DNA from: Myxococcus hansupus
Lineage (GTDB): Bacteria; Myxococcota; Myxococcia; Myxococcales; Myxococcaceae
Length of the DNA stretch: 64,000 nt
Direction of reading: 5' to 3'
Assembly (NCBI RefSeq): GCF_000280925.3
Contig: NZ_CP012109.1
Coordinates: forward strand, 4,236,501 to 4,300,500
In this document: in pieces, positions 1 through 64,000 of the stretch
Layout of the letters: every line of letters starts with the position of its first letter
How positions within the stretch are numbered: the first letter of the stretch is position 1
Made by a program: the position numbers and the translations under genes
The notes under the pieces: model-generated
What the model was told of the DNA's origin: nothing
What the model saw: only the letters and a program-made list of their open reading frames with translations
The model's database searches: none

Positions 1-528
1 CTCTCGCCCGAGGAGCTGAGCGTGCTCCAGCGAGGTCTGACGGACGGCCTCGCGGGCAAGACGTCGGACGTGGACCCCAAGGAGCAGGGCCAGCGCATCC
101 AGGCCTTCGCCAAGGGACGACAGGCCCTCGCTGGCAAGGCCACGTTGGACCGCGCGGCGAAGGAGCCCGGCGCGGAGGTGCTTCCCTCCGGCGTCGTCTA
201 CAAGCAGGTCCAGGCGGGCACGGGCCGCAGCCCGCGCGCCATCGACACCGTGAAGGTCCACTACGAGGGCCGGCTGGTGGATGGCACCGTCTTCGACACC
301 TCCGCCAAGCGCGGCATCCCCGTGGAGTTCCCGCTCAACGGCGTTATCCCCTGCTGGACGCAGGGCGTGGGGAAGATGAAGGTGGGCGGCAAGGCGAAGC
401 TCACCTGCCCCGGCAACACGGCCTACGGCGAGCGCCCGCCCTCCGGCTCCCGCATCCCGCCCAACGCCGTGCTCGTCTTCGATGTCGAGCTCATCGACAT
501 CCCGGGCGACACGTCGCGGCAGCCGTAG
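1..528 (+). CDS. FKBP-type peptidyl-prolyl cis-trans isomerase, 5' end missing
   Basis: The reading frame is open from the first base ([16 protein letters not shown]...) so the true start lies left of the window. The visible N-terminal part resembles the FKBP_N dimerisation region of FkpA/Mip proteins. It is followed by a full FKBP catalytic domain, roughly the last 115 residues, with [18 protein letters not shown], the WTQGV segment and the YGERPPSG...[13 protein letters not shown] ending. Proteins of this class catalyse prolyl isomerisation, usually in the periplasm or as outer-membrane lipoproteins; the signal sequence that would settle location is outside the window. It converges on the next gene with a gap of only six bases. 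Confidence 0.95.
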
Positions 529-534
529 TCCTGT

Positions 535-2675
535 TCAACGCGTGAGCGCGTTCTCGGCGGCGCGGAGCAGTGGCTCCGCGCTCACCGGGGCCCCCGTCGC
601 GTGGACCATCCACTGGTCCGGCGTCACCGAGCCGTAGGTGGCCATCCGTTCGAACTCCGCGCCCAGCGAGCCCTTGCGCTTCAGGTGCTCTTCAATCTGG
701 AACGCGATGAGGTGGCCCAGCGGATAGTCGGGCAGGTAGAGCGGGTAGCTGATCATGTGGCTGTAGACGGCCAGCAGCGAGCTCCCCTCCCCGCCCAGCA
801 CCGGCGCGAAGTATCGATTCCACACGCTCCGGGAGATGCCCACCACCGCCTCGCGAAGCTGCGCGGGCGTGGCGTCCGGATGCGCGTACATCCAGTGCCA
901 CACCTCCATGTCCACCAGCGCGATGCCAGAGCGCTCCCACGTCTGCCACAGCTCGCCGAGCACCCGCTCCCGCTCGCTCGCCGCGTCGGGCTTGCCCAGG
1001 CCGAGCAGCTCCAGGTCCCGCGACTGGAACACGAAGGCCAGCGCCTCCGTGAAGGCGTTGTTGGGCACGCCCGTGAGCAGGGTGTGGTCCACGCCGTAGA
1101 GGCTGAACACCTGCTCCACGTTGTGCCCCAGCTCGTGCACCGCGATGTTGTAGCCCTTGTAGTCCATGCCCCCTTCTCCACGCGCGTGCGCAGCCGGGGG
1201 AAGTCACCGCGTCGCAGCGCGGGCATCGCATGTCCCGCGCCCCGTGAGGCGTCCACGCGGATGCGCTCCGCCAGCCACGTGGCCTTCGCCTTCGTGAAGC
1301 CCATCCCCTGGAGGATGCGCGGCAGGTCCTTCGCGAAGGCCTCCGCCGTGGGGTAGCGCTTGCGCGTCAACGCATCCAGCTCCGCTTCCGGACGCTTGCC
1401 TCCGGGATTGAAGCCCGGATACCAGAGGTCCTGCGGCTCCAGCTCGCGGCCCAGGCGCGTCTTGATCTCCTTCGCCACGCGCGGCACCAGCGGCGACTCC
1501 AACACCTGCGTCAGCAGCGCCCGCACGCGCGCTTCGGGCAACTCGCGCGTCAGCTCGAAGCTGCGGGCGATGCGCGTGGGCGCCACCGGCACATAGGGGT
1601 CCGCCGCGCGCGCGGCCTGGAAGGTGGCCAACAGGTGCGCATACCGCGTGTCCGGCTCTGGCGCCGCGTCCGGCTTCTCCGTGCGCGCGGGGGCATCCGC
1701 TTCCACCGTCTCCGCGGGCGCCACCGTGACGGCGTTGGTGAACGGGTCCCAATCCAGCCGGGGATTGTCGATGACGGCGGCGGGAATCAACTGCGTGATG
1801 ATGCGCTCCATCACCTGGACGATCATCCGCTGCTTCAGCGCGCCCGTGGCCGTGTCGCCGTAGTCACCCTTCAGCTCGTCCCGCAGGTTCCAGTGGCTGA
1901 TGAGACGCAGCCCCTTCGGGAAGGGCCGGCGTCCCTGCGCGTCCACCAGGTGGTGCATCCAGATGTTGTACTCGGCGATGTAGAGGTTGGCCGCGGCGAT
2001 GGCGCGCGAGGACGCCTGCTCGATGGCCGCGGGCACGCGCCGATTGAAGCGCCCCGCCAGCCGAGCCTCCGCCCACTGACGGCGAGTCCACGTGGGCCCC
2101 TGCTCCACGCGCTCCGCCAGCGTGGTGAGCGGAAAATTGAGCAGCACCACGAAGCCCACGCGCGCGCGGAACAGGTCCTCCGTGACACTCGCCGCGGGGT
2201 CATACGCCGCGAGCAACGGCTCCACCGGCAGCAGCGGACCCAGGTCCAGGTCCGTGTACCAACTGAGCTCCCGGCTGATCTCGTACAGGTGCCCGTCGAG
2301 CTGCTCGAACAGGCGCTCCAGCCGCTGGAAGGTCGCGTCGAGCGCCTGGGGCTCCGACAAGAACTGTTCACGTGTGAACTGGGCGAGGTCCCCGTCCTCC
2401 GGTCGCCACATCGCCGCCACCTGGTCCACCCCTCGCTCGATGCGGGCCCGCTGCGCCTCGCCATGGCGAGCCACGAGCTCGGCCTTCAGGGCGGCGGCGT
2501 CGAACGCGGGCGTCATGGCGGACTCCTGGGGTCCCGGCGAAGCGGGAGCCGCGGCTTCTGGGGACTCGGACTGACGCGTGCTCGCTGGCACGGCCGGCGT
2601 GGTGGAGCACCCGAGCGCGGCGAGAACAGGCAGCCAGCAGGCGCGGCGGAGACGGAACTTCGTCGACGAAAACAC
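535..2675 (-). pseudogene. Zinc-metallopeptidase lipoprotein interrupted by a frameshift
   Basis: Two overlapping frames together make one protein of about 710 residues. The start is taken as GTG at 2675, because a GGAG lies 8 bases upstream and the product begins [20 protein letters not shown] followed by GC, a lipoprotein-type signal. The first frame runs to RLRTRVEKG near 1170. The second frame then supplies YNIAVHELGHNVEQ, an HExxH zinc site with a likely third ligand Glu in NAFTEALAF 26 residues on. The join falls in a run of five G (minus strand) where six would restore EKGGMDYKG. The fold looks like a gluzincin peptidase; I cannot assign a named family. If the frameshift is real, the product loses its active site. 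If it is a homopolymer error, this is an intact exported peptidase. Confidence 0.75.
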
Positions 2676-2685
2676 GGTGGGCACT

Positions 2686-2725
2686 CCAGAAAGCACGAAG
2701 GGCCCGACCCCGTGGGGCCGGACCC
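2686..2725 (-). terminator. Terminator-like hairpin after the cold-shock gene
   Basis: On the minus strand an 11-bp stem (two G-U pairs, loop of about four bases, 2700-2725) is followed by a T-containing tail. It lies between the cold-shock stop and the GTG start of the metallopeptidase, so it should separate their transcription. Confidence 0.5.
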
Positions 2726-2762
2726 TCATGATGCAACAGAAGCAGTTCGAACGACGCTCGGC

Positions 2763-2967
2763 TCAGGCCGCGCGGACGTTCTGCGCCTGCAGACCCTTGG
2801 GGCCGCGGGTCACTTCGAACTCCACCTTCTGGCCCTCCTGCAGGGTGCGGAAGCCATCCAATGTTGATGGCCGTGTGGTGGCAGAACACGTCCTCACCAC
2901 CACCGTCCTGCGTGAGGAAGCCGAAACCCTTCGCATCGTTGAACCACTTCACGGTACCAGTAGCCAT
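2763..2967 (-). pseudogene. Cold-shock protein (CspA family) with a one-base frameshift
   Basis: The product starts [18 protein letters not shown] and continues through [10 protein letters not shown], covering the RNP1 (KGFGF) and RNP2 (DVFCHH) nucleic-acid-binding motifs of the single cold-shock domain. After HHTAIN the frame changes: bases on the minus strand read AACATTGGATGGC, where AACATGGATGGC would give the usual [19 protein letters not shown]. The other frame then supplies the rest, ending [10 protein letters not shown] with a stop at 2763. Full length would be about 67 residues, normal for the family. These proteins bind single-stranded RNA/DNA and act as RNA chaperones. The conserved sequence on both sides of the break favours either a very recent mutation or a sequencing error. 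The 5' region up to the divergent area at 3082 is about 115 bases, compatible with a csp leader. Confidence 0.85.
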
Positions 2968-3082
2968 TTGCGCTCTTCTTCTTTCGTCACGGACGCGAAT
3001 ATCCGCCGTCCGGTCCTACGAGCGAACCCGCCTAGACGGTCGCAATTTAAGCGTGGCCGCCCGGCGCGTCTACTCAAGACCG

Positions 3083-4972
3083 TTACCAACCACACTTCTG
3101 GCCCTTGTTCTGGGCCTGGAGCCAGGTGCGCAGCGGGCTGAAGTAGTCGAGCAGCGGCGTGGCGTCCATCTGCCGGGTCCCCGTCATGGCCTGGAGGGCG
3201 TCGGGCCACGGCTTGCTCGCGCCCAACTCCAACATGGCCTGGAGCCGCTTGCCGGCCTCCTTGTTCCCATAGATGGAGCACTCGTGGAGGGCGCCCTTGT
3301 AACCAGACGCCTCACAGAGCGCCTTGTGGAACTGGAACTGGAGGATTCGCGCCAGGAAATAACGCGTATACGGAACGTTTGCGGGCACGTGGTACTTCGC
3401 ACCCGGGTCGAAGTCCTGCTCGGACCGCGCCACCGGCGCGCCCACGCCCTGGTACTTCTCCCGCAGCGTCCACCAGGACTTGTTGTAGTCCGCCGGCTGC
3501 ACCCGGCCGGAGAACACCTCCCAGCGCCACTGGTCCACGAGCAGACCGAACGGCAGGAAGGCAATCTTCTCCAGCGCGTCCTTCATCTGGAGGTTGATGA
3601 GGTTCTTCTCGTTCTTCGGAACCGCCTTCAGCAAACCGGCCTGCTGGAGGTAGCTCGGGGTGATGGACAGCGTGAGCGCGTCGCCAATGGCCTCGTGGAA
3701 GCCGTCGTTGGCGCCGGCCTGATAGAGCACCGGGAGCTGGTAGTAGTACGTGTAGTAGTAGTTGTGGCCCAGCTCGTGGTGGATGGTGACCAGGTCCTCC
3801 TCGGTGGGCTTGATGCACATCTTGATGCGCAGGTCGTTGTCGAAGTTCACGTCCCACGCGCTGGCGTGACACACGACGTCACGGCCTTCCGGCTTGGTGA
3901 ACTGCGAGCGCTCGAAGAAGGTCTGCGGCAACTCCTTGAGCCCCAGCGAGGTGAAGAACTTCTCACCCAGCTTCACCATCCGCATCGCGTCGTACTTCTG
4001 CTGCTTCAGCGCCGCGTCCACGTCCAGGCTGGCCTGCCCCGGGAAGGGCTCCACCAGCGGGTAGATGTTGTTCCACTCCTGCGCCCACATGTTGCCGAGC
4101 AGGTGCGCGGGAATGGGCTTGCCCTCGGGGACCTTGTCGGCGCCGTACTGCTTCGCCAACCGGCCACGCACGTAGCAGTGCAGGTCGTCATAGAGCGGCT
4201 TCACCTGGCCCCACAGGCGCTGGGCCTCGACCTCGAACTCCGCGGGCGGCATGTCGTACGCGGAGCGCCACAGCGTGCCCAGGTCGTTGAAGCCAATGTC
4301 CTTGGCGCCCTCGTTCGAGATGGACACCAGGCGCTCGTACAGCGGACGCATGGGACGGGCCACCGAGTGCCAGCCCTGCCATGCGTCGAGCAGCTCGTTG
4401 TAGTTGCGGCTCTCCGCGATGACGTCGGACAGCACCTCGAGGTCGCGGCACTTCCCCTTCCCGTCCGGACCGCAGTACTTGCCCTTGCCGTAGAGGCCTT
4501 CCAGCTTCGCCGCCGTCGCGGCCAGCTCGGACCGCTTCTGCGCGTCCGACGGCGCGGGCAGCGCCTGCGACACCTTGAGCAGGTGCAGCATGCGCGCGGT
4601 GTCCGCGTCCAGCGTCAGGCCGTCGAAGCGGCGCGCCTCCTTGATGGCGCCGTTGACGTAGGCCAGCACCTCTTCGTTGACGTACGCCGCGTTCCGCTCG
4701 GTGTCGTCGGTGATGTACGTGGATTTGATCCACTCCGCGGTGGCCTGCTTCGTCCACAGGGCCTTCAAGTCCGCGTTGATCTTCTCCGCGAACGCCTTCG
4801 CCTCTTCGGGCGTGGGCTGGGACGCGGCGGCGCTCGTGGAGGCCTGGGACTCGGCCGCGGGGGGCGCCTCGCGCGTCGCCTGGGAGTCCTGGGCACACCC
4901 CAGGAAGGCGGGCAGCGCGACGGCCACGGCGGCCGTGCGCAGGAGGGAATTCAGGGGATGTTTCCGGTTCAT
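3083..4972 (-). CDS. M2-family peptidyl-dipeptidase (ACE-like), exported lipoprotein
   Basis: 629 residues. It begins MNRKHPLNSLLRTAAVAVAL and has a lipobox-like LGC at about residue 26, followed by a low-complexity Ala/Ser/Pro linker, so it is probably a lipoprotein. The catalytic zinc site is H399-E-L-G-H403 with Glu427 in FHEAIGD 24 residues later, the spacing of angiotensin-converting-enzyme-like M2 gluzincins. The aromatic NYYYTYYYQLP segment after the motif is also typical of M2. The family removes C-terminal dipeptides from peptides. It stands alone on the minus strand, upstream of the csp and metallopeptidase genes; in a predatory bacterium a role in peptide feeding is plausible but is inference. 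Confidence 0.93.
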   Translation of the reverse strand: MNRKHPLNSLLRTAAVAVALPAFLGCAQDSQATREAPPAAESQASTSAAASQPTPEEAKAFAEKINADLKALWTKQATAEWIKSTYITDDTERNAAYVNEEVLAYVNGAIKEARRFDGLTLDADTARMLHLLKVSQALPAPSDAQKRSELAATAAKLEGLYGKGKYCGPDGKGKCRDLEVLSDVIAESRNYNELLDAWQGWHSVARPMRPLYERLVSISNEGAKDIGFNDLGTLWRSAYDMPPAEFEVEAQRLWGQVKPLYDDLHCYVRGRLAKQYGADKVPEGKPIPAHLLGNMWAQEWNNIYPLVEPFPGQASLDVDAALKQQKYDAMRMVKLGEKFFTSLGLKELPQTFFERSQFTKPEGRDVVCHASAWDVNFDNDLRIKMCIKPTEEDLVTIHHELGHNYYYTYYYQLPVLYQAGANDGFHEAIGDALTLSITPSYLQQAGLLKAVPKNEKNLINLQMKDALEKIAFLPFGLLVDQWRWEVFSGRVQPADYNKSWWTLREKYQGVGAPVARSEQDFDPGAKYHVPANVPYTRYFLARILQFQFHKALCEASGYKGALHECSIYGNKEAGKRLQAMLELGASKPWPDALQAMTGTRQMDATPLLDYFSPLRTWLQAQNKGQKCGW

Positions 4973-5194
4973 GGCGCCGGACCGTAGAAGAAGGCGCGGC
5001 GGATGACACTCCGAAACTGGGCGTCCGCTGGCACCTGTCATCCCCCATACGGTCGTGCGTCCACCGCCGCCGACGCGACGCGACACGTCTTCGGGTGACC
5101 CCAGGTGACGGGGCCCGCAACCGCCCGGCCGGGCACCGTCCGGCCTCTCCGCCCCCCGCCGCCTGGATGTCAGAGCAGCGTTACACCTTCGCGC

Positions 5195-6322
5195 ATGTTG
5201 CTCGGACATCCCCAGGACCCGCATTGGCCCGCACCGGAAGCCGCGCTGACCGAGGCGCGCCGCTTCCTCGCGACACTGAAGGACCGCCGCGTGGTGGTGG
5301 TGCCCCACCCCGGCGTGGAGGGACTCACCGCGGGTGTGCTGGCCCTTCGCGCCCTTCAGGCCGCGGGAGCCCGGGTGACGGCGCGTGTGCCGGACAAGGG
5401 GGAGCACGCCTTCTCGCCGGCCATGCGGGATCGGCTGCGGCTGGTGGCCCCGGACGCGTTGGTCATCCTCGAACCCGCGAACCGGCCGCCGCCTCGGGCC
5501 GACGCTGGGAAGACGGCCGGGACTGAGTCTCAAGGCGCGAACGCCACGGGCTCGCCGAACGGCATCCCCTCGCTCGTCGTGGCGCCCCAGGGCACGACTG
5601 ACGGCTATCCGGGGTCCACCCTGCTCTCCGCGCGAGGGCTGGAGCCCGCGGTGAACGCGAGCCTGCTCACCTACCTGCTCGCGTCGCCCAGCGTCATCCC
5701 GGGCCCGATGGAGTGGCTCGCCGTCCTCGGGACGGTGGCGGCGCACGGCGCGGATGCGCCCATTCCGTTCATGAAAGACGCCCTGCGCCGGGCTGGACGT
5801 ACGGCCGTGACGGAGGCGGTGTCGCTGCTGAACGCGGCCCGGCGGTCGTCCCGGTTCGCCGCGCCCATGGCCCTGGAGGTGCTGCTGCGCGCGGGCAGCG
5901 CCACCGACATCACGCGAGGCAACGTGCCCGGCGTCGATACGTTGCACGACTGCCGGTTGGAGGTGCAGCGCGAGACGGCGCGGTGTTCGAAGACGCCTCC
6001 TCGCACGACGAACAACATCGTCTTCTTGCTCTTCAGCTCGGAAGCGCAGGTGCATCCCCAGGTGGCGGTGCGGTGGGCCCAACGGCTGCCGGACCACATC
6101 GTCATCGCCGCCAACACGGGCTACCTCCCCGGCAAGGTGGACTTCTCCGTGCGCAGCCGCGTCCCGATGGTCCTCGAAGCCTTGTTGGCGACGTTGAACT
6201 TCGACCCTGGCGTCAGCGACCTGAGCCTGCCCCAAGCCGACTTCCTTCGCCTCGCAGCGTCCCTGGGATTCAAGGGACTGCGAGGCACCGACGTGGAGCG
6301 GCGAGGTGCGTTTCCAGGCTGA
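5195..6322 (+). CDS. Degenerate DHH-phosphoesterase-like protein
   Basis: 375 residues from ATG 5195 (MLLGHPQDPHWPAPEAAL); no clear ribosome-binding site, and an upstream in-frame ATG at 5105 is possible. The segment VVVVPHPGVEGLTAGVLALR resembles the first motif of DHH/RecJ phosphoesterases, where an Asp normally takes the place of the Val before Glu. GKVDFSVRSR near the C-terminus resembles the start of a DHHA1 substrate-binding motif. A canonical DHH triad and the glycine-rich GGGH element are absent. It may therefore be a catalytically dead or diverged member. The gene overlaps the next reading frame's first possible start (TGATG at 6320), so the two may be translationally coupled. Confidence 0.5.
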   Translation: MLLGHPQDPHWPAPEAALTEARRFLATLKDRRVVVVPHPGVEGLTAGVLALRALQAAGARVTARVPDKGEHAFSPAMRDRLRLVAPDALVILEPANRPPPRADAGKTAGTESQGANATGSPNGIPSLVVAPQGTTDGYPGSTLLSARGLEPAVNASLLTYLLASPSVIPGPMEWLAVLGTVAAHGADAPIPFMKDALRRAGRTAVTEAVSLLNAARRSSRFAAPMALEVLLRAGSATDITRGNVPGVDTLHDCRLEVQRETARCSKTPPRTTNNIVFLLFSSEAQVHPQVAVRWAQRLPDHIVIAANTGYLPGKVDFSVRSRVPMVLEALLATLNFDPGVSDLSLPQADFLRLAASLGFKGLRGTDVERRGAFPG

Positions 6323-6342
6323 TGCGGTATGACGCGGCCGTG

Positions 6343-6888
6343 ATGCCCCGCTCTCGCCTGTTCCCCCTCCTCACGCTCGCCGCGCTCACGGGCTGCGGTG
6401 AGACCGAAGTCGATCCGGATGCCGCGTGTGCGCGGTTCAGCTTTCCGCTGTCGGCACCGAGCCCTTCGCACCACCTCGATTCGTGCTCCACCGAAGGGTG
6501 TGGCAACGAGGAGAACCCGCCGAACTCCGGCCTCCACTGCGGCAACGTCGCCCCGTGCCTCCTGCACTCGGAGCCGGTCCACCCGTGCCTTTACATCCAC
6601 AACCTGGAGCACGGCCACGCGGTGTTCCTCTACAACTGCCCGGACGGGTGCCCCGACGAGGTGGCGAAGCTCGAAGCCGCCGCGGCCACCGCCCCGCGAG
6701 GCGGCAACGGCGTTCACCGGGCCCTCATCGCGCCAGCCCCCGGGCTGCCCCAGCGCGTGGCCGCGATGCTGTGGCGGCGGACATACCTGGCGGACTCCGC
6801 CGACCCCGAGGCGCTCCGCTGCCTCATGGCGCTTCAGGACCAGGGCGCGCCGGAGCCGTACCTGACGTGCCCGAGCGGACTCTTCTGA
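6343..6888 (+). CDS. DUF3105 lipoprotein
   Basis: 181 residues from ATG 6343, chosen because MPRSRLFPLLTLAALTGC makes a clean lipoprotein signal; an alternative ATG at 6322 overlaps the upstream stop and would add an acidic residue to the signal's n-region. The body carries the DUF3105 signature: ENPPNSGLHCGN, then CLYIHNLEHGHAVFLYNCP. These family members have conserved His residues that could bind metal, but no reaction is established. Eight or more cysteines suggest disulfides in the periplasm. It ends ten bases before the convergent DUF1501 gene. Confidence 0.8.
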   Translation: MPRSRLFPLLTLAALTGCGETEVDPDAACARFSFPLSAPSPSHHLDSCSTEGCGNEENPPNSGLHCGNVAPCLLHSEPVHPCLYIHNLEHGHAVFLYNCPDGCPDEVAKLEAAAATAPRGGNGVHRALIAPAPGLPQRVAAMLWRRTYLADSADPEALRCLMALQDQGAPEPYLTCPSGLF

Positions 6889-6898
6889 AGTCCGCGGT

Positions 6899-8449
6899 TC
6901 AGCCGGGCAGGAAGGCGCTCGCGTCGGGAAGGCCGCTGCCCGACGTGTCCACGCCCAGGGCCGTCAGGATGCCGGAGAAGATGTCCGCCTCGTTCGACTC
7001 CAGCTTCCCCGGCAAGGGCGTGCCGGTGCGCGCGTCGAAGCCGTAGGTCAGCGTCGTGCGCGGGTCGATGCCACCCAGCACGGTGTTGCCCCTCAGCATC
7101 GGCGAGAGCAGCAGGAAGCCGTTGTTGAGGTCATGCCCGCTGCCAAACGCGGTGGCGTTCGCGACACGGGACCGGGTGCGACCGAACTCGGTGGCGACGT
7201 AGATCAACGTCCGGTCCCAGAGACTCTCGCCCGTCGACACGTCGAATGGCTCGGACTTGAGCAGGTCGATGAGCTTGTCCACGATGCGCAGGACCCGCGC
7301 CCACATGAAGGCCTGCCCGGTGCGGTGGTCGTTGTGGCTGAAGTCGAAGGCCAGGGGCGGATTCGCGATGCCGAAGTCCCCGCCCACCGACACGTTGAAC
7401 GACGGCCCCAACGTCACGGTCACCGACACGCGGTTCTTGAGCAGCAGGTACGCCAGGGCCGCCTGCCCCTCCACCGGGTCCGTGAGGTAATCCGGAAACG
7501 CCGCGCGGAGCCGGGCGCCATCCGGAGAGCCCGTCAGGCCGAACTCAGACAACGGAAGCCGAGGCGGTGCATCCGGCAACACGCTGAGGCGGTTGATGAG
7601 GTCCTGCATCTCCAAGGCGGGCTGCCCCACGATGCGCTGGTCATTCCAGCGACGCAGCGCCGGGGCATCCTCGAACGTCTGACCAAAGACGGACCGCGCA
7701 TCCAGTGTGTTCCGCGTCCGCCGGGCCATGGCCATCACGGCCTCCGACGGTGCGCCCTTGAGCCCCTTGCGGCCATCGAGCCCCAACGGCCACAGCGACG
7801 CATGGGTCACCACCTCGCCATAGCAGTGCGAGGGCAGCGACACATCCGTCCCCCGCTCCGCATAGCCCCCCGCCCCCATGTTCACATTGGGAATGGGGCA
7901 CCCCGCACCGTATTGCAGGGCCACGCATTCCTGGAGCGTCCGACCCCGCCACGCCGCGTTGCCCGTGAGGCTCCGCTTCTGCGCGATGGCGTGGTTGACG
8001 GACGTGCCCACCGTCGTCGCCACCAACATCGAGTCCTTGTGCTTCGTCACGAAGGGAAGCTGGTCCGCGACCACCGGCACGGGAATGTCGCCCAGGCGTG
8101 GACTGGACACGCGCACCGCGCGGAAGGGCGAGCCCGGTACGTTCAGCACCTGTTCATCCGCGAAGGTGTTGACGCGCGCGGCGTCGACACCTGCTTCCGA
8201 GGCACGAACCGCCAGGAAGCTGTCGACGATGGAGGCCCCTCCCGCGGCGCCCACCACGATGAGGAAGCGAGGCTTGCCGTCGAGCCGCGCCCGGCGGACA
8301 CCGCCTTGCGCTTCCCGAGACGCGGGCGACTCGAGCGACTCACGGCAACCTGTCAGCAGCGGGCCCAGCACCGTCGCACCCGCACCGCACATCGACAGCG
8401 CCTTCATCAACTCCCGGCGAGAGAGCCGGCCATCTTTGCGAAGTGACAT
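6899..8449 (-). CDS. DUF1501 family protein with twin-arginine signal
   Basis: 516 residues; AGGAG lies 6 bases before ATG 8449. The N-terminus carries a Tat-type signal (RLSRRELMKALSMCGAG) with a cysteine in LLTGC that could also be lipidated. The rest matches the DUF1501 pattern, a sulfatase/alkaline-phosphatase-like fold: FLIVVGAAGGAS near the start, DFSHNDHRTGQAFMW in the middle, and FGRTRS...GSGHDLNNGFLL near the C-terminus. Function is unknown. It is the last gene of a three-gene minus-strand unit with the lipoprotein at 8461 and the CxxCH protein at 9134, a pairing type often seen with DUF1501 proteins, so the three probably form an exported complex or pathway. Confidence 0.82.
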   Translation of the reverse strand: MSLRKDGRLSRRELMKALSMCGAGATVLGPLLTGCRESLESPASREAQGGVRRARLDGKPRFLIVVGAAGGASIVDSFLAVRASEAGVDAARVNTFADEQVLNVPGSPFRAVRVSSPRLGDIPVPVVADQLPFVTKHKDSMLVATTVGTSVNHAIAQKRSLTGNAAWRGRTLQECVALQYGAGCPIPNVNMGAGGYAERGTDVSLPSHCYGEVVTHASLWPLGLDGRKGLKGAPSEAVMAMARRTRNTLDARSVFGQTFEDAPALRRWNDQRIVGQPALEMQDLINRLSVLPDAPPRLPLSEFGLTGSPDGARLRAAFPDYLTDPVEGQAALAYLLLKNRVSVTVTLGPSFNVSVGGDFGIANPPLAFDFSHNDHRTGQAFMWARVLRIVDKLIDLLKSEPFDVSTGESLWDRTLIYVATEFGRTRSRVANATAFGSGHDLNNGFLLLSPMLRGNTVLGGIDPRTTLTYGFDARTGTPLPGKLESNEADIFSGILTALGVDTSGSGLPDASAFLPG

Positions 8450-8460
8450 GGTGGGCTCCT

Positions 8461-9144
8461 TCAGAAGAAGACGGACTCGGCGGAGGAGAGGACGGCGAAG
8501 CAGACCGCGGTCATCCAGTCGCGACCCGGGTGAGGACTGCTCGACGAGGACTCGATGTCCGCTGCGAGCTGGACCCACGCCTCCAACTCGGAGGCGTGGG
8601 CGTCCCGCTGGAGGCCTCGCTGATAGAGAACGTTGATGGCGGTCCTCACCGACGTGCCACCGCGGTCCACCAACCGGCCCTGCGCGTCCAGCGCCACGCC
8701 CTGAAAGAGGACCGCCCGCGAAGGCGTGGCCACGTCGAGCTCGACGCGCCGCGAACACCCCGCCAGCGCCATCCGGTCCACGGCGATGGGCGTCGTCACA
8801 CCGGTGATGGGAAGCGGCTCGTAGATGCCGCTCTGGTAGGGGTCAACGCCCCCCAGCGTGACGGTGTGGACGGACTCGGCGCACGAGTACTGCCCCAGCT
8901 CGTTGCACAACTGGTCCGGAGGCAACTCCAGCGCCGCCGCGAAGTCCGCCGTCAACCGCTCAGGCCCCTTGAAGCGGAGGTTGTTCCGAGTCGATTTTGC
9001 CGCGACGGGGGGCGTCCCAGAATCTGGCTCGGTCCCCGGCGGCGGCGGTGTTCCCGCATCTGCATCCCCATCCCTGGCCACGGGCTGCCGCGAACATCCG
9101 GCCAGCGCGAGGACCGCTACGAACACGCAGGTCTCAAGGCGCAC
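8461..9144 (-). CDS. Lipoprotein of unknown function in the DUF1501 operon
   Basis: 227 residues from GTG 9144, overlapping the end of the upstream gene by 11 bases. The start MRLETCVFVAVLALAGC is a lipoprotein signal, followed by a Pro/Gly/Asp-rich linker. The C-terminus (WMTAVCFAVLSSAESVFF) resembles the extreme C-terminus of planctomycete-type DUF1549/DUF1800 proteins, where a similar AxLSSxEF motif occurs; the rest has no family I recognise. It is 11 bases upstream of the DUF1501 gene, so co-expression is very likely. Confidence 0.65.
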   Translation of the reverse strand: MRLETCVFVAVLALAGCSRQPVARDGDADAGTPPPPGTEPDSGTPPVAAKSTRNNLRFKGPERLTADFAAALELPPDQLCNELGQYSCAESVHTVTLGGVDPYQSGIYEPLPITGVTTPIAVDRMALAGCSRRVELDVATPSRAVLFQGVALDAQGRLVDRGGTSVRTAINVLYQRGLQRDAHASELEAWVQLAADIESSSSSPHPGRDWMTAVCFAVLSSAESVFF

Positions 9145-10540
9145 CGTAGGCCTCCGTCCGAATCAGGTCGTGAAGCATCCGCTGCACGCTGTACCCATGC
9201 GTGCCCTTGAAGCGTTGCCAGACGGCGACGAACTCCGTCTGTTCCTCGGCCGTGGGTGCGTGGCCCACCAGCAACTTCCAGTAGTCCGTAACGGCGGCGA
9301 TGGCGAAGGCATCACTGTTGGCGCCCACCTGGGCCCATTCCTGGAGGTCGCGGACGGGCTGGCCCAGCAGGTAACCGGTCTCCGGTATCTGGGTGATGGT
9401 GGGCGCCTCGGCGGCGAAGTATCGCTCGATGCGGCCGGTCTCGTAGCGCGCCGAGGACAGGCCCGCGATGCCGTTGTAGTTCCGGAAGGGATAGCTCAGC
9501 GGATCCAACGTCGCGTGACACGCGGCGCAGGCGGGCGCCTGGACGCCCTTGGCGTCGTAGTCCCGAGGCTCTCCGGGAATGCTGTAGAGGCCCTCCTGCA
9601 TCGCGATGTCGAGCCCCAGGTAGGCGCGGTAGCTCTGGGACGCCGCGTTCCGAGGCAGCGCGGTGAACATCACGAACGAGATGAGACTCCACCTCGATGT
9701 GAGGTTGCCCGCGCGGCGAGCCTCTTCGACGAACTGGGAAGGCAACGAGGGCGTCGCGGTGTAGCGCGTAGGCTCCGTTTGACGGCGCACGTGGTACCGC
9801 GCCGTCATCACCTCGCGCGCGTCGTGCCCGTCGAGCTGCGTGTACGCGTACAGGGCATAATCATCGTAGTAGTCCGCGAGCGGGATGGGGCCTGCGTCCT
9901 CGCCCGACTTGATGGAGCCCACCGGGCGAATCTTCGGATGGGCCAGCTTCCACAGTTGGCCATCCTTCCCCCGCCAGAACTCCCCTTCCGTGCAACGGTC
10001 CAGCTCGACGCTGAGGAACTCGCGCTGCCCCTCCTCGGTTCGCGCGGTGAAGGCTTGGAGCTCCGCGTACGTGGGCGACTTCCCACAGAAGTCGAGCAGC
10101 ACCCGCCGGTAGGCGAAGCGCGGGTCGTAACGGCACACGTCGTAGACGGGATTCGAGCCCGAGGCGCAGTCCCGCGGCGCCTTCGGAACGCTGACGGGGT
10201 CCGCCGGCCACGTGCCTCGCAGCAGCTCCTCCACGTTCGGGACGCCGTCACCATCGGCATCCTCCGCCTCGACGGCGCGCAACGCCGCGGGCAGGGCCAT
10301 GGCGAAATCACCGTCCGACAAGGGACGCGGCGCGCCTGGGGCCAGGTGCGGTTCCAGCGATGCGCCAAAGACATTTCGCTGCGGTGGCGCGGAGTGACAG
10401 AGCGTGCAAGCCGGCTGCTGGCCCATGCAGGCAGGCGCGCTGGGATAGGTGGCACAGACGCCGCCCGCCGCCGGAGGCTTGGCGAGCGCCACGCCTGGCA
10501 GGCAGAGGGCCGCGGCGCACAGGATGAATCGTCGAATCAC
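9134..10540 (-). CDS. Exported protein with two c-type heme-binding motifs (DUF1588/DUF1585-like)
   Basis: 468 residues. GTG 10540 is chosen because GAGGAGG sits just upstream and the product then opens with a signal peptide, MIRRFILCAAALCLPGVALA. Two CxxCH motifs are visible: CTLCH near the N-terminus and CAACH in ACAACHATLDPLSYPFRNYN. The second resembles the CxxCHxxLDPxGFxxENF motif of DUF1588-type proteins. Between them is a calcium-loop-like DADGDGVPNVEELLRG. A periplasmic cytochrome-like role is therefore likely, but the partner reaction is unknown. It is first in a unit followed by the lipoprotein and DUF1501 genes. Confidence 0.72.
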   Translation of the reverse strand: MIRRFILCAAALCLPGVALAKPPAAGGVCATYPSAPACMGQQPACTLCHSAPPQRNVFGASLEPHLAPGAPRPLSDGDFAMALPAALRAVEAEDADGDGVPNVEELLRGTWPADPVSVPKAPRDCASGSNPVYDVCRYDPRFAYRRVLLDFCGKSPTYAELQAFTARTEEGQREFLSVELDRCTEGEFWRGKDGQLWKLAHPKIRPVGSIKSGEDAGPIPLADYYDDYALYAYTQLDGHDAREVMTARYHVRRQTEPTRYTATPSLPSQFVEEARRAGNLTSRWSLISFVMFTALPRNAASQSYRAYLGLDIAMQEGLYSIPGEPRDYDAKGVQAPACAACHATLDPLSYPFRNYNGIAGLSSARYETGRIERYFAAEAPTITQIPETGYLLGQPVRDLQEWAQVGANSDAFAIAAVTDYWKLLVGHAPTAEEQTEFVAVWQRFKGTHGYSVQRMLHDLIRTEAYGAP

Positions 10541-10720
10541 GCAACCTCCTCGCGTACGGCTTGCGTCGTGTGGACGCGTGCACGGTCGAACAGGCGAGCC
10601 CCGAAACGGTCGCAGTGGCTTCTTGCTCGAAGCGAGCCAACGGCCCCAATCCTGACAGGAGGTGTCAAGAATCCCTCGTAGGTTTGCCCTCCAACACGAA
10701 GTTCCACTGAGGAGACAAAC

Positions 10721-11634
10721 ATGACAGGGACATTGAAAGGACGTGTGGCGCTGGTGGCGGGCGGCACGCGCGGCGGGGCAGGGGCATCGCGGTGCAGCTC
10801 GGCGCGGCGGGGGCCACCGTCTACGTGACAGGTCGGTCAACGCGGGCGCAGCGCTCGGAACAGAACCGGCCGGAGACCATCGAGGAGACGGCGGAGATGG
10901 TCACGGCCGCGGGGGGCACCGGCATCGCCGTGCAGGTGGACCACCTGGAGCCCGAGCAGGTGCGCGCCCTGGTGGAGCGCATCGACCGTGAGCAGGGCCG
11001 GCTCGACGTGCTGGTGAACGACATCTGGGGCGGCGAGCACATCTTCGAATGGAACAAGAGCGTGTGGGAGCACTCGCTCGACAAGGGATTGCGACTGCTC
11101 CGGCTGGGCGTGGAGACCCACCTCATCACCAGTCACTTCGCCCTGCCGCTGCTCATCCGTCGGCCGGGGGGACTCGTCATCGAAGTCACCGACGGCACCG
11201 CCGAGTACAACGCGGCGAAGTACCGCATCTCCGCGTTCTACGACCTCGCGAAGAACTCGCTCCTCCGTCTGGCTTGGAGTCAGGGCCAGGAGTTGAAACC
11301 CCATGGCGGCACCGCCGTCGCGCTGACGCCGGGCTGGATGCGCTCCGAAGGCATGCTGGAGCACTTCGGCGTCACCGAAGACAACTGGCGCGACGCCACG
11401 GCGAAGGAGCCCCACTTCGTCATCTCGGAGTCACCGGCCTACGTGGGCCGCGCTGTCGCCGCGCTCGCCGCGGACCCGGAGCGGGCACGGTGGAACGGGC
11501 AGTCCCTCTCCAGCGGACAACTGGCCCGCGTGTACGGCTTCACCGACGTGGACGGCAGTCAGCCCGATGCCTGGCGCTACGTGCCCGAGGTCCAGGACGC
11601 CGGGAAGCCCGCGGACGCGACTGGTTACCGGTAG
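10721..11634 (+). pseudogene. Short-chain dehydrogenase/reductase with an N-terminal frameshift
   Basis: ATG 10721 is preceded by TGAGGAGA. The first frame gives MTGTLKGRVALVAGGTRGG, i.e. the first strand and glycine-rich NAD(P)-binding loop of the SDR Rossmann fold. It should continue with GIAVQLGAAGATVYVTGRST, but that segment is one frame over: the joint is in CGCGGCGGGGCAGGGGCATCGCG, where one extra base (probably a G) restores the frame. The second frame then runs to 11634, with the active-site region altered from the usual YxxxK: YNAAKYRISAFYDLAKNSLL. About 304 residues if repaired. The substrate is unknown. Because all the rest is well preserved, a sequencing error is as likely as a true pseudogene. 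Confidence 0.75.
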
Positions 11635-11746
11635 ACACTCCCCAAGTGGGTCTTTGATGACCGCACCTCAGGTGCTATGGGAATTCTCGCAATACATGTT
11701 TTAGCGGCGACCCTTGGCCGCATCACACCCCTGCGAGGAGACATCT

Positions 11747-13198
11747 TTGAGGCACCTGAGAACCGCAGTTCCCGTGGCACTGGTGGGTTGGCTGGCGGCG
11801 TGCGGCGGACCGGTGGAGGAGACCCGTGAGGTCGCCACCACCGAGTCCGCGCTCAACTGCGCATCGCTGAGCCGGGAGGTCCACCACCGCATCCGTCCCG
11901 CCAACGGTGACAGCCTCTACACGCTCAACGCGAACGAGGCCGCCAACGCCGCCACCACCTGGGGCTACACGGACAACCGGGGCGTGGCGTTTCGCGCCGC
12001 GGCCGCCACGGGGACGGGGCTGTCGCCCGTCTACCGCATCTACAGCCCCAGCCGCACGGAGCACTTCTGGACCATCGATGAGGCCGAGCGGAACGACCTC
12101 ATGCAGAACGGCGGCTACACGACGGACGAGAACGTCGGCTTCTACGCGTCGAAGACGCCCGCGGCGTGTCTCGTCCCCGTGTACCGCTTCTCCAACACCG
12201 CGCTGCGCAAGCACCGCTTCGCCATCACCGAGGCCCAGCGCAACGAGCTCACCGCCGCGGGCTGGGTGAGCCAGGGCATCAAGTTCTACGCGGCGCCGGA
12301 GTCCACCCCACCAGTCGACACGAAGTTCACCTTCGCCGTCATCCCGGACACGCAGAACGAGGTCCTCACCACGCCCGCCACGCGGCTCAGCCACCGGTTG
12401 CAGTGGCTGGTGGACAACCGGAGCGCGCTGGACCTGCGCTTCGTGCTGCACACGGGTGACGTGGTGAACTGGGACACGCCGGACCACATCCAATACGTGC
12501 GCGCCAGCGTGTCCACGGAGATTCTGGACGCCGCCGGCATCCCCTACGTCTACGCCATTGGCAATCACGACACGGCGGCCGTGTGCCCCGGCGGCAGCGC
12601 GTGCCCCGGCAACGTCAACGCCAACCTGCGCGACACGAGCACCTTCAACGCGCACATCCCGCTCACGCGCTTCACCGCGCTGGCCGGGGTGTATGAGGCG
12701 GGGAAGATCGACAACTCCTACCACACGTTCTCCGAGGGCGGCCTGGAGTGGCTGGTGCTGAACCTGGAGCTGTGGGCGCGCACGGGCGCCGTCGACTGGG
12801 CCAAGACGGTGCTGGCGCAGCACCCCCGGCACAACGTCATCATCAACACCCACTCCCACCTGACGGGCGGCGGCACCATCGAGCCGCGCAACGGCGGCTA
12901 CGGCAACAACAGCCCGCAGTACGTGTTCGACCAGCTCATCAAGCAGTACGCCAACGTCCGCTTCGTCTTCTCGGGCCACACGGGCAACGCCGCGTACCTG
13001 GCGAGCACCGGCGTCCACGGGAACACGATTCACCAGATCCTGACGGCGTACCACGAGAACACGTCGAACCTGACGCGCCTGGTGGAGGTGGACACCGCCG
13101 CCAACACCTTCTCCACCCGCGTCTATTCGCCCATGACGAACGCGGAGAAGCAGGACGGCTCCAAATTCACGATCAGTAACGTGAGCTGGGTCCGCTGA
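11747..13198 (+). CDS. Calcineurin-like phosphoesterase lipoprotein with DUF5648-type repeats
   Basis: 483 residues. TTG 11747 is chosen because GAGGAG lies 6 bases before it and the product starts MRHLRTAVPVALVGWLAAC, a lipoprotein signal. Residues about 45-185 carry two or more copies of a pattern like PVYRIYSPSRTEHFWTIDEAE, resembling DUF5648 (often found on secreted proteins). The C-terminal half is a metallophosphoesterase: IPDTQ, HTGDVVNW, GNHD, NTHSH and SGHTGN give the metal-binding Asp/Asn/His set. It is likely a surface phosphatase or nuclease; the substrate is unknown. It reads in the same direction as the DUF1624 gene 20 bases downstream. Confidence 0.82.
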   Translation: MRHLRTAVPVALVGWLAACGGPVEETREVATTESALNCASLSREVHHRIRPANGDSLYTLNANEAANAATTWGYTDNRGVAFRAAAATGTGLSPVYRIYSPSRTEHFWTIDEAERNDLMQNGGYTTDENVGFYASKTPAACLVPVYRFSNTALRKHRFAITEAQRNELTAAGWVSQGIKFYAAPESTPPVDTKFTFAVIPDTQNEVLTTPATRLSHRLQWLVDNRSALDLRFVLHTGDVVNWDTPDHIQYVRASVSTEILDAAGIPYVYAIGNHDTAAVCPGGSACPGNVNANLRDTSTFNAHIPLTRFTALAGVYEAGKIDNSYHTFSEGGLEWLVLNLELWARTGAVDWAKTVLAQHPRHNVIINTHSHLTGGGTIEPRNGGYGNNSPQYVFDQLIKQYANVRFVFSGHTGNAAYLASTGVHGNTIHQILTAYHENTSNLTRLVEVDTAANTFSTRVYSPMTNAEKQDGSKFTISNVSWVR

Positions 13199-13218
13199 TG
13201 CCGTAGGGTAGGCGGGCC

Positions 13219-14340
13219 GTGACGTCCACGCCCGCCTCCCCTCTTGTCATCTCCCGTGATCGCGTCCGCGCCATTGACTGGCTGCGGGGCATCGCGGTGC
13301 TGTTCATGGTCCAGACGCACACCCTGGCCTTGCTGACGCCGGAGCTGCGCCAGTCGGAATGGGTGGCGCGGCTGCTGCGCGTCGACGGGCTGGTGGCCCC
13401 CGCGTTCATCTTCTCCGCCGGCTTCGCCACCGCGTTGATGATGGTGCGCAGCGCCGCGAGCGGCACGGTGCGCACCCGCGTCCACCGCAACCTCCGCCGC
13501 GCCGGCGAGGTGCTCGCGGTGGCCACGCTGGTCAACTGGGCCTGGTTCCCGCTGCTGCGTGAGCCGGTGTGGATCCTCCGCATGGACATCCTCCAGTGCG
13601 TGGGCCTCTGCCTGCTCATCGTCCTGCCCGTGGCGGCGCTCCTCTCCGCGCGCCCGCGCATCTTGAGCACCGGCGCGTTCATCCTGGCCATGCTCACCTT
13701 CGCCGTGTCGCCCCTTGGCGAGCAGGTGGACGGCCCCTGGGCGACGCTGACGGAGAAGTCCACCTTCGCCCCCTTCCCGCTCCTGCCCTGGCTGGGTTAC
13801 GCGTGGCTCGGCGTCTTCGCGGGGACGGTGGCGGGCGCCTGGGGCCGCGCCGGACTCATCAAGGCGCTGCTGGTGCTCATGGGCCTGGGCTTCACGGGCG
13901 CGGTGCTCGGAGACTTCCTCTACGGCCTCTATCCACCCCACCGCTTCTTCGTGGCCAACCCGTCCAACGCGGCGGCGCGCTTCGGCTGGGTGAGCACCGT
14001 GCTGCTCGCCCTGACGTGGCTGGAGGCCCGGATGCCCGCGGACGCGGCACCGTCCCGGCTGCGGCGCTTCGTGGAGGTGTTCGGCACCTCGTCGCTGTCC
14101 GCGTACTTCTTCCACGAGATGCTGCTGTTCTATCGGCTCGGCGGCGTCTTCTCGTTCCAACGCTTCTTCGGCGACCGCAGCGGCTGGCTCCAGTACTGGG
14201 TGCTGACCGCCGTCATCATCGGCCTCACCTTCGTCCTGTGCGTGGCCGTGGACCGGCTGGAGCGCGTGGTGCGGCCCGCGCTCCGAAGCCTCGCCGAACG
14301 CGTCTTCCGGCAGGGACAGCACGCCCCCGCCGGACCTTGA
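13219..14340 (+). CDS. DUF1624 / heparan-alpha-glucosaminide acetyltransferase-like membrane protein
   Basis: 373 residues from GTG 13219. The N-terminal RAIDWLRGIAVLFMVQTHT is the family's opening motif, with a membrane His in the first helix. About nine or ten hydrophobic helices follow. The family includes the lysosomal enzyme that moves an acetyl group from acetyl-CoA across a membrane onto a sugar, and bacterial relatives are thought to acylate envelope sugars. The substrate here is unknown. No strong ribosome-binding site is seen before the GTG. Confidence 0.8.
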   Translation: MTSTPASPLVISRDRVRAIDWLRGIAVLFMVQTHTLALLTPELRQSEWVARLLRVDGLVAPAFIFSAGFATALMMVRSAASGTVRTRVHRNLRRAGEVLAVATLVNWAWFPLLREPVWILRMDILQCVGLCLLIVLPVAALLSARPRILSTGAFILAMLTFAVSPLGEQVDGPWATLTEKSTFAPFPLLPWLGYAWLGVFAGTVAGAWGRAGLIKALLVLMGLGFTGAVLGDFLYGLYPPHRFFVANPSNAAARFGWVSTVLLALTWLEARMPADAAPSRLRRFVEVFGTSSLSAYFFHEMLLFYRLGGVFSFQRFFGDRSGWLQYWVLTAVIIGLTFVLCVAVDRLERVVRPALRSLAERVFRQGQHAPAGP

Positions 14341-14352
14341 CGCCCACGGGCT

Positions 14353-14841
14353 TCAGTGGCCCGCGGCGGCGAGCGTCTCGAAGGCGGCGATGACCTCCTT
14401 CGGCGCCTGCACCAGCTCGATGAGCACGCCTTCCCCGCCGTAGGGGAACTGCTCGCTGCCCTTGGGGTGGACGAAGCAGATGTCGTGGCCCGCGGCGCCC
14501 TTGCGGATGCCGCCCGGCGCGAAGCGGAGCCCCTGGGACTCCAGCCACTGGACGGCGGTGGGCAGGTCGTCCACCCAGAGGCCCACGTGGTTGAGCGGCG
14601 TCTCGTGGACGCGCGGCTTCTTCTCCGGATCCACCGGCTGCATCAGGTCCACCTCCACCTTGAAGGGACCCGCGCCCGCGGTGACGATGTCCTCGTCCAC
14701 GTTCTCGCGTTCGCTGCGGTAGGTGCCGTGGGGCGTCAAGCCCAGCAGGTCAACCCAGAGCTTGCGGAGCGGCGCCTTGTCCGCGCCCCCAATGGCGATC
14801 TGCTGGATACCCAGAACTCGAAATGGCCTGGCGGTCTGCAT
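14353..14841 (-). CDS. VOC-family protein, methylmalonyl-CoA epimerase-like
   Basis: 162 residues from ATG 14841 ([20 protein letters not shown]). Two vicinal-oxygen-chelate halves are visible: [13 protein letters not shown]...LWVDLLGL and [20 protein letters not shown], ending with [18 protein letters not shown] and VLIELVQ. The CFVHPK segment and a Glu in the last strand are features of methylmalonyl-CoA epimerases, though the first-strand metal ligand is less typical (Gln-Gln rather than His). It may epimerise an acyl-CoA or do a related lyase step. It stands alone between convergent neighbours. Confidence 0.72.
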
Positions 14842-14986
14842 GGGCCGGCACCCTGTCAGACGGCCCTGCGCCAGACAAGGACAGCCGGCGCGGGTGTTCG
14901 CCGGAAAATTCATCGCCGTAGACCCATTTTCCAAGGCCGTGCGTTTTCAAGCGGCGACCCACTCAATTCTCGACCTTGGAGACCGA

Positions 14987-16783
14987 ATGTCCGCCTTCTC
15001 GCTGAAGCGCCAGTTGACCGCCTGGGGCAGTGCCCTGCTCGTCGTTGGAAGCATGCCCGCCTGCGTGAGCCGCAGCCCGACGCACGAGGAGCGCGCCGTC
15101 GCCGCCGCCCCGGCGCAACAGGCCACGCGCGACATGCCCAGCGGCAACGAGGGCAAGCCCGCGGAGGTGCCCGCCGCCGAGCCCCTCTCCGTTGAAGAAG
15201 ACCGGAGCGCGCCCTCTTCCGGCGCCCCCGTGGCGACGGGAGCCCCGCCCCCGCCCCCCGCGCCGGCCATGGTCGCGGAGCGGTACAAGGCGCCCTCGGC
15301 GGCGAAGAAGTCCATGGCCGTGGGCAAGCTGGAGATGGAGCACGCCGCGCGCGGGCCCTCGCCCTCCAAGCCGATGCCCCGCGATGACAGCGCGTCGGTG
15401 GCGCGGAACGACACCGGCGGCAACTCCTTCACGACGTGGAAGGCCCACGGCTTCGTCGACACGGCGAAGGACGCGCTCTCCACCTTCGCCGCGGACGTGG
15501 ACACGGCGTCGTACACCGTCTCGCGCCGCTACCTCAATCAGGGCCGCCTCCCGCCGACGTCCGCCGTCCGCGTGGAGGAGTTCGTCAACTACTTCAAGTT
15601 CCGCTACGCGCCTCCGGAGAAGGGGGCCTTCAGCGTGCACCTGGAGGGCGCGCCCTCGCCGTTCAGCGACAAGCGCCACTTCCTGCGCGTGGGCGTGCAG
15701 GGCAAGGTCGTCTCCCGCTCGGAGCGCAAGCCCGCGCACCTGGTGTTCCTCATCGACACCAGCGGCTCCATGCACTCGGAGGACAAGCTGCCGCTGGCGA
15801 AGGAGGCCATCAAGATCGCCGTCAAGAACCTCAACGAGAACGACACCGTCGCCATCGTCACCTACGCGGGCAGCACCCGGGACGTGCTGGCGCCCACGCC
15901 CGCCACCGACGTGAAGAGCATCCACGCCGCGCTCGACGCGCTCCAGGCGGGCGGCGGGACGGCGATGGGCTCCGGCATGGAGCTGGCCTACCGCCACGCG
16001 GTGAAGAAGGCGTCCGGAAGCGTGGTGTCCCGCGTGGTCGTCCTCACCGACGGAGATGCCAACATCGGCCAGAACATCAGCGCGGACTCCATGCTGGAGA
16101 CCATCCGCAAGTACACGGCCGAAGGCGTGACGCTCACCTCCGTGGGCTTCGGCATGGGCAACTACCGCGATGACCTGATGGAGAAGCTGGCCGACAAGGG
16201 CAACGGCAACTGCTTCTACGTGGACAGCCTCCGCGAGGCGCGCAAGGTCTTCGAGACGCAGCTCACCGGCACGCTCGAGGTCATCGCCAAGGACGTGAAG
16301 TTCCAGGTCGAGTTCAACCCCGCCTCCGTCAAGCGCTACCGCCTGGTCGGCTACGAGAACCGCGACGTCGCGGATGCGGATTTCCGCAACGACAAGGTGG
16401 ACGCGGGTGAGATTGGCGCGGGCCACAACGTCACCGCGCTGTACGAGGTGGACCTGACGGACTCCGCCACCGAGCCCCTGGCCACCGTGCGCGTGCGCGC
16501 CAAGGCCCCCAACGGCACCGAGGCCTCCGAGCAGGCCTTCCCCTTCCAGCGCGACATGATGCGCGCGTCGCTGGAGAAGGCGTCGCCGGACTTCCGCTTC
16601 GCCCTCGCCGTGGCCGCCACCGCGGACATCCTGCGCGAGAGCCCCGCTTCGGAAGGCTGGAGCCTCGCCACGGCGGAGAAGCTGGCCCAGGGCGCCACGG
16701 ACGGCAACGCGGACCGCGTCGAGTTCGTGAACCTGGTCGGCCAGGCCCGCGCGCTCAAGGGCGCCTCCGCCCGGGGCCGCTGA
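14987..16783 (+). CDS. YfbK-type von Willebrand factor A lipoprotein
   Basis: 598 residues; GGAG precedes ATG 14987. The N-terminus MSAFSLKRQLTAWGSALLVV leads to a lipobox near PAC at about residue 26, then a long Pro/Ala-rich linker to about residue 140. The segment DTAKDALSTFAADVDTASYT is the conserved pre-vWA element. The vWA domain has a complete metal-ion-dependent adhesion site: D257-T-S259-G-S261 (DTSGSM), a Thr in GGGTAMGSG, and LTDGD. The C-terminal part matches the DUF3520 tail of YfbK proteins. These are cell-envelope proteins of unknown partner. The expansin-like gene follows 57 bases downstream, beyond a hairpin. Confidence 0.88.
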   Translation: MSAFSLKRQLTAWGSALLVVGSMPACVSRSPTHEERAVAAAPAQQATRDMPSGNEGKPAEVPAAEPLSVEEDRSAPSSGAPVATGAPPPPPAPAMVAERYKAPSAAKKSMAVGKLEMEHAARGPSPSKPMPRDDSASVARNDTGGNSFTTWKAHGFVDTAKDALSTFAADVDTASYTVSRRYLNQGRLPPTSAVRVEEFVNYFKFRYAPPEKGAFSVHLEGAPSPFSDKRHFLRVGVQGKVVSRSERKPAHLVFLIDTSGSMHSEDKLPLAKEAIKIAVKNLNENDTVAIVTYAGSTRDVLAPTPATDVKSIHAALDALQAGGGTAMGSGMELAYRHAVKKASGSVVSRVVVLTDGDANIGQNISADSMLETIRKYTAEGVTLTSVGFGMGNYRDDLMEKLADKGNGNCFYVDSLREARKVFETQLTGTLEVIAKDVKFQVEFNPASVKRYRLVGYENRDVADADFRNDKVDAGEIGAGHNVTALYEVDLTDSATEPLATVRVRAKAPNGTEASEQAFPFQRDMMRASLEKASPDFRFALAVAATADILRESPASEGWSLATAEKLAQGATDGNADRVEFVNLVGQARALKGASARGR

Positions 16784-16798
16784 ACACCTGCCCTCCAG

Positions 16799-16819
16799 GG
16801 CCCGGCCTCGCGCCGGGCC
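16799..16819 (+). terminator. Possible hairpin terminator after the vWA gene
   Basis: A perfect 8-bp G/C stem (GGCCCGGC / GCCGGGCC) with a short loop sits between the vWA stop and the expansin start. There is no U-tract, so it may only slow or process the transcript. Confidence 0.35.
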
Positions 16820-16840
16820 AACCGGGTATGCTGAGCGGCC

Positions 16841-17536
16841 ATGCACCCTCTCCGCTCGCAGTCCCGACGTTTCCTCCTCCCGGCCGCCGCGGTCATCCTC
16901 GCCTGCGGCGCTTGCAGTGAAGACCCGTCCGGCGGCGGTGTTCCGCTGGGCGAGGAGCAGCGCGGCATCGCCACCTTCTACGATGCCAACGGCTCCGGGA
17001 ATTGCAGCTACGCCCCCACCGGGGACTTGATGGTGGCCGCCATGAACACGCCGCAGTACGCCAACAGCGCGGCGTGTGGGCAGTGCGTGGACATCACCGG
17101 CCCCCAGGGTTCCGTCCGCGTGCGAATCGTCGACCGCTGCCCCGAATGCGCGGCCGGTCACCTGGACCTGAGCCGCGAAGCCTTCGCCCGTATCGCGGAG
17201 ATGCGGCTCGGCCGGGTGGACATCACCTGGACGCCCGTGTCCTGCGACGTGGCCGGCAACATCGAGTACCACTTCAAGGACGGCAGCAACCCCTGGTGGA
17301 CCGCCATCCAGGTGCGCAACCACCGCCTGCCCATCCAGAAGCTGGAGTGGCGCCGGGGCACCGGGGGTTGGCAGGAGGTGCGCCGCGAGAGCTACAACTA
17401 CTTCGTCAACGACAGCGGCATGGGCGACGGGCCCTTCGACATCCGCGTCACCGCCCCCGACGGCCAGCAGTTGGAGGACACGCTGACCCGAGTCCTCGAC
17501 GACGGCAGCGTCGAGGGCTCAGGCCAGTTCCGCTGA
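16841..17536 (+). CDS. Expansin-like lipoprotein (double-psi barrel plus CBM63-like domain)
   Basis: 231 residues from ATG 16841, with a lipoprotein-type signal ending ILACGAC. Domain 1 (about residues 42-130) is a double-psi beta-barrel: GIATFYDANGSGNCSY, CGQCVDITGPQGSVRVRIVD, RCPECAAGHLDLS. Asp109 in HLDLS is at the position of the Asp needed by bacterial expansins of the EXLX1 type. Domain 2 has WWTAIQVRNHRLPIQKLEW and NYFVNDSGMG, resembling the family-63 carbohydrate-binding module. Expansins loosen polysaccharide networks without hydrolysing them. The lipid anchor is unusual, since most bacterial expansins are secreted free, and suggests an action at the cell surface. Confidence 0.85.
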   Translation: MHPLRSQSRRFLLPAAAVILACGACSEDPSGGGVPLGEEQRGIATFYDANGSGNCSYAPTGDLMVAAMNTPQYANSAACGQCVDITGPQGSVRVRIVDRCPECAAGHLDLSREAFARIAEMRLGRVDITWTPVSCDVAGNIEYHFKDGSNPWWTAIQVRNHRLPIQKLEWRRGTGGWQEVRRESYNYFVNDSGMGDGPFDIRVTAPDGQQLEDTLTRVLDDGSVEGSGQFR

Positions 17537-17549
17537 CACGCGGCGCTGC

Positions 17550-20500
17550 TCAGCGCCGCAGCATGGAGCGCAGCAGCTCCAGGGCCTCGGTGACGTTCTG
17601 CCAGACCTGGAGCGACTTCACGCCCTCGCCCTCGCCCTGAATGGCGCGGCGCGAGGCGCGCTCCAGCGGGAGCAGCACACCCTCCACCAGCTCGATCTGC
17701 CGGCTCAGCTCCGCCGGAGACGGGCCGTTGACGGCGGTCCGCTGAAGCGCCTCGGCCGGGACGCTGGCCGACACGTTCACCGGCCGCTCCGCCAGCGCGG
17801 TGATGGCGCGGGAGAGCTGCTCCATGTACGGGCCGAAGTCCTGGGGCGGCGTGGGCGTGGGCGCCGCCATCCGCACCGTGGGCGCATCGGGCTGCTCCGC
17901 CTGCGCCGCCGCCTGGGCCGCCACCCGCTCCGTGAGGGCCTTGAGCAGGTGCGCCAGGTGCTTGAGGTACGGCGTGAAGTCCGGCCCCGCGGGGGCGGGC
18001 GCGGGCGCCACCACAGGCGCCGGCCTGGACTTCGCGGCGTCGCGACCCGCCTGCGCCACCTCCAGCACGGCCTCGCGCAGGGACTCCAGGCGGGGCAGCA
18101 CCTCCACCACCACGCCCGGCGCCTCCTCGCGGGTGTTGCTGGCGGAGACGTGCGTGGCGGCCTGCACCACCGCGTCGCGGACGGCGCCGAGCTGCTCCTC
18201 GATGCCGCTGAGCTGACCGGTGACGCGCGCCACCGGGTCGTCGTCCTTGCCGCCCATGCGCTTCACGCGCGCGAAGCCCTGCTTGATCTCCTCCCAGCGC
18301 TTCGCCTTCTCCGGCGACAGCCGGCCGCGCATCTCCGCCAGCTTGAGCAGGTTCTGCTCGGCCGCCGTCGTCAGCGTCTGCGACTCGCCCTGGTAGTGGT
18401 CGTCGATGAGCCGCTCGAGCTCGTCGTCCGTCATGGCCGCGACGATCTTCTCCGTGAGCTTGCTCATGTTGCGGTAGCTGCCCTGCAACTTGAACGCGGG
18501 CTCGGTCCGGAAGCGCTCGTCCTGCGCCGCCGAGGCGATGTACTGGAGGTTGACCTTCAGCAGCACCGACTGCGCGCGGAACATGCGCTGGAACACGGCG
18601 ATGATTTCCTGGAGCTCCGCCGCCGCGTAGCCGTGCTTCAGCTCGCCCGTCTGGATCTCCTCCCCCTGCGCCATGCGGATGAGGCGGTGCGTGTCCGCCG
18701 GATCCCGCGTGGCCAGCGGCGCCGTCACCGGGTTCGACGTGAGCGCGTTCTCCAAGTAGCTGAGCGCGAACAGGTGCTCCTTGCCGTCGAGGATGTCACC
18801 CAGGTTGTAGGTGTCCGCGCGGTTGGCGAGCATGTCCGGGATGCGGAAGCGGTCACCCGTCTCTGTGTACGGGTTGCCGGCCATGACCACGCAGAACTTC
18901 TTGCCGCGCAAATCATAGGTGCGCGTGCGGCCATTCCACACGCCCTCGACGCGGCGCTGACCGTCGCACAACGAGATGAACTTCTGGAGCAGCTCCGGGT
19001 CCGTGTGCTGGATGTCGTCGAGGTAGAGCATCACGTTGTTGCCCATCTCGAAGGACAGGTTGATGCGCTCCACCTCCTGCCGCGCCGTGGCGTTGGGCGC
19101 CTCGGCCGGGTCCAACGACTTCACGGAGTGACCCAACGCGGGGCCATTCACCTTCACGAAGGTGAGCCCGAGCCGGCTGGCGACGTACTCCATCAACGTC
19201 GTCTTGCCGTAGCCCGGAGGCGACATGAGCAGCAGCATGCCCATGCGATCCGTCCGCTTGCCCTCACCCGCCGCGCCGAGCTGCTTCGCCAGGTTCGCGC
19301 CGATGAGCGGCAGGTACACCTCGTCGATGAGCCGGTTGCGCACGAACGAGGACAGGACCTTCGGCGTCAGCTCGTCCAGGCGCAGCTTGCGGCGCTCACG
19401 CTCCAGCAAATCCCGCTGCATCGCGCGGTAGGCCTGGTACCGCGGCACGCGCACCTGCCGGAACTCACCCAGGCGCGCCAGGAACTCGTCCAGGCGCAGC
19501 GACAGCTTCCGGTCGTGGATGCGCGAGTGATTGCCCAGGAGCCCCGACACCTCGGTGGCCGTCAGCGCGCCCGCGGACTCGCGGTCCAGCTTGGTGCCGG
19601 TAAGCAGCAGGACGGAGGTCTCCAGCGCCACGTGGGCGGCCTCGCCCGGCCCGCCCTCGCGCTGCGCCAGGTAGCCGTCCAGCCACACCCGGGCGAGCTC
19701 CAGCCGCGCGCCCAGGTCCTTCTCCAGGCCCCGCAGGTCGTCCTCGAACGCGGAGCGCGTCCCATGGCGGTCGAGCTCGTGGAGGAACGCTTCCTTCAGC
19801 GACATCGCCTCGCCGCTGGTGGTGAAGCGCGGGTGCTCCGCGCCCAGCTCCTCGACGAGGTACCGGCCCGCCTGCCGCGCCTCCGCGGGAGAGTGCGCCA
19901 GGCCATGCGCGGTGAGGAACGCGCCCACGCGGTCCCCCAGCGCCTCGCCCACCTCGGCCAGGCTCCCGCCCGAGGCGAACGTCGTGCGCAGCCGCGCGAG
20001 GCTGCGCGCCCGGCGCTGGAACACCGTCTTGCTGGCCTCGTCGGCGTCGAAGGCCCAGAACAGCGCGGCCCAGGCACGCGGCACCGGCGCGAAGCGCAGC
20101 AGGCCCGCGCCCTGGTGCAGCCCGAGCAGCTTCTCCAGGATGGAGGCGGTGTCCGAGTCGTGGACGCCGCGCTCGTAGCCCTCATCGAAGCGGTCCGCCG
20201 CGTAGGCGCGCACCGTCTCCAGCAGCGCGCCGCCCAGCAGCGCCTCGTGGAGCGAGTCCAGGGACTGCCCCTGCTTGCCATCCTCGGCGTCCGCCAGGAG
20301 GCACCCCGCCAGGTACTCGGAGCGGTAGACGCCGGGCGACTCGGAGACGAGGTGCTGCTCCCAGAGCTCGCGGAACTTCAGCAGCTCCGGGTCATCCACC
20401 TTCTGCGCGTAGTCGGACCCAGTGAGCTGGAGGTACAGCTCGCCCTCGCGAGGCAGCAGCGTGAGGTCCAGCGGCTGCGTGCTGACGTTGAACCGGTACG

Positions 20501-23108
20501 CGCCCAGCTTGATGAGGTTTTCGCCGTCCGCGAAGAGGTCCTGCCGGTCTCGCAGGGCACGCAGCGCGTCCTGCTTCGCGGACTTCACGCGCGACTGCAC
20601 CTCGTCCGCGCGGACGCTGTCCTGCAGCTCCATCAACTGGTCAGCGAGCTGACGCAGCTTGAGGATCATCGCGTCGGAGGCGAAGTAGCCGTTGAGCTCG
20701 TCGTCCGTCTTGAAGGCCTTCGCCCGGCGCTGCACGCCCTGGAGGATGCGCTCGGCGGCGCCGAACAGGCTCAGCGCGCGGCGCTGCCGCTCGTCCACCA
20801 GCGACTGCTTGCGCGCACCGAAGGCCTCCAGCAGCTCTTCGCGTTTCTGGGTGATCTGCTCCAGGAACTCGTCGAACTCGCCGAAGCGGCCTTCCAGCTC
20901 CTCCAACTGGACGGTGAGGCGGGACATCGCCTCGTCGCAGCGCTCCGGGCTGTCCGCCTGGGACAGCGAGCTTTCGATGCTCTGCCCCAGCAGCTTGAAC
21001 TGGGCGCCGAACTCCGCGCGCTTCTCGCGGCCGGACAGCTCCTTGCGCTTGGCCGCGAGGCTGGCGCGCACCCGGTTGAGCCGGCTGAACAGCTCGGAGA
21101 TGCCCTCCAGGATTTTGGCCCGGGCCAGCGGGTCACCCACCTGGAGTCCGCCGACGACCTCGCCCAGGACCTCCAGGCCGTGGGCCGTCTTGTCCACGTC
21201 CTCGCCCAGGGGCGCCAGCTCCATGGTGGTCTGCACCGGCTCCAGCGTCGCCAGCAGCTCATCCAGGCGCCCGGCCAGCGGCGCCAGCGCCTCGCCCGTC
21301 TGGAGGAACTCCACACAGGCCGTGCTGACCCGGTCGGACGCCTCCACCACGGCGGACTCCAGGGCGTCCACGCGCCCCAGGTCCATGTACCGGATGTCCT
21401 TCAACGTAATCAGGTGCCCGCGCTGCTTGCGGAGGTCCGCCAGCGCCTGCATGAAGGCTTCCGCGTGGGACAGGTTCTCCGGCTGGACGCGCACCAGCAG
21501 CGTCCCCTGCTCCGCCTCCGCCGCCGCGAGCGCCTCGGTGGCGCGCTTGCGCATCGCGACCACCTTCTCGAACTCATCGATGATGAGCTCGGCGGTGCGC
21601 CGCAAGGTCTCCACCGGTTCCTGGAGACCCGTCTCCTCGTGGCTCAGCCAGTAGTACGCATCCAGCGCGCGGGTGGACGCGCCCACGAGGTCCTCGTAGG
21701 TGCGCCGCGTGGGCTTGTCCGACTTCGCGATGCGCTGAATCGTGAGCGCGTCCGAGATGCCGCGCACCAGCTCCGCGTTGCCCACCTTGCCCAGGTAGCC
21801 CGGGGCTGGCGGCGTGGCCGCCGCGTGCTCGGCGGAGACGAAGGGCGTCTGCCACACCTGCATCGGGTGGACGCGCGTGGGTTCGTCCGACGTGGAGCGG
21901 AAGATGACCAACTGGCCGTCGGCGAACAGGCTCATACCGTGGGCGACCAGGGGGTTCTGCACCTCCTTGCGCACCAGGTTGTAGGGGAACAGGACGTAGC
22001 AGCCGTCCGTCCGCCGGTGGAAGATGTAGAGCACGTCCTCGCCGTTGGGCGAACGGATGGCGCGCTTGAACTCCATGCCCTCCGAGGCCGCGGCGCCGTC
22101 GAAGACCTTGAAGTCCCCCGTCTGGAGGTAATAGCCGCCCGGGAAGACGATGCCCTGGTCCTCGGGCAGCCGCACGCAGGCCTGGCCAATGGCGTCGATG
22201 CGCACCACGTGCTGCGTGCGCGAGTTGAAGACGAGGTAGCGGTGCGCCCGCTCGCGGAACGGAAGCACCCGCAGCAGGATGAGCGTGCCCACCTGGGACC
22301 AGGCGAACTCGGCGTCGTCCAGCGACTGGTCCGGGTCGTCCACGGGCTCGTTGTAGATGCCCATGCCGGTGGAGGTGTTGTCCTCCACCTTGATGGTGAG
22401 GTCGCCCTTCACCGTCTCCACGAACACCTGGTCCAACACGTTGACGTGCGGGTGCTGACCGGTGACGTAGTTGTCCCGCGTGGCCACCGTCCACTCGAAG
22501 TCGTGCGACGGCGGGAAGACGTGGTCGCGCTCACCCTGGCTGTCCAGGTAGGTGGCGCGGCCCTCCAGGTCCAGGCTGAACCGGAAGACCTTGATGTCGC
22601 GCATCGTCTGGCCCGTCTGGAAGATGGCCAGCAAGCGCGAATCCAGCTTGCGGATTTGAAGGAGCTTCGCGTCCTTGTAGTACTTGTACAGCTCCCCGAA
22701 GTCCTTCACGAAGCGCGGGTCCGCCAGGAACCCGCCGGCCTCGGACTCAGGCACGGTGGAGAAGTCGTACCCGTCGGCCGTCTTCTCGAACTTGTGCAGG
22801 GAGAAGACGTCGGCCACCGACGTCTCCCGCTTCAAGCCGATGAAGACGTTGTAGCCGAAGAGCAGGTACTTGCCGACGCTGGCGATGTCGCACGGGACGC
22901 AGTTGTTCTCGGTGCGCACCCGCTCGTTGCCGATGACGGACAGCTCCGTCCCGCCGAAGAGCGCCTTGCGCCGCCCGTTGAGGTCATTCGCCTTCGCGCC
23001 CAGCGCGTCCGCCTGCGCCATGAGCCGCGCGCGGATGACCTCGTAGCTGCCGCCTTCCAGCGCCGCCTCGCCCACGGGCGCCGCGCCCTTGCCACCGTCA
23101 GTTGCCAT
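17550..23108 (-). CDS. Giant AAA+ ATPase (DUF3686 / 'DNA repair ATPase' type)
   Basis: 1852 residues from ATG 23108. The N-terminal ~480 residues look like the DUF3686-type region with repeated beta-strand segments (LRIKVFRFSLDL-like, YLVFNSRTQHVVRI, YYLQTGDFKVF). Residues about 510-850 are rich in heptad-like Leu/Glu/Lys and probably form a coiled coil. One AAA+ module has Walker A SPPGYGKTT (about 1292-1302), Walker B NVMLYLDDIQ (about 1358-1365) and sensor 1 VVMAGNPYTETG (about 1405-1415). The C-terminal 300 residues alternate helices with Pro/Ala-rich linkers. Annotation pipelines call relatives 'DNA repair ATPase', but nothing here supports a repair function. It lies downstream of flotillin and NfeD-like genes in the same direction, so membrane-domain remodelling is my inference. 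Confidence 0.85.
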   Translation of the reverse strand: MATDGGKGAAPVGEAALEGGSYEVIRARLMAQADALGAKANDLNGRRKALFGGTELSVIGNERVRTENNCVPCDIASVGKYLLFGYNVFIGLKRETSVADVFSLHKFEKTADGYDFSTVPESEAGGFLADPRFVKDFGELYKYYKDAKLLQIRKLDSRLLAIFQTGQTMRDIKVFRFSLDLEGRATYLDSQGERDHVFPPSHDFEWTVATRDNYVTGQHPHVNVLDQVFVETVKGDLTIKVEDNTSTGMGIYNEPVDDPDQSLDDAEFAWSQVGTLILLRVLPFRERAHRYLVFNSRTQHVVRIDAIGQACVRLPEDQGIVFPGGYYLQTGDFKVFDGAAASEGMEFKRAIRSPNGEDVLYIFHRRTDGCYVLFPYNLVRKEVQNPLVAHGMSLFADGQLVIFRSTSDEPTRVHPMQVWQTPFVSAEHAAATPPAPGYLGKVGNAELVRGISDALTIQRIAKSDKPTRRTYEDLVGASTRALDAYYWLSHEETGLQEPVETLRRTAELIIDEFEKVVAMRKRATEALAAAEAEQGTLLVRVQPENLSHAEAFMQALADLRKQRGHLITLKDIRYMDLGRVDALESAVVEASDRVSTACVEFLQTGEALAPLAGRLDELLATLEPVQTTMELAPLGEDVDKTAHGLEVLGEVVGGLQVGDPLARAKILEGISELFSRLNRVRASLAAKRKELSGREKRAEFGAQFKLLGQSIESSLSQADSPERCDEAMSRLTVQLEELEGRFGEFDEFLEQITQKREELLEAFGARKQSLVDERQRRALSLFGAAERILQGVQRRAKAFKTDDELNGYFASDAMILKLRQLADQLMELQDSVRADEVQSRVKSAKQDALRALRDRQDLFADGENLIKLGAYRFNVSTQPLDLTLLPREGELYLQLTGSDYAQKVDDPELLKFRELWEQHLVSESPGVYRSEYLAGCLLADAEDGKQGQSLDSLHEALLGGALLETVRAYAADRFDEGYERGVHDSDTASILEKLLGLHQGAGLLRFAPVPRAWAALFWAFDADEASKTVFQRRARSLARLRTTFASGGSLAEVGEALGDRVGAFLTAHGLAHSPAEARQAGRYLVEELGAEHPRFTTSGEAMSLKEAFLHELDRHGTRSAFEDDLRGLEKDLGARLELARVWLDGYLAQREGGPGEAAHVALETSVLLLTGTKLDRESAGALTATEVSGLLGNHSRIHDRKLSLRLDEFLARLGEFRQVRVPRYQAYRAMQRDLLERERRKLRLDELTPKVLSSFVRNRLIDEVYLPLIGANLAKQLGAAGEGKRTDRMGMLLLMSPPGYGKTTLMEYVASRLGLTFVKVNGPALGHSVKSLDPAEAPNATARQEVERINLSFEMGNNVMLYLDDIQHTDPELLQKFISLCDGQRRVEGVWNGRTRTYDLRGKKFCVVMAGNPYTETGDRFRIPDMLANRADTYNLGDILDGKEHLFALSYLENALTSNPVTAPLATRDPADTHRLIRMAQGEEIQTGELKHGYAAAELQEIIAVFQRMFRAQSVLLKVNLQYIASAAQDERFRTEPAFKLQGSYRNMSKLTEKIVAAMTDDELERLIDDHYQGESQTLTTAAEQNLLKLAEMRGRLSPEKAKRWEEIKQGFARVKRMGGKDDDPVARVTGQLSGIEEQLGAVRDAVVQAATHVSASNTREEAPGVVVEVLPRLESLREAVLEVAQAGRDAAKSRPAPVVAPAPAPAGPDFTPYLKHLAHLLKALTERVAAQAAAQAEQPDAPTVRMAAPTPTPPQDFGPYMEQLSRAITALAERPVNVSASVPAEALQRTAVNGPSPAELSRQIELVEGVLLPLERASRRAIQGEGEGVKSLQVWQNVTEALELLRSMLRR

Positions 23109-23249
23109 GAGTGTTCACCGGAAAAGCGAAGACCCCCACCCCCGCACCCTCCCGACAGGAGGGGCGCCACCCCGGAGGGGGCCCGGAGTGAGGGTCGTCT
23201 TACGGCCGTGCCACCGCCGCCAGTTCACGGCGGTGGCCCTTTGGGACTG
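23109..23249 (-). repeat. Intergenic hairpins, possibly a REP-like element
   Basis: Between the flotillin stop and the ATPase start there is a strong stem-loop, GCCACCGCC / GGCGGTGGC with a short loop, followed by a G/C-rich stretch whose ends (GACCC / GGGTC) are inverted and which contains CCCTCC / GGAGGG pairings. No U-tract follows. It could set the ratio of flotillin to ATPase, or be a dispersed palindromic repeat; only a genome search can tell. Confidence 0.35.
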
Positions 23250-25412
23250 TCAGCCCTGCGTGCTGTCCGTCGAGCCGGGCTTCAGCTCGTTCACCAGCGC
23301 CTTGAGGCCCGCGCCGGTCGCGGCGACGGGGCTGGCCGCCATCTTGTGCAGCAGCGCGGCCACCGCCAGGTTCTGCGCGTCGTTGCTCAGGCCCGGCTTG
23401 GAGAGGATCTCCTTCAGGTCGGCCGGCAGGTCCTTCTCGCCGTTGATGTAGCCGCCCAGCGCCTTCTGCAGCGCCTCGCCGTGGTCCAGCGCGCCGTCCA
23501 CCGCGGTGCCGAACGACACCGCCTTGACGAAGCGCTCGAAGAACTGGCCGTCGCCGCCCACGATGTTGAACTTCGCGTTGGCGAACGCCTTGGACAGCAC
23601 CTCGGCCTGCGCGTGCGCGATGTCCTTCTTCGCGCGGATGGCCTCCAGCTCCACGTCGCGCTCCTTGTTGAGCTTGAGGCGGAACTCCTCGTGCTCGCGG
23701 CCAACGCCGTCCATCAGCTTCATGGACGCGGCCTTCTCGGCCAGACCGCGGGCCTCGGCCAGCAGCTTCTCCTGGATGGCAGCGGCCTCGGCGAGCTGCT
23801 TCTCGCGCGTGGCAATGGCCTCCGCCTCGCCGCGCTTCTGGATGGCGCTGGCTTCCGCCTCCAGGACGCGCGCGTGGGCCAGACCCTTCTCCTGCTCACC
23901 CGCCGCCTCGGCCAGCAGCTTCTCGCGGACGATGTTCGCCTGCGCCGCGCCCTGCTTCTCGATGGCGCCCGCCTCGGCCTCCTTCACGCGGACGTTGACC
24001 ATGCCGAGCTTCTCCTGCGCCTGCGCGTCGGCCTCCTTCACGCGGACCTCGGCCAGACCCTCGGCGGCGGCCTCGGCCTGGATGCCCTCGGCCAGACGGA
24101 CCTTCGCCTTCGCCGTCTTGTCCGCGGCCTCCAGCTCGGCCTCGGCCAGTGTCAGCTTCTCCTTCGCGGTGAACTTGGCCACCTCGTTGGAGGCCTCGGC
24201 CGCCTTGATGTCCTTGACCAGCTTCTCCTGCGCCTGCGCCTCGGCGGTGATGAGCAGCGCGTCCTTGCGGCGGGTGGCCTCGGCCTTCACGCGCAGGTCC
24301 TTGATGCGCTCCTCCTCCTCCGCCACCGTCTTCTCCACGGCGATGCGGGCGCGGACCACGTCGGCGATGAGCTTCTTCTCGCCCTCGAGCGCCTTCTCCT
24401 TGGCGATGCGCTGCAGCTCCGTCTCACGCTCGCGGTTGATGGCTTCCAGGGCGCGGTCCTTCTCCACGCGCTCGGTCTCCACGCCCACCACGCGCTCGCG
24501 GTTCTTCTGCGCGACCTCGATCTGCCGGGACTTGTTCTGCTCGTTGATGTTGATTTCTTCCTCGGCCTTGATGCGCGCCAACTGGGCCTTGGCGTACTCC
24601 TCCTGCTTCACGCGCTCGGCCTCGGCCGTCTCGCGGGCCTGGATGCTGTCGATCTCCCGCTTCTGCTTGGCGGCGGCCTCTTCACGCTGGCGCTCGAGGG
24701 CGAAGATGGCCTCATCCGCCTCGACGTTGCGCTTGGTGACGGCCATGCGCTCGTCCTGGCGCAGCTCGTTGGTGAAGACGTTCTGCTTCGTCGTCAGCTC
24801 GGTGATCTTCCGGATGCCCTGGGCGTCCAGGATGTTGTCCTTGTCGAGCATCTCGACCGGGGTCTGCTCCAGGAAGTCGATGGCGCAGTCCTCCAGCATG
24901 TACCCGCTGAGGTCCCGACCGATGACGTTGACGACCTGGTCCTTGATCTCCTCGCGCTTGGTGTAGAGCTCCTCGAAGTCGAAGCTCTTGCCCACCGTCT
25001 TGAGGGCCTCGGAGAACTTGGCCTCGAAGAGGTTCTCCAGCGTCTCCTGGTCGGAGGCGCGCGCGCAGCCGATGGTCTGCGCCACCTTCAGCACGTCCTC
25101 GCGCGTCTTGTTCACGCGGACGAAGAAGGTGACCTTGATGTCACCCCGGATGTTGTCCTTGCAGATGAGGCCTTCCTTGCCACGGCGGTCGATTTCCACC
25201 GTCTTCAAGGAGATGTCCATCACCTCGGCGCGGTTGATGATGGGGAACACCACCGCGCCGGTGAAGGTAACGACCGGTTCGTTCTTCAGCGTGTTGACGA
25301 TGAGCACCTTCCCCTGGTCCACCTGCCGGTACAGCCGGACGATGGTGAGGAGGATGCCGCCAAGAAGGATGATGCCACCGATGCCGGCAGCGACCGCGGT
25401 AATGGGGTCCAT
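23250..25412 (-). CDS. Flotillin-like SPFH (band 7) membrane protein, long form
   Basis: 720 residues. ATG 25412 is preferred over ATG 25418 because the AGGAA element is properly spaced only for the former. One transmembrane helix (about residues 8-28, VAAGIGGIILLGGILLTIVR) is followed by an SPFH domain (about 30-230: VLIVNTLKNEPVVTFTGAVV, ISLKTVEIDRRGKEGL, VKVTFFVRV-like strands). Then comes about 360 residues of Glu/Ala-rich coiled coil with flotillin-type EA repeats (RVKEAEAGAIEKQGAA and similar). A C-terminal region of about 100 residues is not recognised. It is clearly longer than typical YuaG/FloT flotillins of about 500 residues. Flotillins oligomerise into membrane rafts or cages. Confidence 0.92.
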   Translation of the reverse strand: MDPITAVAAGIGGIILLGGILLTIVRLYRQVDQGKVLIVNTLKNEPVVTFTGAVVFPIINRAEVMDISLKTVEIDRRGKEGLICKDNIRGDIKVTFFVRVNKTREDVLKVAQTIGCARASDQETLENLFEAKFSEALKTVGKSFDFEELYTKREEIKDQVVNVIGRDLSGYMLEDCAIDFLEQTPVEMLDKDNILDAQGIRKITELTTKQNVFTNELRQDERMAVTKRNVEADEAIFALERQREEAAAKQKREIDSIQARETAEAERVKQEEYAKAQLARIKAEEEININEQNKSRQIEVAQKNRERVVGVETERVEKDRALEAINRERETELQRIAKEKALEGEKKLIADVVRARIAVEKTVAEEEERIKDLRVKAEATRRKDALLITAEAQAQEKLVKDIKAAEASNEVAKFTAKEKLTLAEAELEAADKTAKAKVRLAEGIQAEAAAEGLAEVRVKEADAQAQEKLGMVNVRVKEAEAGAIEKQGAAQANIVREKLLAEAAGEQEKGLAHARVLEAEASAIQKRGEAEAIATREKQLAEAAAIQEKLLAEARGLAEKAASMKLMDGVGREHEEFRLKLNKERDVELEAIRAKKDIAHAQAEVLSKAFANAKFNIVGGDGQFFERFVKAVSFGTAVDGALDHGEALQKALGGYINGEKDLPADLKEILSKPGLSNDAQNLAVAALLHKMAASPVAATGAGLKALVNELKPGSTDSTQG

Positions 25413-25527
25413 GGCCATTTCCTGATTGATGATGACAGCGGGCCTTGTATCAGGCGCCGGAGGTCCCCCGCAAAAGCCCACCGGCGTCGAATGTGACGGC
25501 CGCCCCCTCGGCGCGACCGGGAAAAAA

Positions 25528-26289
25528 TCAGCCTCGTGCCTTCACGCGAGCCAAGGCCGCGGCGCGGGCCGGATCCTGGAGCTGTGCCTGCTCCTCCGGC
25601 AGCAGCCAGTCGACTGGCTCCACTTCATACACACGCCGTTCGGCGTCGTACGCGAGGATCAGCGCTGGCTGGCCCCGCTTGAGTTCGTTGGGCTTCGCGC
25701 AGACGACGTTGAGGATGACACCCGCGCCGCCGTCCTCGAAGGTCGCATGGCCCGTCCTGGCCGTCACGCTGCCACTGGAGATGGTACACACGCGGCCCAT
25801 CAGCGAGTCACGCCCCGGCGCGCGCTTGGCCACGAACACCGGCCGCAGCGGCCGCACCGCGAAGCCCGCTGTCACCGTGCCCGCCGCGAAGCACGCGAGC
25901 CCCAGCCCGCTGTTCAGCAACCACGAGGGGAGCACCCCGCCCAGGGCCTCATTCAGCGGCTGCGCGCTCATGACCGACAGGAACCAGGCGATGAACACCA
26001 CGAAGCTCACGGAGACGGTGATGGGGATTCCCGCGAAGCCCATGGCCGCGAGGATGCCTCCACCGTCGACGTCGAAGTCCGCATCCGAACCCGCCAGCGC
26101 CTTCGCACTGCCCAAGGCCTTGCCGGCGCCCTCGACGCTGATGTCGCCGTCGAGGCTCACGTCGGCATCGAACACGTCGATGCCCACCGCGCCCACGATG
26201 ACGAACAGCCAGTACGTCATCACCACGCCCAGGACGATGGTGAAGATGGCGGTCGGGAAGGCCAGGATGGTGTCGAGAAAGGCGTTCAT
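25528..26289 (-). CDS. NfeD/YuaF-like membrane protein with C-terminal OB-type domain
   Basis: 253 residues from ATG 26289. Hydrophobic segments lie at about residues 7-37, 78-105 and 122-150. An Asp/Gly-rich loop (DVFDADVSLDGDIS) separates the first two. The C-terminal ~85 residues (DSLMGRVCTISSGSVTARTG...VYEVEPVDWLL) look like the small beta-barrel OB-fold of NfeD/YuaF/YqiJ proteins. Such proteins are encoded beside flotillins in many bacteria and are thought to pair with them. Here the flotillin gene follows 115 bases downstream, then the giant ATPase, so all three probably act together at the inner membrane. Confidence 0.82.
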   Translation of the reverse strand: MNAFLDTILAFPTAIFTIVLGVVMTYWLFVIVGAVGIDVFDADVSLDGDISVEGAGKALGSAKALAGSDADFDVDGGGILAAMGFAGIPITVSVSFVVFIAWFLSVMSAQPLNEALGGVLPSWLLNSGLGLACFAAGTVTAGFAVRPLRPVFVAKRAPGRDSLMGRVCTISSGSVTARTGHATFEDGGAGVILNVVCAKPNELKRGQPALILAYDAERRVYEVEPVDWLLPEEQAQLQDPARAAALARVKARG

Positions 26290-26466
26290 GCGGCTCGGCT
26301 CGCACTCTAAGCGATTGTCATTCCCATCGAAAACGCGGCCGGGCGCTTTTTCGCTCGAAACAGGGGCAGGCGGCCAGACGGCACCTGCCTTGCCGCTCGC
26401 CCCGTCCCTGCCCACAACAGGAGGACCCGCTCACATGAGGTGCGCGGGGTTTCCCGTACCGGGCCC

Positions 26467-27606
26467 ATGACCGTGCTCGCCGAGCCTTCCGCGCGACCCC
26501 CTCACCAGCAAGCCACCGCCCGCCGCCCCGCCCGCGGAGAGACACAGCGCGAGCGGCTCCAGCGAGAAGGCATCCGCCGCAGGGGCACCCCGGTGAGAGG
26601 CTTTCGGTACGTCCACGCGAACGGCAAGTCAGTGCCCCGGGCGGAGCGCGAGCGAATCAGCGCACTGCGCCTTCCTCCGGCCTGGGCCCACGTGGCCATT
26701 GCCCCCTCCTCCAAGGCGAAGCTTCAGGCAGTGGGCCAGGACGCAGCAGGGCGATGGCAGTACCGCTATCACCCGGACCACACCGTCGAGCGCGACGTGG
26801 AGAAGTTCCAGCGAATCGTCGGCTTCGCCCGCGCCCTGCCCCGGATGCGCCACCGAGTGAATGCGGACCTCCGCAAGCAGGGCCTCGGGCGCGACAAGGT
26901 GATGGCGGCCATGCTCCGCATCCTCGGCACGTGCTTCATCCGTCCGGGCAGCCAGCGGTACGCGGACACCAACGGCAGCTTTGGACTCGCCACCCTTCGG
27001 CGGCGCCATGTCCGCGTGGCCGGTGACACGGTGTACTTCGACTTCCCGGGCAAGAGTGGCAAACAGCAACGCCGACAGCTCAGGGACCGGCGGGTGGCGA
27101 ACGTCATCCGCCGCCTGCTGACCGTCCCAGGTCGTGACGTCTTCAAGTTCGTCCTGGATGACGGCGCCGTGGTGGACGTGCGGCGCCGCCACATCAACGC
27201 GTACATCCAGGAGGTGATGGGCGAGAAGTACAGCGCCAAGGACTTCCGCACCTGGGCCGGCACGCTCATCTGCGCATGCGCCCTGGCCCGTGCGCGAAAG
27301 CGTGTCCACGCGACGGGAGGCACGGACGGGCGCGTGAAGCCCACGGTGCTCAAGAAGACGATGGTGGCCGCGGTGAAGGAGGCCGCCGAACACCTGGGCA
27401 ACACACCCGCGGTGGCCCGGTCCTCGTACATCTACCCGTCGGTCCTGGCCCTGTTCGAACGGGGCCAGGTCGTGGACACCTGGTTCGAATCCGTGGACGA
27501 GCTGGCGGAGGCGAAGTGCGGGAGCCTGCACTGCTCGGAGAAGGCCCTGCTCGACCTGCTCGACACCACCCGGAAGCGTCGCCGGAAGCGGGCGCGCACG
27601 CACTGA
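26467..27606 (+). CDS. DNA topoisomerase IB (poxvirus-like)
   Basis: 379 residues from ATG 26467; an upstream in-frame GTG at 26440, nearer a GGAGG, would add nine residues. It contains the type IB core: RLPPAWAHVAIAPSSKAKLQ at the N-terminal lobe, DTVYFDFPGKSGKQQ, KDFRTWAGT and the catalytic ARSSYIYP with Tyr321. The enzyme relaxes supercoils by a 3'-phosphotyrosyl intermediate without ATP. The C-terminal tail is strongly basic (RKRRRKRARTH). It is divergent from the flotillin cassette with 177 bases between. Confidence 0.93.
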   Translation: MTVLAEPSARPPHQQATARRPARGETQRERLQREGIRRRGTPVRGFRYVHANGKSVPRAERERISALRLPPAWAHVAIAPSSKAKLQAVGQDAAGRWQYRYHPDHTVERDVEKFQRIVGFARALPRMRHRVNADLRKQGLGRDKVMAAMLRILGTCFIRPGSQRYADTNGSFGLATLRRRHVRVAGDTVYFDFPGKSGKQQRRQLRDRRVANVIRRLLTVPGRDVFKFVLDDGAVVDVRRRHINAYIQEVMGEKYSAKDFRTWAGTLICACALARARKRVHATGGTDGRVKPTVLKKTMVAAVKEAAEHLGNTPAVARSSYIYPSVLALFERGQVVDTWFESVDELAEAKCGSLHCSEKALLDLLDTTRKRRRKRARTH

Positions 27607-27635
27607 CGCGCGCCCGTTCCCTGGCGGCGCGAGAC

Positions 27636-28673
27636 TCAGGCCACCACGGCCTCGACGACGCTGGGCGGCATCGTCGTCGGATGGACGTTGGCCAGCTTCA
27701 TGCCCGCCTTCTCCAGCAGCTCGGCATACTCCGCGTGCGTGCGCTCGCGCCCACCGACGACGACGAGCATGGCCATGTCATACAGGTTGCCGAAGTGATT
27801 GACGTTGTCGCCCGGGAGCACCGTCTCCACGATGAGCAGCCGCGAATCGGGGCGCATGGAGGCGCGGATGTTCTGGAGGATGCGCAGGCTGCGCTCGTCA
27901 TCCCAGTCGTGGAGGATCTGCGAGAGGATATAGGTGTCGTAGCCTTCGGGGATGCGGACGAAGAAGTCTCCCTCGAGGACCTCGCAGCGCTCCGCCAATG
28001 ACTGCTCAGCCAACCGCTGACGCGTCTCGATTGCGACGTGAGGCATTTCGAAGACAGCGCCGCGAACACCCGGGTTCGCCTGGAGGATGTGCGCCAGCAA
28101 CATGCCCGTGCCGCCGCCCACGTCGCAGATACTCCGCGTCCTGGAGAAGTCGTATGCATTCACCACGGCGGGGGCGTTGAGCGTCTGGTACGCAGCCATG
28201 CTGTTGTTGAAGATGGCGGCGACATCCGCGTGCGTGCGCATGTAGTCGAAGAACGACGTCCCCATGAACTTCTCGAGCGACGGCTGCCCCGTCTTCAGCG
28301 AGTTGGCCAGGTCCCCCCAGGCCTGCCACGACAGGAGGAGGCCGTGCGCGCGGAGCGAGCCGTACACGGACCCGGGGTTGTCCTCGCGCAGCATCTCGCC
28401 CATCTCCGTGAGCCCCCAGCGCTGGTTGGACTCGTCCTTCACCAGGACGCCCAGCCCGCTGAGCAGGCGCAACATCCGGCGCAGCGACGGAGCATGCGTC
28501 CCACTGGCCTCGGCCAGCTCCTCGGCCGTCTTGGGCACATCACCAATGATGTCCGCAATCCCCAGCTCCGCCATGATTTGGAGGCATCGGGAGACCCAGA
28601 AGCCATAGACCATCTGTGTCATTTGGATGGCCGCGGGCGGAGGCGCGTGAGAGTCTCGAGGTTGCTGGCTCAT
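27636..28673 (-). CDS. SAM-dependent O-methyltransferase (COMT-like)
   Basis: 345 residues; GGAG lies 8 bases before ATG 28673. The N-terminal third is a winged-helix dimerisation region (YGFWVSRCLQIMAELGIADI...LAEASGTHAPSLRRMLRLL). The SAM site is DVGGGTGMLLAHIL at about residues 170-183, followed by LEGDFF and the catalytic-region ILHDWDDERSLRIL. The family methylates hydroxyl groups of small aromatic or polyketide compounds. No biosynthetic cluster adjoins it, so the substrate is unknown. It is divergent from the 2OG-Fe(II) oxygenase gene across a rather AT-rich spacer of about 110 bases, which may hold shared promoters. Confidence 0.9.
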   Translation of the reverse strand: MSQQPRDSHAPPPAAIQMTQMVYGFWVSRCLQIMAELGIADIIGDVPKTAEELAEASGTHAPSLRRMLRLLSGLGVLVKDESNQRWGLTEMGEMLREDNPGSVYGSLRAHGLLLSWQAWGDLANSLKTGQPSLEKFMGTSFFDYMRTHADVAAIFNNSMAAYQTLNAPAVVNAYDFSRTRSICDVGGGTGMLLAHILQANPGVRGAVFEMPHVAIETRQRLAEQSLAERCEVLEGDFFVRIPEGYDTYILSQILHDWDDERSLRILQNIRASMRPDSRLLIVETVLPGDNVNHFGNLYDMAMLVVVGGRERTHAEYAELLEKAGMKLANVHPTTMPPSVVEAVVA

Positions 28674-28782
28674 GTGTCCGTCTCCAAGGTGTTGGGATGC
28701 TACGGCAAGGCTACAACCCGTAAGGTAGGCTGTAAAACTAATACGAGTTTCTCAGTTATTCTTGAGTCCGAGTCTCCGACAC

Positions 28783-29508
28783 GTGCGCGCCTACGTCACC
28801 TGCCGAGAAGCACTGCCCCGCAGCGCGGTCCATGAATTGAGGACCGCCCTGCTCGGCTCGCGGTTCGTGGCCCGAAGCCCGTTGATGGGAACCTTCCAGG
28901 CCAGCCGGGGGTTCGCCATCATCTTCACGCACGAGGGCCGTACCACCCTGGAGGCTCGCTTCCCGTTCCTGGTGCCCTACCTGACTCGCGTGCTGGCTCC
29001 CGCCAGCGCCAGGGGCCTCCTTCCCTGGCACGAGCGACTCTGGGGCGCACGGAAGCAGCGGCCCGTCCCCAACGCATTCTATCTCAACTTGCTGCTGCTG
29101 GATGCGGGACGTGGCGTGGGCCGTCACATCGACGCAACGCTCCAGGACCCCAGCGGCGTTCCGGATGCGACGCCCCAGCACGTCAGCGTGCTCTACCTCC
29201 GGGTCCCCGAACACGTGCGGGGTGGCGAGCTGTGCCTGCATCACCAGGACACCCCCGTGGGTGAAGTTCGCCCCCGTGAGGGGTTGCTCGTGCACTTCCG
29301 TGGCGATTTGCAACACGAGGTGCGGCCCTTCGTTGGCGGCGCCGAAGGTGCGAGCCGCGTGAGCCTGGTGTGTGAGCAGTACGTGTTCGCGCCGGAGGCG
29401 CTCGCGCGCATCCCCTCGTTTCGCATCCAATCGAAGGCGGGCTTCGCCGCCTACCTGGATGACCAGCGCAACCGCCCGGATGGAGGCTCCGCCGGGACAT
29501 TGGAATAG
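28783..29508 (+). CDS. 2-oxoglutarate/Fe(II)-dependent oxygenase
   Basis: About 241 residues from GTG 28783 (MRAYVTCREALPRSAVHELR); TTG 28762 is an alternative, and neither has a convincing ribosome-binding site. The facial triad and 2OG-binding residue are visible as GVGRHIDATL (His and Asp), GDLQHEVRPF (distal His) and SRVSLVCEQY (Arg). LHHQDTPVGEVRPREGLLVH is the jelly-roll strand before the distal His, as in prolyl-4-hydroxylase-like oxygenases. The substrate is unknown. The DUF1330 gene follows 27 bases downstream in the same direction. Confidence 0.8.
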   Translation: MRAYVTCREALPRSAVHELRTALLGSRFVARSPLMGTFQASRGFAIIFTHEGRTTLEARFPFLVPYLTRVLAPASARGLLPWHERLWGARKQRPVPNAFYLNLLLLDAGRGVGRHIDATLQDPSGVPDATPQHVSVLYLRVPEHVRGGELCLHHQDTPVGEVRPREGLLVHFRGDLQHEVRPFVGGAEGASRVSLVCEQYVFAPEALARIPSFRIQSKAGFAAYLDDQRNRPDGGSAGTLE

Positions 29509-29535
29509 GCTTCATTCCCGAACACAGGAGGCCCC

Positions 29536-29913
29536 GTGGCCGTCGATCCCCGAAGCACCGACGTCGAGCGCTTCATCCAGGAGGACCCGGGAGGTCCGGT
29601 GGTCATCCTGAACCTGGTGCGTTTCAAGGAAGGTGGCCGCGCCTCGTATGAGGCCTACGCCAACGCCGTCATGCCCTTCATCCTCAAGGTCGGCGCCCAG
29701 CCGCTCTATGCCGGTGATGGCTCGACGGCCCTCGTCGCCGAACCGGGCCAGACATGGGACGCGGTGCTGCTGGTCCGCTACCCCAGCCGCGCGGCCTTCC
29801 TGCAGATGGTGGCGGACCCGGAGTACCAGCACATCTCGCACCTGCGCACGGAGGCCCTGCAGGAGGCGGTGCTCCAAGCCACCACCCCCTGGGCCAGCTC
29901 CCCGGAGTCTTGA
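29536..29913 (+). CDS. DUF1330 small protein (dimeric alpha/beta barrel type)
   Basis: 125 residues from GTG 29536, with AGGAGG just upstream. The pattern GPVVILNLVRFKEGGRASYEAY, then GDGSTALVAEPGQTWDAVLL and RYPSRAAFLQMVADPEYQ is that of DUF1330/ABM-like ferredoxin-fold proteins, which are often small oxygenases or of unknown role. It probably shares a transcript with the oxygenase upstream. Its stop is one base from the stop of the convergent amidase gene. Confidence 0.8.
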   Translation: MAVDPRSTDVERFIQEDPGGPVVILNLVRFKEGGRASYEAYANAVMPFILKVGAQPLYAGDGSTALVAEPGQTWDAVLLVRYPSRAAFLQMVADPEYQHISHLRTEALQEAVLQATTPWASSPES

Positions 29914-29914
29914 G

Positions 29915-31591
29915 TCACCGCGCCCCGAGGTCCGCCGTCGCCGCGAACGTGGGGGGACGGCGGTGCTTCGAGGCCTGCTCGTAGGCATAGGCCAGCTTCA
30001 GCAGCACGGGCTCGCTCCAGGCCCGGCCGATGAAGGACAGCCCCACCGGGAGCCCGCGCACATAGCCCGCGGGCACGGTGATGGAGGGGTAGCCGGCCAC
30101 CGCCGCGGGGGTGGAGCTGCTGCCCAGCCAGTGGTCGCCGTTGATCAGGTCGACGAGCCCCGGGGGCGCCTCGGTCGGCGCCACGAGCGCATCCAGGCGG
30201 TGCTTCTTCATCACCGCGTCCAGCCCCTGCGCGCGCGACAAGCGGCGGCAATCCTGGAGCGCCTTCACGTAGGTCTTGTCGGTGAGCGGCCCCTTGGCTT
30301 GCGCCTGGTGGAGCAGCTCCTGTCCGAAGAACGGCAGCTCGTCCGCGGCGTGCTCTTCGTTGAAGCGGATGAGCTCCGCGATCGTCCGTGGCGCCCTCCC
30401 CTCGCCCAGGGACGCGAGGTAGGCCTCCAGGCCCGCCTTGAACTCGTAGAGGAGCACCTCGAACTCGGGGGCCTGCAGCTTGTCGGCCTGGGGGATGGGC
30501 GCGGGGTCCACGAGGATGGCGCCTCGCGACTTCATCAGCGCCAGCGCCTCCTCCATCCGCGCATCCGTCGCCGCGTGGTAGCCATAGAAGCGCTCCCGGG
30601 GCACGCCGATGCGCGCGCCCTTCAACCCGTCCACGTCCAGGGCGCGGGTGTAGTCCGCGTGGGCCTTGCCGCGGCTGGCCGCCGTCGCCGGGTCCGCGGG
30701 GTCCACGCCCGCGAGCACGCTCAGCAGCACCGCCGCGTCCGCCACGGTGCGAGCCATGGGACCGGCGGTGTCCTGGCTGTGGGCAATTGGAATGATGCCG
30801 GAGCGGCTCACCAGCCCCACCGTGGGCTTGAGCCCGACGAGCGACGCGGCCGCCGAGGGCGAAATGATGGAGCCATCCGTCTCCGTGCCCACCGACACCG
30901 CGCAGAAATTGGCGGCGGTCGCGGTCCCCGCGCCCGAGCTGGAGCCCGAGGGCGTCCGATCCCTCGCATACGGGTTGCGCGTCTGTCCGCCGCGCGCGCT
31001 CCAGCCACTGGTGGAGCGCGTGGAGCGGAAGTTGGCCCACTCGCTCAGGTTCGTCTTGCCCAGGATGACAGCGCCCGCGGCCCGCAGCCGCTCCACGAGG
31101 AAGGCGTCCCGCGCGGGCTTCGCGCCCACCAGCGCGAGTGAGCCCGCCGTCGTCTCCATCTTGTCCGCGGTCCCGATGTTGTCCTTGAGCAGCACGGGGA
31201 TGCCGTGCAACGGGCCCCGCGCCCCCTTCTCACGGCGCTCCTGGTCCAGCGCGGCGGCCAGCGCCAACGCGTCCGGATTCAGCTCGATGACGGAGCGCAG
31301 CGGCAGGGGCCCCACGGTGTCCAGCGCGGCGATGCGCGCGAGATAACGCTCGGTGAGGCCCTGCGCGGTGTACTCGCCCGACGCCAGGGCGGCCTGGAGC
31401 TCGGCGACCGTCTTCTCCTCCATCTCGAAGGGCTTCGCGGCCGGTGGCGCCTCCTTCCCCGGAGCGCCGGCGGCGAAGGCACGGCCACGGGCGTCCAGGG
31501 AGACGAGCGCCGTGGCGACGGCGGTACCACCTAGAAGCGCGCGGCGGCTGAGGCCCGCGGGGGAGTCAGGAGGGGAATCGGGTTTCTTCAT
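29915..31591 (-). CDS. Amidase-signature hydrolase with Tat signal
   Basis: 558 residues from ATG 31591. The twin-arginine signal is GLSRRALLGGTAVATALVSL. The amidase signature fold carries the Ser-cisSer-Lys triad: Lys136 in LLKDNIGT, a cis-Ser in PSGSSSGAG (about residues 217-219) and the nucleophile Ser241 in ETDGSIISP. The family hydrolyses amide bonds of varied substrates, and Glu-tRNA amidotransferase GatA is a relative. The Tat signal and lack of gatB/gatC rule out a translation role. It is probably periplasmic or secreted. Confidence 0.93.
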   Translation of the reverse strand: MKKPDSPPDSPAGLSRRALLGGTAVATALVSLDARGRAFAAGAPGKEAPPAAKPFEMEEKTVAELQAALASGEYTAQGLTERYLARIAALDTVGPLPLRSVIELNPDALALAAALDQERREKGARGPLHGIPVLLKDNIGTADKMETTAGSLALVGAKPARDAFLVERLRAAGAVILGKTNLSEWANFRSTRSTSGWSARGGQTRNPYARDRTPSGSSSGAGTATAANFCAVSVGTETDGSIISPSAAASLVGLKPTVGLVSRSGIIPIAHSQDTAGPMARTVADAAVLLSVLAGVDPADPATAASRGKAHADYTRALDVDGLKGARIGVPRERFYGYHAATDARMEEALALMKSRGAILVDPAPIPQADKLQAPEFEVLLYEFKAGLEAYLASLGEGRAPRTIAELIRFNEEHAADELPFFGQELLHQAQAKGPLTDKTYVKALQDCRRLSRAQGLDAVMKKHRLDALVAPTEAPPGLVDLINGDHWLGSSSTPAAVAGYPSITVPAGYVRGLPVGLSFIGRAWSEPVLLKLAYAYEQASKHRRPPTFAATADLGAR

Positions 31592-31666
31592 GGTCGCCGT
31601 GCACTACAGCAGCCGCGCACGAAGGGTCGCAACCCCAACGGGGCTTCGTTAGCGTGACGACCCGCT

Positions 31667-32725
31667 ATGGCTTCCCACATCACCCTCCTGGCCGGTCCCG
31701 ATGCGCTCCAACTCCTTCGCGAACGGGGCCTGCGCGGCGAGGACGTCGACGTCGTGCCCGGTGCCTCTGGTGGCCCCAAATGGCTGGTGCTGGCGGGGCT
31801 CGACCGGGCCCTCTTCGGCGGCCTGTTCCAGAACCGGACGCGCCCCCTGCACCTGATTGGCAGCTCCATTGGCAGTTGGCGGCTGGCCTGCCTGTCCCAG
31901 AAGGACCCGGTGCTCGCGCTGCGCCGCTTCGAGGCGGCCTACATCGACCAGCGTTATCCGCCCAAGCCGTCACCGGCGCAGGTCACCGAGCAGTGCGAGC
32001 GCATCCTGGACGCGCTCCTGGGCGACGAGGGCGAAGCGGACATCCTTCAACACCCCTGGGCCCGGCTCCACGTCATCACCGCCCTGTGCCGCGGCATGGC
32101 GGGCCTGGAGGACACGCGAGCGCAGTTGCTGGGGTTCCTGCTGTGCGGACTGGGCAACCTGGTGAGCCGCCGGACGCTGGGGCTCCACCTGGAGCGCGTC
32201 GTCTTCCACGCGGCCGGAGAAACCAGCCCCTTCGCCGGCCTGAAAGACCTGCCCTCCACCCACGTGCCGCTGACGCGGGAGAATCTCCGGCTGGCGCTGC
32301 TCGCGTCCGGCTCCATTCCCATGGTGCTCAGGGGCGTGAGAATCCCCGGCGCGCCCGCGGGCGTCTTCCGTGACGGCGGCATCGTCGACTACCACCTGGA
32401 CCTGGACTTCGGCTCCGGGAGCGGCCTGGTGCTGTACCCGCACTTCTATCCGTATGTGGTGCCGGGCTGGTTCGACAAGGCGCTGCGCTGGCGGCACACC
32501 CGGCCCGGCAACTTCCGCAGGGCGCTGCTCATCGCCCCGTCCCCGGAGCTGGTGGCCCGGCTCCCGGGAGGACGGATTCCGGACCAGGGCGACTTCGAAC
32601 AGTTGAAGGACGTGGAGCGCATGCGCGCCTGGAACCAGGTGGTCGCCGAGAGCGAGCGCATGGGCGACGAGTTCCTGGAGTTGATGGCCACCGGCCGCAT
32701 CGCCGACCACGTCCGGCCGCTCTGA
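31667..32725 (+). CDS. Patatin-like phospholipase
   Basis: 352 residues from ATG 31667. The catalytic Ser-Asp dyad is visible: oxyanion-hole segment GASGGPKW (about residues 32-39), nucleophile elbow G65-S-S67-I-G and D236 in RDGGIVDYH. No signal peptide is seen, so it is cytoplasmic or exported without a classical signal. Patatin-like enzymes release fatty acids from membrane lipids. The gene stands alone, divergent from the amidase gene with 75 bases between. Confidence 0.88.
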   Translation: MASHITLLAGPDALQLLRERGLRGEDVDVVPGASGGPKWLVLAGLDRALFGGLFQNRTRPLHLIGSSIGSWRLACLSQKDPVLALRRFEAAYIDQRYPPKPSPAQVTEQCERILDALLGDEGEADILQHPWARLHVITALCRGMAGLEDTRAQLLGFLLCGLGNLVSRRTLGLHLERVVFHAAGETSPFAGLKDLPSTHVPLTRENLRLALLASGSIPMVLRGVRIPGAPAGVFRDGGIVDYHLDLDFGSGSGLVLYPHFYPYVVPGWFDKALRWRHTRPGNFRRALLIAPSPELVARLPGGRIPDQGDFEQLKDVERMRAWNQVVAESERMGDEFLELMATGRIADHVRPL

Positions 32726-32745
32726 CGCCGCCTCGCGGCCCGCTC

Positions 32746-32786
32746 TAAAAAGACAGCGGCCGGCCCCTGAATCCAGGAGCCGGCCG
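32746..32786 (-). terminator. Intrinsic terminator of the M36 protease gene
   Basis: On the minus strand a long G/C-rich hairpin (arms GCGGCCGGC and GCCGGCCGC plus an inner CAGG/CCTG pair) is followed by TGTCTTTTTAG. It lies 107 bases beyond the protease stop and just before the patatin gene's stop. Confidence 0.75.
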
Positions 32787-32892
32787 CCAGGAACTTCCTT
32801 CAGTCAGCTTCCCGAGACGCCCGAACCTTCACCGCATCCGGGCCCCACGGTGCCCTCCCCCCACCCGATGGCAGGAGGAGGACCCGCCCGTC

Positions 32893-35800
32893 TTAGTTCT
32901 GACGACGGCGGCGCAGCAGGCCGAGCAGCGCCAGGCCGATCATGCCGGCCGGAGCGCCCGCGCCCGTCGCGGAGCAGCCGCCACCCTCGTCCTCGCCGTT
33001 GCGGGCGGAGAACTGAACGGTGGTGGTGTGCTCGGCGCCGTGCGCGTCCGTGACCGTCAGGCGGAAGGAGAAGTTCTCCGTCTTGCCCTTCAGGTCAGGC
33101 AGGTTGGCAACCGCAACGGCCTGGTCGGCGCCGCTGATGGTGGCCGTCGGACCGGCGGTCTGCGTCCAGCGGTAGGTCAGCGCGTCGCCGTTGGCGTCGC
33201 TGGAAGCCGAGCCGTCGAGCGTGGCCGACGTCTGGTTGCCAGAGACCACCGCGCGAGCCGCCGCCACGGGGGCGACGTTCTCCTCGGTGACGATGACGGT
33301 GGTCACGGCCTGAACCGTGGCCGTGCCGTCGGTGACCAGCAGCAGGAAGGACAGCGCCTCGGTGGTGGCCGGCGCCGTGAACGTCGGCGTCAGCGAGGAG
33401 GCGTCAGACAGCTCAACGGCGGGGCCGCCGATCTGCGTCCAGGTGCTGATGAGTGCATCGCCATCCGCGTCGGTCGCCGTGCCGTTGAGGGTCACGGTGG
33501 AGCCGGCGGTAACGGTGGCAGGAGCACCCGCGCTCACGACCGGAGCGGTGTTGCCCGGAGCCGTGCCCGGGTCCGCCGCCACGATGATGCGCACGACGTC
33601 GCTGACCGTCGAGTTGCCGTCGCTGACCGTCAGGAGGAAGGCCAGCGTGTCGCCGTTGGCCGTACCCGGCGCGACGAACGTGGTGGACAGCGAGGAAGCA
33701 TCAGACAGCGACACCGGGGTGCCACCAATCTGCTGCCACGAGTAGGTGAGCGGGTCACCCTCGGCATCGCTCGCCGAGCCGCTGAGCGTGACAATGTCGC
33801 CGGCGCTCGCCGTGCCATCCACACCCGCGTTCACGGTCGGAGGCGTGTTGGTCGGATCACCACCGCCACCGCCGGAGATGATGGTCACCGCGACCGCCTT
33901 GGAGGCAGAGGCCGTGCCGTCAGACGCCGTCACGGTGAACTCGTACGAGCCCGCGGCAGGCGTGGCGAAGGTGATGGAGGCCGTGTCCGCACCGTTGATG
34001 CTGACCGGCGCGCCAGCCGACTGCGCCCAGCTATAGGTCAGCGCGTCACCGTCCGGGTCCAGGGCGGACGCGGACACCGTGACAACACCCGCCGCGAAGG
34101 CCACGGAGGTATCCGTGACAACGGGCGCGCGGTTCACGTTGGTGATCGTCACCGTGACGGTGTCGTTCGCGCTGGCAACGCCATCGCTGACCGTCAGACG
34201 GAAGACGAGCTGCTCATCCAGGGTGACCTCGGGCGCGACGAACGTGGCCGTCGGCGAGGTGTAGTCCTTCAGCGCCACCGGCGTACCGGAGACCTGCGTC
34301 CAGAGGTACGTGAGGGCGTCGCCGTCCTCGTCGCTGGCGGAGCCGCTCAGCGTGACCTCGGAACGCTCCGCGGCCGTGGCGTCGATGCCCGCGTTCACGG
34401 TCGGCGCACGGTTGGCCGGCGACACCGTCACGTTCACCGAGTCGGTGGACGAGTTGGTGCCATCGGAGGCGGTCAGGGTGAACGTCAGGGTGGTGGACTC
34501 GGTGACCTGCGGCGCCGTGAAGGACAGCGTCAGGGTGTCGGCACCCGTCAGCGAAACCGCGGGGCCCGCCGTCTGCGCCCAGGCGTAGGTCAGGGCGTCG
34601 CCATCCGGGTCGGTGGCCGTACCGGTCAGGCTGACCTGGCTACGGGCCGCCGCCGACACGTCCGCGCCAGCGTTGACCGCGGGAGCGCGGTTCACGCAGA
34701 TGCCGTCCTCGGGGACGATCGCGGCGAACGGGGTGTTGGTGATGCCGGTGAACTCGAGGTCATCCAGCAGCCAGCCCGTGGCGCCGAAGCTCTCGTCGGT
34801 ACCGATGCGGAAGCGGATCTGCACCGTCTTGCCGGCGTACGCCGTGCCCAGGTTGATGGACGCGGGGATGAGGCCCGGGAACTCCTCGTTGTAGCCGGAC
34901 AGCGCGGGGCGGCCCGCCAGGGGGTTCCGGTTGCCGGTGTAGTTCTCCAGCGTGGCGTTGTGGATCGGACCACCGATGTCCACCCACGTGTTGCCGCCGT
35001 CCTCGGTGATTTCGACGGTGGCACCGTCGTAGTAACCGAAGACCGGGTCACCTTCGAGGTCGTACGCGTGCAGGAAGTTCAGCACGAAGGGCTCAGTCGC
35101 GCTGACGTTCAGCTCCGGCGTGATGAGCCGGATGTCAGAGTAGGAGCCCAGGTCCTCGGCGTAGAACGTGCGGTTGGTCTCGGTCAACTGGACCACGCCC
35201 CAGACGTCCGGGGTCAGCGCCTCGTCGTAGTCCGTCGTCCAAGGCAGCTTGGACGGGGTCACCTCGACGTCCTCGATGTTCGTGACCTGCTCGGCCTCGT
35301 CGAAGTTCGTGATGAGCGTCAGGGCGTTGATGATGTCGCCCGGGATCGCCTGACCGTCGTCACGCACCGCGATGGAGAAGTTGGCCTCGGAGAACGGGGC
35401 CGCTCCATGGATGGACACGGGGACGGAGATCTTCGCCTCGGAGAACACGGGGATGGACGGGAAGACTCCACCACCACCGTTGCCCAACTGGATGCCGGGG
35501 GTCGTCGAGAACAGCGTCGCGCTGGCGCCGTTCGCCGTGGTGGCGCCGACGTTGCGAACGGTGATCTCGATGCGGCCCGTCTCGCCGTTGTCCAGGACGC
35601 CGTCGCGGTCACACGTGGTGCCCTCGATGTCGTCGAAGAACTCGGCAGACACGAACTGGATGGCGGAGCCGTAGCCGTAGCTCTCGACCACGCCCGCGTG
35701 GTTCGTGGAGTAACGGTCCGGAGCCTGAGCGCCGACGCCCGCGCCGCGCTTGGCGAAGGCCGCCCAGAAACGCTCGGCGTCCGCCGGATCGTTGGCGTAG

Positions 35801-38262
35801 GCCGCCGCGATGACGGCGTCACGCGCCTCCAGGAACGTCGGAGCCGACGGGGTCAGCTTGTACGCGTTGACCAGGTAGTTCTTCATCCGGTCCTGCGCAT
35901 CCTGGAACGGGTGCGCGCGGAGCAGCGACGTGTAGCACTCCCACAGCATCGTCGCCCACACCTCGCCGGAGTTGTGGACCTGGGAGTTGACCGCGCCGTT
36001 GCTGAAGAACGGAACGCCCGTGGGCAGCGCCACGCCGTCCATGATGTGACGGTAGAACAGGCCGTTCTTGCTCGTGTCCGACGAGTACGTCGTGCGGCGG
36101 ATACCGAACCACTCGGAGTCCGCGTCCGCGCGCGTGGCGTAGGCAGCGGCGGCGTAGGCGCCGTTCCAGTTCGCGTTGGTCGGGACGTTGATGTCCTCGG
36201 CGCGAACCATCATCAGCAGGGCGGTGAAGTCACCCCAGCCCTCGCCCATGCCACGGCCCTGGTTGTTGACCAGACCGGAGGAGTTACCGATGAGGCGGTT
36301 GCTGATGTAGTGACCCCACTCGTGCGCCACGATGGCGTTGTCGAGGGTGCCGTCGATCCACTGCGTCGCGCCACGGTACAGCGTGACGTTCAGGCCCGGG
36401 ATGGCCGAACGCAGCCGGTTGCCGTCGTCCAGGTTCACGCGGAGCGCCGGGATGTTGATCGGCGAGGCAGGCGTGCCGCCCATGTCGATCGTCGGACCCG
36501 CGACGTTGTCGTGGATGATGACGCCGATGGCGCCCGCGTTCTGCGCGTTGAGCACCTTGATGGTGAAGTCGCAGCTACCACGGTCGATGACCGCGATGTT
36601 GCCAGCGACCTCGGCCGCGTTGGTCAGCGCGGTGCAGCCGTCGCGGTCCGTCGGGCCGTTGGTGTTGGCCGCGTCGATCGCCGCCACCACGTTACCGGTC
36701 GCGTTGAAGGTCTGGGGACCGAACGTGGTGGAGATACCACCCTGGTAGTCACCCGCGACTTCCGCCGGAGCGTTCGCCGTCACGCGCGAGTTGCGCGTAC
36801 CGGAGAACAGGAACATCTGCATGCGGGGCGAGGCACCGTCGGCCGGCGTCCGCATGTTGGCGTTGTCGGTACCCTCGTGGTCCTGCGCCTGCGCGAGGAG
36901 CACGTCGTTGCCGAGACCGCCACGACCGAAGTTGCTGGCCTGGGCGTTACCGGAGGCCTCGTCGAAGCCGGCGTCGTAGTACCAGTCGTGGAGCCAGTTG
37001 TTCAGGTAGAACAGGCTCGTCGTCGCCGCGTCGATCTGGTCAGCATTCGCGTTCGGCTGGATGCCGAAGTCGATGCTCCGATCGAACACGCCCGGGGCCG
37101 TCACGGCGGGGCGGCGGTCGCCCGGCCCGAAGCCATCCGGAGCCACGAGGTCCGCGTAGGCGTCCACGTTGTTACCGCGGGTCACCGTCGCGCCATCCGG
37201 CAGCCAGGGGTCATTCTGGCTGAACGGAACGTTCTGGAGGGTGATCAGCGTGGACGGGATGTACGGCGACACGTAGCCGTTGGGGGCGTTGGCCGGGTAC
37301 GGCGTACCAACGTTGCCGTGGGGGCCGTCGTGCGGCGTGTACGGAGGCGTGGTGTCCGCCCAGACGCGGTAGCCGAACTCCGCGTGCGCCGTCAGGTCGT
37401 TGCGCATCAGCAACTGACCGTCCGTGGCGGAGATGACGTACGCGAAGTAGTCCGAGTTCCGGCTGTCCGCGCGGCCCGTGTAGAGTTCCACGTAGTACGC
37501 GGGGACCAGCTTCGACGGCAGGGGGAAGTACACCTGCTTCACGCGCGCGGGAATGCGCAGCTCCTCACCGAGAGGACGCGCATAGCTCGCCAGCGTGTAG
37601 TGCGAGTACGTATCGCTCTTCGAGGACGCGCTCACGCGGCTGAGCAGGCTGCCGTCGATCGCGGTGCCGGTCAGGTCCTTGTACGCCGCGGCGATCGCCT
37701 CGGTCGCGGGAACCTGGAAGCGCGCCTTCGACTTCGGCATCTCGGCGGACGCGTGCTTCGAGAGGTTACCGGAGATGGCAACGATCTCGTTGTGCTTGTT
37801 GAGCAGGACGTTGAGCGACTGGCGGAAGACCTCGATACCGGAGGTCTTCTGCGACAGCGTCACGATCTTGACGCCCTGCTTGTTGGCGCTGACGTTGGTG
37901 ACCGTCGCGCCAGCGGTCTCGAAGGAGCGCAGGCCGTAGAGAGGCGCGTGTGCGGACAACTGCGCCATCGCCGCCTTGGCGGGCGCCATCTTCGCGTATT
38001 CGGCGCGAAGCTTCGTCTGTTCCGCCGTCCGGTGAGTCCAGACGAACGTCGGAGAATCGGTCAGAGCGTCCTTGTGGGCGATCCGCGCCCCCTTGAGGCT
38101 GCTGTTGACCGGCTTGAATCCCGCAGCGGCACGACCCGCGGGCTTCGCGTCCTGGAGTGCATCGTAGTTCGGCAAAGTCCGAGCGACGGCACTGGTACCC
38201 GACAATACCAGGGCAAGCCCGGACAGAGTGGCAACCAACCTTCTCACGTGGGGAAACTCCAT
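32893..38262 (-). CDS. mepA: Giant M36 (fungalysin-like) surface metalloprotease with MYXO-CTERM tail
   Basis: 1789 residues from ATG 38262. Signal peptide MEFPHVRRLVATLSGLALVL...TSAVA, then an FTP/PepSY-like propeptide. The catalytic domain has H647-E-W-G-H651 and Glu674 in GMGEGWGDF, the M36 zinc site. A PA-type insert (NAAEVAGNIAVIDRGSCDFT) lies before it. Downstream is a jelly-roll region and then six Ig/PKD-like repeats of about 90 residues (each TVNAG...GSASDxDGDxLTYxW...TVSDG). The C-terminus GGGCSATGAGAPAGMIGLAL then RRRR is a MYXO-CTERM sorting signal, so the enzyme is likely surface-anchored. The symbol rests on my memory of M. xanthus MepA in this gene order. Roles in predation or matrix turnover are inference. 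Confidence 0.92.
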   Translation of the reverse strand: MEFPHVRRLVATLSGLALVLSGTSAVARTLPNYDALQDAKPAGRAAAGFKPVNSSLKGARIAHKDALTDSPTFVWTHRTAEQTKLRAEYAKMAPAKAAMAQLSAHAPLYGLRSFETAGATVTNVSANKQGVKIVTLSQKTSGIEVFRQSLNVLLNKHNEIVAISGNLSKHASAEMPKSKARFQVPATEAIAAAYKDLTGTAIDGSLLSRVSASSKSDTYSHYTLASYARPLGEELRIPARVKQVYFPLPSKLVPAYYVELYTGRADSRNSDYFAYVISATDGQLLMRNDLTAHAEFGYRVWADTTPPYTPHDGPHGNVGTPYPANAPNGYVSPYIPSTLITLQNVPFSQNDPWLPDGATVTRGNNVDAYADLVAPDGFGPGDRRPAVTAPGVFDRSIDFGIQPNANADQIDAATTSLFYLNNWLHDWYYDAGFDEASGNAQASNFGRGGLGNDVLLAQAQDHEGTDNANMRTPADGASPRMQMFLFSGTRNSRVTANAPAEVAGDYQGGISTTFGPQTFNATGNVVAAIDAANTNGPTDRDGCTALTNAAEVAGNIAVIDRGSCDFTIKVLNAQNAGAIGVIIHDNVAGPTIDMGGTPASPINIPALRVNLDDGNRLRSAIPGLNVTLYRGATQWIDGTLDNAIVAHEWGHYISNRLIGNSSGLVNNQGRGMGEGWGDFTALLMMVRAEDINVPTNANWNGAYAAAAYATRADADSEWFGIRRTTYSSDTSKNGLFYRHIMDGVALPTGVPFFSNGAVNSQVHNSGEVWATMLWECYTSLLRAHPFQDAQDRMKNYLVNAYKLTPSAPTFLEARDAVIAAAYANDPADAERFWAAFAKRGAGVGAQAPDRYSTNHAGVVESYGYGSAIQFVSAEFFDDIEGTTCDRDGVLDNGETGRIEITVRNVGATTANGASATLFSTTPGIQLGNGGGGVFPSIPVFSEAKISVPVSIHGAAPFSEANFSIAVRDDGQAIPGDIINALTLITNFDEAEQVTNIEDVEVTPSKLPWTTDYDEALTPDVWGVVQLTETNRTFYAEDLGSYSDIRLITPELNVSATEPFVLNFLHAYDLEGDPVFGYYDGATVEITEDGGNTWVDIGGPIHNATLENYTGNRNPLAGRPALSGYNEEFPGLIPASINLGTAYAGKTVQIRFRIGTDESFGATGWLLDDLEFTGITNTPFAAIVPEDGICVNRAPAVNAGADVSAAARSQVSLTGTATDPDGDALTYAWAQTAGPAVSLTGADTLTLSFTAPQVTESTTLTFTLTASDGTNSSTDSVNVTVSPANRAPTVNAGIDATAAERSEVTLSGSASDEDGDALTYLWTQVSGTPVALKDYTSPTATFVAPEVTLDEQLVFRLTVSDGVASANDTVTVTITNVNRAPVVTDTSVAFAAGVVTVSASALDPDGDALTYSWAQSAGAPVSINGADTASITFATPAAGSYEFTVTASDGTASASKAVAVTIISGGGGGDPTNTPPTVNAGVDGTASAGDIVTLSGSASDAEGDPLTYSWQQIGGTPVSLSDASSLSTTFVAPGTANGDTLAFLLTVSDGNSTVSDVVRIIVAADPGTAPGNTAPVVSAGAPATVTAGSTVTLNGTATDADGDALISTWTQIGGPAVELSDASSLTPTFTAPATTEALSFLLLVTDGTATVQAVTTVIVTEENVAPVAAARAVVSGNQTSATLDGSASSDANGDALTYRWTQTAGPTATISGADQAVAVANLPDLKGKTENFSFRLTVTDAHGAEHTTTVQFSARNGEDEGGGCSATGAGAPAGMIGLALLGLLRRRRQN

Positions 38263-38352
38263 CTTTACGACAACGGGGGTGGCCGCCCCACTTACAGCCT
38301 GAGTAGAAGATTCCGGCCCCATCGCCAGAACACCCAGTCACGAAGAGGAAGC

Positions 38353-38379
38353 GACCAAGTGACAGATTGTCACCTGGTC
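38353..38379. promoter_or_regulatory. 27-bp near-perfect palindrome upstream of the M36 gene
   Basis: On the minus strand, GACCAGGTGACA and TGTCACTTGGTC are separated by three bases; the arms match at 11 of 12 positions. It lies about 90-115 bases before the protease start and about 110 before the small lipoprotein start on the other strand, so it could be an operator for a dimeric regulator controlling either gene. Confidence 0.5.
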
Positions 38380-38488
38380 GAGAGATTAGTGCCCGAACGG
38401 ATGTAAGTTAAAAGGCGACATGAGATTTTTTTCCAACGGAGCGCAGAATTCCGTAGTTACGGCAGGTTGCGTTAGTGCGAATGGAGCC

Positions 38489-38833
38489 ATGCTCACGGGT
38501 TTTCGCCGCGCGTTGGCCTTGGGGATGGCAGCAGCAGGGCTGATGGCCGGCGCCCTGGGGTGCCGGAGCACCGAAATCCGCCCATCCACCCCACCCCAGG
38601 CCGTCATCGACTCGGGTGAAGCCTCACCCGGGTCCGCGCAACACACGCATGGTGGTGCTGGAGACTCGGAGAGTCCTCAGCCTCCCAGGCCTGCCGCGAA
38701 CCAGCCCGCGTCCGAGGGAAAAGCGTGCCCGTGGGGCCACTTGCGCTGCTGCGATGGACACTGCGCGCCCGCGACGGAGTGCGCGCTCCTCGCGTGCGAT
38801 CCGCCGCGCCGCACCGCCGCCGAGACTCGCTGA
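38489..38833 (+). CDS. Small cysteine-rich lipoprotein, unknown function
   Basis: 114 residues from ATG 38489 (MLTGFRRALALGMAAAGLMA, then LGC as lipobox); an in-frame ATG at 38420 would spoil the signal. After a low-complexity Ser/Pro/Gly linker the C-terminal 40 residues hold eight cysteines (KACPWGHLRCCDGHCAPATE and following), suggesting a disulfide-rich mini-domain. I do not recognise a family. Weak coding evidence apart from the clean signal peptide and G/C-biased third positions. Confidence 0.5.
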   Translation: MLTGFRRALALGMAAAGLMAGALGCRSTEIRPSTPPQAVIDSGEASPGSAQHTHGGAGDSESPQPPRPAANQPASEGKACPWGHLRCCDGHCAPATECALLACDPPRRTAAETR

Positions 38834-38865
38834 ACCCGCGCGCGTGAAGCGCACCGCCGCGAAAT

Positions 38866-39810
38866 CTACGGCAAGCGCTCGACGGAGAACTCCCCGCGCG
38901 TGGGCGCGCGAGGCATCCAACCCGCCTGGAGGAACGCGCGCACGGACATGGGGCGATGCCGTGGATATTGGCTGTTGGAAGGCTCGTGCAACCTTCCCTT
39001 CCCCGCGAGTTGCGCGAGCAGACTCAGCGCGGAAGAGGACGTGTCCACGGGAGTGCCCGCCGGACGTGGACGCGCGAGGTGACAGCGCAGCGCCTCGACG
39101 CTCCCCCTGCGCACGCGCCGCAGGCGTTGCCCGGTGAGTTCCTCGTAGAGCGAGGCCACTTCGTTCACCGTCACCACGTCACCGACGAACTCGAGTCTCC
39201 GCCCCACCGCACGAGGATCCACCACCACGTCCGCGACCCAGCGCGCGGCGTCGCCCATGGCCGTCACGTCGAAGGGCTCATCCCCCGTGCCCCAGAAGGA
39301 AACCAGCCCCCGCTCGAAGTCGAACACCTGCGACTGCGGTGACAAGGCCGCTTCCATGAACGCACCACACAGCACGAAGCTGTACGGCACGCCGCTGCGA
39401 ACCACCGCGTCCGCGACGCGTCGATGCGCGGCCATGAAGGCGCTCCCCGCCTCCGGGTCGGTGGAGTCCAGCGCGTAGTCGGACGGGATGAAGCGCAGCA
39501 CGCCGTGTCGGCGCGCCGAGTCCAGCAACCGAAGCTGGCCGTCCACGAACACGTCGGGAGGCCCCCGCACAGCGGAGACCACCGCGTCCACCCCTTCCAA
39601 CGCCGAGTCCAGCGAACGCATGTCATCCAGCGTTCCACTCACCAGCGTCACGCCGTGTTCCGCGAGCCTCGCCAGCGATTCGCCGCGTGTTCCCGGACGC
39701 ACCAGCACGTGGAGGTGGATGCCGGGCCGGGACAACAGCGCCGACGCCAGCTTTCCTCCGAAACGTCCCGTGCCTCCCACCAGCAAGACATGCACGATGT
39801 CGGTGTCCAT
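38866..39810 (-). CDS. NmrA-like NAD(P)-binding protein
   Basis: 314 residues from ATG 39810 with GGAGG 6 bases upstream. The N-terminal Rossmann motif is VHVLLVGGTGRFGGKLASAL (about residues 7-25), followed by LDSALEGVDAVVSAVRGPPD and RFIPSDYALDS, typical of NmrA/isoflavone-reductase-like atypical SDRs. Such proteins act as reductases or redox-sensing regulators. No partner is adjacent. It is a single gene convergent with the small lipoprotein. Confidence 0.85.
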   Translation of the reverse strand: MDTDIVHVLLVGGTGRFGGKLASALLSRPGIHLHVLVRPGTRGESLARLAEHGVTLVSGTLDDMRSLDSALEGVDAVVSAVRGPPDVFVDGQLRLLDSARRHGVLRFIPSDYALDSTDPEAGSAFMAAHRRVADAVVRSGVPYSFVLCGAFMEAALSPQSQVFDFERGLVSFWGTGDEPFDVTAMGDAARWVADVVVDPRAVGRRLEFVGDVVTVNEVASLYEELTGQRLRRVRRGSVEALRCHLARPRPAGTPVDTSSSALSLLAQLAGKGRLHEPSNSQYPRHRPMSVRAFLQAGWMPRAPTRGEFSVERLP

Positions 39811-39945
39811 GGCCGCCTCCGATGGGGGTAATCCCCTACGGGGAAGATGGACCGTGGTGCCGGGTACGCCTTCACTTGCCAACATTCGCCGCTTGGCTGG
39901 ACGCTGACCCGCCGTGAGGCGAAGCGCACCGAACGCCAGGACGCC

Positions 39946-39989
39946 CAAAAGCAATCGGCCCGGCCATCCAAGTGGATGACCGGGCCGAT
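39946..39989 (-). terminator. Intrinsic terminator of the initiator-tRNA unit
   Basis: On the minus strand, ATCGGCCCGGTCATCC pairs with GGATGGCCGGGCCGAT across a short loop, with only one mismatch, and is followed by TGCTTTTGG. It starts 6 bases after the last tRNA's discriminator base. Confidence 0.85.
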
Positions 39990-39993
39990 CCGA

Positions 39994-40348
<355 letters not shown>

Positions 40349-40367
40349 GCAGAGAGAGGCGGGGCGG

Positions 40368-40396
40368 TAAGTACCGCCCGCTGCCTGTACCGTCAA
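40368..40396 (-). promoter_or_regulatory. Sigma-70-type promoter of the tRNA-fMet unit
   Basis: On the minus strand, -35 TTGACG (40391-40396) and -10 TACTTA (40368-40373) are 17 bases apart. The bases after the -10 are CCGCCCCGCC, a G/C-rich discriminator of the kind found at stable-RNA promoters under stringent control. The first tRNA begins about 20 bases beyond the -10. Confidence 0.7.
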
Positions 40397-40400
40397 CACC

Positions 40401-40444
40401 TTTCTCCAGCGCTGCTCGCTTCAACGAAGTCAGCGCTGGAGAAA
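40401..40444 (-). terminator. Hairpin after the S1-domain gene
   Basis: A perfect 14-bp stem (TTTCTCCAGCGCTG / CAGCGCTGGAGAAA) starts 5 bases past the S1-gene stop. No U-tract follows, and the tRNA promoter begins directly after it. It probably ends or trims the S1 transcript. Confidence 0.6.
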
Positions 40445-40449
40445 GAGAA

Positions 40450-42417
40450 TTACTTCCGCGCCTTGCTGAGCAGATCCGCGAAGGTGCCGAAGCCCTTCTT
40501 GCCAGCGCCCTGCGGCTGCTGCGTCTTCTGCCAGGCCTCCACCTCCGCGCGCTCCTCGGCGCGGATGGCGGCGGTGACGGACAGACGGATCTTGCCCGAC
40601 GCGTCGATGTCCAGGATGGCCACCTTCACCTCCTGGCCCAGCGAGTAGTGCTTGCGCAGGTCGGTGCCACGCTCGGTGCCCGTCTCGCTCGCGGGGAGCA
40701 GACCCTTGCCGCCCGGGAACGCGAGGAACACGCCGTAGGGCTCGATGCGGTCCACCTTGCCCATGACGACCTGCCCCACCTTGGGACGGGGCGCGGCCGG
40801 CTGGGCCGGCGCGGCGGCGGCGGACGCGCGCTCCTCGGGAGGACGCTGCGCCTCTTCCTCGGAGATGCGGCGCAGACCGATGCGCTTCTCCTGCGTGTCG
40901 ATCTTCTCCACCGACACCCAGATGACCTCGCCCTCCTGCACCACGTCGCGCGGGTGTGCGATGCGGCGGTCGCTCAGCGCGGAGATGTGCACGAGGCCAT
41001 CCACGCCCGGACGCAGCTCCACGAAGGCGCCGAACTGCTGCAGGCGGACCACCTTGCCCTGGAGCCGGTCGCCTTCGTTGATCTCGGAGAGCGCCTTCTG
41101 GAACGGATCCTCCTGGCGCGAGCGCATGGACAGCGTGATGCGCTCCTTCTGCTTGGACTTGTCCGGCGAGTTGGGCTGGCCGGCCTCCATGCGGAGGATC
41201 TCGACCTCGACCTCGTCACCGACCTTCACCACGTCGCTGGGGTGCCCCACGCGCGTGTACGAAAGCTCGGAGACGGGGATCATTCCCTCCACGCCTCCCA
41301 GGTCCACGAACACGCCGAAGTCGCGCACGCCGGTGACCTTGCCCTTGACGATCTTGCCCTGGGCCAGGTTCTTGCGCGTCTCCGCGGCGAGCTGACGCTG
41401 CTCGTCCTCCAGCAGCGCGCGGCGCGACAGCACCACGTTGCGCTCACGGACCTCGCTGACGCGGAACTGGAGCTTCTCGCCGATGAACTGGTCCGGCTTC
41501 TCCACGTAGCGCAGGTCGAGCTGGCTGATGGGGCAGAACGCGCGGATGTCGCCGATGGCGACCTCCACACCGCCCTTGTTCACACTCAGCACCAGGCCCT
41601 CGACGGGCATGCCGGAGGCGCGAGCCTCGGCCAGCAGGGCCAGGTTGGCGCTGCCCTTGGCGAGCGCGCGGCTGAGCAGGATGCCCTTGGCGCCCACCTC
41701 CACCACGTGCGCGTCGATGGTGTCACCCACGCCGAAGCGCAGGATGCCCTCGTCGTCCTTCAGCTCGCGAAGCTCGATCATCGCCTCGCTCTTGGCCGCG
41801 CCTTCCACGGACACGAACGCGGTGTCCGCGCCGAGCTGGAAGATGGTGCCGCGGACCTTCTCGCCCACGCGCAGGCCCTTGCGGCTGGGCGTGCCCCCCT
41901 CCTTGGCCTGCGCCTCGAACATCTCGGCGAAGGACTGGGACTCGGGGACCTCTTCGTACAGCGCGCTGGTCGGCGCGGGCGTCGGCGTCACCGGGCGCGG
42001 CGAGGGCGCCGGCGTCGCGGCGGAAGCCTCAGCGGCGGCGGAGGTCTCCTCGGACGTCGCGGTCGCATCGGCGGGCGCGTCACCCACCGGGCCCCGCGTC
42101 TCGATGGCGCCCGTCGCCCGCTTCACGACGACCATGGGGCCCTGGCCGCGGCGCTCGCCGCCACCGCGACGATCGCCCCCGCCACGGGGACCGCGATCCT
42201 CGCGCGGCGCGCTGCCCGAGGGACGTGGCTGAGCATCACGCTCGCCACGGCCACCGCCGCGCTCGCCGCCCCGGCCGCCGCCACCCCGTTGCTCGCCTCG
42301 ACCTCCCTCGCTGCGGCTCCCCCCTGAGGGGATACCGAGCATCACGTCCCCGAAGGTGGCCTTCGGCTTCTTGGGACCCATCCCGCCAGAATTGGAACCG
42401 TTCTTCTCGTCGCTCAC
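40450..42417 (-). CDS. S1-domain RNA-binding protein with Gly/Arg-rich N-terminus
   Basis: 655 residues from GTG 42417. The first ~160 residues are low complexity: an RGG-type stretch (GGRGEQRGGGGRGGERGGGR) and then an Ala/Pro/Thr-rich linker. Five S1 (OB-fold) repeats follow, starting at about residues 180 (GEKVRGTIFQLG), 262 (GMPVEGLVLSVN), 352 (GKIVKGKVTGVRDFGVFVDL), 446 (GDRLQGKVVRLQQFGAFVEL) and 545 (GQVVMGKVDRIEPYGVFLAF). It is related to ribosomal protein S1, which recruits mRNA to the 30S subunit. It lacks S1's usual six-domain layout and has the RGG head, so it may be a second S1-like factor rather than rpsA. The initiator-tRNA genes lie directly downstream. Confidence 0.88.
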   Translation of the reverse strand: MSDEKNGSNSGGMGPKKPKATFGDVMLGIPSGGSRSEGGRGEQRGGGGRGGERGGGRGERDAQPRPSGSAPREDRGPRGGGDRRGGGERRGQGPMVVVKRATGAIETRGPVGDAPADATATSEETSAAAEASAATPAPSPRPVTPTPAPTSALYEEVPESQSFAEMFEAQAKEGGTPSRKGLRVGEKVRGTIFQLGADTAFVSVEGAAKSEAMIELRELKDDEGILRFGVGDTIDAHVVEVGAKGILLSRALAKGSANLALLAEARASGMPVEGLVLSVNKGGVEVAIGDIRAFCPISQLDLRYVEKPDQFIGEKLQFRVSEVRERNVVLSRRALLEDEQRQLAAETRKNLAQGKIVKGKVTGVRDFGVFVDLGGVEGMIPVSELSYTRVGHPSDVVKVGDEVEVEILRMEAGQPNSPDKSKQKERITLSMRSRQEDPFQKALSEINEGDRLQGKVVRLQQFGAFVELRPGVDGLVHISALSDRRIAHPRDVVQEGEVIWVSVEKIDTQEKRIGLRRISEEEAQRPPEERASAAAAPAQPAAPRPKVGQVVMGKVDRIEPYGVFLAFPGGKGLLPASETGTERGTDLRKHYSLGQEVKVAILDIDASGKIRLSVTAAIRAEERAEVEAWQKTQQPQGAGKKGFGTFADLLSKARK

Positions 42418-42653
42418 TGCCGAGACCTTCCTGAAGCGAATTCGACCCTGGCTTCCCGAGAAGCCGGGCCCCGGTGAAAAAGGCGGCGGACTTTACACGC
42501 GCGCCTTGTCCGGAGGAAGCCAGATGACGCACGCGCCGTTCACGCCGACGGTCCGTTCATAACGGAGGCAGCGCGTCAACCCATCCCCGGCCGATACTTG
42601 CTGCGCCAAGGAGTCCCTGTCAGCCCGGCAAGGAGCCGAGCAATCCCACGGGG

Positions 42654-44357
42654 TTAGCGGACCAAACGAAGCTTCCGCCCCACCTTGCGCAACATCGTGC
42701 CGGCCTCCGGGATGCCCAGCGCCGCCGTCAGTCCAAAATAAACGACGCCGAACGGAAGGGCCACCGCGACGAACCCCAGGACGGGGTGCAGACGCGGCGG
42801 CACCAGGAATTGCCCCCCCCACTCCGCCGCCACCCCGGGCATGGGCCCCAGTACGGACGTCAGCCCCAACTTGATGCCCAACGCCACCCCGCCGGCCACG
42901 ACCGCCGCGCCCCACAGCCGGGGCAGCAAGCCGCTCGGAACGCCCACCGGGCCCAACTGCTTCACCAGCTTGCGGCGCAGCAAGCCCGCCTCCAGCCATG
43001 CCACCAGGCCGCTGGCCAGCGTGAGCCCTAGGGCGCCCAGATGCTCCGGCAGCCCGAGCCAGCCCGGCAGCCGAAGGCCCAGCACCCACGCCCCCGCGGT
43101 GCCCACCAGGACCCGCACCACCGCGAAGCGCAGCGGCGTCTTCGGGTCCTTGAGCGCGTAGAACGCGGAGGCGTAGAGCCGCCCCACCGTGGAGGCCACG
43201 AGCCCCAACGCCGCGCCCATCAGCAGGTACCAGAGATAGCGCGAGTCCGCCGCGTCGAAGCGCCCTGTTTGCAGCAGCGCCGCCGCCACCATGTCTCCGA
43301 GGAAGAGGAACGCCGCCGCCGAGGGCACCACCCAGAAGCAGATGCGACGCGCGCCCCCGTCGATGCGCTGGCGCAGCTTCGCGGCCACGTCGGCCCCCTC
43401 ACCGGTGGCCCGCGACATCTCCGGCAGCTCCGCGGCCGACACCGCCATGCCGAAGAGGCTCACTGGGATGAGGTAGAGGGTCTGCGCGTACATCAGGGAG
43501 GACAGCGCGCGGTTGGAGATGAGGGACGCGAAGGCCGTGTCCACCCAGGCGCTGAACTGGACCACGCCGCGCCCCAACACCACGGGACCGAAGTTCTTGA
43601 GCACCTGGCGCACGGGCTCCGCCGCCAGGGACAGCGAGGGGCGGAAGCGCCCGAGCAGCTTCAGGACGGACGGCACCTGCACCGCGAACTGGAGGAAGCT
43701 GCCCAGCACCACGGCGTACGCCAACACCTCCACCAGGGGCTCTTCGGCGTAGCGCCCTCCGGCGGCCACCAGCGCGGCGATGATGACCAGGTTCCAGACG
43801 ACCGGCGCCAGGTAGGAGAGCAGGAAGCGCCGGTGGCTGTTGAGGATGCCCAGGCACCAGGCGCTCAGCACGAGCATGCCCGTGCCGGGGAAGAGGATGC
43901 GCACCAGATGGATGGCCAGCTCGCGCTCGTGGCCCTGGAAGCCCGGCGCGATGGCATCCACCAGGAACGGCGTGAACAGCATCCCCAAAGCAACGACCAC
44001 CGCCGTGGCCAGGGAGAGGATGCCGAAGACAGCGCCCGCGACGCGGTCCGCCGCCTCGTCGTCCTTGCGGCCCAAGAGCTGCGCGTAGACGGGGATGAAC
44101 GAGCCGGAGAGGACGCCCTCTCCGAACAGGTTCTGCAGGAAGTTGGGAATGCGCAGCGCCGCCTTGAAGACGGCCGCGGCCTCCGCGTTGCCAAGGTAGT
44201 GGGCGAAGACGCGCTCGCGAACCAGGCCCATCAGGCGCGAGGCGAGAATTCCCGTGGCGACCAACGCCGCGCCGCCTGCTGAGCGCTCGGGTCGGGGGGG
44301 CGCAACCGGCGGGGGCGGAGACTCGGGCGAGGTCGTGGTCACGAGAGGCGCGGACAA
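42654..44357 (-). CDS. murJ: Lipid II flippase MurJ
   Basis: 567 residues, 13-14 transmembrane helices, close to the family length. The start is TTG 44357 or GTG 44342; no ribosome-binding site distinguishes them. The conserved MurJ N-terminal helices are visible (LVATGILASRLMGLVRERVF and FLQNLFGEGVLSGSFIPVYA), including the Arg residues lining the central cavity. MurJ flips lipid II from the cytoplasmic to the periplasmic face for peptidoglycan synthesis. It is divergent from encB across 90 bases and is followed by the S1-like gene. Confidence 0.95.
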   Translation of the reverse strand: MSAPLVTTTSPESPPPPVAPPRPERSAGGAALVATGILASRLMGLVRERVFAHYLGNAEAAAVFKAALRIPNFLQNLFGEGVLSGSFIPVYAQLLGRKDDEAADRVAGAVFGILSLATAVVVALGMLFTPFLVDAIAPGFQGHERELAIHLVRILFPGTGMLVLSAWCLGILNSHRRFLLSYLAPVVWNLVIIAALVAAGGRYAEEPLVEVLAYAVVLGSFLQFAVQVPSVLKLLGRFRPSLSLAAEPVRQVLKNFGPVVLGRGVVQFSAWVDTAFASLISNRALSSLMYAQTLYLIPVSLFGMAVSAAELPEMSRATGEGADVAAKLRQRIDGGARRICFWVVPSAAAFLFLGDMVAAALLQTGRFDAADSRYLWYLLMGAALGLVASTVGRLYASAFYALKDPKTPLRFAVVRVLVGTAGAWVLGLRLPGWLGLPEHLGALGLTLASGLVAWLEAGLLRRKLVKQLGPVGVPSGLLPRLWGAAVVAGGVALGIKLGLTSVLGPMPGVAAEWGGQFLVPPRLHPVLGFVAVALPFGVVYFGLTAALGIPEAGTMLRKVGRKLRLVR

Positions 44358-44447
44358 TACGCGGGCCGTTCGGTGTCATGAAGCCCGAAACCCGGACCCG
44401 CTGTTTCGCTTGACGGCGAACCCTCCAGATTGCAAGGGTCCGATCCA

Positions 44448-44933
44448 ATGGCCAGCCCTTCCGACAGCGACCTGGACGACGTGGCGCGCATCCGCCTCGT
44501 GCTGGCACGCGAGCTGGAAACCATCAATGAGTACGAGGCCTATGCCCGCGCCTCGTCTCATCCCGAGGTCCGCGCGTTCTTCCAGCACCTGGCCGCCGAG
44601 GAGAAGGAGCACGTCTCCGAAGCCGTCCACATGCTGCGCATGTTGGACAGTGGTCAGAACGACCACTTCGCCAAGCCCTTCGTCCCCGGACACTTCGAGA
44701 CGTCCTCGGCCAGCAGCGTGCCCGCGCCCGCCGCGGTCCACGTGCCCGGCCCCGACGCGCCGTCCTTCTCCGTCAACGGCCGCCACGGCCGCCTCCCCTC
44801 CGAGCCGCCCACCTCCCTGCCGCCGCAGCGGCTGGTGTACGGGCTCCCCGCGCCGCCCCCTTCCGCGGAATCCCATCCGCTCACGGTCGGGTCGCTCCGC
44901 CGGGGCGGCGGTGGTTCTGGTAGCGGTCGCTGA
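44448..44933 (+). CDS. encB: EncB, ferritin-like encapsulin cargo protein
   Basis: 161 residues from ATG 44448 (MASPSDSDLDDVARIRLVLA), with AGGG 9 bases upstream. Residues about 12-75 form a ferritin-like helix pair with the iron-site pattern ELETINEYEAY and HLAAEEKEHVSEA. A Pro-rich linker follows. Residues 145-152, LTVGSLRR, are the encapsulin targeting peptide that docks on the inner shell wall. In M. xanthus, EncB and related cargo (EncC, EncD, encoded elsewhere) help store iron inside the EncA shell. The shell gene follows 44 bases downstream in the same direction. Confidence 0.95.
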   Translation: MASPSDSDLDDVARIRLVLARELETINEYEAYARASSHPEVRAFFQHLAAEEKEHVSEAVHMLRMLDSGQNDHFAKPFVPGHFETSSASSVPAPAAVHVPGPDAPSFSVNGRHGRLPSEPPTSLPPQRLVYGLPAPPPSAESHPLTVGSLRRGGGGSGSGR

Positions 44934-44977
44934 AGTCCCCTTCCCTTTCCTTGTCGATGCCTCTGGAGCCCCATTTC

Positions 44978-45841
44978 ATGCCTGACTTCCTTGGACATGC
45001 CGAGAACCCGCTCCGCGAGGAGGAGTGGGCGCGTCTGAACGAGACCGTCATCCAGGTGGCCCGGCGCTCGCTGGTGGGCCGCCGCATCCTGGACATCTAC
45101 GGTCCGCTGGGCGCCGGGGTGCAGACGGTGCCTTACGACGAGTTCCAGGGCGTGTCGCCCGGCGCGGTGGACATCGTCGGCGAGCAGGAGACCGCGATGG
45201 TCTTCACCGATGCTCGCAAGTTCAAGACCATCCCCATCATCTACAAGGACTTCCTCCTCCACTGGCGCGACATCGAGGCGGCCCGCACGCACAACATGCC
45301 GCTGGACGTGTCCGCCGCGGCCGGCGCCGCGGCCCTGTGCGCGCAGCAGGAAGACGAGCTCATCTTCTACGGCGACGTGCGCCTGGGCTACGAGGGCCTG
45401 ATGACGGCCAACGGCCGGCTCACCGTGCCGCTGGGTGAGTGGACGTCGCCGGGTGGCGGATTCCAGGCCATCGTCGAGGCCACGCGCAAGCTCAACGAGC
45501 AGGGCCACTTCGGTCCCTACGCCGTCGTGCTGTCGCCCCGCCTGTACTCGCAGCTTCACCGCATCTACGAGAAGACGGGCGTGCTCGAAATCGAGACCAT
45601 CCGCCAGCTCGCGTCGGACGGCGTCTACCAGTCCAACCGCCTGCGCGGTGACTCCGGCGTGGTGGTGTCCACCGGCCGGGAGAACATGGACCTCGCCGTG
45701 TCCATGGACATGGTCGCCGCGTACCTGGGCGCCTCGCGGATGAACCACCCGTTCCGCGTGCTGGAGGCGCTGCTGCTGCGCATCAAGCACCCGGACGCCA
45801 TCTGCACGCTGGAGGGCGCGGGCGCCGCGAACCCCCGTTAG
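44978..45841 (+). CDS. encA: EncA, encapsulin nanocompartment shell protein
   Basis: 287 residues from ATG 44978 (MPDFLGHAENPLREEEWARL); a GGAG lies about 10 bases upstream. It is an HK97-fold encapsulin, recognisable by LNETVIQVARRSLVGRRILD, YGPLGAGVQTVPYDEF, the central IPIIYKDFLLHWRDIEAA and the C-terminal RVLEALLLRIKHPDAICTLE. In M. xanthus this protein assembles into ~32-nm shells that hold iron-loading cargo during starvation and oxidative stress. It is the second gene of encB-encA, and the response-regulator gene starts 31 bases beyond its stop. Confidence 0.97.
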   Translation: MPDFLGHAENPLREEEWARLNETVIQVARRSLVGRRILDIYGPLGAGVQTVPYDEFQGVSPGAVDIVGEQETAMVFTDARKFKTIPIIYKDFLLHWRDIEAARTHNMPLDVSAAAGAAALCAQQEDELIFYGDVRLGYEGLMTANGRLTVPLGEWTSPGGGFQAIVEATRKLNEQGHFGPYAVVLSPRLYSQLHRIYEKTGVLEIETIRQLASDGVYQSNRLRGDSGVVVSTGRENMDLAVSMDMVAAYLGASRMNHPFRVLEALLLRIKHPDAICTLEGAGAANPR

Positions 45842-45872
45842 TCCCTCACGGGACTCGGACGCGACGGACATC

Positions 45873-47297
<1,425 letters not shown>

Positions 47298-47374
47298 ACC
47301 GGCGAAGAGGCGGAATTCCGTCTCGCGCACGTCGGTTTCGGGCCCGCCCACCCAATCCAATTCAGGGAGCTTGC

Positions 47375-48412
47375 ATGCGGCCGAACCTTCCCACCCTCGG
47401 TGCCCCTCCGAAACGCAGTCCTATCGGAGCCGTGGCCGCCGTGTCGCTCATCCTCGGCGGTGCCGCGGGAGGCGTCTGGTGGTGGAAGCAGCGGATGGCC
47501 CAGGCCACGGAAGAGGCCGCGGCCCAGGCGCCCGCCACCGCGCCGGACGCCACCGCCGTCGTCACCGCGCCCACGCCGGCCCCCGTCCCCACCGACCCGG
47601 TGAAGGCCGCGGGCATGGAGCGCGTGTCCGTGAGCATCAACGGCCCCCTGGAGACGGCGCTCGTCAACTCCGCGGGCGCGGACGTGGGCCCGGCCCTGGC
47701 GCAGGTGGTGACGCGCACGCTGGTGTGGTGGGTGTCCGTCCCCGGCGAAATCCTCCGCGGAGACACGCTGGAGGTGCTCTTCCAGCGCCGCGTCAACGAG
47801 GAGCCCCTGGTGCACGCGGTGCGCTTCACCAGCGCGAAGCTGGGCAAGACGCTGGCCGCGTACCGCTACCAGGCCGACGGTGAGCCCAACGCCCGCTACT
47901 ACCTCGCCAGCGGCGACGAGCTGGAGCTGCGCCTGGAGCGCTCGCCCATCGACAATTACGAGCAGGTGACGTCCCTGCTCCGCGATGGCCGGAAGCACAA
48001 GGGCGTGGACTTCCGCACCCCGGTGGGGACGCCCATCAAGGCGCCCTTCAGCGGCGTGGTGAAGCGCAAGAACTGGAACTTCAGCGGCAACGGCAACTGC
48101 ATCGAGCTGGTCGAAACGGGCGGCAAGGGGCGCCGCGCCCTGTTCCTCCATCTGGACGAGGTGGACAAGAACGTGAAGGCGGGCTCGCGATTCACGGTGG
48201 GCCAGGTGATTGCGAAGAGCGGCAACACCGGCCGCAGCTTCGCTCCCCACCTGCACTACCAGCTCATGACGCACGATGACCGGGTGCTGGACCCCTATGA
48301 GCAGCACAAGACCTACCGCCGCTCCCTGGCCACGCAGCAGCGGTCCGGCTTCGAGGCGGAGATGCGCCGCATGGACGGCCTGCTGAGCACCTCCGTGGTG
48401 GCCGGTAAGTAA
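47375..48412 (+). CDS. Membrane-anchored M23 peptidase (LytM-like)
   Basis: 345 residues; AGGGAGC precedes ATG 47375. One transmembrane helix at about residues 17-35 (IGAVAAVSLILGGAAGGVWW) anchors it, followed by a Pro/Ala-rich linker. The C-terminal M23 domain has HKGVDFRTPVGTPIKAPFSG (zinc His and Asp) and APHLHYQLM (the HxH motif). Such enzymes cleave peptidoglycan cross-links or activate other amidases. All zinc ligands are present, so it is probably active rather than a LytM regulator. Confidence 0.9.
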   Translation: MRPNLPTLGAPPKRSPIGAVAAVSLILGGAAGGVWWWKQRMAQATEEAAAQAPATAPDATAVVTAPTPAPVPTDPVKAAGMERVSVSINGPLETALVNSAGADVGPALAQVVTRTLVWWVSVPGEILRGDTLEVLFQRRVNEEPLVHAVRFTSAKLGKTLAAYRYQADGEPNARYYLASGDELELRLERSPIDNYEQVTSLLRDGRKHKGVDFRTPVGTPIKAPFSGVVKRKNWNFSGNGNCIELVETGGKGRRALFLHLDEVDKNVKAGSRFTVGQVIAKSGNTGRSFAPHLHYQLMTHDDRVLDPYEQHKTYRRSLATQQRSGFEAEMRRMDGLLSTSVVAGK

Positions 48413-48426
48413 AAGCCACCCGATTC

Positions 48427-48455
48427 TTGACACTCCTTCGACGGCGCGGCTAGCT
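48427..48455 (+). promoter_or_regulatory. Possible sigma-70 promoter of the outer-membrane barrel gene
   Basis: A perfect -35 TTGACA (48427-48432) is followed after 17 bases by CTAGCT, a weak -10. It sits just after the M23 stop and about 55 bases before the barrel gene's start. Confidence 0.4.
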
Positions 48456-48508
48456 GGAAGCCCCCCGGGCTTGCCGGAAGGCCCGGGTGATTCGCCGTCG
48501 GAGGTCGG

Positions 48509-49807
48509 ATGCACAGGCTTCGCGCCGTACTTGCCGCGCTGACGCTGGGCGCGCCGCTCGCCGCCAGCGCGGCGGACATCACCCGCATCGCGTCGTCGCT
48601 CGAGGAGAACGATCCGTTCGATCTCTTCATCGACGTCGGCTTCGAGCGCACGCAGAACCGCGCGAAGATCGTCCGCGAACAACTGGCCCCCGCGGGGAGC
48701 GGTAGCTCGGGCCGCGTGGACGCCGCGGAGCTCTGGTACAAGGGCGTGGACGCCCGGCTCAACCTGGAGCTCTCCGTCGGCCTCTACCGGGACCTGGAGT
48801 TCTCCTTCGCCCTGCCCCTGGTCTTCTCCCAGAACGAGCGTTGGGACTTCACGTCCAACTCGTCGCCGGAGACGTCCACCATCACCAACAACTGCATGAA
48901 CGCCAACGGCTCCGTCATTCCGGGCTGTCTGAGCGGCTCCGCGCCGCCCACCGCCCTGTTCGACGTCCCGCAGGAGAGCTTCCGCGGCGGCCTGGGCAAC
49001 ATGCGCTTCGGCTTGGCCTACGCCTTCTTCAACCAGGAGAAGGACGAGACGAAGCCCACCTGGATTGTCGGCCTGGAGTACGAGGCCCCCACCGCGAAGC
49101 TGCGCGACGCGGCCGCGGACACGACGAACTCGGACAGCCGCGGCAACATCGGTGACCGCGTCCACAAGTACCAGCTCTACACGGCCTTCTCGCGGCGCAT
49201 GGGGGCGGCGGAGCCGTACTTCAAGGCGCACTACACCATCCCCGTGCGAGGCCCCGGCGCCTACTCCAACTGCGCGCAGGCCGCGGACAACCCAGACAAC
49301 CTGGGCGCCCCCGCCAACTGCTTCACGGGCCCGTGGGACCGCAAGGAGACGGGCATCAACGCCCCGCACCAGGCGGGCATGCTCTTCGGCGTGGAGCTGG
49401 TGCCCTTCAACCGCCCCGCCAAGTCCCAGCGCTTCGCCCTGGACGTGCGCGGCATCGGCAACTACGTGGGCAGCGGCCGGTACTACAACGAGCTCAGCGC
49501 GGCCCTCCGCAAGCTGCTCACCTCCGAGGACTACTTCCAGGTGGGTGGCATGCTGGGCGTCACCGCGAACGCTTCTCAGGCCTTCCAGATTCGCGCGTCG
49601 GGGACGTTCCTCTACAACACCAACCACGCCATCACCGCCGAGGAGCCCGGCCGTGACGTGAATGGTGACGGCGCCGTGGACCTGTCCCCGGGTTCCCCCG
49701 AGCTGAACCCCAACTTCGACTGGCGCTACGACCTGGTGTCCCGCCGCTTCCGCGCGGTGGAGAGCACCACGTTCCGCTTCGACCTCAGCGCCACGTTCAG
49801 CTTCTAG
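48509..49807 (+). CDS. Outer-membrane beta-barrel protein, unknown function
   Basis: 432 residues; GGAGG precedes ATG 48509. Signal peptide MHRLRAVLAALTLGAPLAASA. The mature part alternates polar and hydrophobic residues in strand-like segments with aromatic girdle residues (LELSVGLYRDLEFSFALPLV, RFGLAYAFFNQ, FALDVRGIGNYVG) and ends in a C-terminal Phe (FDLSATFSF), the barrel-assembly signature. Extended loops contain a CMNANGSVIPGC-like cysteine pair. I do not recognise a family. It is downstream of and co-directional with the M23 peptidase. Confidence 0.8.
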   Translation: MHRLRAVLAALTLGAPLAASAADITRIASSLEENDPFDLFIDVGFERTQNRAKIVREQLAPAGSGSSGRVDAAELWYKGVDARLNLELSVGLYRDLEFSFALPLVFSQNERWDFTSNSSPETSTITNNCMNANGSVIPGCLSGSAPPTALFDVPQESFRGGLGNMRFGLAYAFFNQEKDETKPTWIVGLEYEAPTAKLRDAAADTTNSDSRGNIGDRVHKYQLYTAFSRRMGAAEPYFKAHYTIPVRGPGAYSNCAQAADNPDNLGAPANCFTGPWDRKETGINAPHQAGMLFGVELVPFNRPAKSQRFALDVRGIGNYVGSGRYYNELSAALRKLLTSEDYFQVGGMLGVTANASQAFQIRASGTFLYNTNHAITAEEPGRDVNGDGAVDLSPGSPELNPNFDWRYDLVSRRFRAVESTTFRFDLSATFSF

Positions 49808-49818
49808 CGCGGCGAAAG

Positions 49819-49842
49819 GGGGGCGCCCGTCACGGCGCCCCC
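49819..49842. terminator. Shared hairpin between the barrel gene and rsmI
   Basis: A 9-bp all G/C stem (GGGGGCGCC / GGCGCCCCC) lies between the two convergent genes, and could stop transcription in either direction. No U-tract on either side. Confidence 0.45.
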
Positions 49843-49851
49843 AGTCGAACG

Positions 49852-50682
49852 TCAGCGCTTCAGCGACAACCCGAGCCGGTAGACGTCCTGACCGGCCCAC
49901 CCCGCACGGCGGGCCAGCTCGGTGCTCAGCGCCTTGAGCTTCTCGCCGCGCCCGAGTCCCTCCTCCAAGGCCCGGCGCAGCTCCTCTTCGGACCAGCGCG
50001 TTTCGCCGGTGCGGCCCTCCACCAGGAGCACCACCTCGCCGCGGGCCTCTTCGGTCGCGTAGCGCGCCGCGAGCTCGGACAAGGTGCCCCGGGCGAACTC
50101 CTCGTGCAGCTTCGTCAGCTCCCGGGCCACGCAGGCGCGACGGTCCCCCCACACCTCGAGCAGGTCCGGCAGCGTCTCCGCGAGCCGACGCGGCGACTCA
50201 TAGAGCACCAGCGTGGCGGAAAGCTGCGCGACCTCCTCCAGCATGGCCCGGCGCTCGGCGCCTTTGCGCGGGACGAAGCCGAGGAAGTGGAAACGGCCCG
50301 TGGGCAAGCCCGAGGCGCTCAGCGCCGCCACCAGCGCGGTGGGCCCCGGGATGGGCACCACGTTCAGCCCCCGCTCCAACGCCTCGGCCACCAGCTTCTC
50401 GCCCGGGTCGCTGATGGCGGGACTGCCCGCGTCCGTGACGAGCGCGCAGTCGTCGCCTTCGGCGATGCGGTCGAGGATGCGCCCGGCGCGCTGCCCCTCC
50501 GCGAAGGCGGGCAGGCTCACCAGGTCCTTCCCACCAATGCCGAAGTGGTCGAGCAGCACCCGCGAGTGCCGGGTGTCCTCGCACGCGATGAAGCGCACGG
50601 CGCGCAGCGTCTCCAGCGCGCGCGTCGTGACGTCCCCCAGGTTCCCGATGGGCGTCGCCACCAGATAGAGCGTTCCAGCCAT
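49852..50682 (-). CDS. rsmI: 16S rRNA (cytidine-1402 2'-O)-methyltransferase RsmI
   Basis: 276 residues. The family core is complete: TLYLVATPIGNLGDVTTRAL, EDTRHSRVLLDHFGI, VTDAGSPAISDPGE, PIPGPTALVAALSASGLPT. RsmI belongs to the tetrapyrrole-methylase-like SAM enzymes and modifies C1402 near the ribosomal P site, tuning start-codon choice. The yraN gene ends 12 bases upstream. Confidence 0.97.
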   Translation of the reverse strand: MAGTLYLVATPIGNLGDVTTRALETLRAVRFIACEDTRHSRVLLDHFGIGGKDLVSLPAFAEGQRAGRILDRIAEGDDCALVTDAGSPAISDPGEKLVAEALERGLNVVPIPGPTALVAALSASGLPTGRFHFLGFVPRKGAERRAMLEEVAQLSATLVLYESPRRLAETLPDLLEVWGDRRACVARELTKLHEEFARGTLSELAARYATEEARGEVVLLVEGRTGETRWSEEELRRALEEGLGRGEKLKALSTELARRAGWAGQDVYRLGLSLKR

Positions 50683-50694
50683 GGCATCGTCCTC

Positions 50695-51075
50695 TCACAT
50701 CCCCGCGTCGAAGGCGCCAGGGATGTGCTCCACCGTGGCGTGCGCACCGCGCCCCACCACTGAAATCACGTCGAAGCGAAGCATCCGCCCCTGCAGCTCA
50801 TGCGCGAACAGGTAGCGCAGCGCCGCCTTCACCACCCGGCGCTGCTTCGCGAAGGACACGCTGTGAGACGGATCTCCCCAGGTCGCCGTGGAGCGCATCC
50901 GGACCTCCACGAAACACACCAGGTCCTCACGCTCCACCACGACGTCCAGCTCTCCGTAGCGGCAAGTCCAGTTACGGTGCCGGACCCGCCACCCCTGCGC
51001 CTCCAGGAAGCGGACCGCCGCCTCCTCGCCCGCGTCCCCATACGCCCGCCGCTCCCGCGGCTCCGCCCCGCCCAT
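50695..51075 (-). CDS. yraN: YraN / UPF0102 nuclease-like protein
   Basis: 126 residues from ATG 51075. The N-terminal GDAGEEAAVRFLEAQGWRVR and the core RYGELDVVVEREDLVCFVEV are the UPF0102 signature, related to restriction-endonuclease-fold Holliday-junction resolvase-like proteins. YraN is usually found next to rsmI, as here. Its enzymatic activity is unproven. Confidence 0.93.
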   Translation of the reverse strand: MGGAEPRERRAYGDAGEEAAVRFLEAQGWRVRHRNWTCRYGELDVVVEREDLVCFVEVRMRSTATWGDPSHSVSFAKQRRVVKAALRYLFAHELQGRMLRFDVISVVGRGAHATVEHIPGAFDAGM

Positions 51076-51127
51076 CCACCCTCCCCGGCGCGCCTCCTGA
51101 ACGGAGACAACCCGCCACGTTCACCTC

Positions 51128-53035
51128 TCAGACGTTAACGGGGCCGTCCGACATCTGCGCGAAGCCAGGGTGCGAGGTGACGTGCAGCACCTGAGTCAGC
51201 GTGCCCAAGTGCTTCAACATCCGGGCGATGAGGGGCAGCTTCACCTCCTCCATCCCAGAGAAGACATCCTCCAGGAGGAAGGGACGCTTCACCCGGGCGC
51301 TCGCCTTCTCCACGACCGTCATCCGCAGCGCCAGGTAGTAGAGGTCCAGGTCCTTCGCCGGCAGCTCGCCCACGGGCACCCGGCGGCCCGCGGTCAGCGC
51401 GAAGGCCCGGCCCTCGCGATCCCACTCGATGCCCTGGTAGCGCCGGTCCGTGAGCGCGGTGAGGTACTGGACGCACCGCTCCTTCAGCATCCCCTGCACC
51501 GACACCACGTCCGTGGTGAAGACATCCGCGGCCTGGGACAGCAGCGCGGGGGAGGGATCCTCCAGCGGCTCGGCAGGCGCGGCGGCGCCATCCGGACCGG
51601 GCGCGGCGGGAGCCGGCGGCGCCTTGGCCAGGACGATGGACTCCTTCACGCGCCCGATCTCACGCTCCACCTCGCGGATGTCACGCACGTAGCTGCCCTT
51701 CTGGGTCAGCTCCGCGTTGAGAGACTCCTGCTCCGCCTTGAGCGACTTCATCTGCGTGGCCGCCGCGATGTAGTCCGGATCCGCCTCGATGGCGTGCAGT
51801 TGCTCCTGCAGCTCCGTGACGCGGGCGGCGAGCAGCTCCTTGCGCTCCAACGCGGGCGCGATGGCATCCAACGCCTCCACCTCGAGCGCCTTCTGGGCCA
51901 TTCGCAGCGGCGCGGCCTCGGCTTCGTACTCTTCCAGGATCTTCTTCTCCCGGCTCTCGAAGCGGCCTTCCTTGCTGCCGTGCTGCGTCGCCTTCTGGAG
52001 ATCATCCACATAGCGAAGCGCGATGAAGGCGGCCACGCCGAAGGCCGGGATGTCGAGCAGCGCCAGGTAACGGAAAGCGCGGTCGACGCTGATGCCCAGG
52101 CCCACGGCCAGGCCCAAGAACAGCACGCCCGCGCCCAGGCCCGCCCAGAAGCCCGCGCTCTGCGTCAGCGGCGGCACGGACGCGGGACGAGACTCCTCCT
52201 CCAGCTCCCGGTCGGCGTTGAGCCGAGCCAGGGCATCGTCCCGGCGGGCAATGGCCTTTGGGTGGCGATTCACGCGGTTGACGATGTCCTGGGGGAGCCC
52301 CAGGGACTCGGGCGTGGGGGCGGCGCGCCACGCGGCCTCCGCCTCCTTGATGGCCACCTTCAACCCCTGGGTGCCCGTCAGCTTCTGTTCGGCGTCGAAG
52401 ATCTGCGAGGCCACGCCGTCGGCCTTGAACTGGAGGCCGTCCACCTCCGTGGCGGCCACCAGCTCCTGCTCCAGGGCGCGCAGCTTCGCCTCCGCGGCGG
52501 GGATGTCCTCGGCGGGCTGCACCGTGGACGCCGACGCCAGCGAGGGAAACTTGCCGGAGGCCTTCGGGTCCAGCTTCCCCGCACCGGCCGCGGCGGCCTT
52601 CCGGGGACGCTTCGAGGGGAGCTGGCCCATCTGCAGGCAGTACACCTGCTCGAAGGTGGTCCGCGGCGGCAGGCCCACCTGCCCACGAAGGAACTGGCTG
52701 ATCTCCGAGGCATCCGAGGACACGAGCTCGGGCTGCTGCGTGGACGCGTTCATCCGGTGCAACGTCCCGGAGCCGCCCAGCTCGCGCAGCACGCGGTACG
52801 TCACCCCGTCCACGCCCACCAGCGTCAGCGCGGCCTTGCCGGACTTGGCGCCTGGAGCGACGAAGGCGGCGTCACCACCGCGTCCATCCGCGAACAGCAG
52901 CGCGAGGGACAGCCCCGCCAGGGGGCTCATCTCCGCGGAGGGCGGCTTGAGGACGAGGTACCCGCTCTTGAGGGCAAAGCGCCCCGCGGGGGAGAAACCG
53001 CGGACGTTCTGGACGGCGACTTCGGCGAATTGCAT
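51128..53035 (-). CDS. YhaN/SMC-like coiled-coil protein with transmembrane hairpin and degraded ATPase motifs
   Basis: 635 residues. The N-terminus (MQFAEVAVQNVRGFSPAGRF) lines up with the first strands of RecF/SbcC/YhaN-type ATPases. Where the Walker A loop (GPNEAGKST) should be, it reads LKPPSAEMSPLAG, lacking Gly-Lys-Ser/Thr. Coiled coils (about 195-290 and 375-480) flank two adjacent membrane helices (GFWAGLGAGVLFLGLAVGLG and FRYLALLDIPAFGVAAFIAL). Near the C-terminus, LDLYYLALRM sits where the ABC signature normally is, but without its Ser-x-Gly. FLLEDVFSGMEE and VTSHPGF resemble the Walker B/D-loop and H-loop. It looks like a membrane-inserted pseudo-ATPase. Confidence 0.72.
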   Translation of the reverse strand: MQFAEVAVQNVRGFSPAGRFALKSGYLVLKPPSAEMSPLAGLSLALLFADGRGGDAAFVAPGAKSGKAALTLVGVDGVTYRVLRELGGSGTLHRMNASTQQPELVSSDASEISQFLRGQVGLPPRTTFEQVYCLQMGQLPSKRPRKAAAAGAGKLDPKASGKFPSLASASTVQPAEDIPAAEAKLRALEQELVAATEVDGLQFKADGVASQIFDAEQKLTGTQGLKVAIKEAEAAWRAAPTPESLGLPQDIVNRVNRHPKAIARRDDALARLNADRELEEESRPASVPPLTQSAGFWAGLGAGVLFLGLAVGLGISVDRAFRYLALLDIPAFGVAAFIALRYVDDLQKATQHGSKEGRFESREKKILEEYEAEAAPLRMAQKALEVEALDAIAPALERKELLAARVTELQEQLHAIEADPDYIAAATQMKSLKAEQESLNAELTQKGSYVRDIREVEREIGRVKESIVLAKAPPAPAAPGPDGAAAPAEPLEDPSPALLSQAADVFTTDVVSVQGMLKERCVQYLTALTDRRYQGIEWDREGRAFALTAGRRVPVGELPAKDLDLYYLALRMTVVEKASARVKRPFLLEDVFSGMEEVKLPLIARMLKHLGTLTQVLHVTSHPGFAQMSDGPVNV

Positions 53036-53058
53036 GGCTCGCGCATGTTAGCGCGAAT

Positions 53059-53094
53059 GAAAAAAGGAGCGTCCTGGATTGGACGCTCCTTTTC
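53059..53094 (-). terminator. Intrinsic terminator of the rpsP-rplS operon
   Basis: On the minus strand, AAAAGGAGCGTCC and GGACGCTCC pair perfectly around a short loop, followed by TTTTTTC. It begins 22 bases after the rplS stop. The A/T-rich tails on both sides make it potentially bidirectional. Confidence 0.95.
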
Positions 53095-53116
53095 ACTGCG
53101 AAAGCGCGGGAAGCGC

Positions 53117-53506
53117 TCAGGAGGCCGAGGCGGCCTTCTTGGAGGCCTTCGCGTTCGGCTCCTCGAGCACGTCGACGCGGGCGGCCTTGCCCTTCAGATC
53201 GCGGAGGTAGAACAGGCGCTTGCGGTTCACGTCACCGCGCGACAGGACCTCGATCTTCTCGTAGCGGGGGCTGTGCAGGGGGAACACGCGCTCCACGCCG
53301 ACGCCGAAGGAGAGCTTGCGCACCGTGAAGGTGGCGCGGTGGCTGCCCTTCGTCTTCCGGATGACGATGCCCTCGAACGCCTGCACGCGCTCCTTCTCGC
53401 CCTCCTTGACCTTCCAGTGGACGCGCACGGAGTCACCGGTGCTGAACGTGGTGACATCCTGGCGAAGGAACTTGGCCTCGATGTGCTGAATGGCGGCGTG
53501 GCGCAT
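53117..53506 (-). CDS. rplS: 50S ribosomal protein L19
   Basis: 129 residues from ATG 53506 with GGAG 8 bases upstream. Recognisable by FSTGDSVRVHWKVKEGEKER, QAFEGIVIRKTKGSH and VFPLHSPRYEKIEVLSRGDV. It sits at the 30S/50S interface. The C-terminus carries a Lys/Ala-rich extension (EEPNAKASKKAASAS) beyond the usual end. Last gene of the rpsP-khpA-rimM-trmD-rplS operon. Confidence 0.98.
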   Translation of the reverse strand: MRHAAIQHIEAKFLRQDVTTFSTGDSVRVHWKVKEGEKERVQAFEGIVIRKTKGSHRATFTVRKLSFGVGVERVFPLHSPRYEKIEVLSRGDVNRKRLFYLRDLKGKAARVDVLEEPNAKASKKAASAS

Positions 53507-53625
53507 GACGAACTCCGGAAAAACTTTGAACTGACGCGATGGTCGCGTGAAAGAGCGGGCCGTACTAACAGAGAGAGCGGTGTCGGACAAGCCCTGATGA
53601 TCCAACCTGCTAGCAACGCTCAGGG

Positions 53626-54369
53626 TTACAGCTCTTCCTCCCGGCGGGCCAGAAGTTTCTGGTCGGCCTTGGACAACTCCACGCGGGCGTAGAGGTCCGG
53701 GCGGCGTGCCTGAGTAAGCACCAATGACTTCCAACGGCGCCACCGGGCAATCCGGGCGTGGTCGCCGGACTGGAGGGCGGCGGGCACCTCGACCCCTCGG
53801 AACACAGGCGGGCGCGTGTACTGCGGGTGCTCCAGCAGGCCTTCCTCGAAGCTCTCGGTGACGGACGAGTCCACGTTGCCGAGCACCCCGGGCACCAGCC
53901 GCGCCACCGCGTCCACCACCGTCATCGCGGCCAGCTCACCGCCGGTGAGGACGAAGTCTCCCAGGGACAGCTCACCATCGAGGTGGGCCATCACCCGCTC
54001 GTCGACACCCTCATAGCGGCCGCACACCAGGATGAGGCCCGCCTCGTGGCGCACCAGCTCCCGCGCGGTGGCCTGCGTGAAGGCCGGCCCCCGCGGACTC
54101 ATGAGCAGCGCCCTGGCTCCCGGCAGCCGCCCCTTCGCCGCTTCGATCGCTGAAACCAGCGGCTCGGGCTTCATCACCATGCCGGCGCCACCACCGTAGG
54201 GCGCGTCGTCGGTGACGCGGTGCTTGCCCTCGGCGTACTCGCGGATGTCGGTGATGGTGGCGGAGAGGAGACCCTTCTCCTGGGCCTTCCCGAGGATGCT
54301 CGCCCCCAGGTAGCCGGACACCATGCCGGGGAACAGCGTGAGGATCTCCACCGGATACGGTGGGCTCAT
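53626..54369 (-). CDS. trmD: tRNA (guanine-37 N1)-methyltransferase
   Basis: 247 residues. The trefoil-knot SPOUT fold is shown by [42 protein letters not shown] and [20 protein letters not shown]. TrmD adds the m1G37 next to the anticodon and prevents +1 frameshifting. Its start overlaps the rimM stop by four bases (ATGA), so the two are translationally coupled. Confidence 0.98.
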
Positions 54370-54929
54370 TCCGCGTCCTCCGGGCCTCCACCCGATTCGG
54401 CGCCCTTGCGGCCCGTGTCCACGTACTCGGGAGGCTGGATCACGATGCGCCCCGCGGCGATGTCCACCGAGGGCACGAACTCGTCCGCGAAGGGCACCAC
54501 CAGCTCGTCACGGCCCTGCGCCCGGATGACCAGGTTGGGGACCTCGCCGGTGGCCCAGATCTCCTCCACGCGGCCCAGCGCGTTGCCCGCGGCATCCACC
54601 GCCTCGAGCCCCACCAGGTCCCCCTGGAAGAACTCTCCCTCGGCGGGAGGCTCCAGGTCCTCGCGGAAGACGAACACCTTGGCGCCCACGAGCGCCTCCG
54701 CGTCGTTGCGCGACGCCACGCCTTCGAGGACCACGATGTCCTCCTTCGGCGTGGGCCGCAGCCCTTCCAGGCGCAGCAACTTCTCCTCGCCCGCGCGCGT
54801 CCGCACGAAGATGCGCTCGACGGTGTCGAGCGTCTCGGAGGACGGGTCCAACGCGCGGATGGCCACCTCACCGCGCAAACCATGCGCACGCGCGACGTAG
54901 CCCAGTTCGAGGTAGGGGCTGGCCTTCAC
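54366..54929 (-). CDS. rimM: 16S rRNA processing protein RimM
   Basis: 187 residues from GTG 54929, overlapping the upstream KH gene by four bases. It has the N-terminal RimM barrel ([20 protein letters not shown]) and a C-terminal PRC-like barrel ([19 protein letters not shown]...[20 protein letters not shown]). It assists 30S head assembly together with S19. The C-terminal tail past VIQPPEYVD is an extra ~18-residue acidic extension. Confidence 0.96.
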
Positions 54930-55213
54930 TGCGTGGAGTCCGGAACGGCCGCCGGTGCGCCTGCCGCATTGCGCCGGTCGTCGAGGATCTCCAGTCGCAC
55001 CTTCTGCCCGGACTTCTGGGCGGCGGCGTTGAGCAGCGTCCGGAGGGCATTCACGGTGCGCCCATCACGTCCGATGACCTTGCCGACGTCCTCGGCGGAG
55101 ACCTTCAGCTCATAGAGCCGGGCCCCTTCCGCCTCGGACAAACGCAGGCTGACCTGGTCAGGATGATCGACCAGGGCCCGCGCCAGATAGGTAAGAAGCT
55201 GCTCCACGTCCAC
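54926..55213 (-). CDS. khpA: KH-domain RNA-binding protein KhpA
   Basis: 95 residues from GTG 55213. It has a single KH domain: LYELKVSAEDVGKVIGRDGR (with the GxxG loop IGRDG) and NALRTLLNAAAQKSG. KhpA (YlqC) is a small RNA chaperone in many bacteria, typically between rpsP and rimM as here. It carries a short C-terminal Ala/Pro tail. Confidence 0.93.
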   Translation of the reverse strand: MDVEQLLTYLARALVDHPDQVSLRLSEAEGARLYELKVSAEDVGKVIGRDGRTVNALRTLLNAAAQKSGQKVRLEILDDRRNAAGAPAAVPDSTQ

Positions 55214-55224
55214 TATGGCGTGGC

Positions 55225-55485
55225 TCAGACCGCGGGAGCGGGCTTGGCCTTACCGGCGACCTTGATGAGGTCCGCGACCGTCTCGGACGGCGTCGCGCCA
55301 GTCTTCAGCCAGTAGTTGAGGCGCTCCTCGTTGAACTCCACCTTGGGCGGCTCCAGGTTCGGGTCGTACGCACCCACGGCCTCGATGAACTTGCCGTCCC
55401 GGGGATTGCGGGAATCGGTGGCGACCACGTGGTAGTACGGCTTCTTCTTGGCGCCCGCGCGGGCAAGACGGAGGACAACGGCCAT
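55225..55485 (-). CDS. rpsP: 30S ribosomal protein S16
   Basis: 86 residues from ATG 55485. The S16 pattern is complete: VVLRLARAGAKKKPYYHVVA, DSRNPRDGKFIEAVGAYDP, ERLNYWLKTGATPSETVADL. First gene of the operon, 48 bases behind the promoter at 55533. Confidence 0.98.
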   Translation of the reverse strand: MAVVLRLARAGAKKKPYYHVVATDSRNPRDGKFIEAVGAYDPNLEPPKVEFNEERLNYWLKTGATPSETVADLIKVAGKAKPAPAV

Positions 55486-55532
55486 TGAATGCTCTCCAAC
55501 GAACAGGAAACGTCTTAGGAAAGGGGTGGCGC

Positions 55533-55561
55533 TCTTAACGCCGCTCCCGCTGGATTGTCAA
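55533..55561 (-). promoter_or_regulatory. Sigma-70 promoter of the rpsP operon
   Basis: On the minus strand, a perfect -35 TTGACA (55556-55561) and -10 TTAAGA (55533-55538) are 17 bases apart. They lie between the rlmN stop and the S16 start, and give a leader of about 40 bases. Confidence 0.75.
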
Positions 55562-55575
55562 GGAAGCTCGGGACC

Positions 55576-56715
55576 TTATGTCTGAGTCTCGGCCCCGGCT
55601 TGCGTCTCGCCGCGATTGGCGAGCTGCCCGCAGGCGCCGGCGATGTCCCGGCCCCGATTCCTGCGGATGTATGCGGCGACATGGCCGTCCGCGAGGATGG
55701 CGCGAAACTCCTCCGCGCGCTCCTCGCCAGTGGTGTGGAACCCCAAGCCGGGATTCTCGTTGTAGGGGATCAGGTTCACCTTCACCGGGATGCCCTTGAG
55801 CAGTTCGATGAGCCGGTGCGCGTCCTCGTCCGCGTCGTTGAAGCCCTTGATGAGGACGTACTCGAAGGTGATGCGGCGGCCCTGACGCAGCGGGAACGTG
55901 CGGCAGGCGTCCAGCAGGGCCGCGATGTTCCACTTGCGGTTGACGGGCATCGTCTTGCTGCGCTGCTCGTCGGTGCTGGCGTTGAGGGAGATGGCCAGCT
56001 TGACGTCCGTCTCCTTGCCGAAGCGCTCGATCATCGGCACCAGGCCCACGGTGGAGACCGTGATGTGCCGGTGGCTGAAGTTGGGGCCATCCTGGGACTG
56101 GAGGATGGCGAGCGCCGTCTTGAGGTTCTCGAAGTTGTGGAGCGGCTCGCCCATCCCCATGAAGACCAGGTTGGAGAGCGGGCGGAGCGTCTCGTGGCCT
56201 TCGTTCTTGCGGACCTCGCGGTTCACCGCGTGGACCTGGGCGACGATCTCGCTGGCGGTGAGGTTGCGCTTGAGCCCCATGGTGCCCGTCATGCAGAAGC
56301 TGCAGGCCATGGCGCAACCCACCTGGGTGGACACGCACAGCGTCCGGCGGTCCTCGGCGGGCATGTAGACGGACTCGATGAAGCGCCCGTCCCGCGTCTT
56401 CCACCGGTACTTGATGGTGCCGTCGATGCTGCGCTGCTCGAGGTCCTTCACCAGGGGGATGATCTCCGCCCGGGCCCGCAGCTTCTCCCGCAGGGCCTTG
56501 GAGAGGTCCGTCATCTCGTCGAACGAGGTGGCACCGCGCTGGTGCAGCCAGCGGTAGAGCTGCGGGGCACGGAAGGCGCGCTCCCCCAGCTCCTCGGTGA
56601 CGAAGCGCGACAGCGCCTCCAGGGACAGGCTGGCCACGTCCACCAGCTTGGGAGGCGCGGGAGCCGGCAGCGGCTCGGTAACTGGCAGGGAGGTGGCGGA
56701 GAGAGTCTCTGACAT
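55576..56715 (-). CDS. rlmN: Dual-specificity 23S rRNA A2503 / tRNA A37 methyltransferase RlmN
   Basis: 379 residues from ATG 56715. Radical-SAM cluster in CAMACSFCMTGTMGL, followed by NLVFMGMGEPLHNFEN and LAISLNASTDEQRSKTMPVN; the methyl-carrying cysteine lies in DIAGACGQLA near the C-terminus. RlmN adds C2-methyl to A2503 of 23S rRNA and A37 of some tRNAs. The first ~25 residues form a Pro/Ala-rich extension. Single gene between ndk and rpsP. Confidence 0.97.
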   Translation of the reverse strand: MSETLSATSLPVTEPLPAPAPPKLVDVASLSLEALSRFVTEELGERAFRAPQLYRWLHQRGATSFDEMTDLSKALREKLRARAEIIPLVKDLEQRSIDGTIKYRWKTRDGRFIESVYMPAEDRRTLCVSTQVGCAMACSFCMTGTMGLKRNLTASEIVAQVHAVNREVRKNEGHETLRPLSNLVFMGMGEPLHNFENLKTALAILQSQDGPNFSHRHITVSTVGLVPMIERFGKETDVKLAISLNASTDEQRSKTMPVNRKWNIAALLDACRTFPLRQGRRITFEYVLIKGFNDADEDAHRLIELLKGIPVKVNLIPYNENPGLGFHTTGEERAEEFRAILADGHVAAYIRRNRGRDIAGACGQLANRGETQAGAETQT

Positions 56716-56913
56716 CGTCGTTGCGCTTAACGGAGGGCCCAGGGGCGTCCCTTCCCACACATGGGCACGGCAAGTCAAAGGAGCCCCTGCTCCCCTGCCC
56801 GCCTCGTGGACATTTCCGGGCCCGTCTCCTGGAAGAACAGCGGCCCGGGCCCGCGCCTTCTGATGCGCGGACACCGGGCCTGGAACGGCGGCCCCTTCGA
56901 GGGGGCCGGCCGG

Positions 56914-57351
56914 CTACTTCTGGTACGGGTAGGCGTGGATCTCCGTCTCCCGGAAGAAGTACGCGATCTCGATCTTCGCGTTCTCCAGGCTGTCGGAGCC
57001 GTGCACCGTGTTCTTGTCGATGCTGGTCGCGAAGTCCTTGCGGATGGTGCCTTCGGCGGCCTGCGCCGGGTTGGTGGCGCCCATGATGTCCCGGTTGCCC
57101 AGGACCGCGTTCTCGCCTTCCAGCACCATCAGGACGACCGGGCCGGAGATCATGAACTGCACCAGGTCCTTGAAGAAGGGCCGGGCCTTGTGGACCGCGT
57201 AGAAGCCCTCGGCCTGCTCCTGGGAGAGCTGCTGCAGGCGGATGGCGACCGGCTTCAGCCCCTTCTCCTCGAAGCGGCTGATGATCTTCCCGATGACGCC
57301 CTTCTCCAGGCCGTCCGGCTTGATGATGGACAGCGTACGCTCGATGGCCAT
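56914..57351 (-). CDS. ndk: Nucleoside diphosphate kinase
   Basis: 145 residues from ATG 57351. NDK family sequence with catalytic His in [20 protein letters not shown] and the N-terminal [20 protein letters not shown]. It balances NTP pools by phosphohistidine transfer. It follows sucD by 33 bases in the same direction, so the TCA run and ndk may share a transcript; succinyl-CoA synthetase produces the GTP/ATP that NDK redistributes. Confidence 0.98.
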
Positions 57352-57384
57352 GTGACTGGCTCCTTCTCGTGTTTGCGTTGGGGT

Positions 57385-58284
<900 letters not shown>

Positions 58285-58314
58285 GGCGTTCTTTCCGGAA
58301 AAGAGTGCGCGGGA

Positions 58315-59475
58315 TTACTTCACCGCGGCGACGGCCTTCTCCGCCGCCTGACGCAGGTTGTCCGCCGGGGTGATGGCGAGGCCGGAGTTGCTCAGCAGCT
58401 CCTTGCCCTTCTCCACGTTGGTGCCTTCCAGCCGCACCACGAGCGGAACCTTGAGCTGGACCTCCTTCGCCGCGGCGATGATGCCCTCGGCGATGACGTC
58501 ACACTTCATGATGCCGCCGAAGATGTTGACCAGCACCGCCTTCACGGCCGGGTCCGCCAGGATGAGCTTGAAGGCCGCGGTGACCTTCTCCTTGTTGGCG
58601 CCGCCGCCCACGTCCAGGAAGTTGGCCGGGCTGCCGCCCACCAGCTTGATGGTGTCCATGGTGGCCATGGCCAGGCCCGCGCCGTTCACCATGCAGCCGA
58701 TGTTGCCGTCCAGCGCGATGTAGGCCAGGTCCCACTCCTTGGCCTGGATCTCACGGGGCTCCTCTTCGGCCAGGTCGCGGTACTCCAGCAGGTCCTTGTG
58801 CCGGTAGAGCGCGTTCTCGTCGAAGGTCACCTTCGCGTCGAGCGCCACCACGCCGCCATCCTTCAGGATGACCAGCGGGTTGATCTCCACGAGCGAGGCG
58901 TCCGTGTCGATGAACATCCGGTACAGCGCCGAGCAGAACTGGGCGAACTTGTTCACCGTGGGGCCCGACAGGCCCAGCCCGAAGGCCAGCTTGCGGCCCT
59001 GGAAGTCCTGGAAGCCCACGGCCGGGTCCACCGACTCGCGGAGGATCTTCTCCGGGTGCTTCTCCGCCACTTCCTCAATCTCCACGCCACCCTCGCGGGA
59101 GGCCATGAAGGTGATGCGGCTGGAGGCGCGGTCCAGCGTCACGCCCAGGTACAGCTCCTGGCCAATGGCGAGACCTTCTTCGATGTAGACCTTGTGGACC
59201 GTCTGGCCTTCCGGCCCGGTCTGGATGGTCTTCAGCTTCATGCCCAGCATCTGCGAGGCGATTTCCTTGGCCTCGGCGGGGCTCTTGGCGAGCTTCACGC
59301 CGCCGCCCTTGCCGCGGCCACCCGCGTGAATCTGGGACTTCACGACGACCACGGGAGTGCCGAGCTCCTTCGCCGCGGCCTCCGCTTCGTTGGCGGAAAG
59401 AGCAAGGATGCCCTTCGGCGTGGGCACGCCGTACTTCCGGAAGATTTCCTTGCCCTGGTACTCGTGGATCTTCAT
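58315..59475 (-). CDS. sucC: Succinyl-CoA synthetase beta subunit
   Basis: 386 residues from ATG 59475. The ATP-grasp domain is clear ([20 protein letters not shown], then [20 protein letters not shown]) and the C-terminal ligase domain ends [20 protein letters not shown]. It binds nucleotide and succinate. The upstream gap to sdhB, 274 bases, holds a terminator-like hairpin near sdhB and no gene; sucCD may therefore have its own promoter. Confidence 0.98.
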
Positions 59476-59680
59476 CGAGGCTCCGGTGGAGACGAGGGGA
59501 GACAGCCTGAGAGAGGCGTCAGCGCCGGGCCCTCATTGCGCAGAAAGCGACGGAGTGCAAGACCGTTTGACCCCGGTACACCTGCACCGTCCGACAGGGT
59601 GCATGGCAGATAATCAGGAATGTCCGCCAAGATGAGGCCGCCTTCACCTTGGGCCGGCCCGTCTGACGCAAGAACGGGCA

Positions 59681-59722
59681 CGGCCCCGCCCGGCGCCTCG
59701 AAAGGACGCCGGCACGGGGCCG
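59681..59722 (-). terminator. Terminator-like hairpin after sdhB
   Basis: On the minus strand, CGGCCCCG and CGGGGCCG enclose an inner CCGGCG / CGCCGG pairing, followed by TGCCCGTTCTTG. It starts about 30 bases past the sdhB stop. The remaining ~200 bases to sucC show nothing else that I can identify. Confidence 0.55.
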
Positions 59723-59749
59723 CGTGAAACGAGGAAGTCGTGTACCGCC

Positions 59750-60559
59750 CTACCCCGGACCGCTGCCGTGGGCCTTGGGGGCCTCGTCCTGGAAGAAGAT
59801 GTCCTTGATGGTGAGCTTGGTCACCTCGCGGTTCATCACCGCGATGGACGTGACGAGCGGAATCTCCTTCGGGCAGACCTTCACGCAGTTCTGCGCCTTG
59901 CCGCAGTCCTGCACGCCGCCGGGCCCCATGAGCGAGCGCGTGCGCTCCTCGGAGTTCATCTTGCCCGTGGGGTTCATGTTGAACAGGCGGGCCTGGCTGA
60001 TGGCCGCGGCGCCCACGAAGTCGTTGTCCTGCGTCACCTGGGGGCACGCCTCCAGGCAGCTTCCGCAGGTGATGCACGTGGAGAGCACGTACATCACCGA
60101 CTGGTCCACGGGCGCCTGACGCGGGCCGGGGCCCAGGTTGTGCGTCCCGTCGATGGGCACCCAGCCCTTGATGCGCTTGAGCGCGTCGAACATGCGGTCG
60201 CGGTTCACCGTGAGGTCACGCACCACGGGGAACTTGCTCATGGGCTCCAGCGTGATCGGCTGCTCCAGCTTGTCGATCAGCGCCGAGCACGCCATGCGCA
60301 CGCGGCCATTGATGTTCATGGCGCAGCTACCGCAGATCTCCTCGAGACAAGCGGCGTCCCAGATCACCGGGGCCACCTTCTTGCCCTCCACCGTGACGGG
60401 GTTGCGCTGGATCTCCATCAGGCACGAGATGACGTTGGCGCCCTTCACATAGGGAACCTTGAACTCATCGAAGTGACCTGGCTTCGCGGGATCATCCTGC
60501 CGCCAGATGCGGAAGGTGATGGTCTTGTTGGTGACAGCGGATGCCTGTGCAGTGTCCAT
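59750..60559 (-). CDS. sdhB: Succinate dehydrogenase iron-sulfur subunit
   Basis: 269 residues from ATG 60559. The [2Fe-2S] cysteines lie in CLEEICGSCAMNINGRVRMA, and the [4Fe-4S] and [3Fe-4S] ligands in CITCGSCLEACP and CGKAQNCVKVCPKEIP. It carries electrons from the FAD of SdhA to quinone. 44 bases behind sdhA, with which it must form the soluble module. No membrane-anchor gene is adjacent. Confidence 0.97.
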   Translation of the reverse strand: MDTAQASAVTNKTITFRIWRQDDPAKPGHFDEFKVPYVKGANVISCLMEIQRNPVTVEGKKVAPVIWDAACLEEICGSCAMNINGRVRMACSALIDKLEQPITLEPMSKFPVVRDLTVNRDRMFDALKRIKGWVPIDGTHNLGPGPRQAPVDQSVMYVLSTCITCGSCLEACPQVTQDNDFVGAAAISQARLFNMNPTGKMNSEERTRSLMGPGGVQDCGKAQNCVKVCPKEIPLVTSIAVMNREVTKLTIKDIFFQDEAPKAHGSGPG

Positions 60560-60603
60560 GTGGCTCGACCCTTCACTTCCAAATCAGTTGAGTGGTTCCC
60601 GTC

Positions 60604-62481
60604 TCAGGCGTACCAGCGCGGCTCGGGGTCCAGCACGGGCGTGGGGATGTCCTGGTAGTGGATCTGCGGGCCGGCCTCGGCGTACGTCGCGACGGTCGTC
60701 TTGGCCCACTTCTCGTGGCGCGCGCGCCACAACTGCATCCACTCCGGATCCTGCCGGGGGTCCTTCGTCTTCGGCTCGGGCAGCGTGAAGTCCGGCTTGT
60801 AGTGGGCGCCGCGGCTCTCGTCGCGGAGCAGCGCGCTGGTGGCGATGACCTCGCCCAGCTCGAACATGTTCCAGAGCTGGTTGGTGTACGACAGCGCGCG
60901 GTTGGCCACGTTGCCCGTGTCCAGCACGTTGACGTTCTTCCACCGGTCCTTGAGCTCGCGGATCTTCTCGACCGTCTTCTTCAGCCGGTCGTTGTAGCGC
61001 ACGACGGTGCAGTTCTCCGTCATGGTGTCGCCCAGCTCCTTGGCCAGACCGTACGGGTTCTCCGAGCCACTCATCTTGATCATGGTGGCGAACCGGTCCT
61101 GCCAGTACTGCTTCGCGGACTGGAAGTGCTTCTCCGGCATCTCCGCGGCGCGCGTCTTCTGCTCCTTGGAGAAGGACGCCATGGCCGGGCCGCCGATCAT
61201 GCCCGAGTAGATGCAGGACAGCAGCGAGTTGGCGCCCAGGCGGTTCGCGCCGTGGAAGGCGTAATCCGCCTCGCCCGCGGCGTACAGGCCGGGAATCGTG
61301 GTGGACTGGTTCTTGGAGCTGCCCTCGGCCGGCGTCAGCGTCTTCGGGTCGGCCTCGAAGTTCACGTACAGGCCGCCCATGGAGTAGTGCATGCCCGGGA
61401 AGATGACCATGGGCACCTTGCGCGGGTCGTCACCGACGAACTTCTCGTAGATCTCCATGACGCCCTTGCTCTTGGCGTCCAGCACCGGCGCGGGGATGTG
61501 CGTCACGTCCAGGTACACGCCGTCCCGGCCGTTGATGCCCATGCCCAGCTCGCGGCAGACCATGAAGATCTCGCGGGTGGCCACGTCGCGCGGCACCAGG
61601 TTCTTGTACTTGGGGTACTTCTCTTCCAGGAAGTACCAGCGCTCGGCTTCCGGGATCTGCTGCGGCGCGCGCGTGTCACCCTTCTTGCGCGGCACCCAGA
61701 CGCGGCCACCCTCGCCGCGGACCGACTCGCTCATCAGGCGCAGCTTGTCCTCGCCCGGGATGGACGTGGGGTGCACCTGGATGAACTCACCGTTGGCGTA
61801 GTGCGCGCCCTCCATGTAGGCGCGGCCCGCGGCCGTACCGGTGTTGATGATGGAGTTGGTGGAGCGGCCGAAGACGATGCCCGGGCCACCCGTGGCGAGG
61901 CACACGGCCTCGGCCGGGAAGGTGCGGATCTCCATGGTGCGCAGGTCGACGGCCACGCTGCCGATGCAGCGCCCGCTGTCGTCCTTCACCGTGCCGAGCC
62001 ACTCCCAGTACTCGTACTTGGTGACCTTGCCCTCGGCCTCGTAGCGGCGGACCTGCTCGTCCAGCGCGTAGAGGAGCTGCTGGCCGGTGGTCGCGCCAGC
62101 GAACGCCGTGCGGTGGTGCAGCGTGCCGCCGAAGCGGCGGAAGTCCAAGAGGCCTTCCGGCGTGCGGTTGAAGGTCACGCCCATGCGGTCCAGCAGGTAG
62201 ATGACGCCGGGCGCGGCATGACACATGCCCTTCACGGACACCTGCTCCGCGAGGAAGTCGCCGCCGCGCAAGGTGTCCATCACGTGGATGTCCGGGTGGT
62301 CACCCTCGCCCTTGGTGTTCACCGCGCCGTTGATGCCGCCCTGGGCACAGACGGAGTGGGAACGCTTCACCGGGACGAGCGAGAGCACATCCACCTGGTG
62401 ACCCGCCTCCGCGAGCTTGATCGTCGTCATCAGCCCGGCGAGACCGCCGCCCACCACCGTGAACCGCGCTGCTGCTGCCAT
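60604..62481 (-). CDS. sdhA: Succinate dehydrogenase flavoprotein subunit
   Basis: 625 residues from ATG 62481 with AGGAGAC upstream. FAD site VVGGGLAGLMTTIKLAEAGH, the flavin-linking His42 in RSHSVCAQGGIN, and the catalytic region QVHPTSIPG followed by MSESVRGEGG. It oxidises succinate to fumarate. The 222 bases upstream separate it from mdh and may hold its own promoter. Confidence 0.97.
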   Translation of the reverse strand: MAAAARFTVVGGGLAGLMTTIKLAEAGHQVDVLSLVPVKRSHSVCAQGGINGAVNTKGEGDHPDIHVMDTLRGGDFLAEQVSVKGMCHAAPGVIYLLDRMGVTFNRTPEGLLDFRRFGGTLHHRTAFAGATTGQQLLYALDEQVRRYEAEGKVTKYEYWEWLGTVKDDSGRCIGSVAVDLRTMEIRTFPAEAVCLATGGPGIVFGRSTNSIINTGTAAGRAYMEGAHYANGEFIQVHPTSIPGEDKLRLMSESVRGEGGRVWVPRKKGDTRAPQQIPEAERWYFLEEKYPKYKNLVPRDVATREIFMVCRELGMGINGRDGVYLDVTHIPAPVLDAKSKGVMEIYEKFVGDDPRKVPMVIFPGMHYSMGGLYVNFEADPKTLTPAEGSSKNQSTTIPGLYAAGEADYAFHGANRLGANSLLSCIYSGMIGGPAMASFSKEQKTRAAEMPEKHFQSAKQYWQDRFATMIKMSGSENPYGLAKELGDTMTENCTVVRYNDRLKKTVEKIRELKDRWKNVNVLDTGNVANRALSYTNQLWNMFELGEVIATSALLRDESRGAHYKPDFTLPEPKTKDPRQDPEWMQLWRARHEKWAKTTVATYAEAGPQIHYQDIPTPVLDPEPRWYA

Positions 62482-62658
62482 CTTCGTCTCCTTGACTGCC
62501 GGACGCTGGATACCGCTCCCGTGAGCCGGCCCGCCAATTGGCGCGCCAGGGCCCGGACGTCCCGTGCGAGTTCTACAGGGTAGTTAACTTGGTGAAAACG
62601 CGCTGCAACGATGGCGGCCGGGGCAATAAGCCCGCGTCATCCACAGCATCAGGCACAG

Positions 62659-62684
62659 GGCCCGCCGGGTCTCCCCAGCGGGCC
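62659..62684 (-). terminator. Possible hairpin terminator after mdh
   Basis: A 7-bp G/C stem (GGCCCGC / GCGGGCC) begins 20 bases past the mdh stop. No U-tract follows. It may reduce read-through from mdh into sdhA. Confidence 0.4.
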
Positions 62685-62703
62685 GCACGTGACTGCCTGG
62701 CAA

Positions 62704-63681
<978 letters not shown>

Positions 63682-64000
63682 CTACATGTTCTTGATGATG
63701 GCCTGCCCGAACTCGGAGCACTTCACCTCGGTCACCCCACTCTGCCCCTCCTGCTTCATCAGGCGGGCGAAGTCGTAGGTCACCGTCTTGCTGGCGATCG
63801 CGCGGTCCATTCCCTGGATCATCAGGTCCGCCGCCTCGTGCCAGCCCAGGTGCCGGAACATCATCTCGCCAGAGAGGATGACCGAACCCGGATTCACCTT
63901 GTCCTGATCCGCGTACTTGGGCGCGGTGCCGTGCGTGGCCTCGAACACGGCATGACCGGTGACGTAGTTGATGTTGCCGCCCGGCGCGATGCCGATGCCG
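63682..64000 (-). CDS. icd: Isocitrate dehydrogenase (NADP-type), N-terminal part outside the window
   Basis: The frame is open to the right edge. The visible C-terminal 105 residues include [32 protein letters not shown] and [15 protein letters not shown], the C-terminal signature of NADP-dependent isocitrate dehydrogenase. It decarboxylates isocitrate to 2-oxoglutarate. It precedes mdh in the same direction. Confidence 0.95.

Follow-up and report, generated by a model that had tools for sequence, protein, structure and literature searches.

A putative membrane-tethered pseudo-ATPase of the Rad50/SbcC/YhaN type encoded beside rplS in Myxococcus hansupus

The window, by which we mean the whole stretch of 64,000 nucleotides of Myxococcus hansupus that was analyzed, contains a gene (here termed gene X) that most likely encodes a membrane-tethered pseudo-ATPase of the Rad50/SbcC/YhaN type, an assessment that covers both the pseudo-ATPase and the membrane-tether parts of the proposal. 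X is a phylum-wide variant of the Rad50/SbcC/YhaN clan for which neither Pfam nor NCBIfam holds a model. The protein probably serves as a nucleotide-independent scaffold.

A conserved gene among ribosomal and translation genes

The open reading frame that the earlier note had described is present where it was placed, on the reverse strand, and its features are collected in Table 1. The genome of the window is one contig of 9,490,432 bases; a search with the single X sequence at E ≤ 10 gives one match in it, and a profile of 21 rows (A1) counts three. The protein is not recognized by any model of Pfam or NCBIfam, the best matches (E 0.22 and E 0.029, respectively) both lying in coiled-coil stretches. 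X is an open gene under purifying selection. When the window gene was compared with seven others by the Nei-Gojobori method, dN/dS was 0.10-0.29 overall and 0.07-0.24 for the C-lobe of the head; for residues 26-45, which surround the former P-loop, it was 0-0.13 in five of the seven comparisons and 0.42 and 0.58 in the remaining two (L023 and L055).

Table 1 Features of gene X, its surroundings and a YhaN-type protein of the same genome.
Feature	Position	Strand	Basis
rplS (ribosomal protein L19), upstream neighbour	53117..53506	(-)	Pfam Ribosomal_L19
Terminator-like hairpin with U-run, between rplS and X	53061..53094	(-)	-23.7 kcal/mol, z -6.55
-10-like TAACAT, 9 bases before ATG	53045..53050	(-)	TAnnnT recurrence among orthologues
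Gene X	51128..53035	(-)	635 aa, ATG start, TGA stop
N-lobe of putative ABC head, residues 1-145	52601..53035	(-)	end-to-end alignment with f11 orthologues
Former Walker A position, residues 31-38, PPSAEMSP	52922..52945	(-)	aligned with GxGK[ST] of 9/9 f11 sequences
First coiled-coil arm, residues about 178-285	52181..52504	(-)	AF2: long helices, block pLDDT mostly 70-88
Putative transmembrane hairpin, residues about 297-343, LLDIPAFG in second helix	52007..52147	(-)	hydropathy
Second coiled-coil arm, residues about 345-471	51623..52003	(-)	long helices in AF2 model
C-lobe of putative ABC head, residues about 495-635	51131..51553	(-)	family profile vs Rad50 3qf7; hhalign
Former signature position, residues 557-566, ELPAKDLDLY	51338..51367	(-)	aligned with Rad50 LSGGERALIS
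Walker B-like FLLED, residues 586-590	51266..51280	(-)	aligned with FFIDE of Rad50 3qf7
H622 of TSH, facing Rad50 H-loop His	51170..51172	(-)	3qf7 alignment
yraN (UPF0102), downstream neighbour	50695..51075	(-)	Pfam UPF0102
YhaN-type ATPase of same genome	L088:2197-5427 (G000:C1, about 8.435 Mb)		AAA_27, E 2e-26

The single-sequence search detected X in 40 of 41 genomes (counting that of the window) and in all 15 genera represented. With profile A1, 169 of the phylum's 195 genomes gave matches at E ≤ 0.001, as did 135 of the 149 that are more complete; four of the 169, with weak scores (G050, G054, G166, and G170; 2e-16 to 1e-4), probably contribute paralogous ATPases. A plasmid-borne gene was considered and rejected, as 72,556 plasmid records contained no match (E 1e-5). 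One record, BNCN01000016.1 (L031), is titled Comamonas sp. KCTC 72670 and carries an X that is 95 percent identical to that of the window in the same gene order; it is probably mislabelled. At another locus (L071, genome G183), the orthologue match contains one in-frame TGA.

Around X, the window encodes rplS, trmD, rimM, a khpA-type gene, rpsP, yraN, and rsmI. This ribosomal and translation neighbourhood, pointed out previously, follows a conserved order, in which rplS, yraN, and rsmI are the conserved neighbours across 37 loci. In 32 of these, rplS lies within 700 bases upstream of X; among the five others, two are near a contig edge (L064 and L113) and three have no rplS match there (L100, L116, and L117). 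A same-strand YraN match occurs within 800 bases downstream in 21 of the 37 loci. Elsewhere in the window, three tandem tRNA-Met (cat) genes are found at 39994-40348 with an equal spacing of 140 bases.

Within the window's own family (f1, which includes Myxococcus and Pyxidicoccus), the profile finds no X in genus g37, represented by three reduced genomes of 2.1-2.7 Mb (L133, L134, and L135), and in all three yraN and rsmI directly follow rplS, as read by eye. X is also absent from the outer lineages L136, L137, and L138; the frame after rplS in L136 and L137 is presumably rnhB, judged by its motif. These arrangements indicate that X can be lost cleanly, and the gene seems to have been inserted into a gene order older than itself.

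X may also be transcribed separately. A stem GGAGCGTCC followed by a T-run, corresponding to the hairpin between rplS and X, is present in the upstream regions of 12/12 f1 genes; a consensus terminator scan did not list this hairpin, probably because its T-run pairs into the stem. Closer to the start codon, 24 of 54 orthologues have a TAnnnT element whose last base lies 5-14 bases ahead of it, vs 9 of 216 control windows. By family, it occurs in 12/12 f1, 1/1 f2, 3/3 f5, 2/2 f6, and 6/36 other sequences, the f1 copies not being independent of one another. A sigma-70 consensus scan of positions 50500-55600 returned no promoter. From these recurrences, we consider that X probably has its own, nearly leaderless promoter in the relatives of the window, and in the window's family the neighbours of X may not share its transcription. 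If so, the adjacency of X to translation genes need not mean a shared function.

The head and its eroded motifs

The relationship of X to ABC ATPases is visible in its C-lobe. Searched alone against the PDB, the protein matches residues 238-349 of Rad50 (3qf7) with its residues 515-627 (E 0.0012), and in the C-lobe a profile of the orthologues without P-loop finds a number of different Rad50 sequences, the best again being 3qf7 (E 9.9e-13). When this profile was compared by hhalign with five intact SbcC/YhaN-type proteins, the match reached 98.5 percent (E 1.8e-15). The hhalign comparisons with intact ATPases covered the C-terminal part only and left the N-lobe unaligned, for the window's group and for family f11 alike. 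The N-lobe of the window protein alone is not recognized by Pfam. It is tied to ABC proteins through its orthologues only: the profile of f11 aligns with that of the orthologues without P-loop end to end (624 columns, E 3.5e-93), it finds Rad50 N-lobe matches down to 2.2e-7, and four of five f11 proteins tested score above the Pfam cut-off for AAA_23, the fifth (L059) staying below with 23.5 vs 27 bits. From the orthology with f11 and the Rad50/SbcC/YhaN matches of the C-lobe, the head of X is therefore, on sequence evidence, an ABC head of Rad50 type by descent, which bears out the ATPase plan (RecF/SbcC/YhaN) proposed earlier. Neither AlphaFold2 model resolved the head: for the whole protein together with eight close orthologues, the mean pLDDT was 61.0 with residues 1-69 under 50, and for the last 196 residues modelled separately it was 49.7.

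We tabulated the ATP-binding motifs in 54 orthologues, which represent 20 families of the phylum (12 sequences come from f1 and 42 from others), a set that includes a few fragments at contig ends, L070 and L081 among them. Walker A is intact in 9 of the 54, all of them from f11, and absent from 45. In f11, the residues facing PPSAEMSP of the window protein read GGSGSGKT, GPSGAGKS, and similar, with A replacing the first G in 2 of 9. The register that the earlier note had assigned to the P-loop is thus exact, and intact P-loops at a different position, which would have spoken against the earlier interpretation, were not seen: those that exist stand at the same position, and the pattern [AG]xxxxGK[ST] occurs nowhere in the whole proteins of the other 45 sequences. 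A uniform loss of the P-loop among orthologues holds for all sampled families except f11, which keeps it in 9/9 sequences. The sequence facing the former P-loop differs between families, and no motif is visible in it.

The signature has been lost more widely. At its position the window protein reads ELPAKDLDLY, with LPAKD facing LSGGE of Rad50 3qf7. Ser-x-Gly is gone there, as had been noted, and is found in 0/53 sequences reaching the position, f11 included (L081 is cut off before it). The Walker B-like FLLED does align with Rad50 FFIDE, with its two acids swapped: they are E589 and D590, reversed with respect to Rad50 (DE to ED), and the functional order of an Asp followed by the catalytic Glu does not occur in the window protein. 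A Walker B-like pattern of three hydrophobic residues, D or E, and then D, E, or N, which is strict and misses variants such as YLVDDD, was detected in 9/9 f11, 12/12 f1, and 14/32 other sequences reaching the position, and is missing in 18/32. The TSH that had been read as an H-loop places H622 opposite the H-loop His of Rad50; this His is present in 12/12 f1 sequences and in 0/39 others reaching the position. The likeness to a D-loop is weak only (SGME vs SSLD). The earlier view of an otherwise preserved ATPase is therefore too generous, given the missing Walker B pattern in 18/32 sequences outside f1 and f11 and the absence of the H-loop His outside f1.

An ABC head is very unlikely to have acquired a new Walker A in precisely the correct place, and we therefore infer that the P-loop was lost, not gained. 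The signature, being absent from all 53 sequences including those of f11, would therefore have been lost before the sampled family spread, with the P-loop following later in all sampled families but f11. The ATP-binding parts of X appear to have been worn away stepwise while the protein stayed under selection. In a gene tree of 47 rows, computed with the P-loop columns removed, the P-loop bearers of f11 form one group (100/100), next to which stands the single row of f10, which has no P-loop (99/99). This f10 sequence (L060, genome G163) comes from the class of the window and groups with f11 of another class despite having no P-loop; its position may reflect transfer, misplacement, or an early split. 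A root elsewhere than on the f11 branch would entail at least two P-loop losses. A marker tree (five neighbour proteins, with E. coli as outgroup) does not resolve the deep backbone, and the P-loop may have been lost once or several times.

Arms, membrane hairpin, and comparison with known proteins

The two transmembrane segments that had been described as splitting the coiled coil correspond to hydrophobic stretches at residues ~299-317 and ~325-343 (Kyte-Doolittle means of 2.07 and 1.69), located between stretches of long helices. Using loose thresholds, the first segment (≥ 1.6) is found in 52 of the 54 orthologues, the second (≥ 1.2) in 51, and both in 49; the stricter requirement of two segments ≥ 1.6, at any place in the sequence, leaves 24/54.

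A transmembrane hairpin between the arms is usual for YhaN, and we observed it in the one AAA_27 protein of the same genome listed in Table 1 (L088), which has hydrophobic segments at residues 508-526 and 529-547 of a 1096-aa ORF and starts with an intact P-loop, GPNEAGKS. The hairpin therefore belongs to a shared plan and is not an oddity of X. A 669-aa frame just upstream of the YhaN-type gene has no Pfam match at 1e-5.

Compared with Rad50/SbcC (AAA_23; PDB 3qf7), X shares the sequence of the C-lobe, that of the N-lobe through its f11 orthologues, and the same order of N-lobe, arm, turn, arm, and C-lobe. The apex of Rad50 bears a zinc hook. X differs in having a hydrophobic transmembrane hairpin between its arms at the zinc-hook site, in lacking Walker A and the signature, and in having no SbcD/Mre11 nuclease gene among its neighbours scanned in the window. 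With YhaN-type proteins (AAA_27), it has in common the mid-protein transmembrane hairpin and a signature-helix consensus, RDLxYLALRL, resembling RDQLFLALRL, but it is shorter (635 vs 1077 aa) and without P-loop or signature. AAA_27 gives no match for the window protein, and one of five f11 proteins matches it at E 0.0037, below the Pfam cut-off. The likeness to SMC, RecN, and RecF is one of general plan, SMC_N matching five of five f11 proteins, each under the cut-off; these groups differ from X, which has a membrane hairpin between its arms and no Walker A or signature, and the window protein itself matches no Pfam or NCBIfam model. A limited keyword search of the literature gave no paper treating YhaN together with Rad50, or with SbcC and transmembrane coiled coils, and none on rplS and trmD of Myxococcus xanthus or on pseudoenzymes among bacterial ABC ATPases.

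A proposed head without nucleotide at the membrane

Taken as a whole, the explanation that we favour, with more confidence than doubt, is a membrane-tethered ABC pseudo-ATPase acting as a nucleotide-independent scaffold. Both ends of one X chain would come together in the cytoplasm as a Rad50-like head, and two coiled-coil arms of about 100-130 residues would hold this head away from the inner membrane, where the transmembrane hairpin would replace the zinc hook of Rad50 and anchor the apex. As its motifs suggest, the head would no longer bind ATP and could instead offer a membrane-bound platform for docking or scaffolding that works without nucleotide, for a partner of the kind handled by the other heads of the clan, i.e. 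DNA, a nuclease, or a second ABC head.

According to a different proposal, X would pair as the inactive member with an active Rad50/YhaN-type ATPase, e.g. the one encoded at about 8.435 Mb, and would regulate or anchor it. ABC heads work as dimers, and the same genome does encode an intact YhaN-type protein that also has a mid-protein transmembrane hairpin; however, X could complete neither composite site, because Walker A and the signature are both lost, and the window shows no ATPase gene next to X, whose conserved neighbours are rplS, yraN, and rsmI. We regard such a pairing as unlikely.

More doubtful still is a version in which the N-lobe loop has been rebuilt and, together with the residues retained in Walker B and the H-loop, still allows X to bind a nucleotide or some other phosphate ligand. 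The loop that replaces the P-loop varies between families with no visible motif, and Walker B and the H-loop are also gone in several of them, which weighs against retained binding even though within f1 the stretch of residues 26-45 is conserved (dN/dS is low in five of the seven comparisons) and both H622 and the Walker B-like acids occur in 12/12 sequences. In that family, the acids and the aligned His could represent residual binding.

The remaining proposals can be set aside almost entirely. A coiled-coil membrane protein resembling ABC ATPases by chance would agree with the missing Pfam and NCBIfam matches and with the mostly helical nature of the confident AlphaFold parts, but hardly with a Rad50 match that lies in the globular C-lobe and not in the coils and that keeps the Walker B and signature positions in register, or with orthologues carrying a P-loop at the right place. 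Nor is there much to recommend a decaying gene on its way out, as might be read from the eroding catalytic motifs and the three g37 genomes of the same family without X, since the frame is open in the window and its relatives, its place is conserved, and the selection data contradict decay for the window's lineage.

A defence system was also considered and rejected, the neighbours of X being housekeeping genes. In PADLOC, the window protein gave one weak coiled-coil match (LmuB, E 0.082), and for two f11 proteins there were weak matches to 42 and 51 different families; most of these fell on the P-loop stretch, and the best reached 2.6e-10.

Under the favoured reading of X as a membrane-tethered pseudo-ATPase, a wider scenario can be sketched, which we offer tentatively and hold to be less than even in probability. 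Across the phylum, X would form one family of Rad50-like pseudo-ATPases tethered to the membrane. Loss of the signature would predate the spread of this family, Walker A would have disappeared afterwards, perhaps repeatedly, and f11 would have remained halfway, with P-loop and Walker B kept, and signature and H-loop gone. Such a family would constitute a new class of membrane scaffold, derived from a switched-off motor of the SMC clan whose shape was kept, e.g. to attach a repair complex or the nucleoid to the inner membrane.

Proteins of the SMC/Rad50 type are regarded as ATP-driven. X is a conserved, selected, and phylum-wide member whose ATP site has apparently eroded in an order that can still be read, f11 being a living intermediate in which the gene directly follows rplS in 9/9 loci; it raises the question of what such a head does without nucleotide. 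X would also place a Rad50-like head on the membrane of predatory, multicellular bacteria, encoded beside a ribosomal operon.
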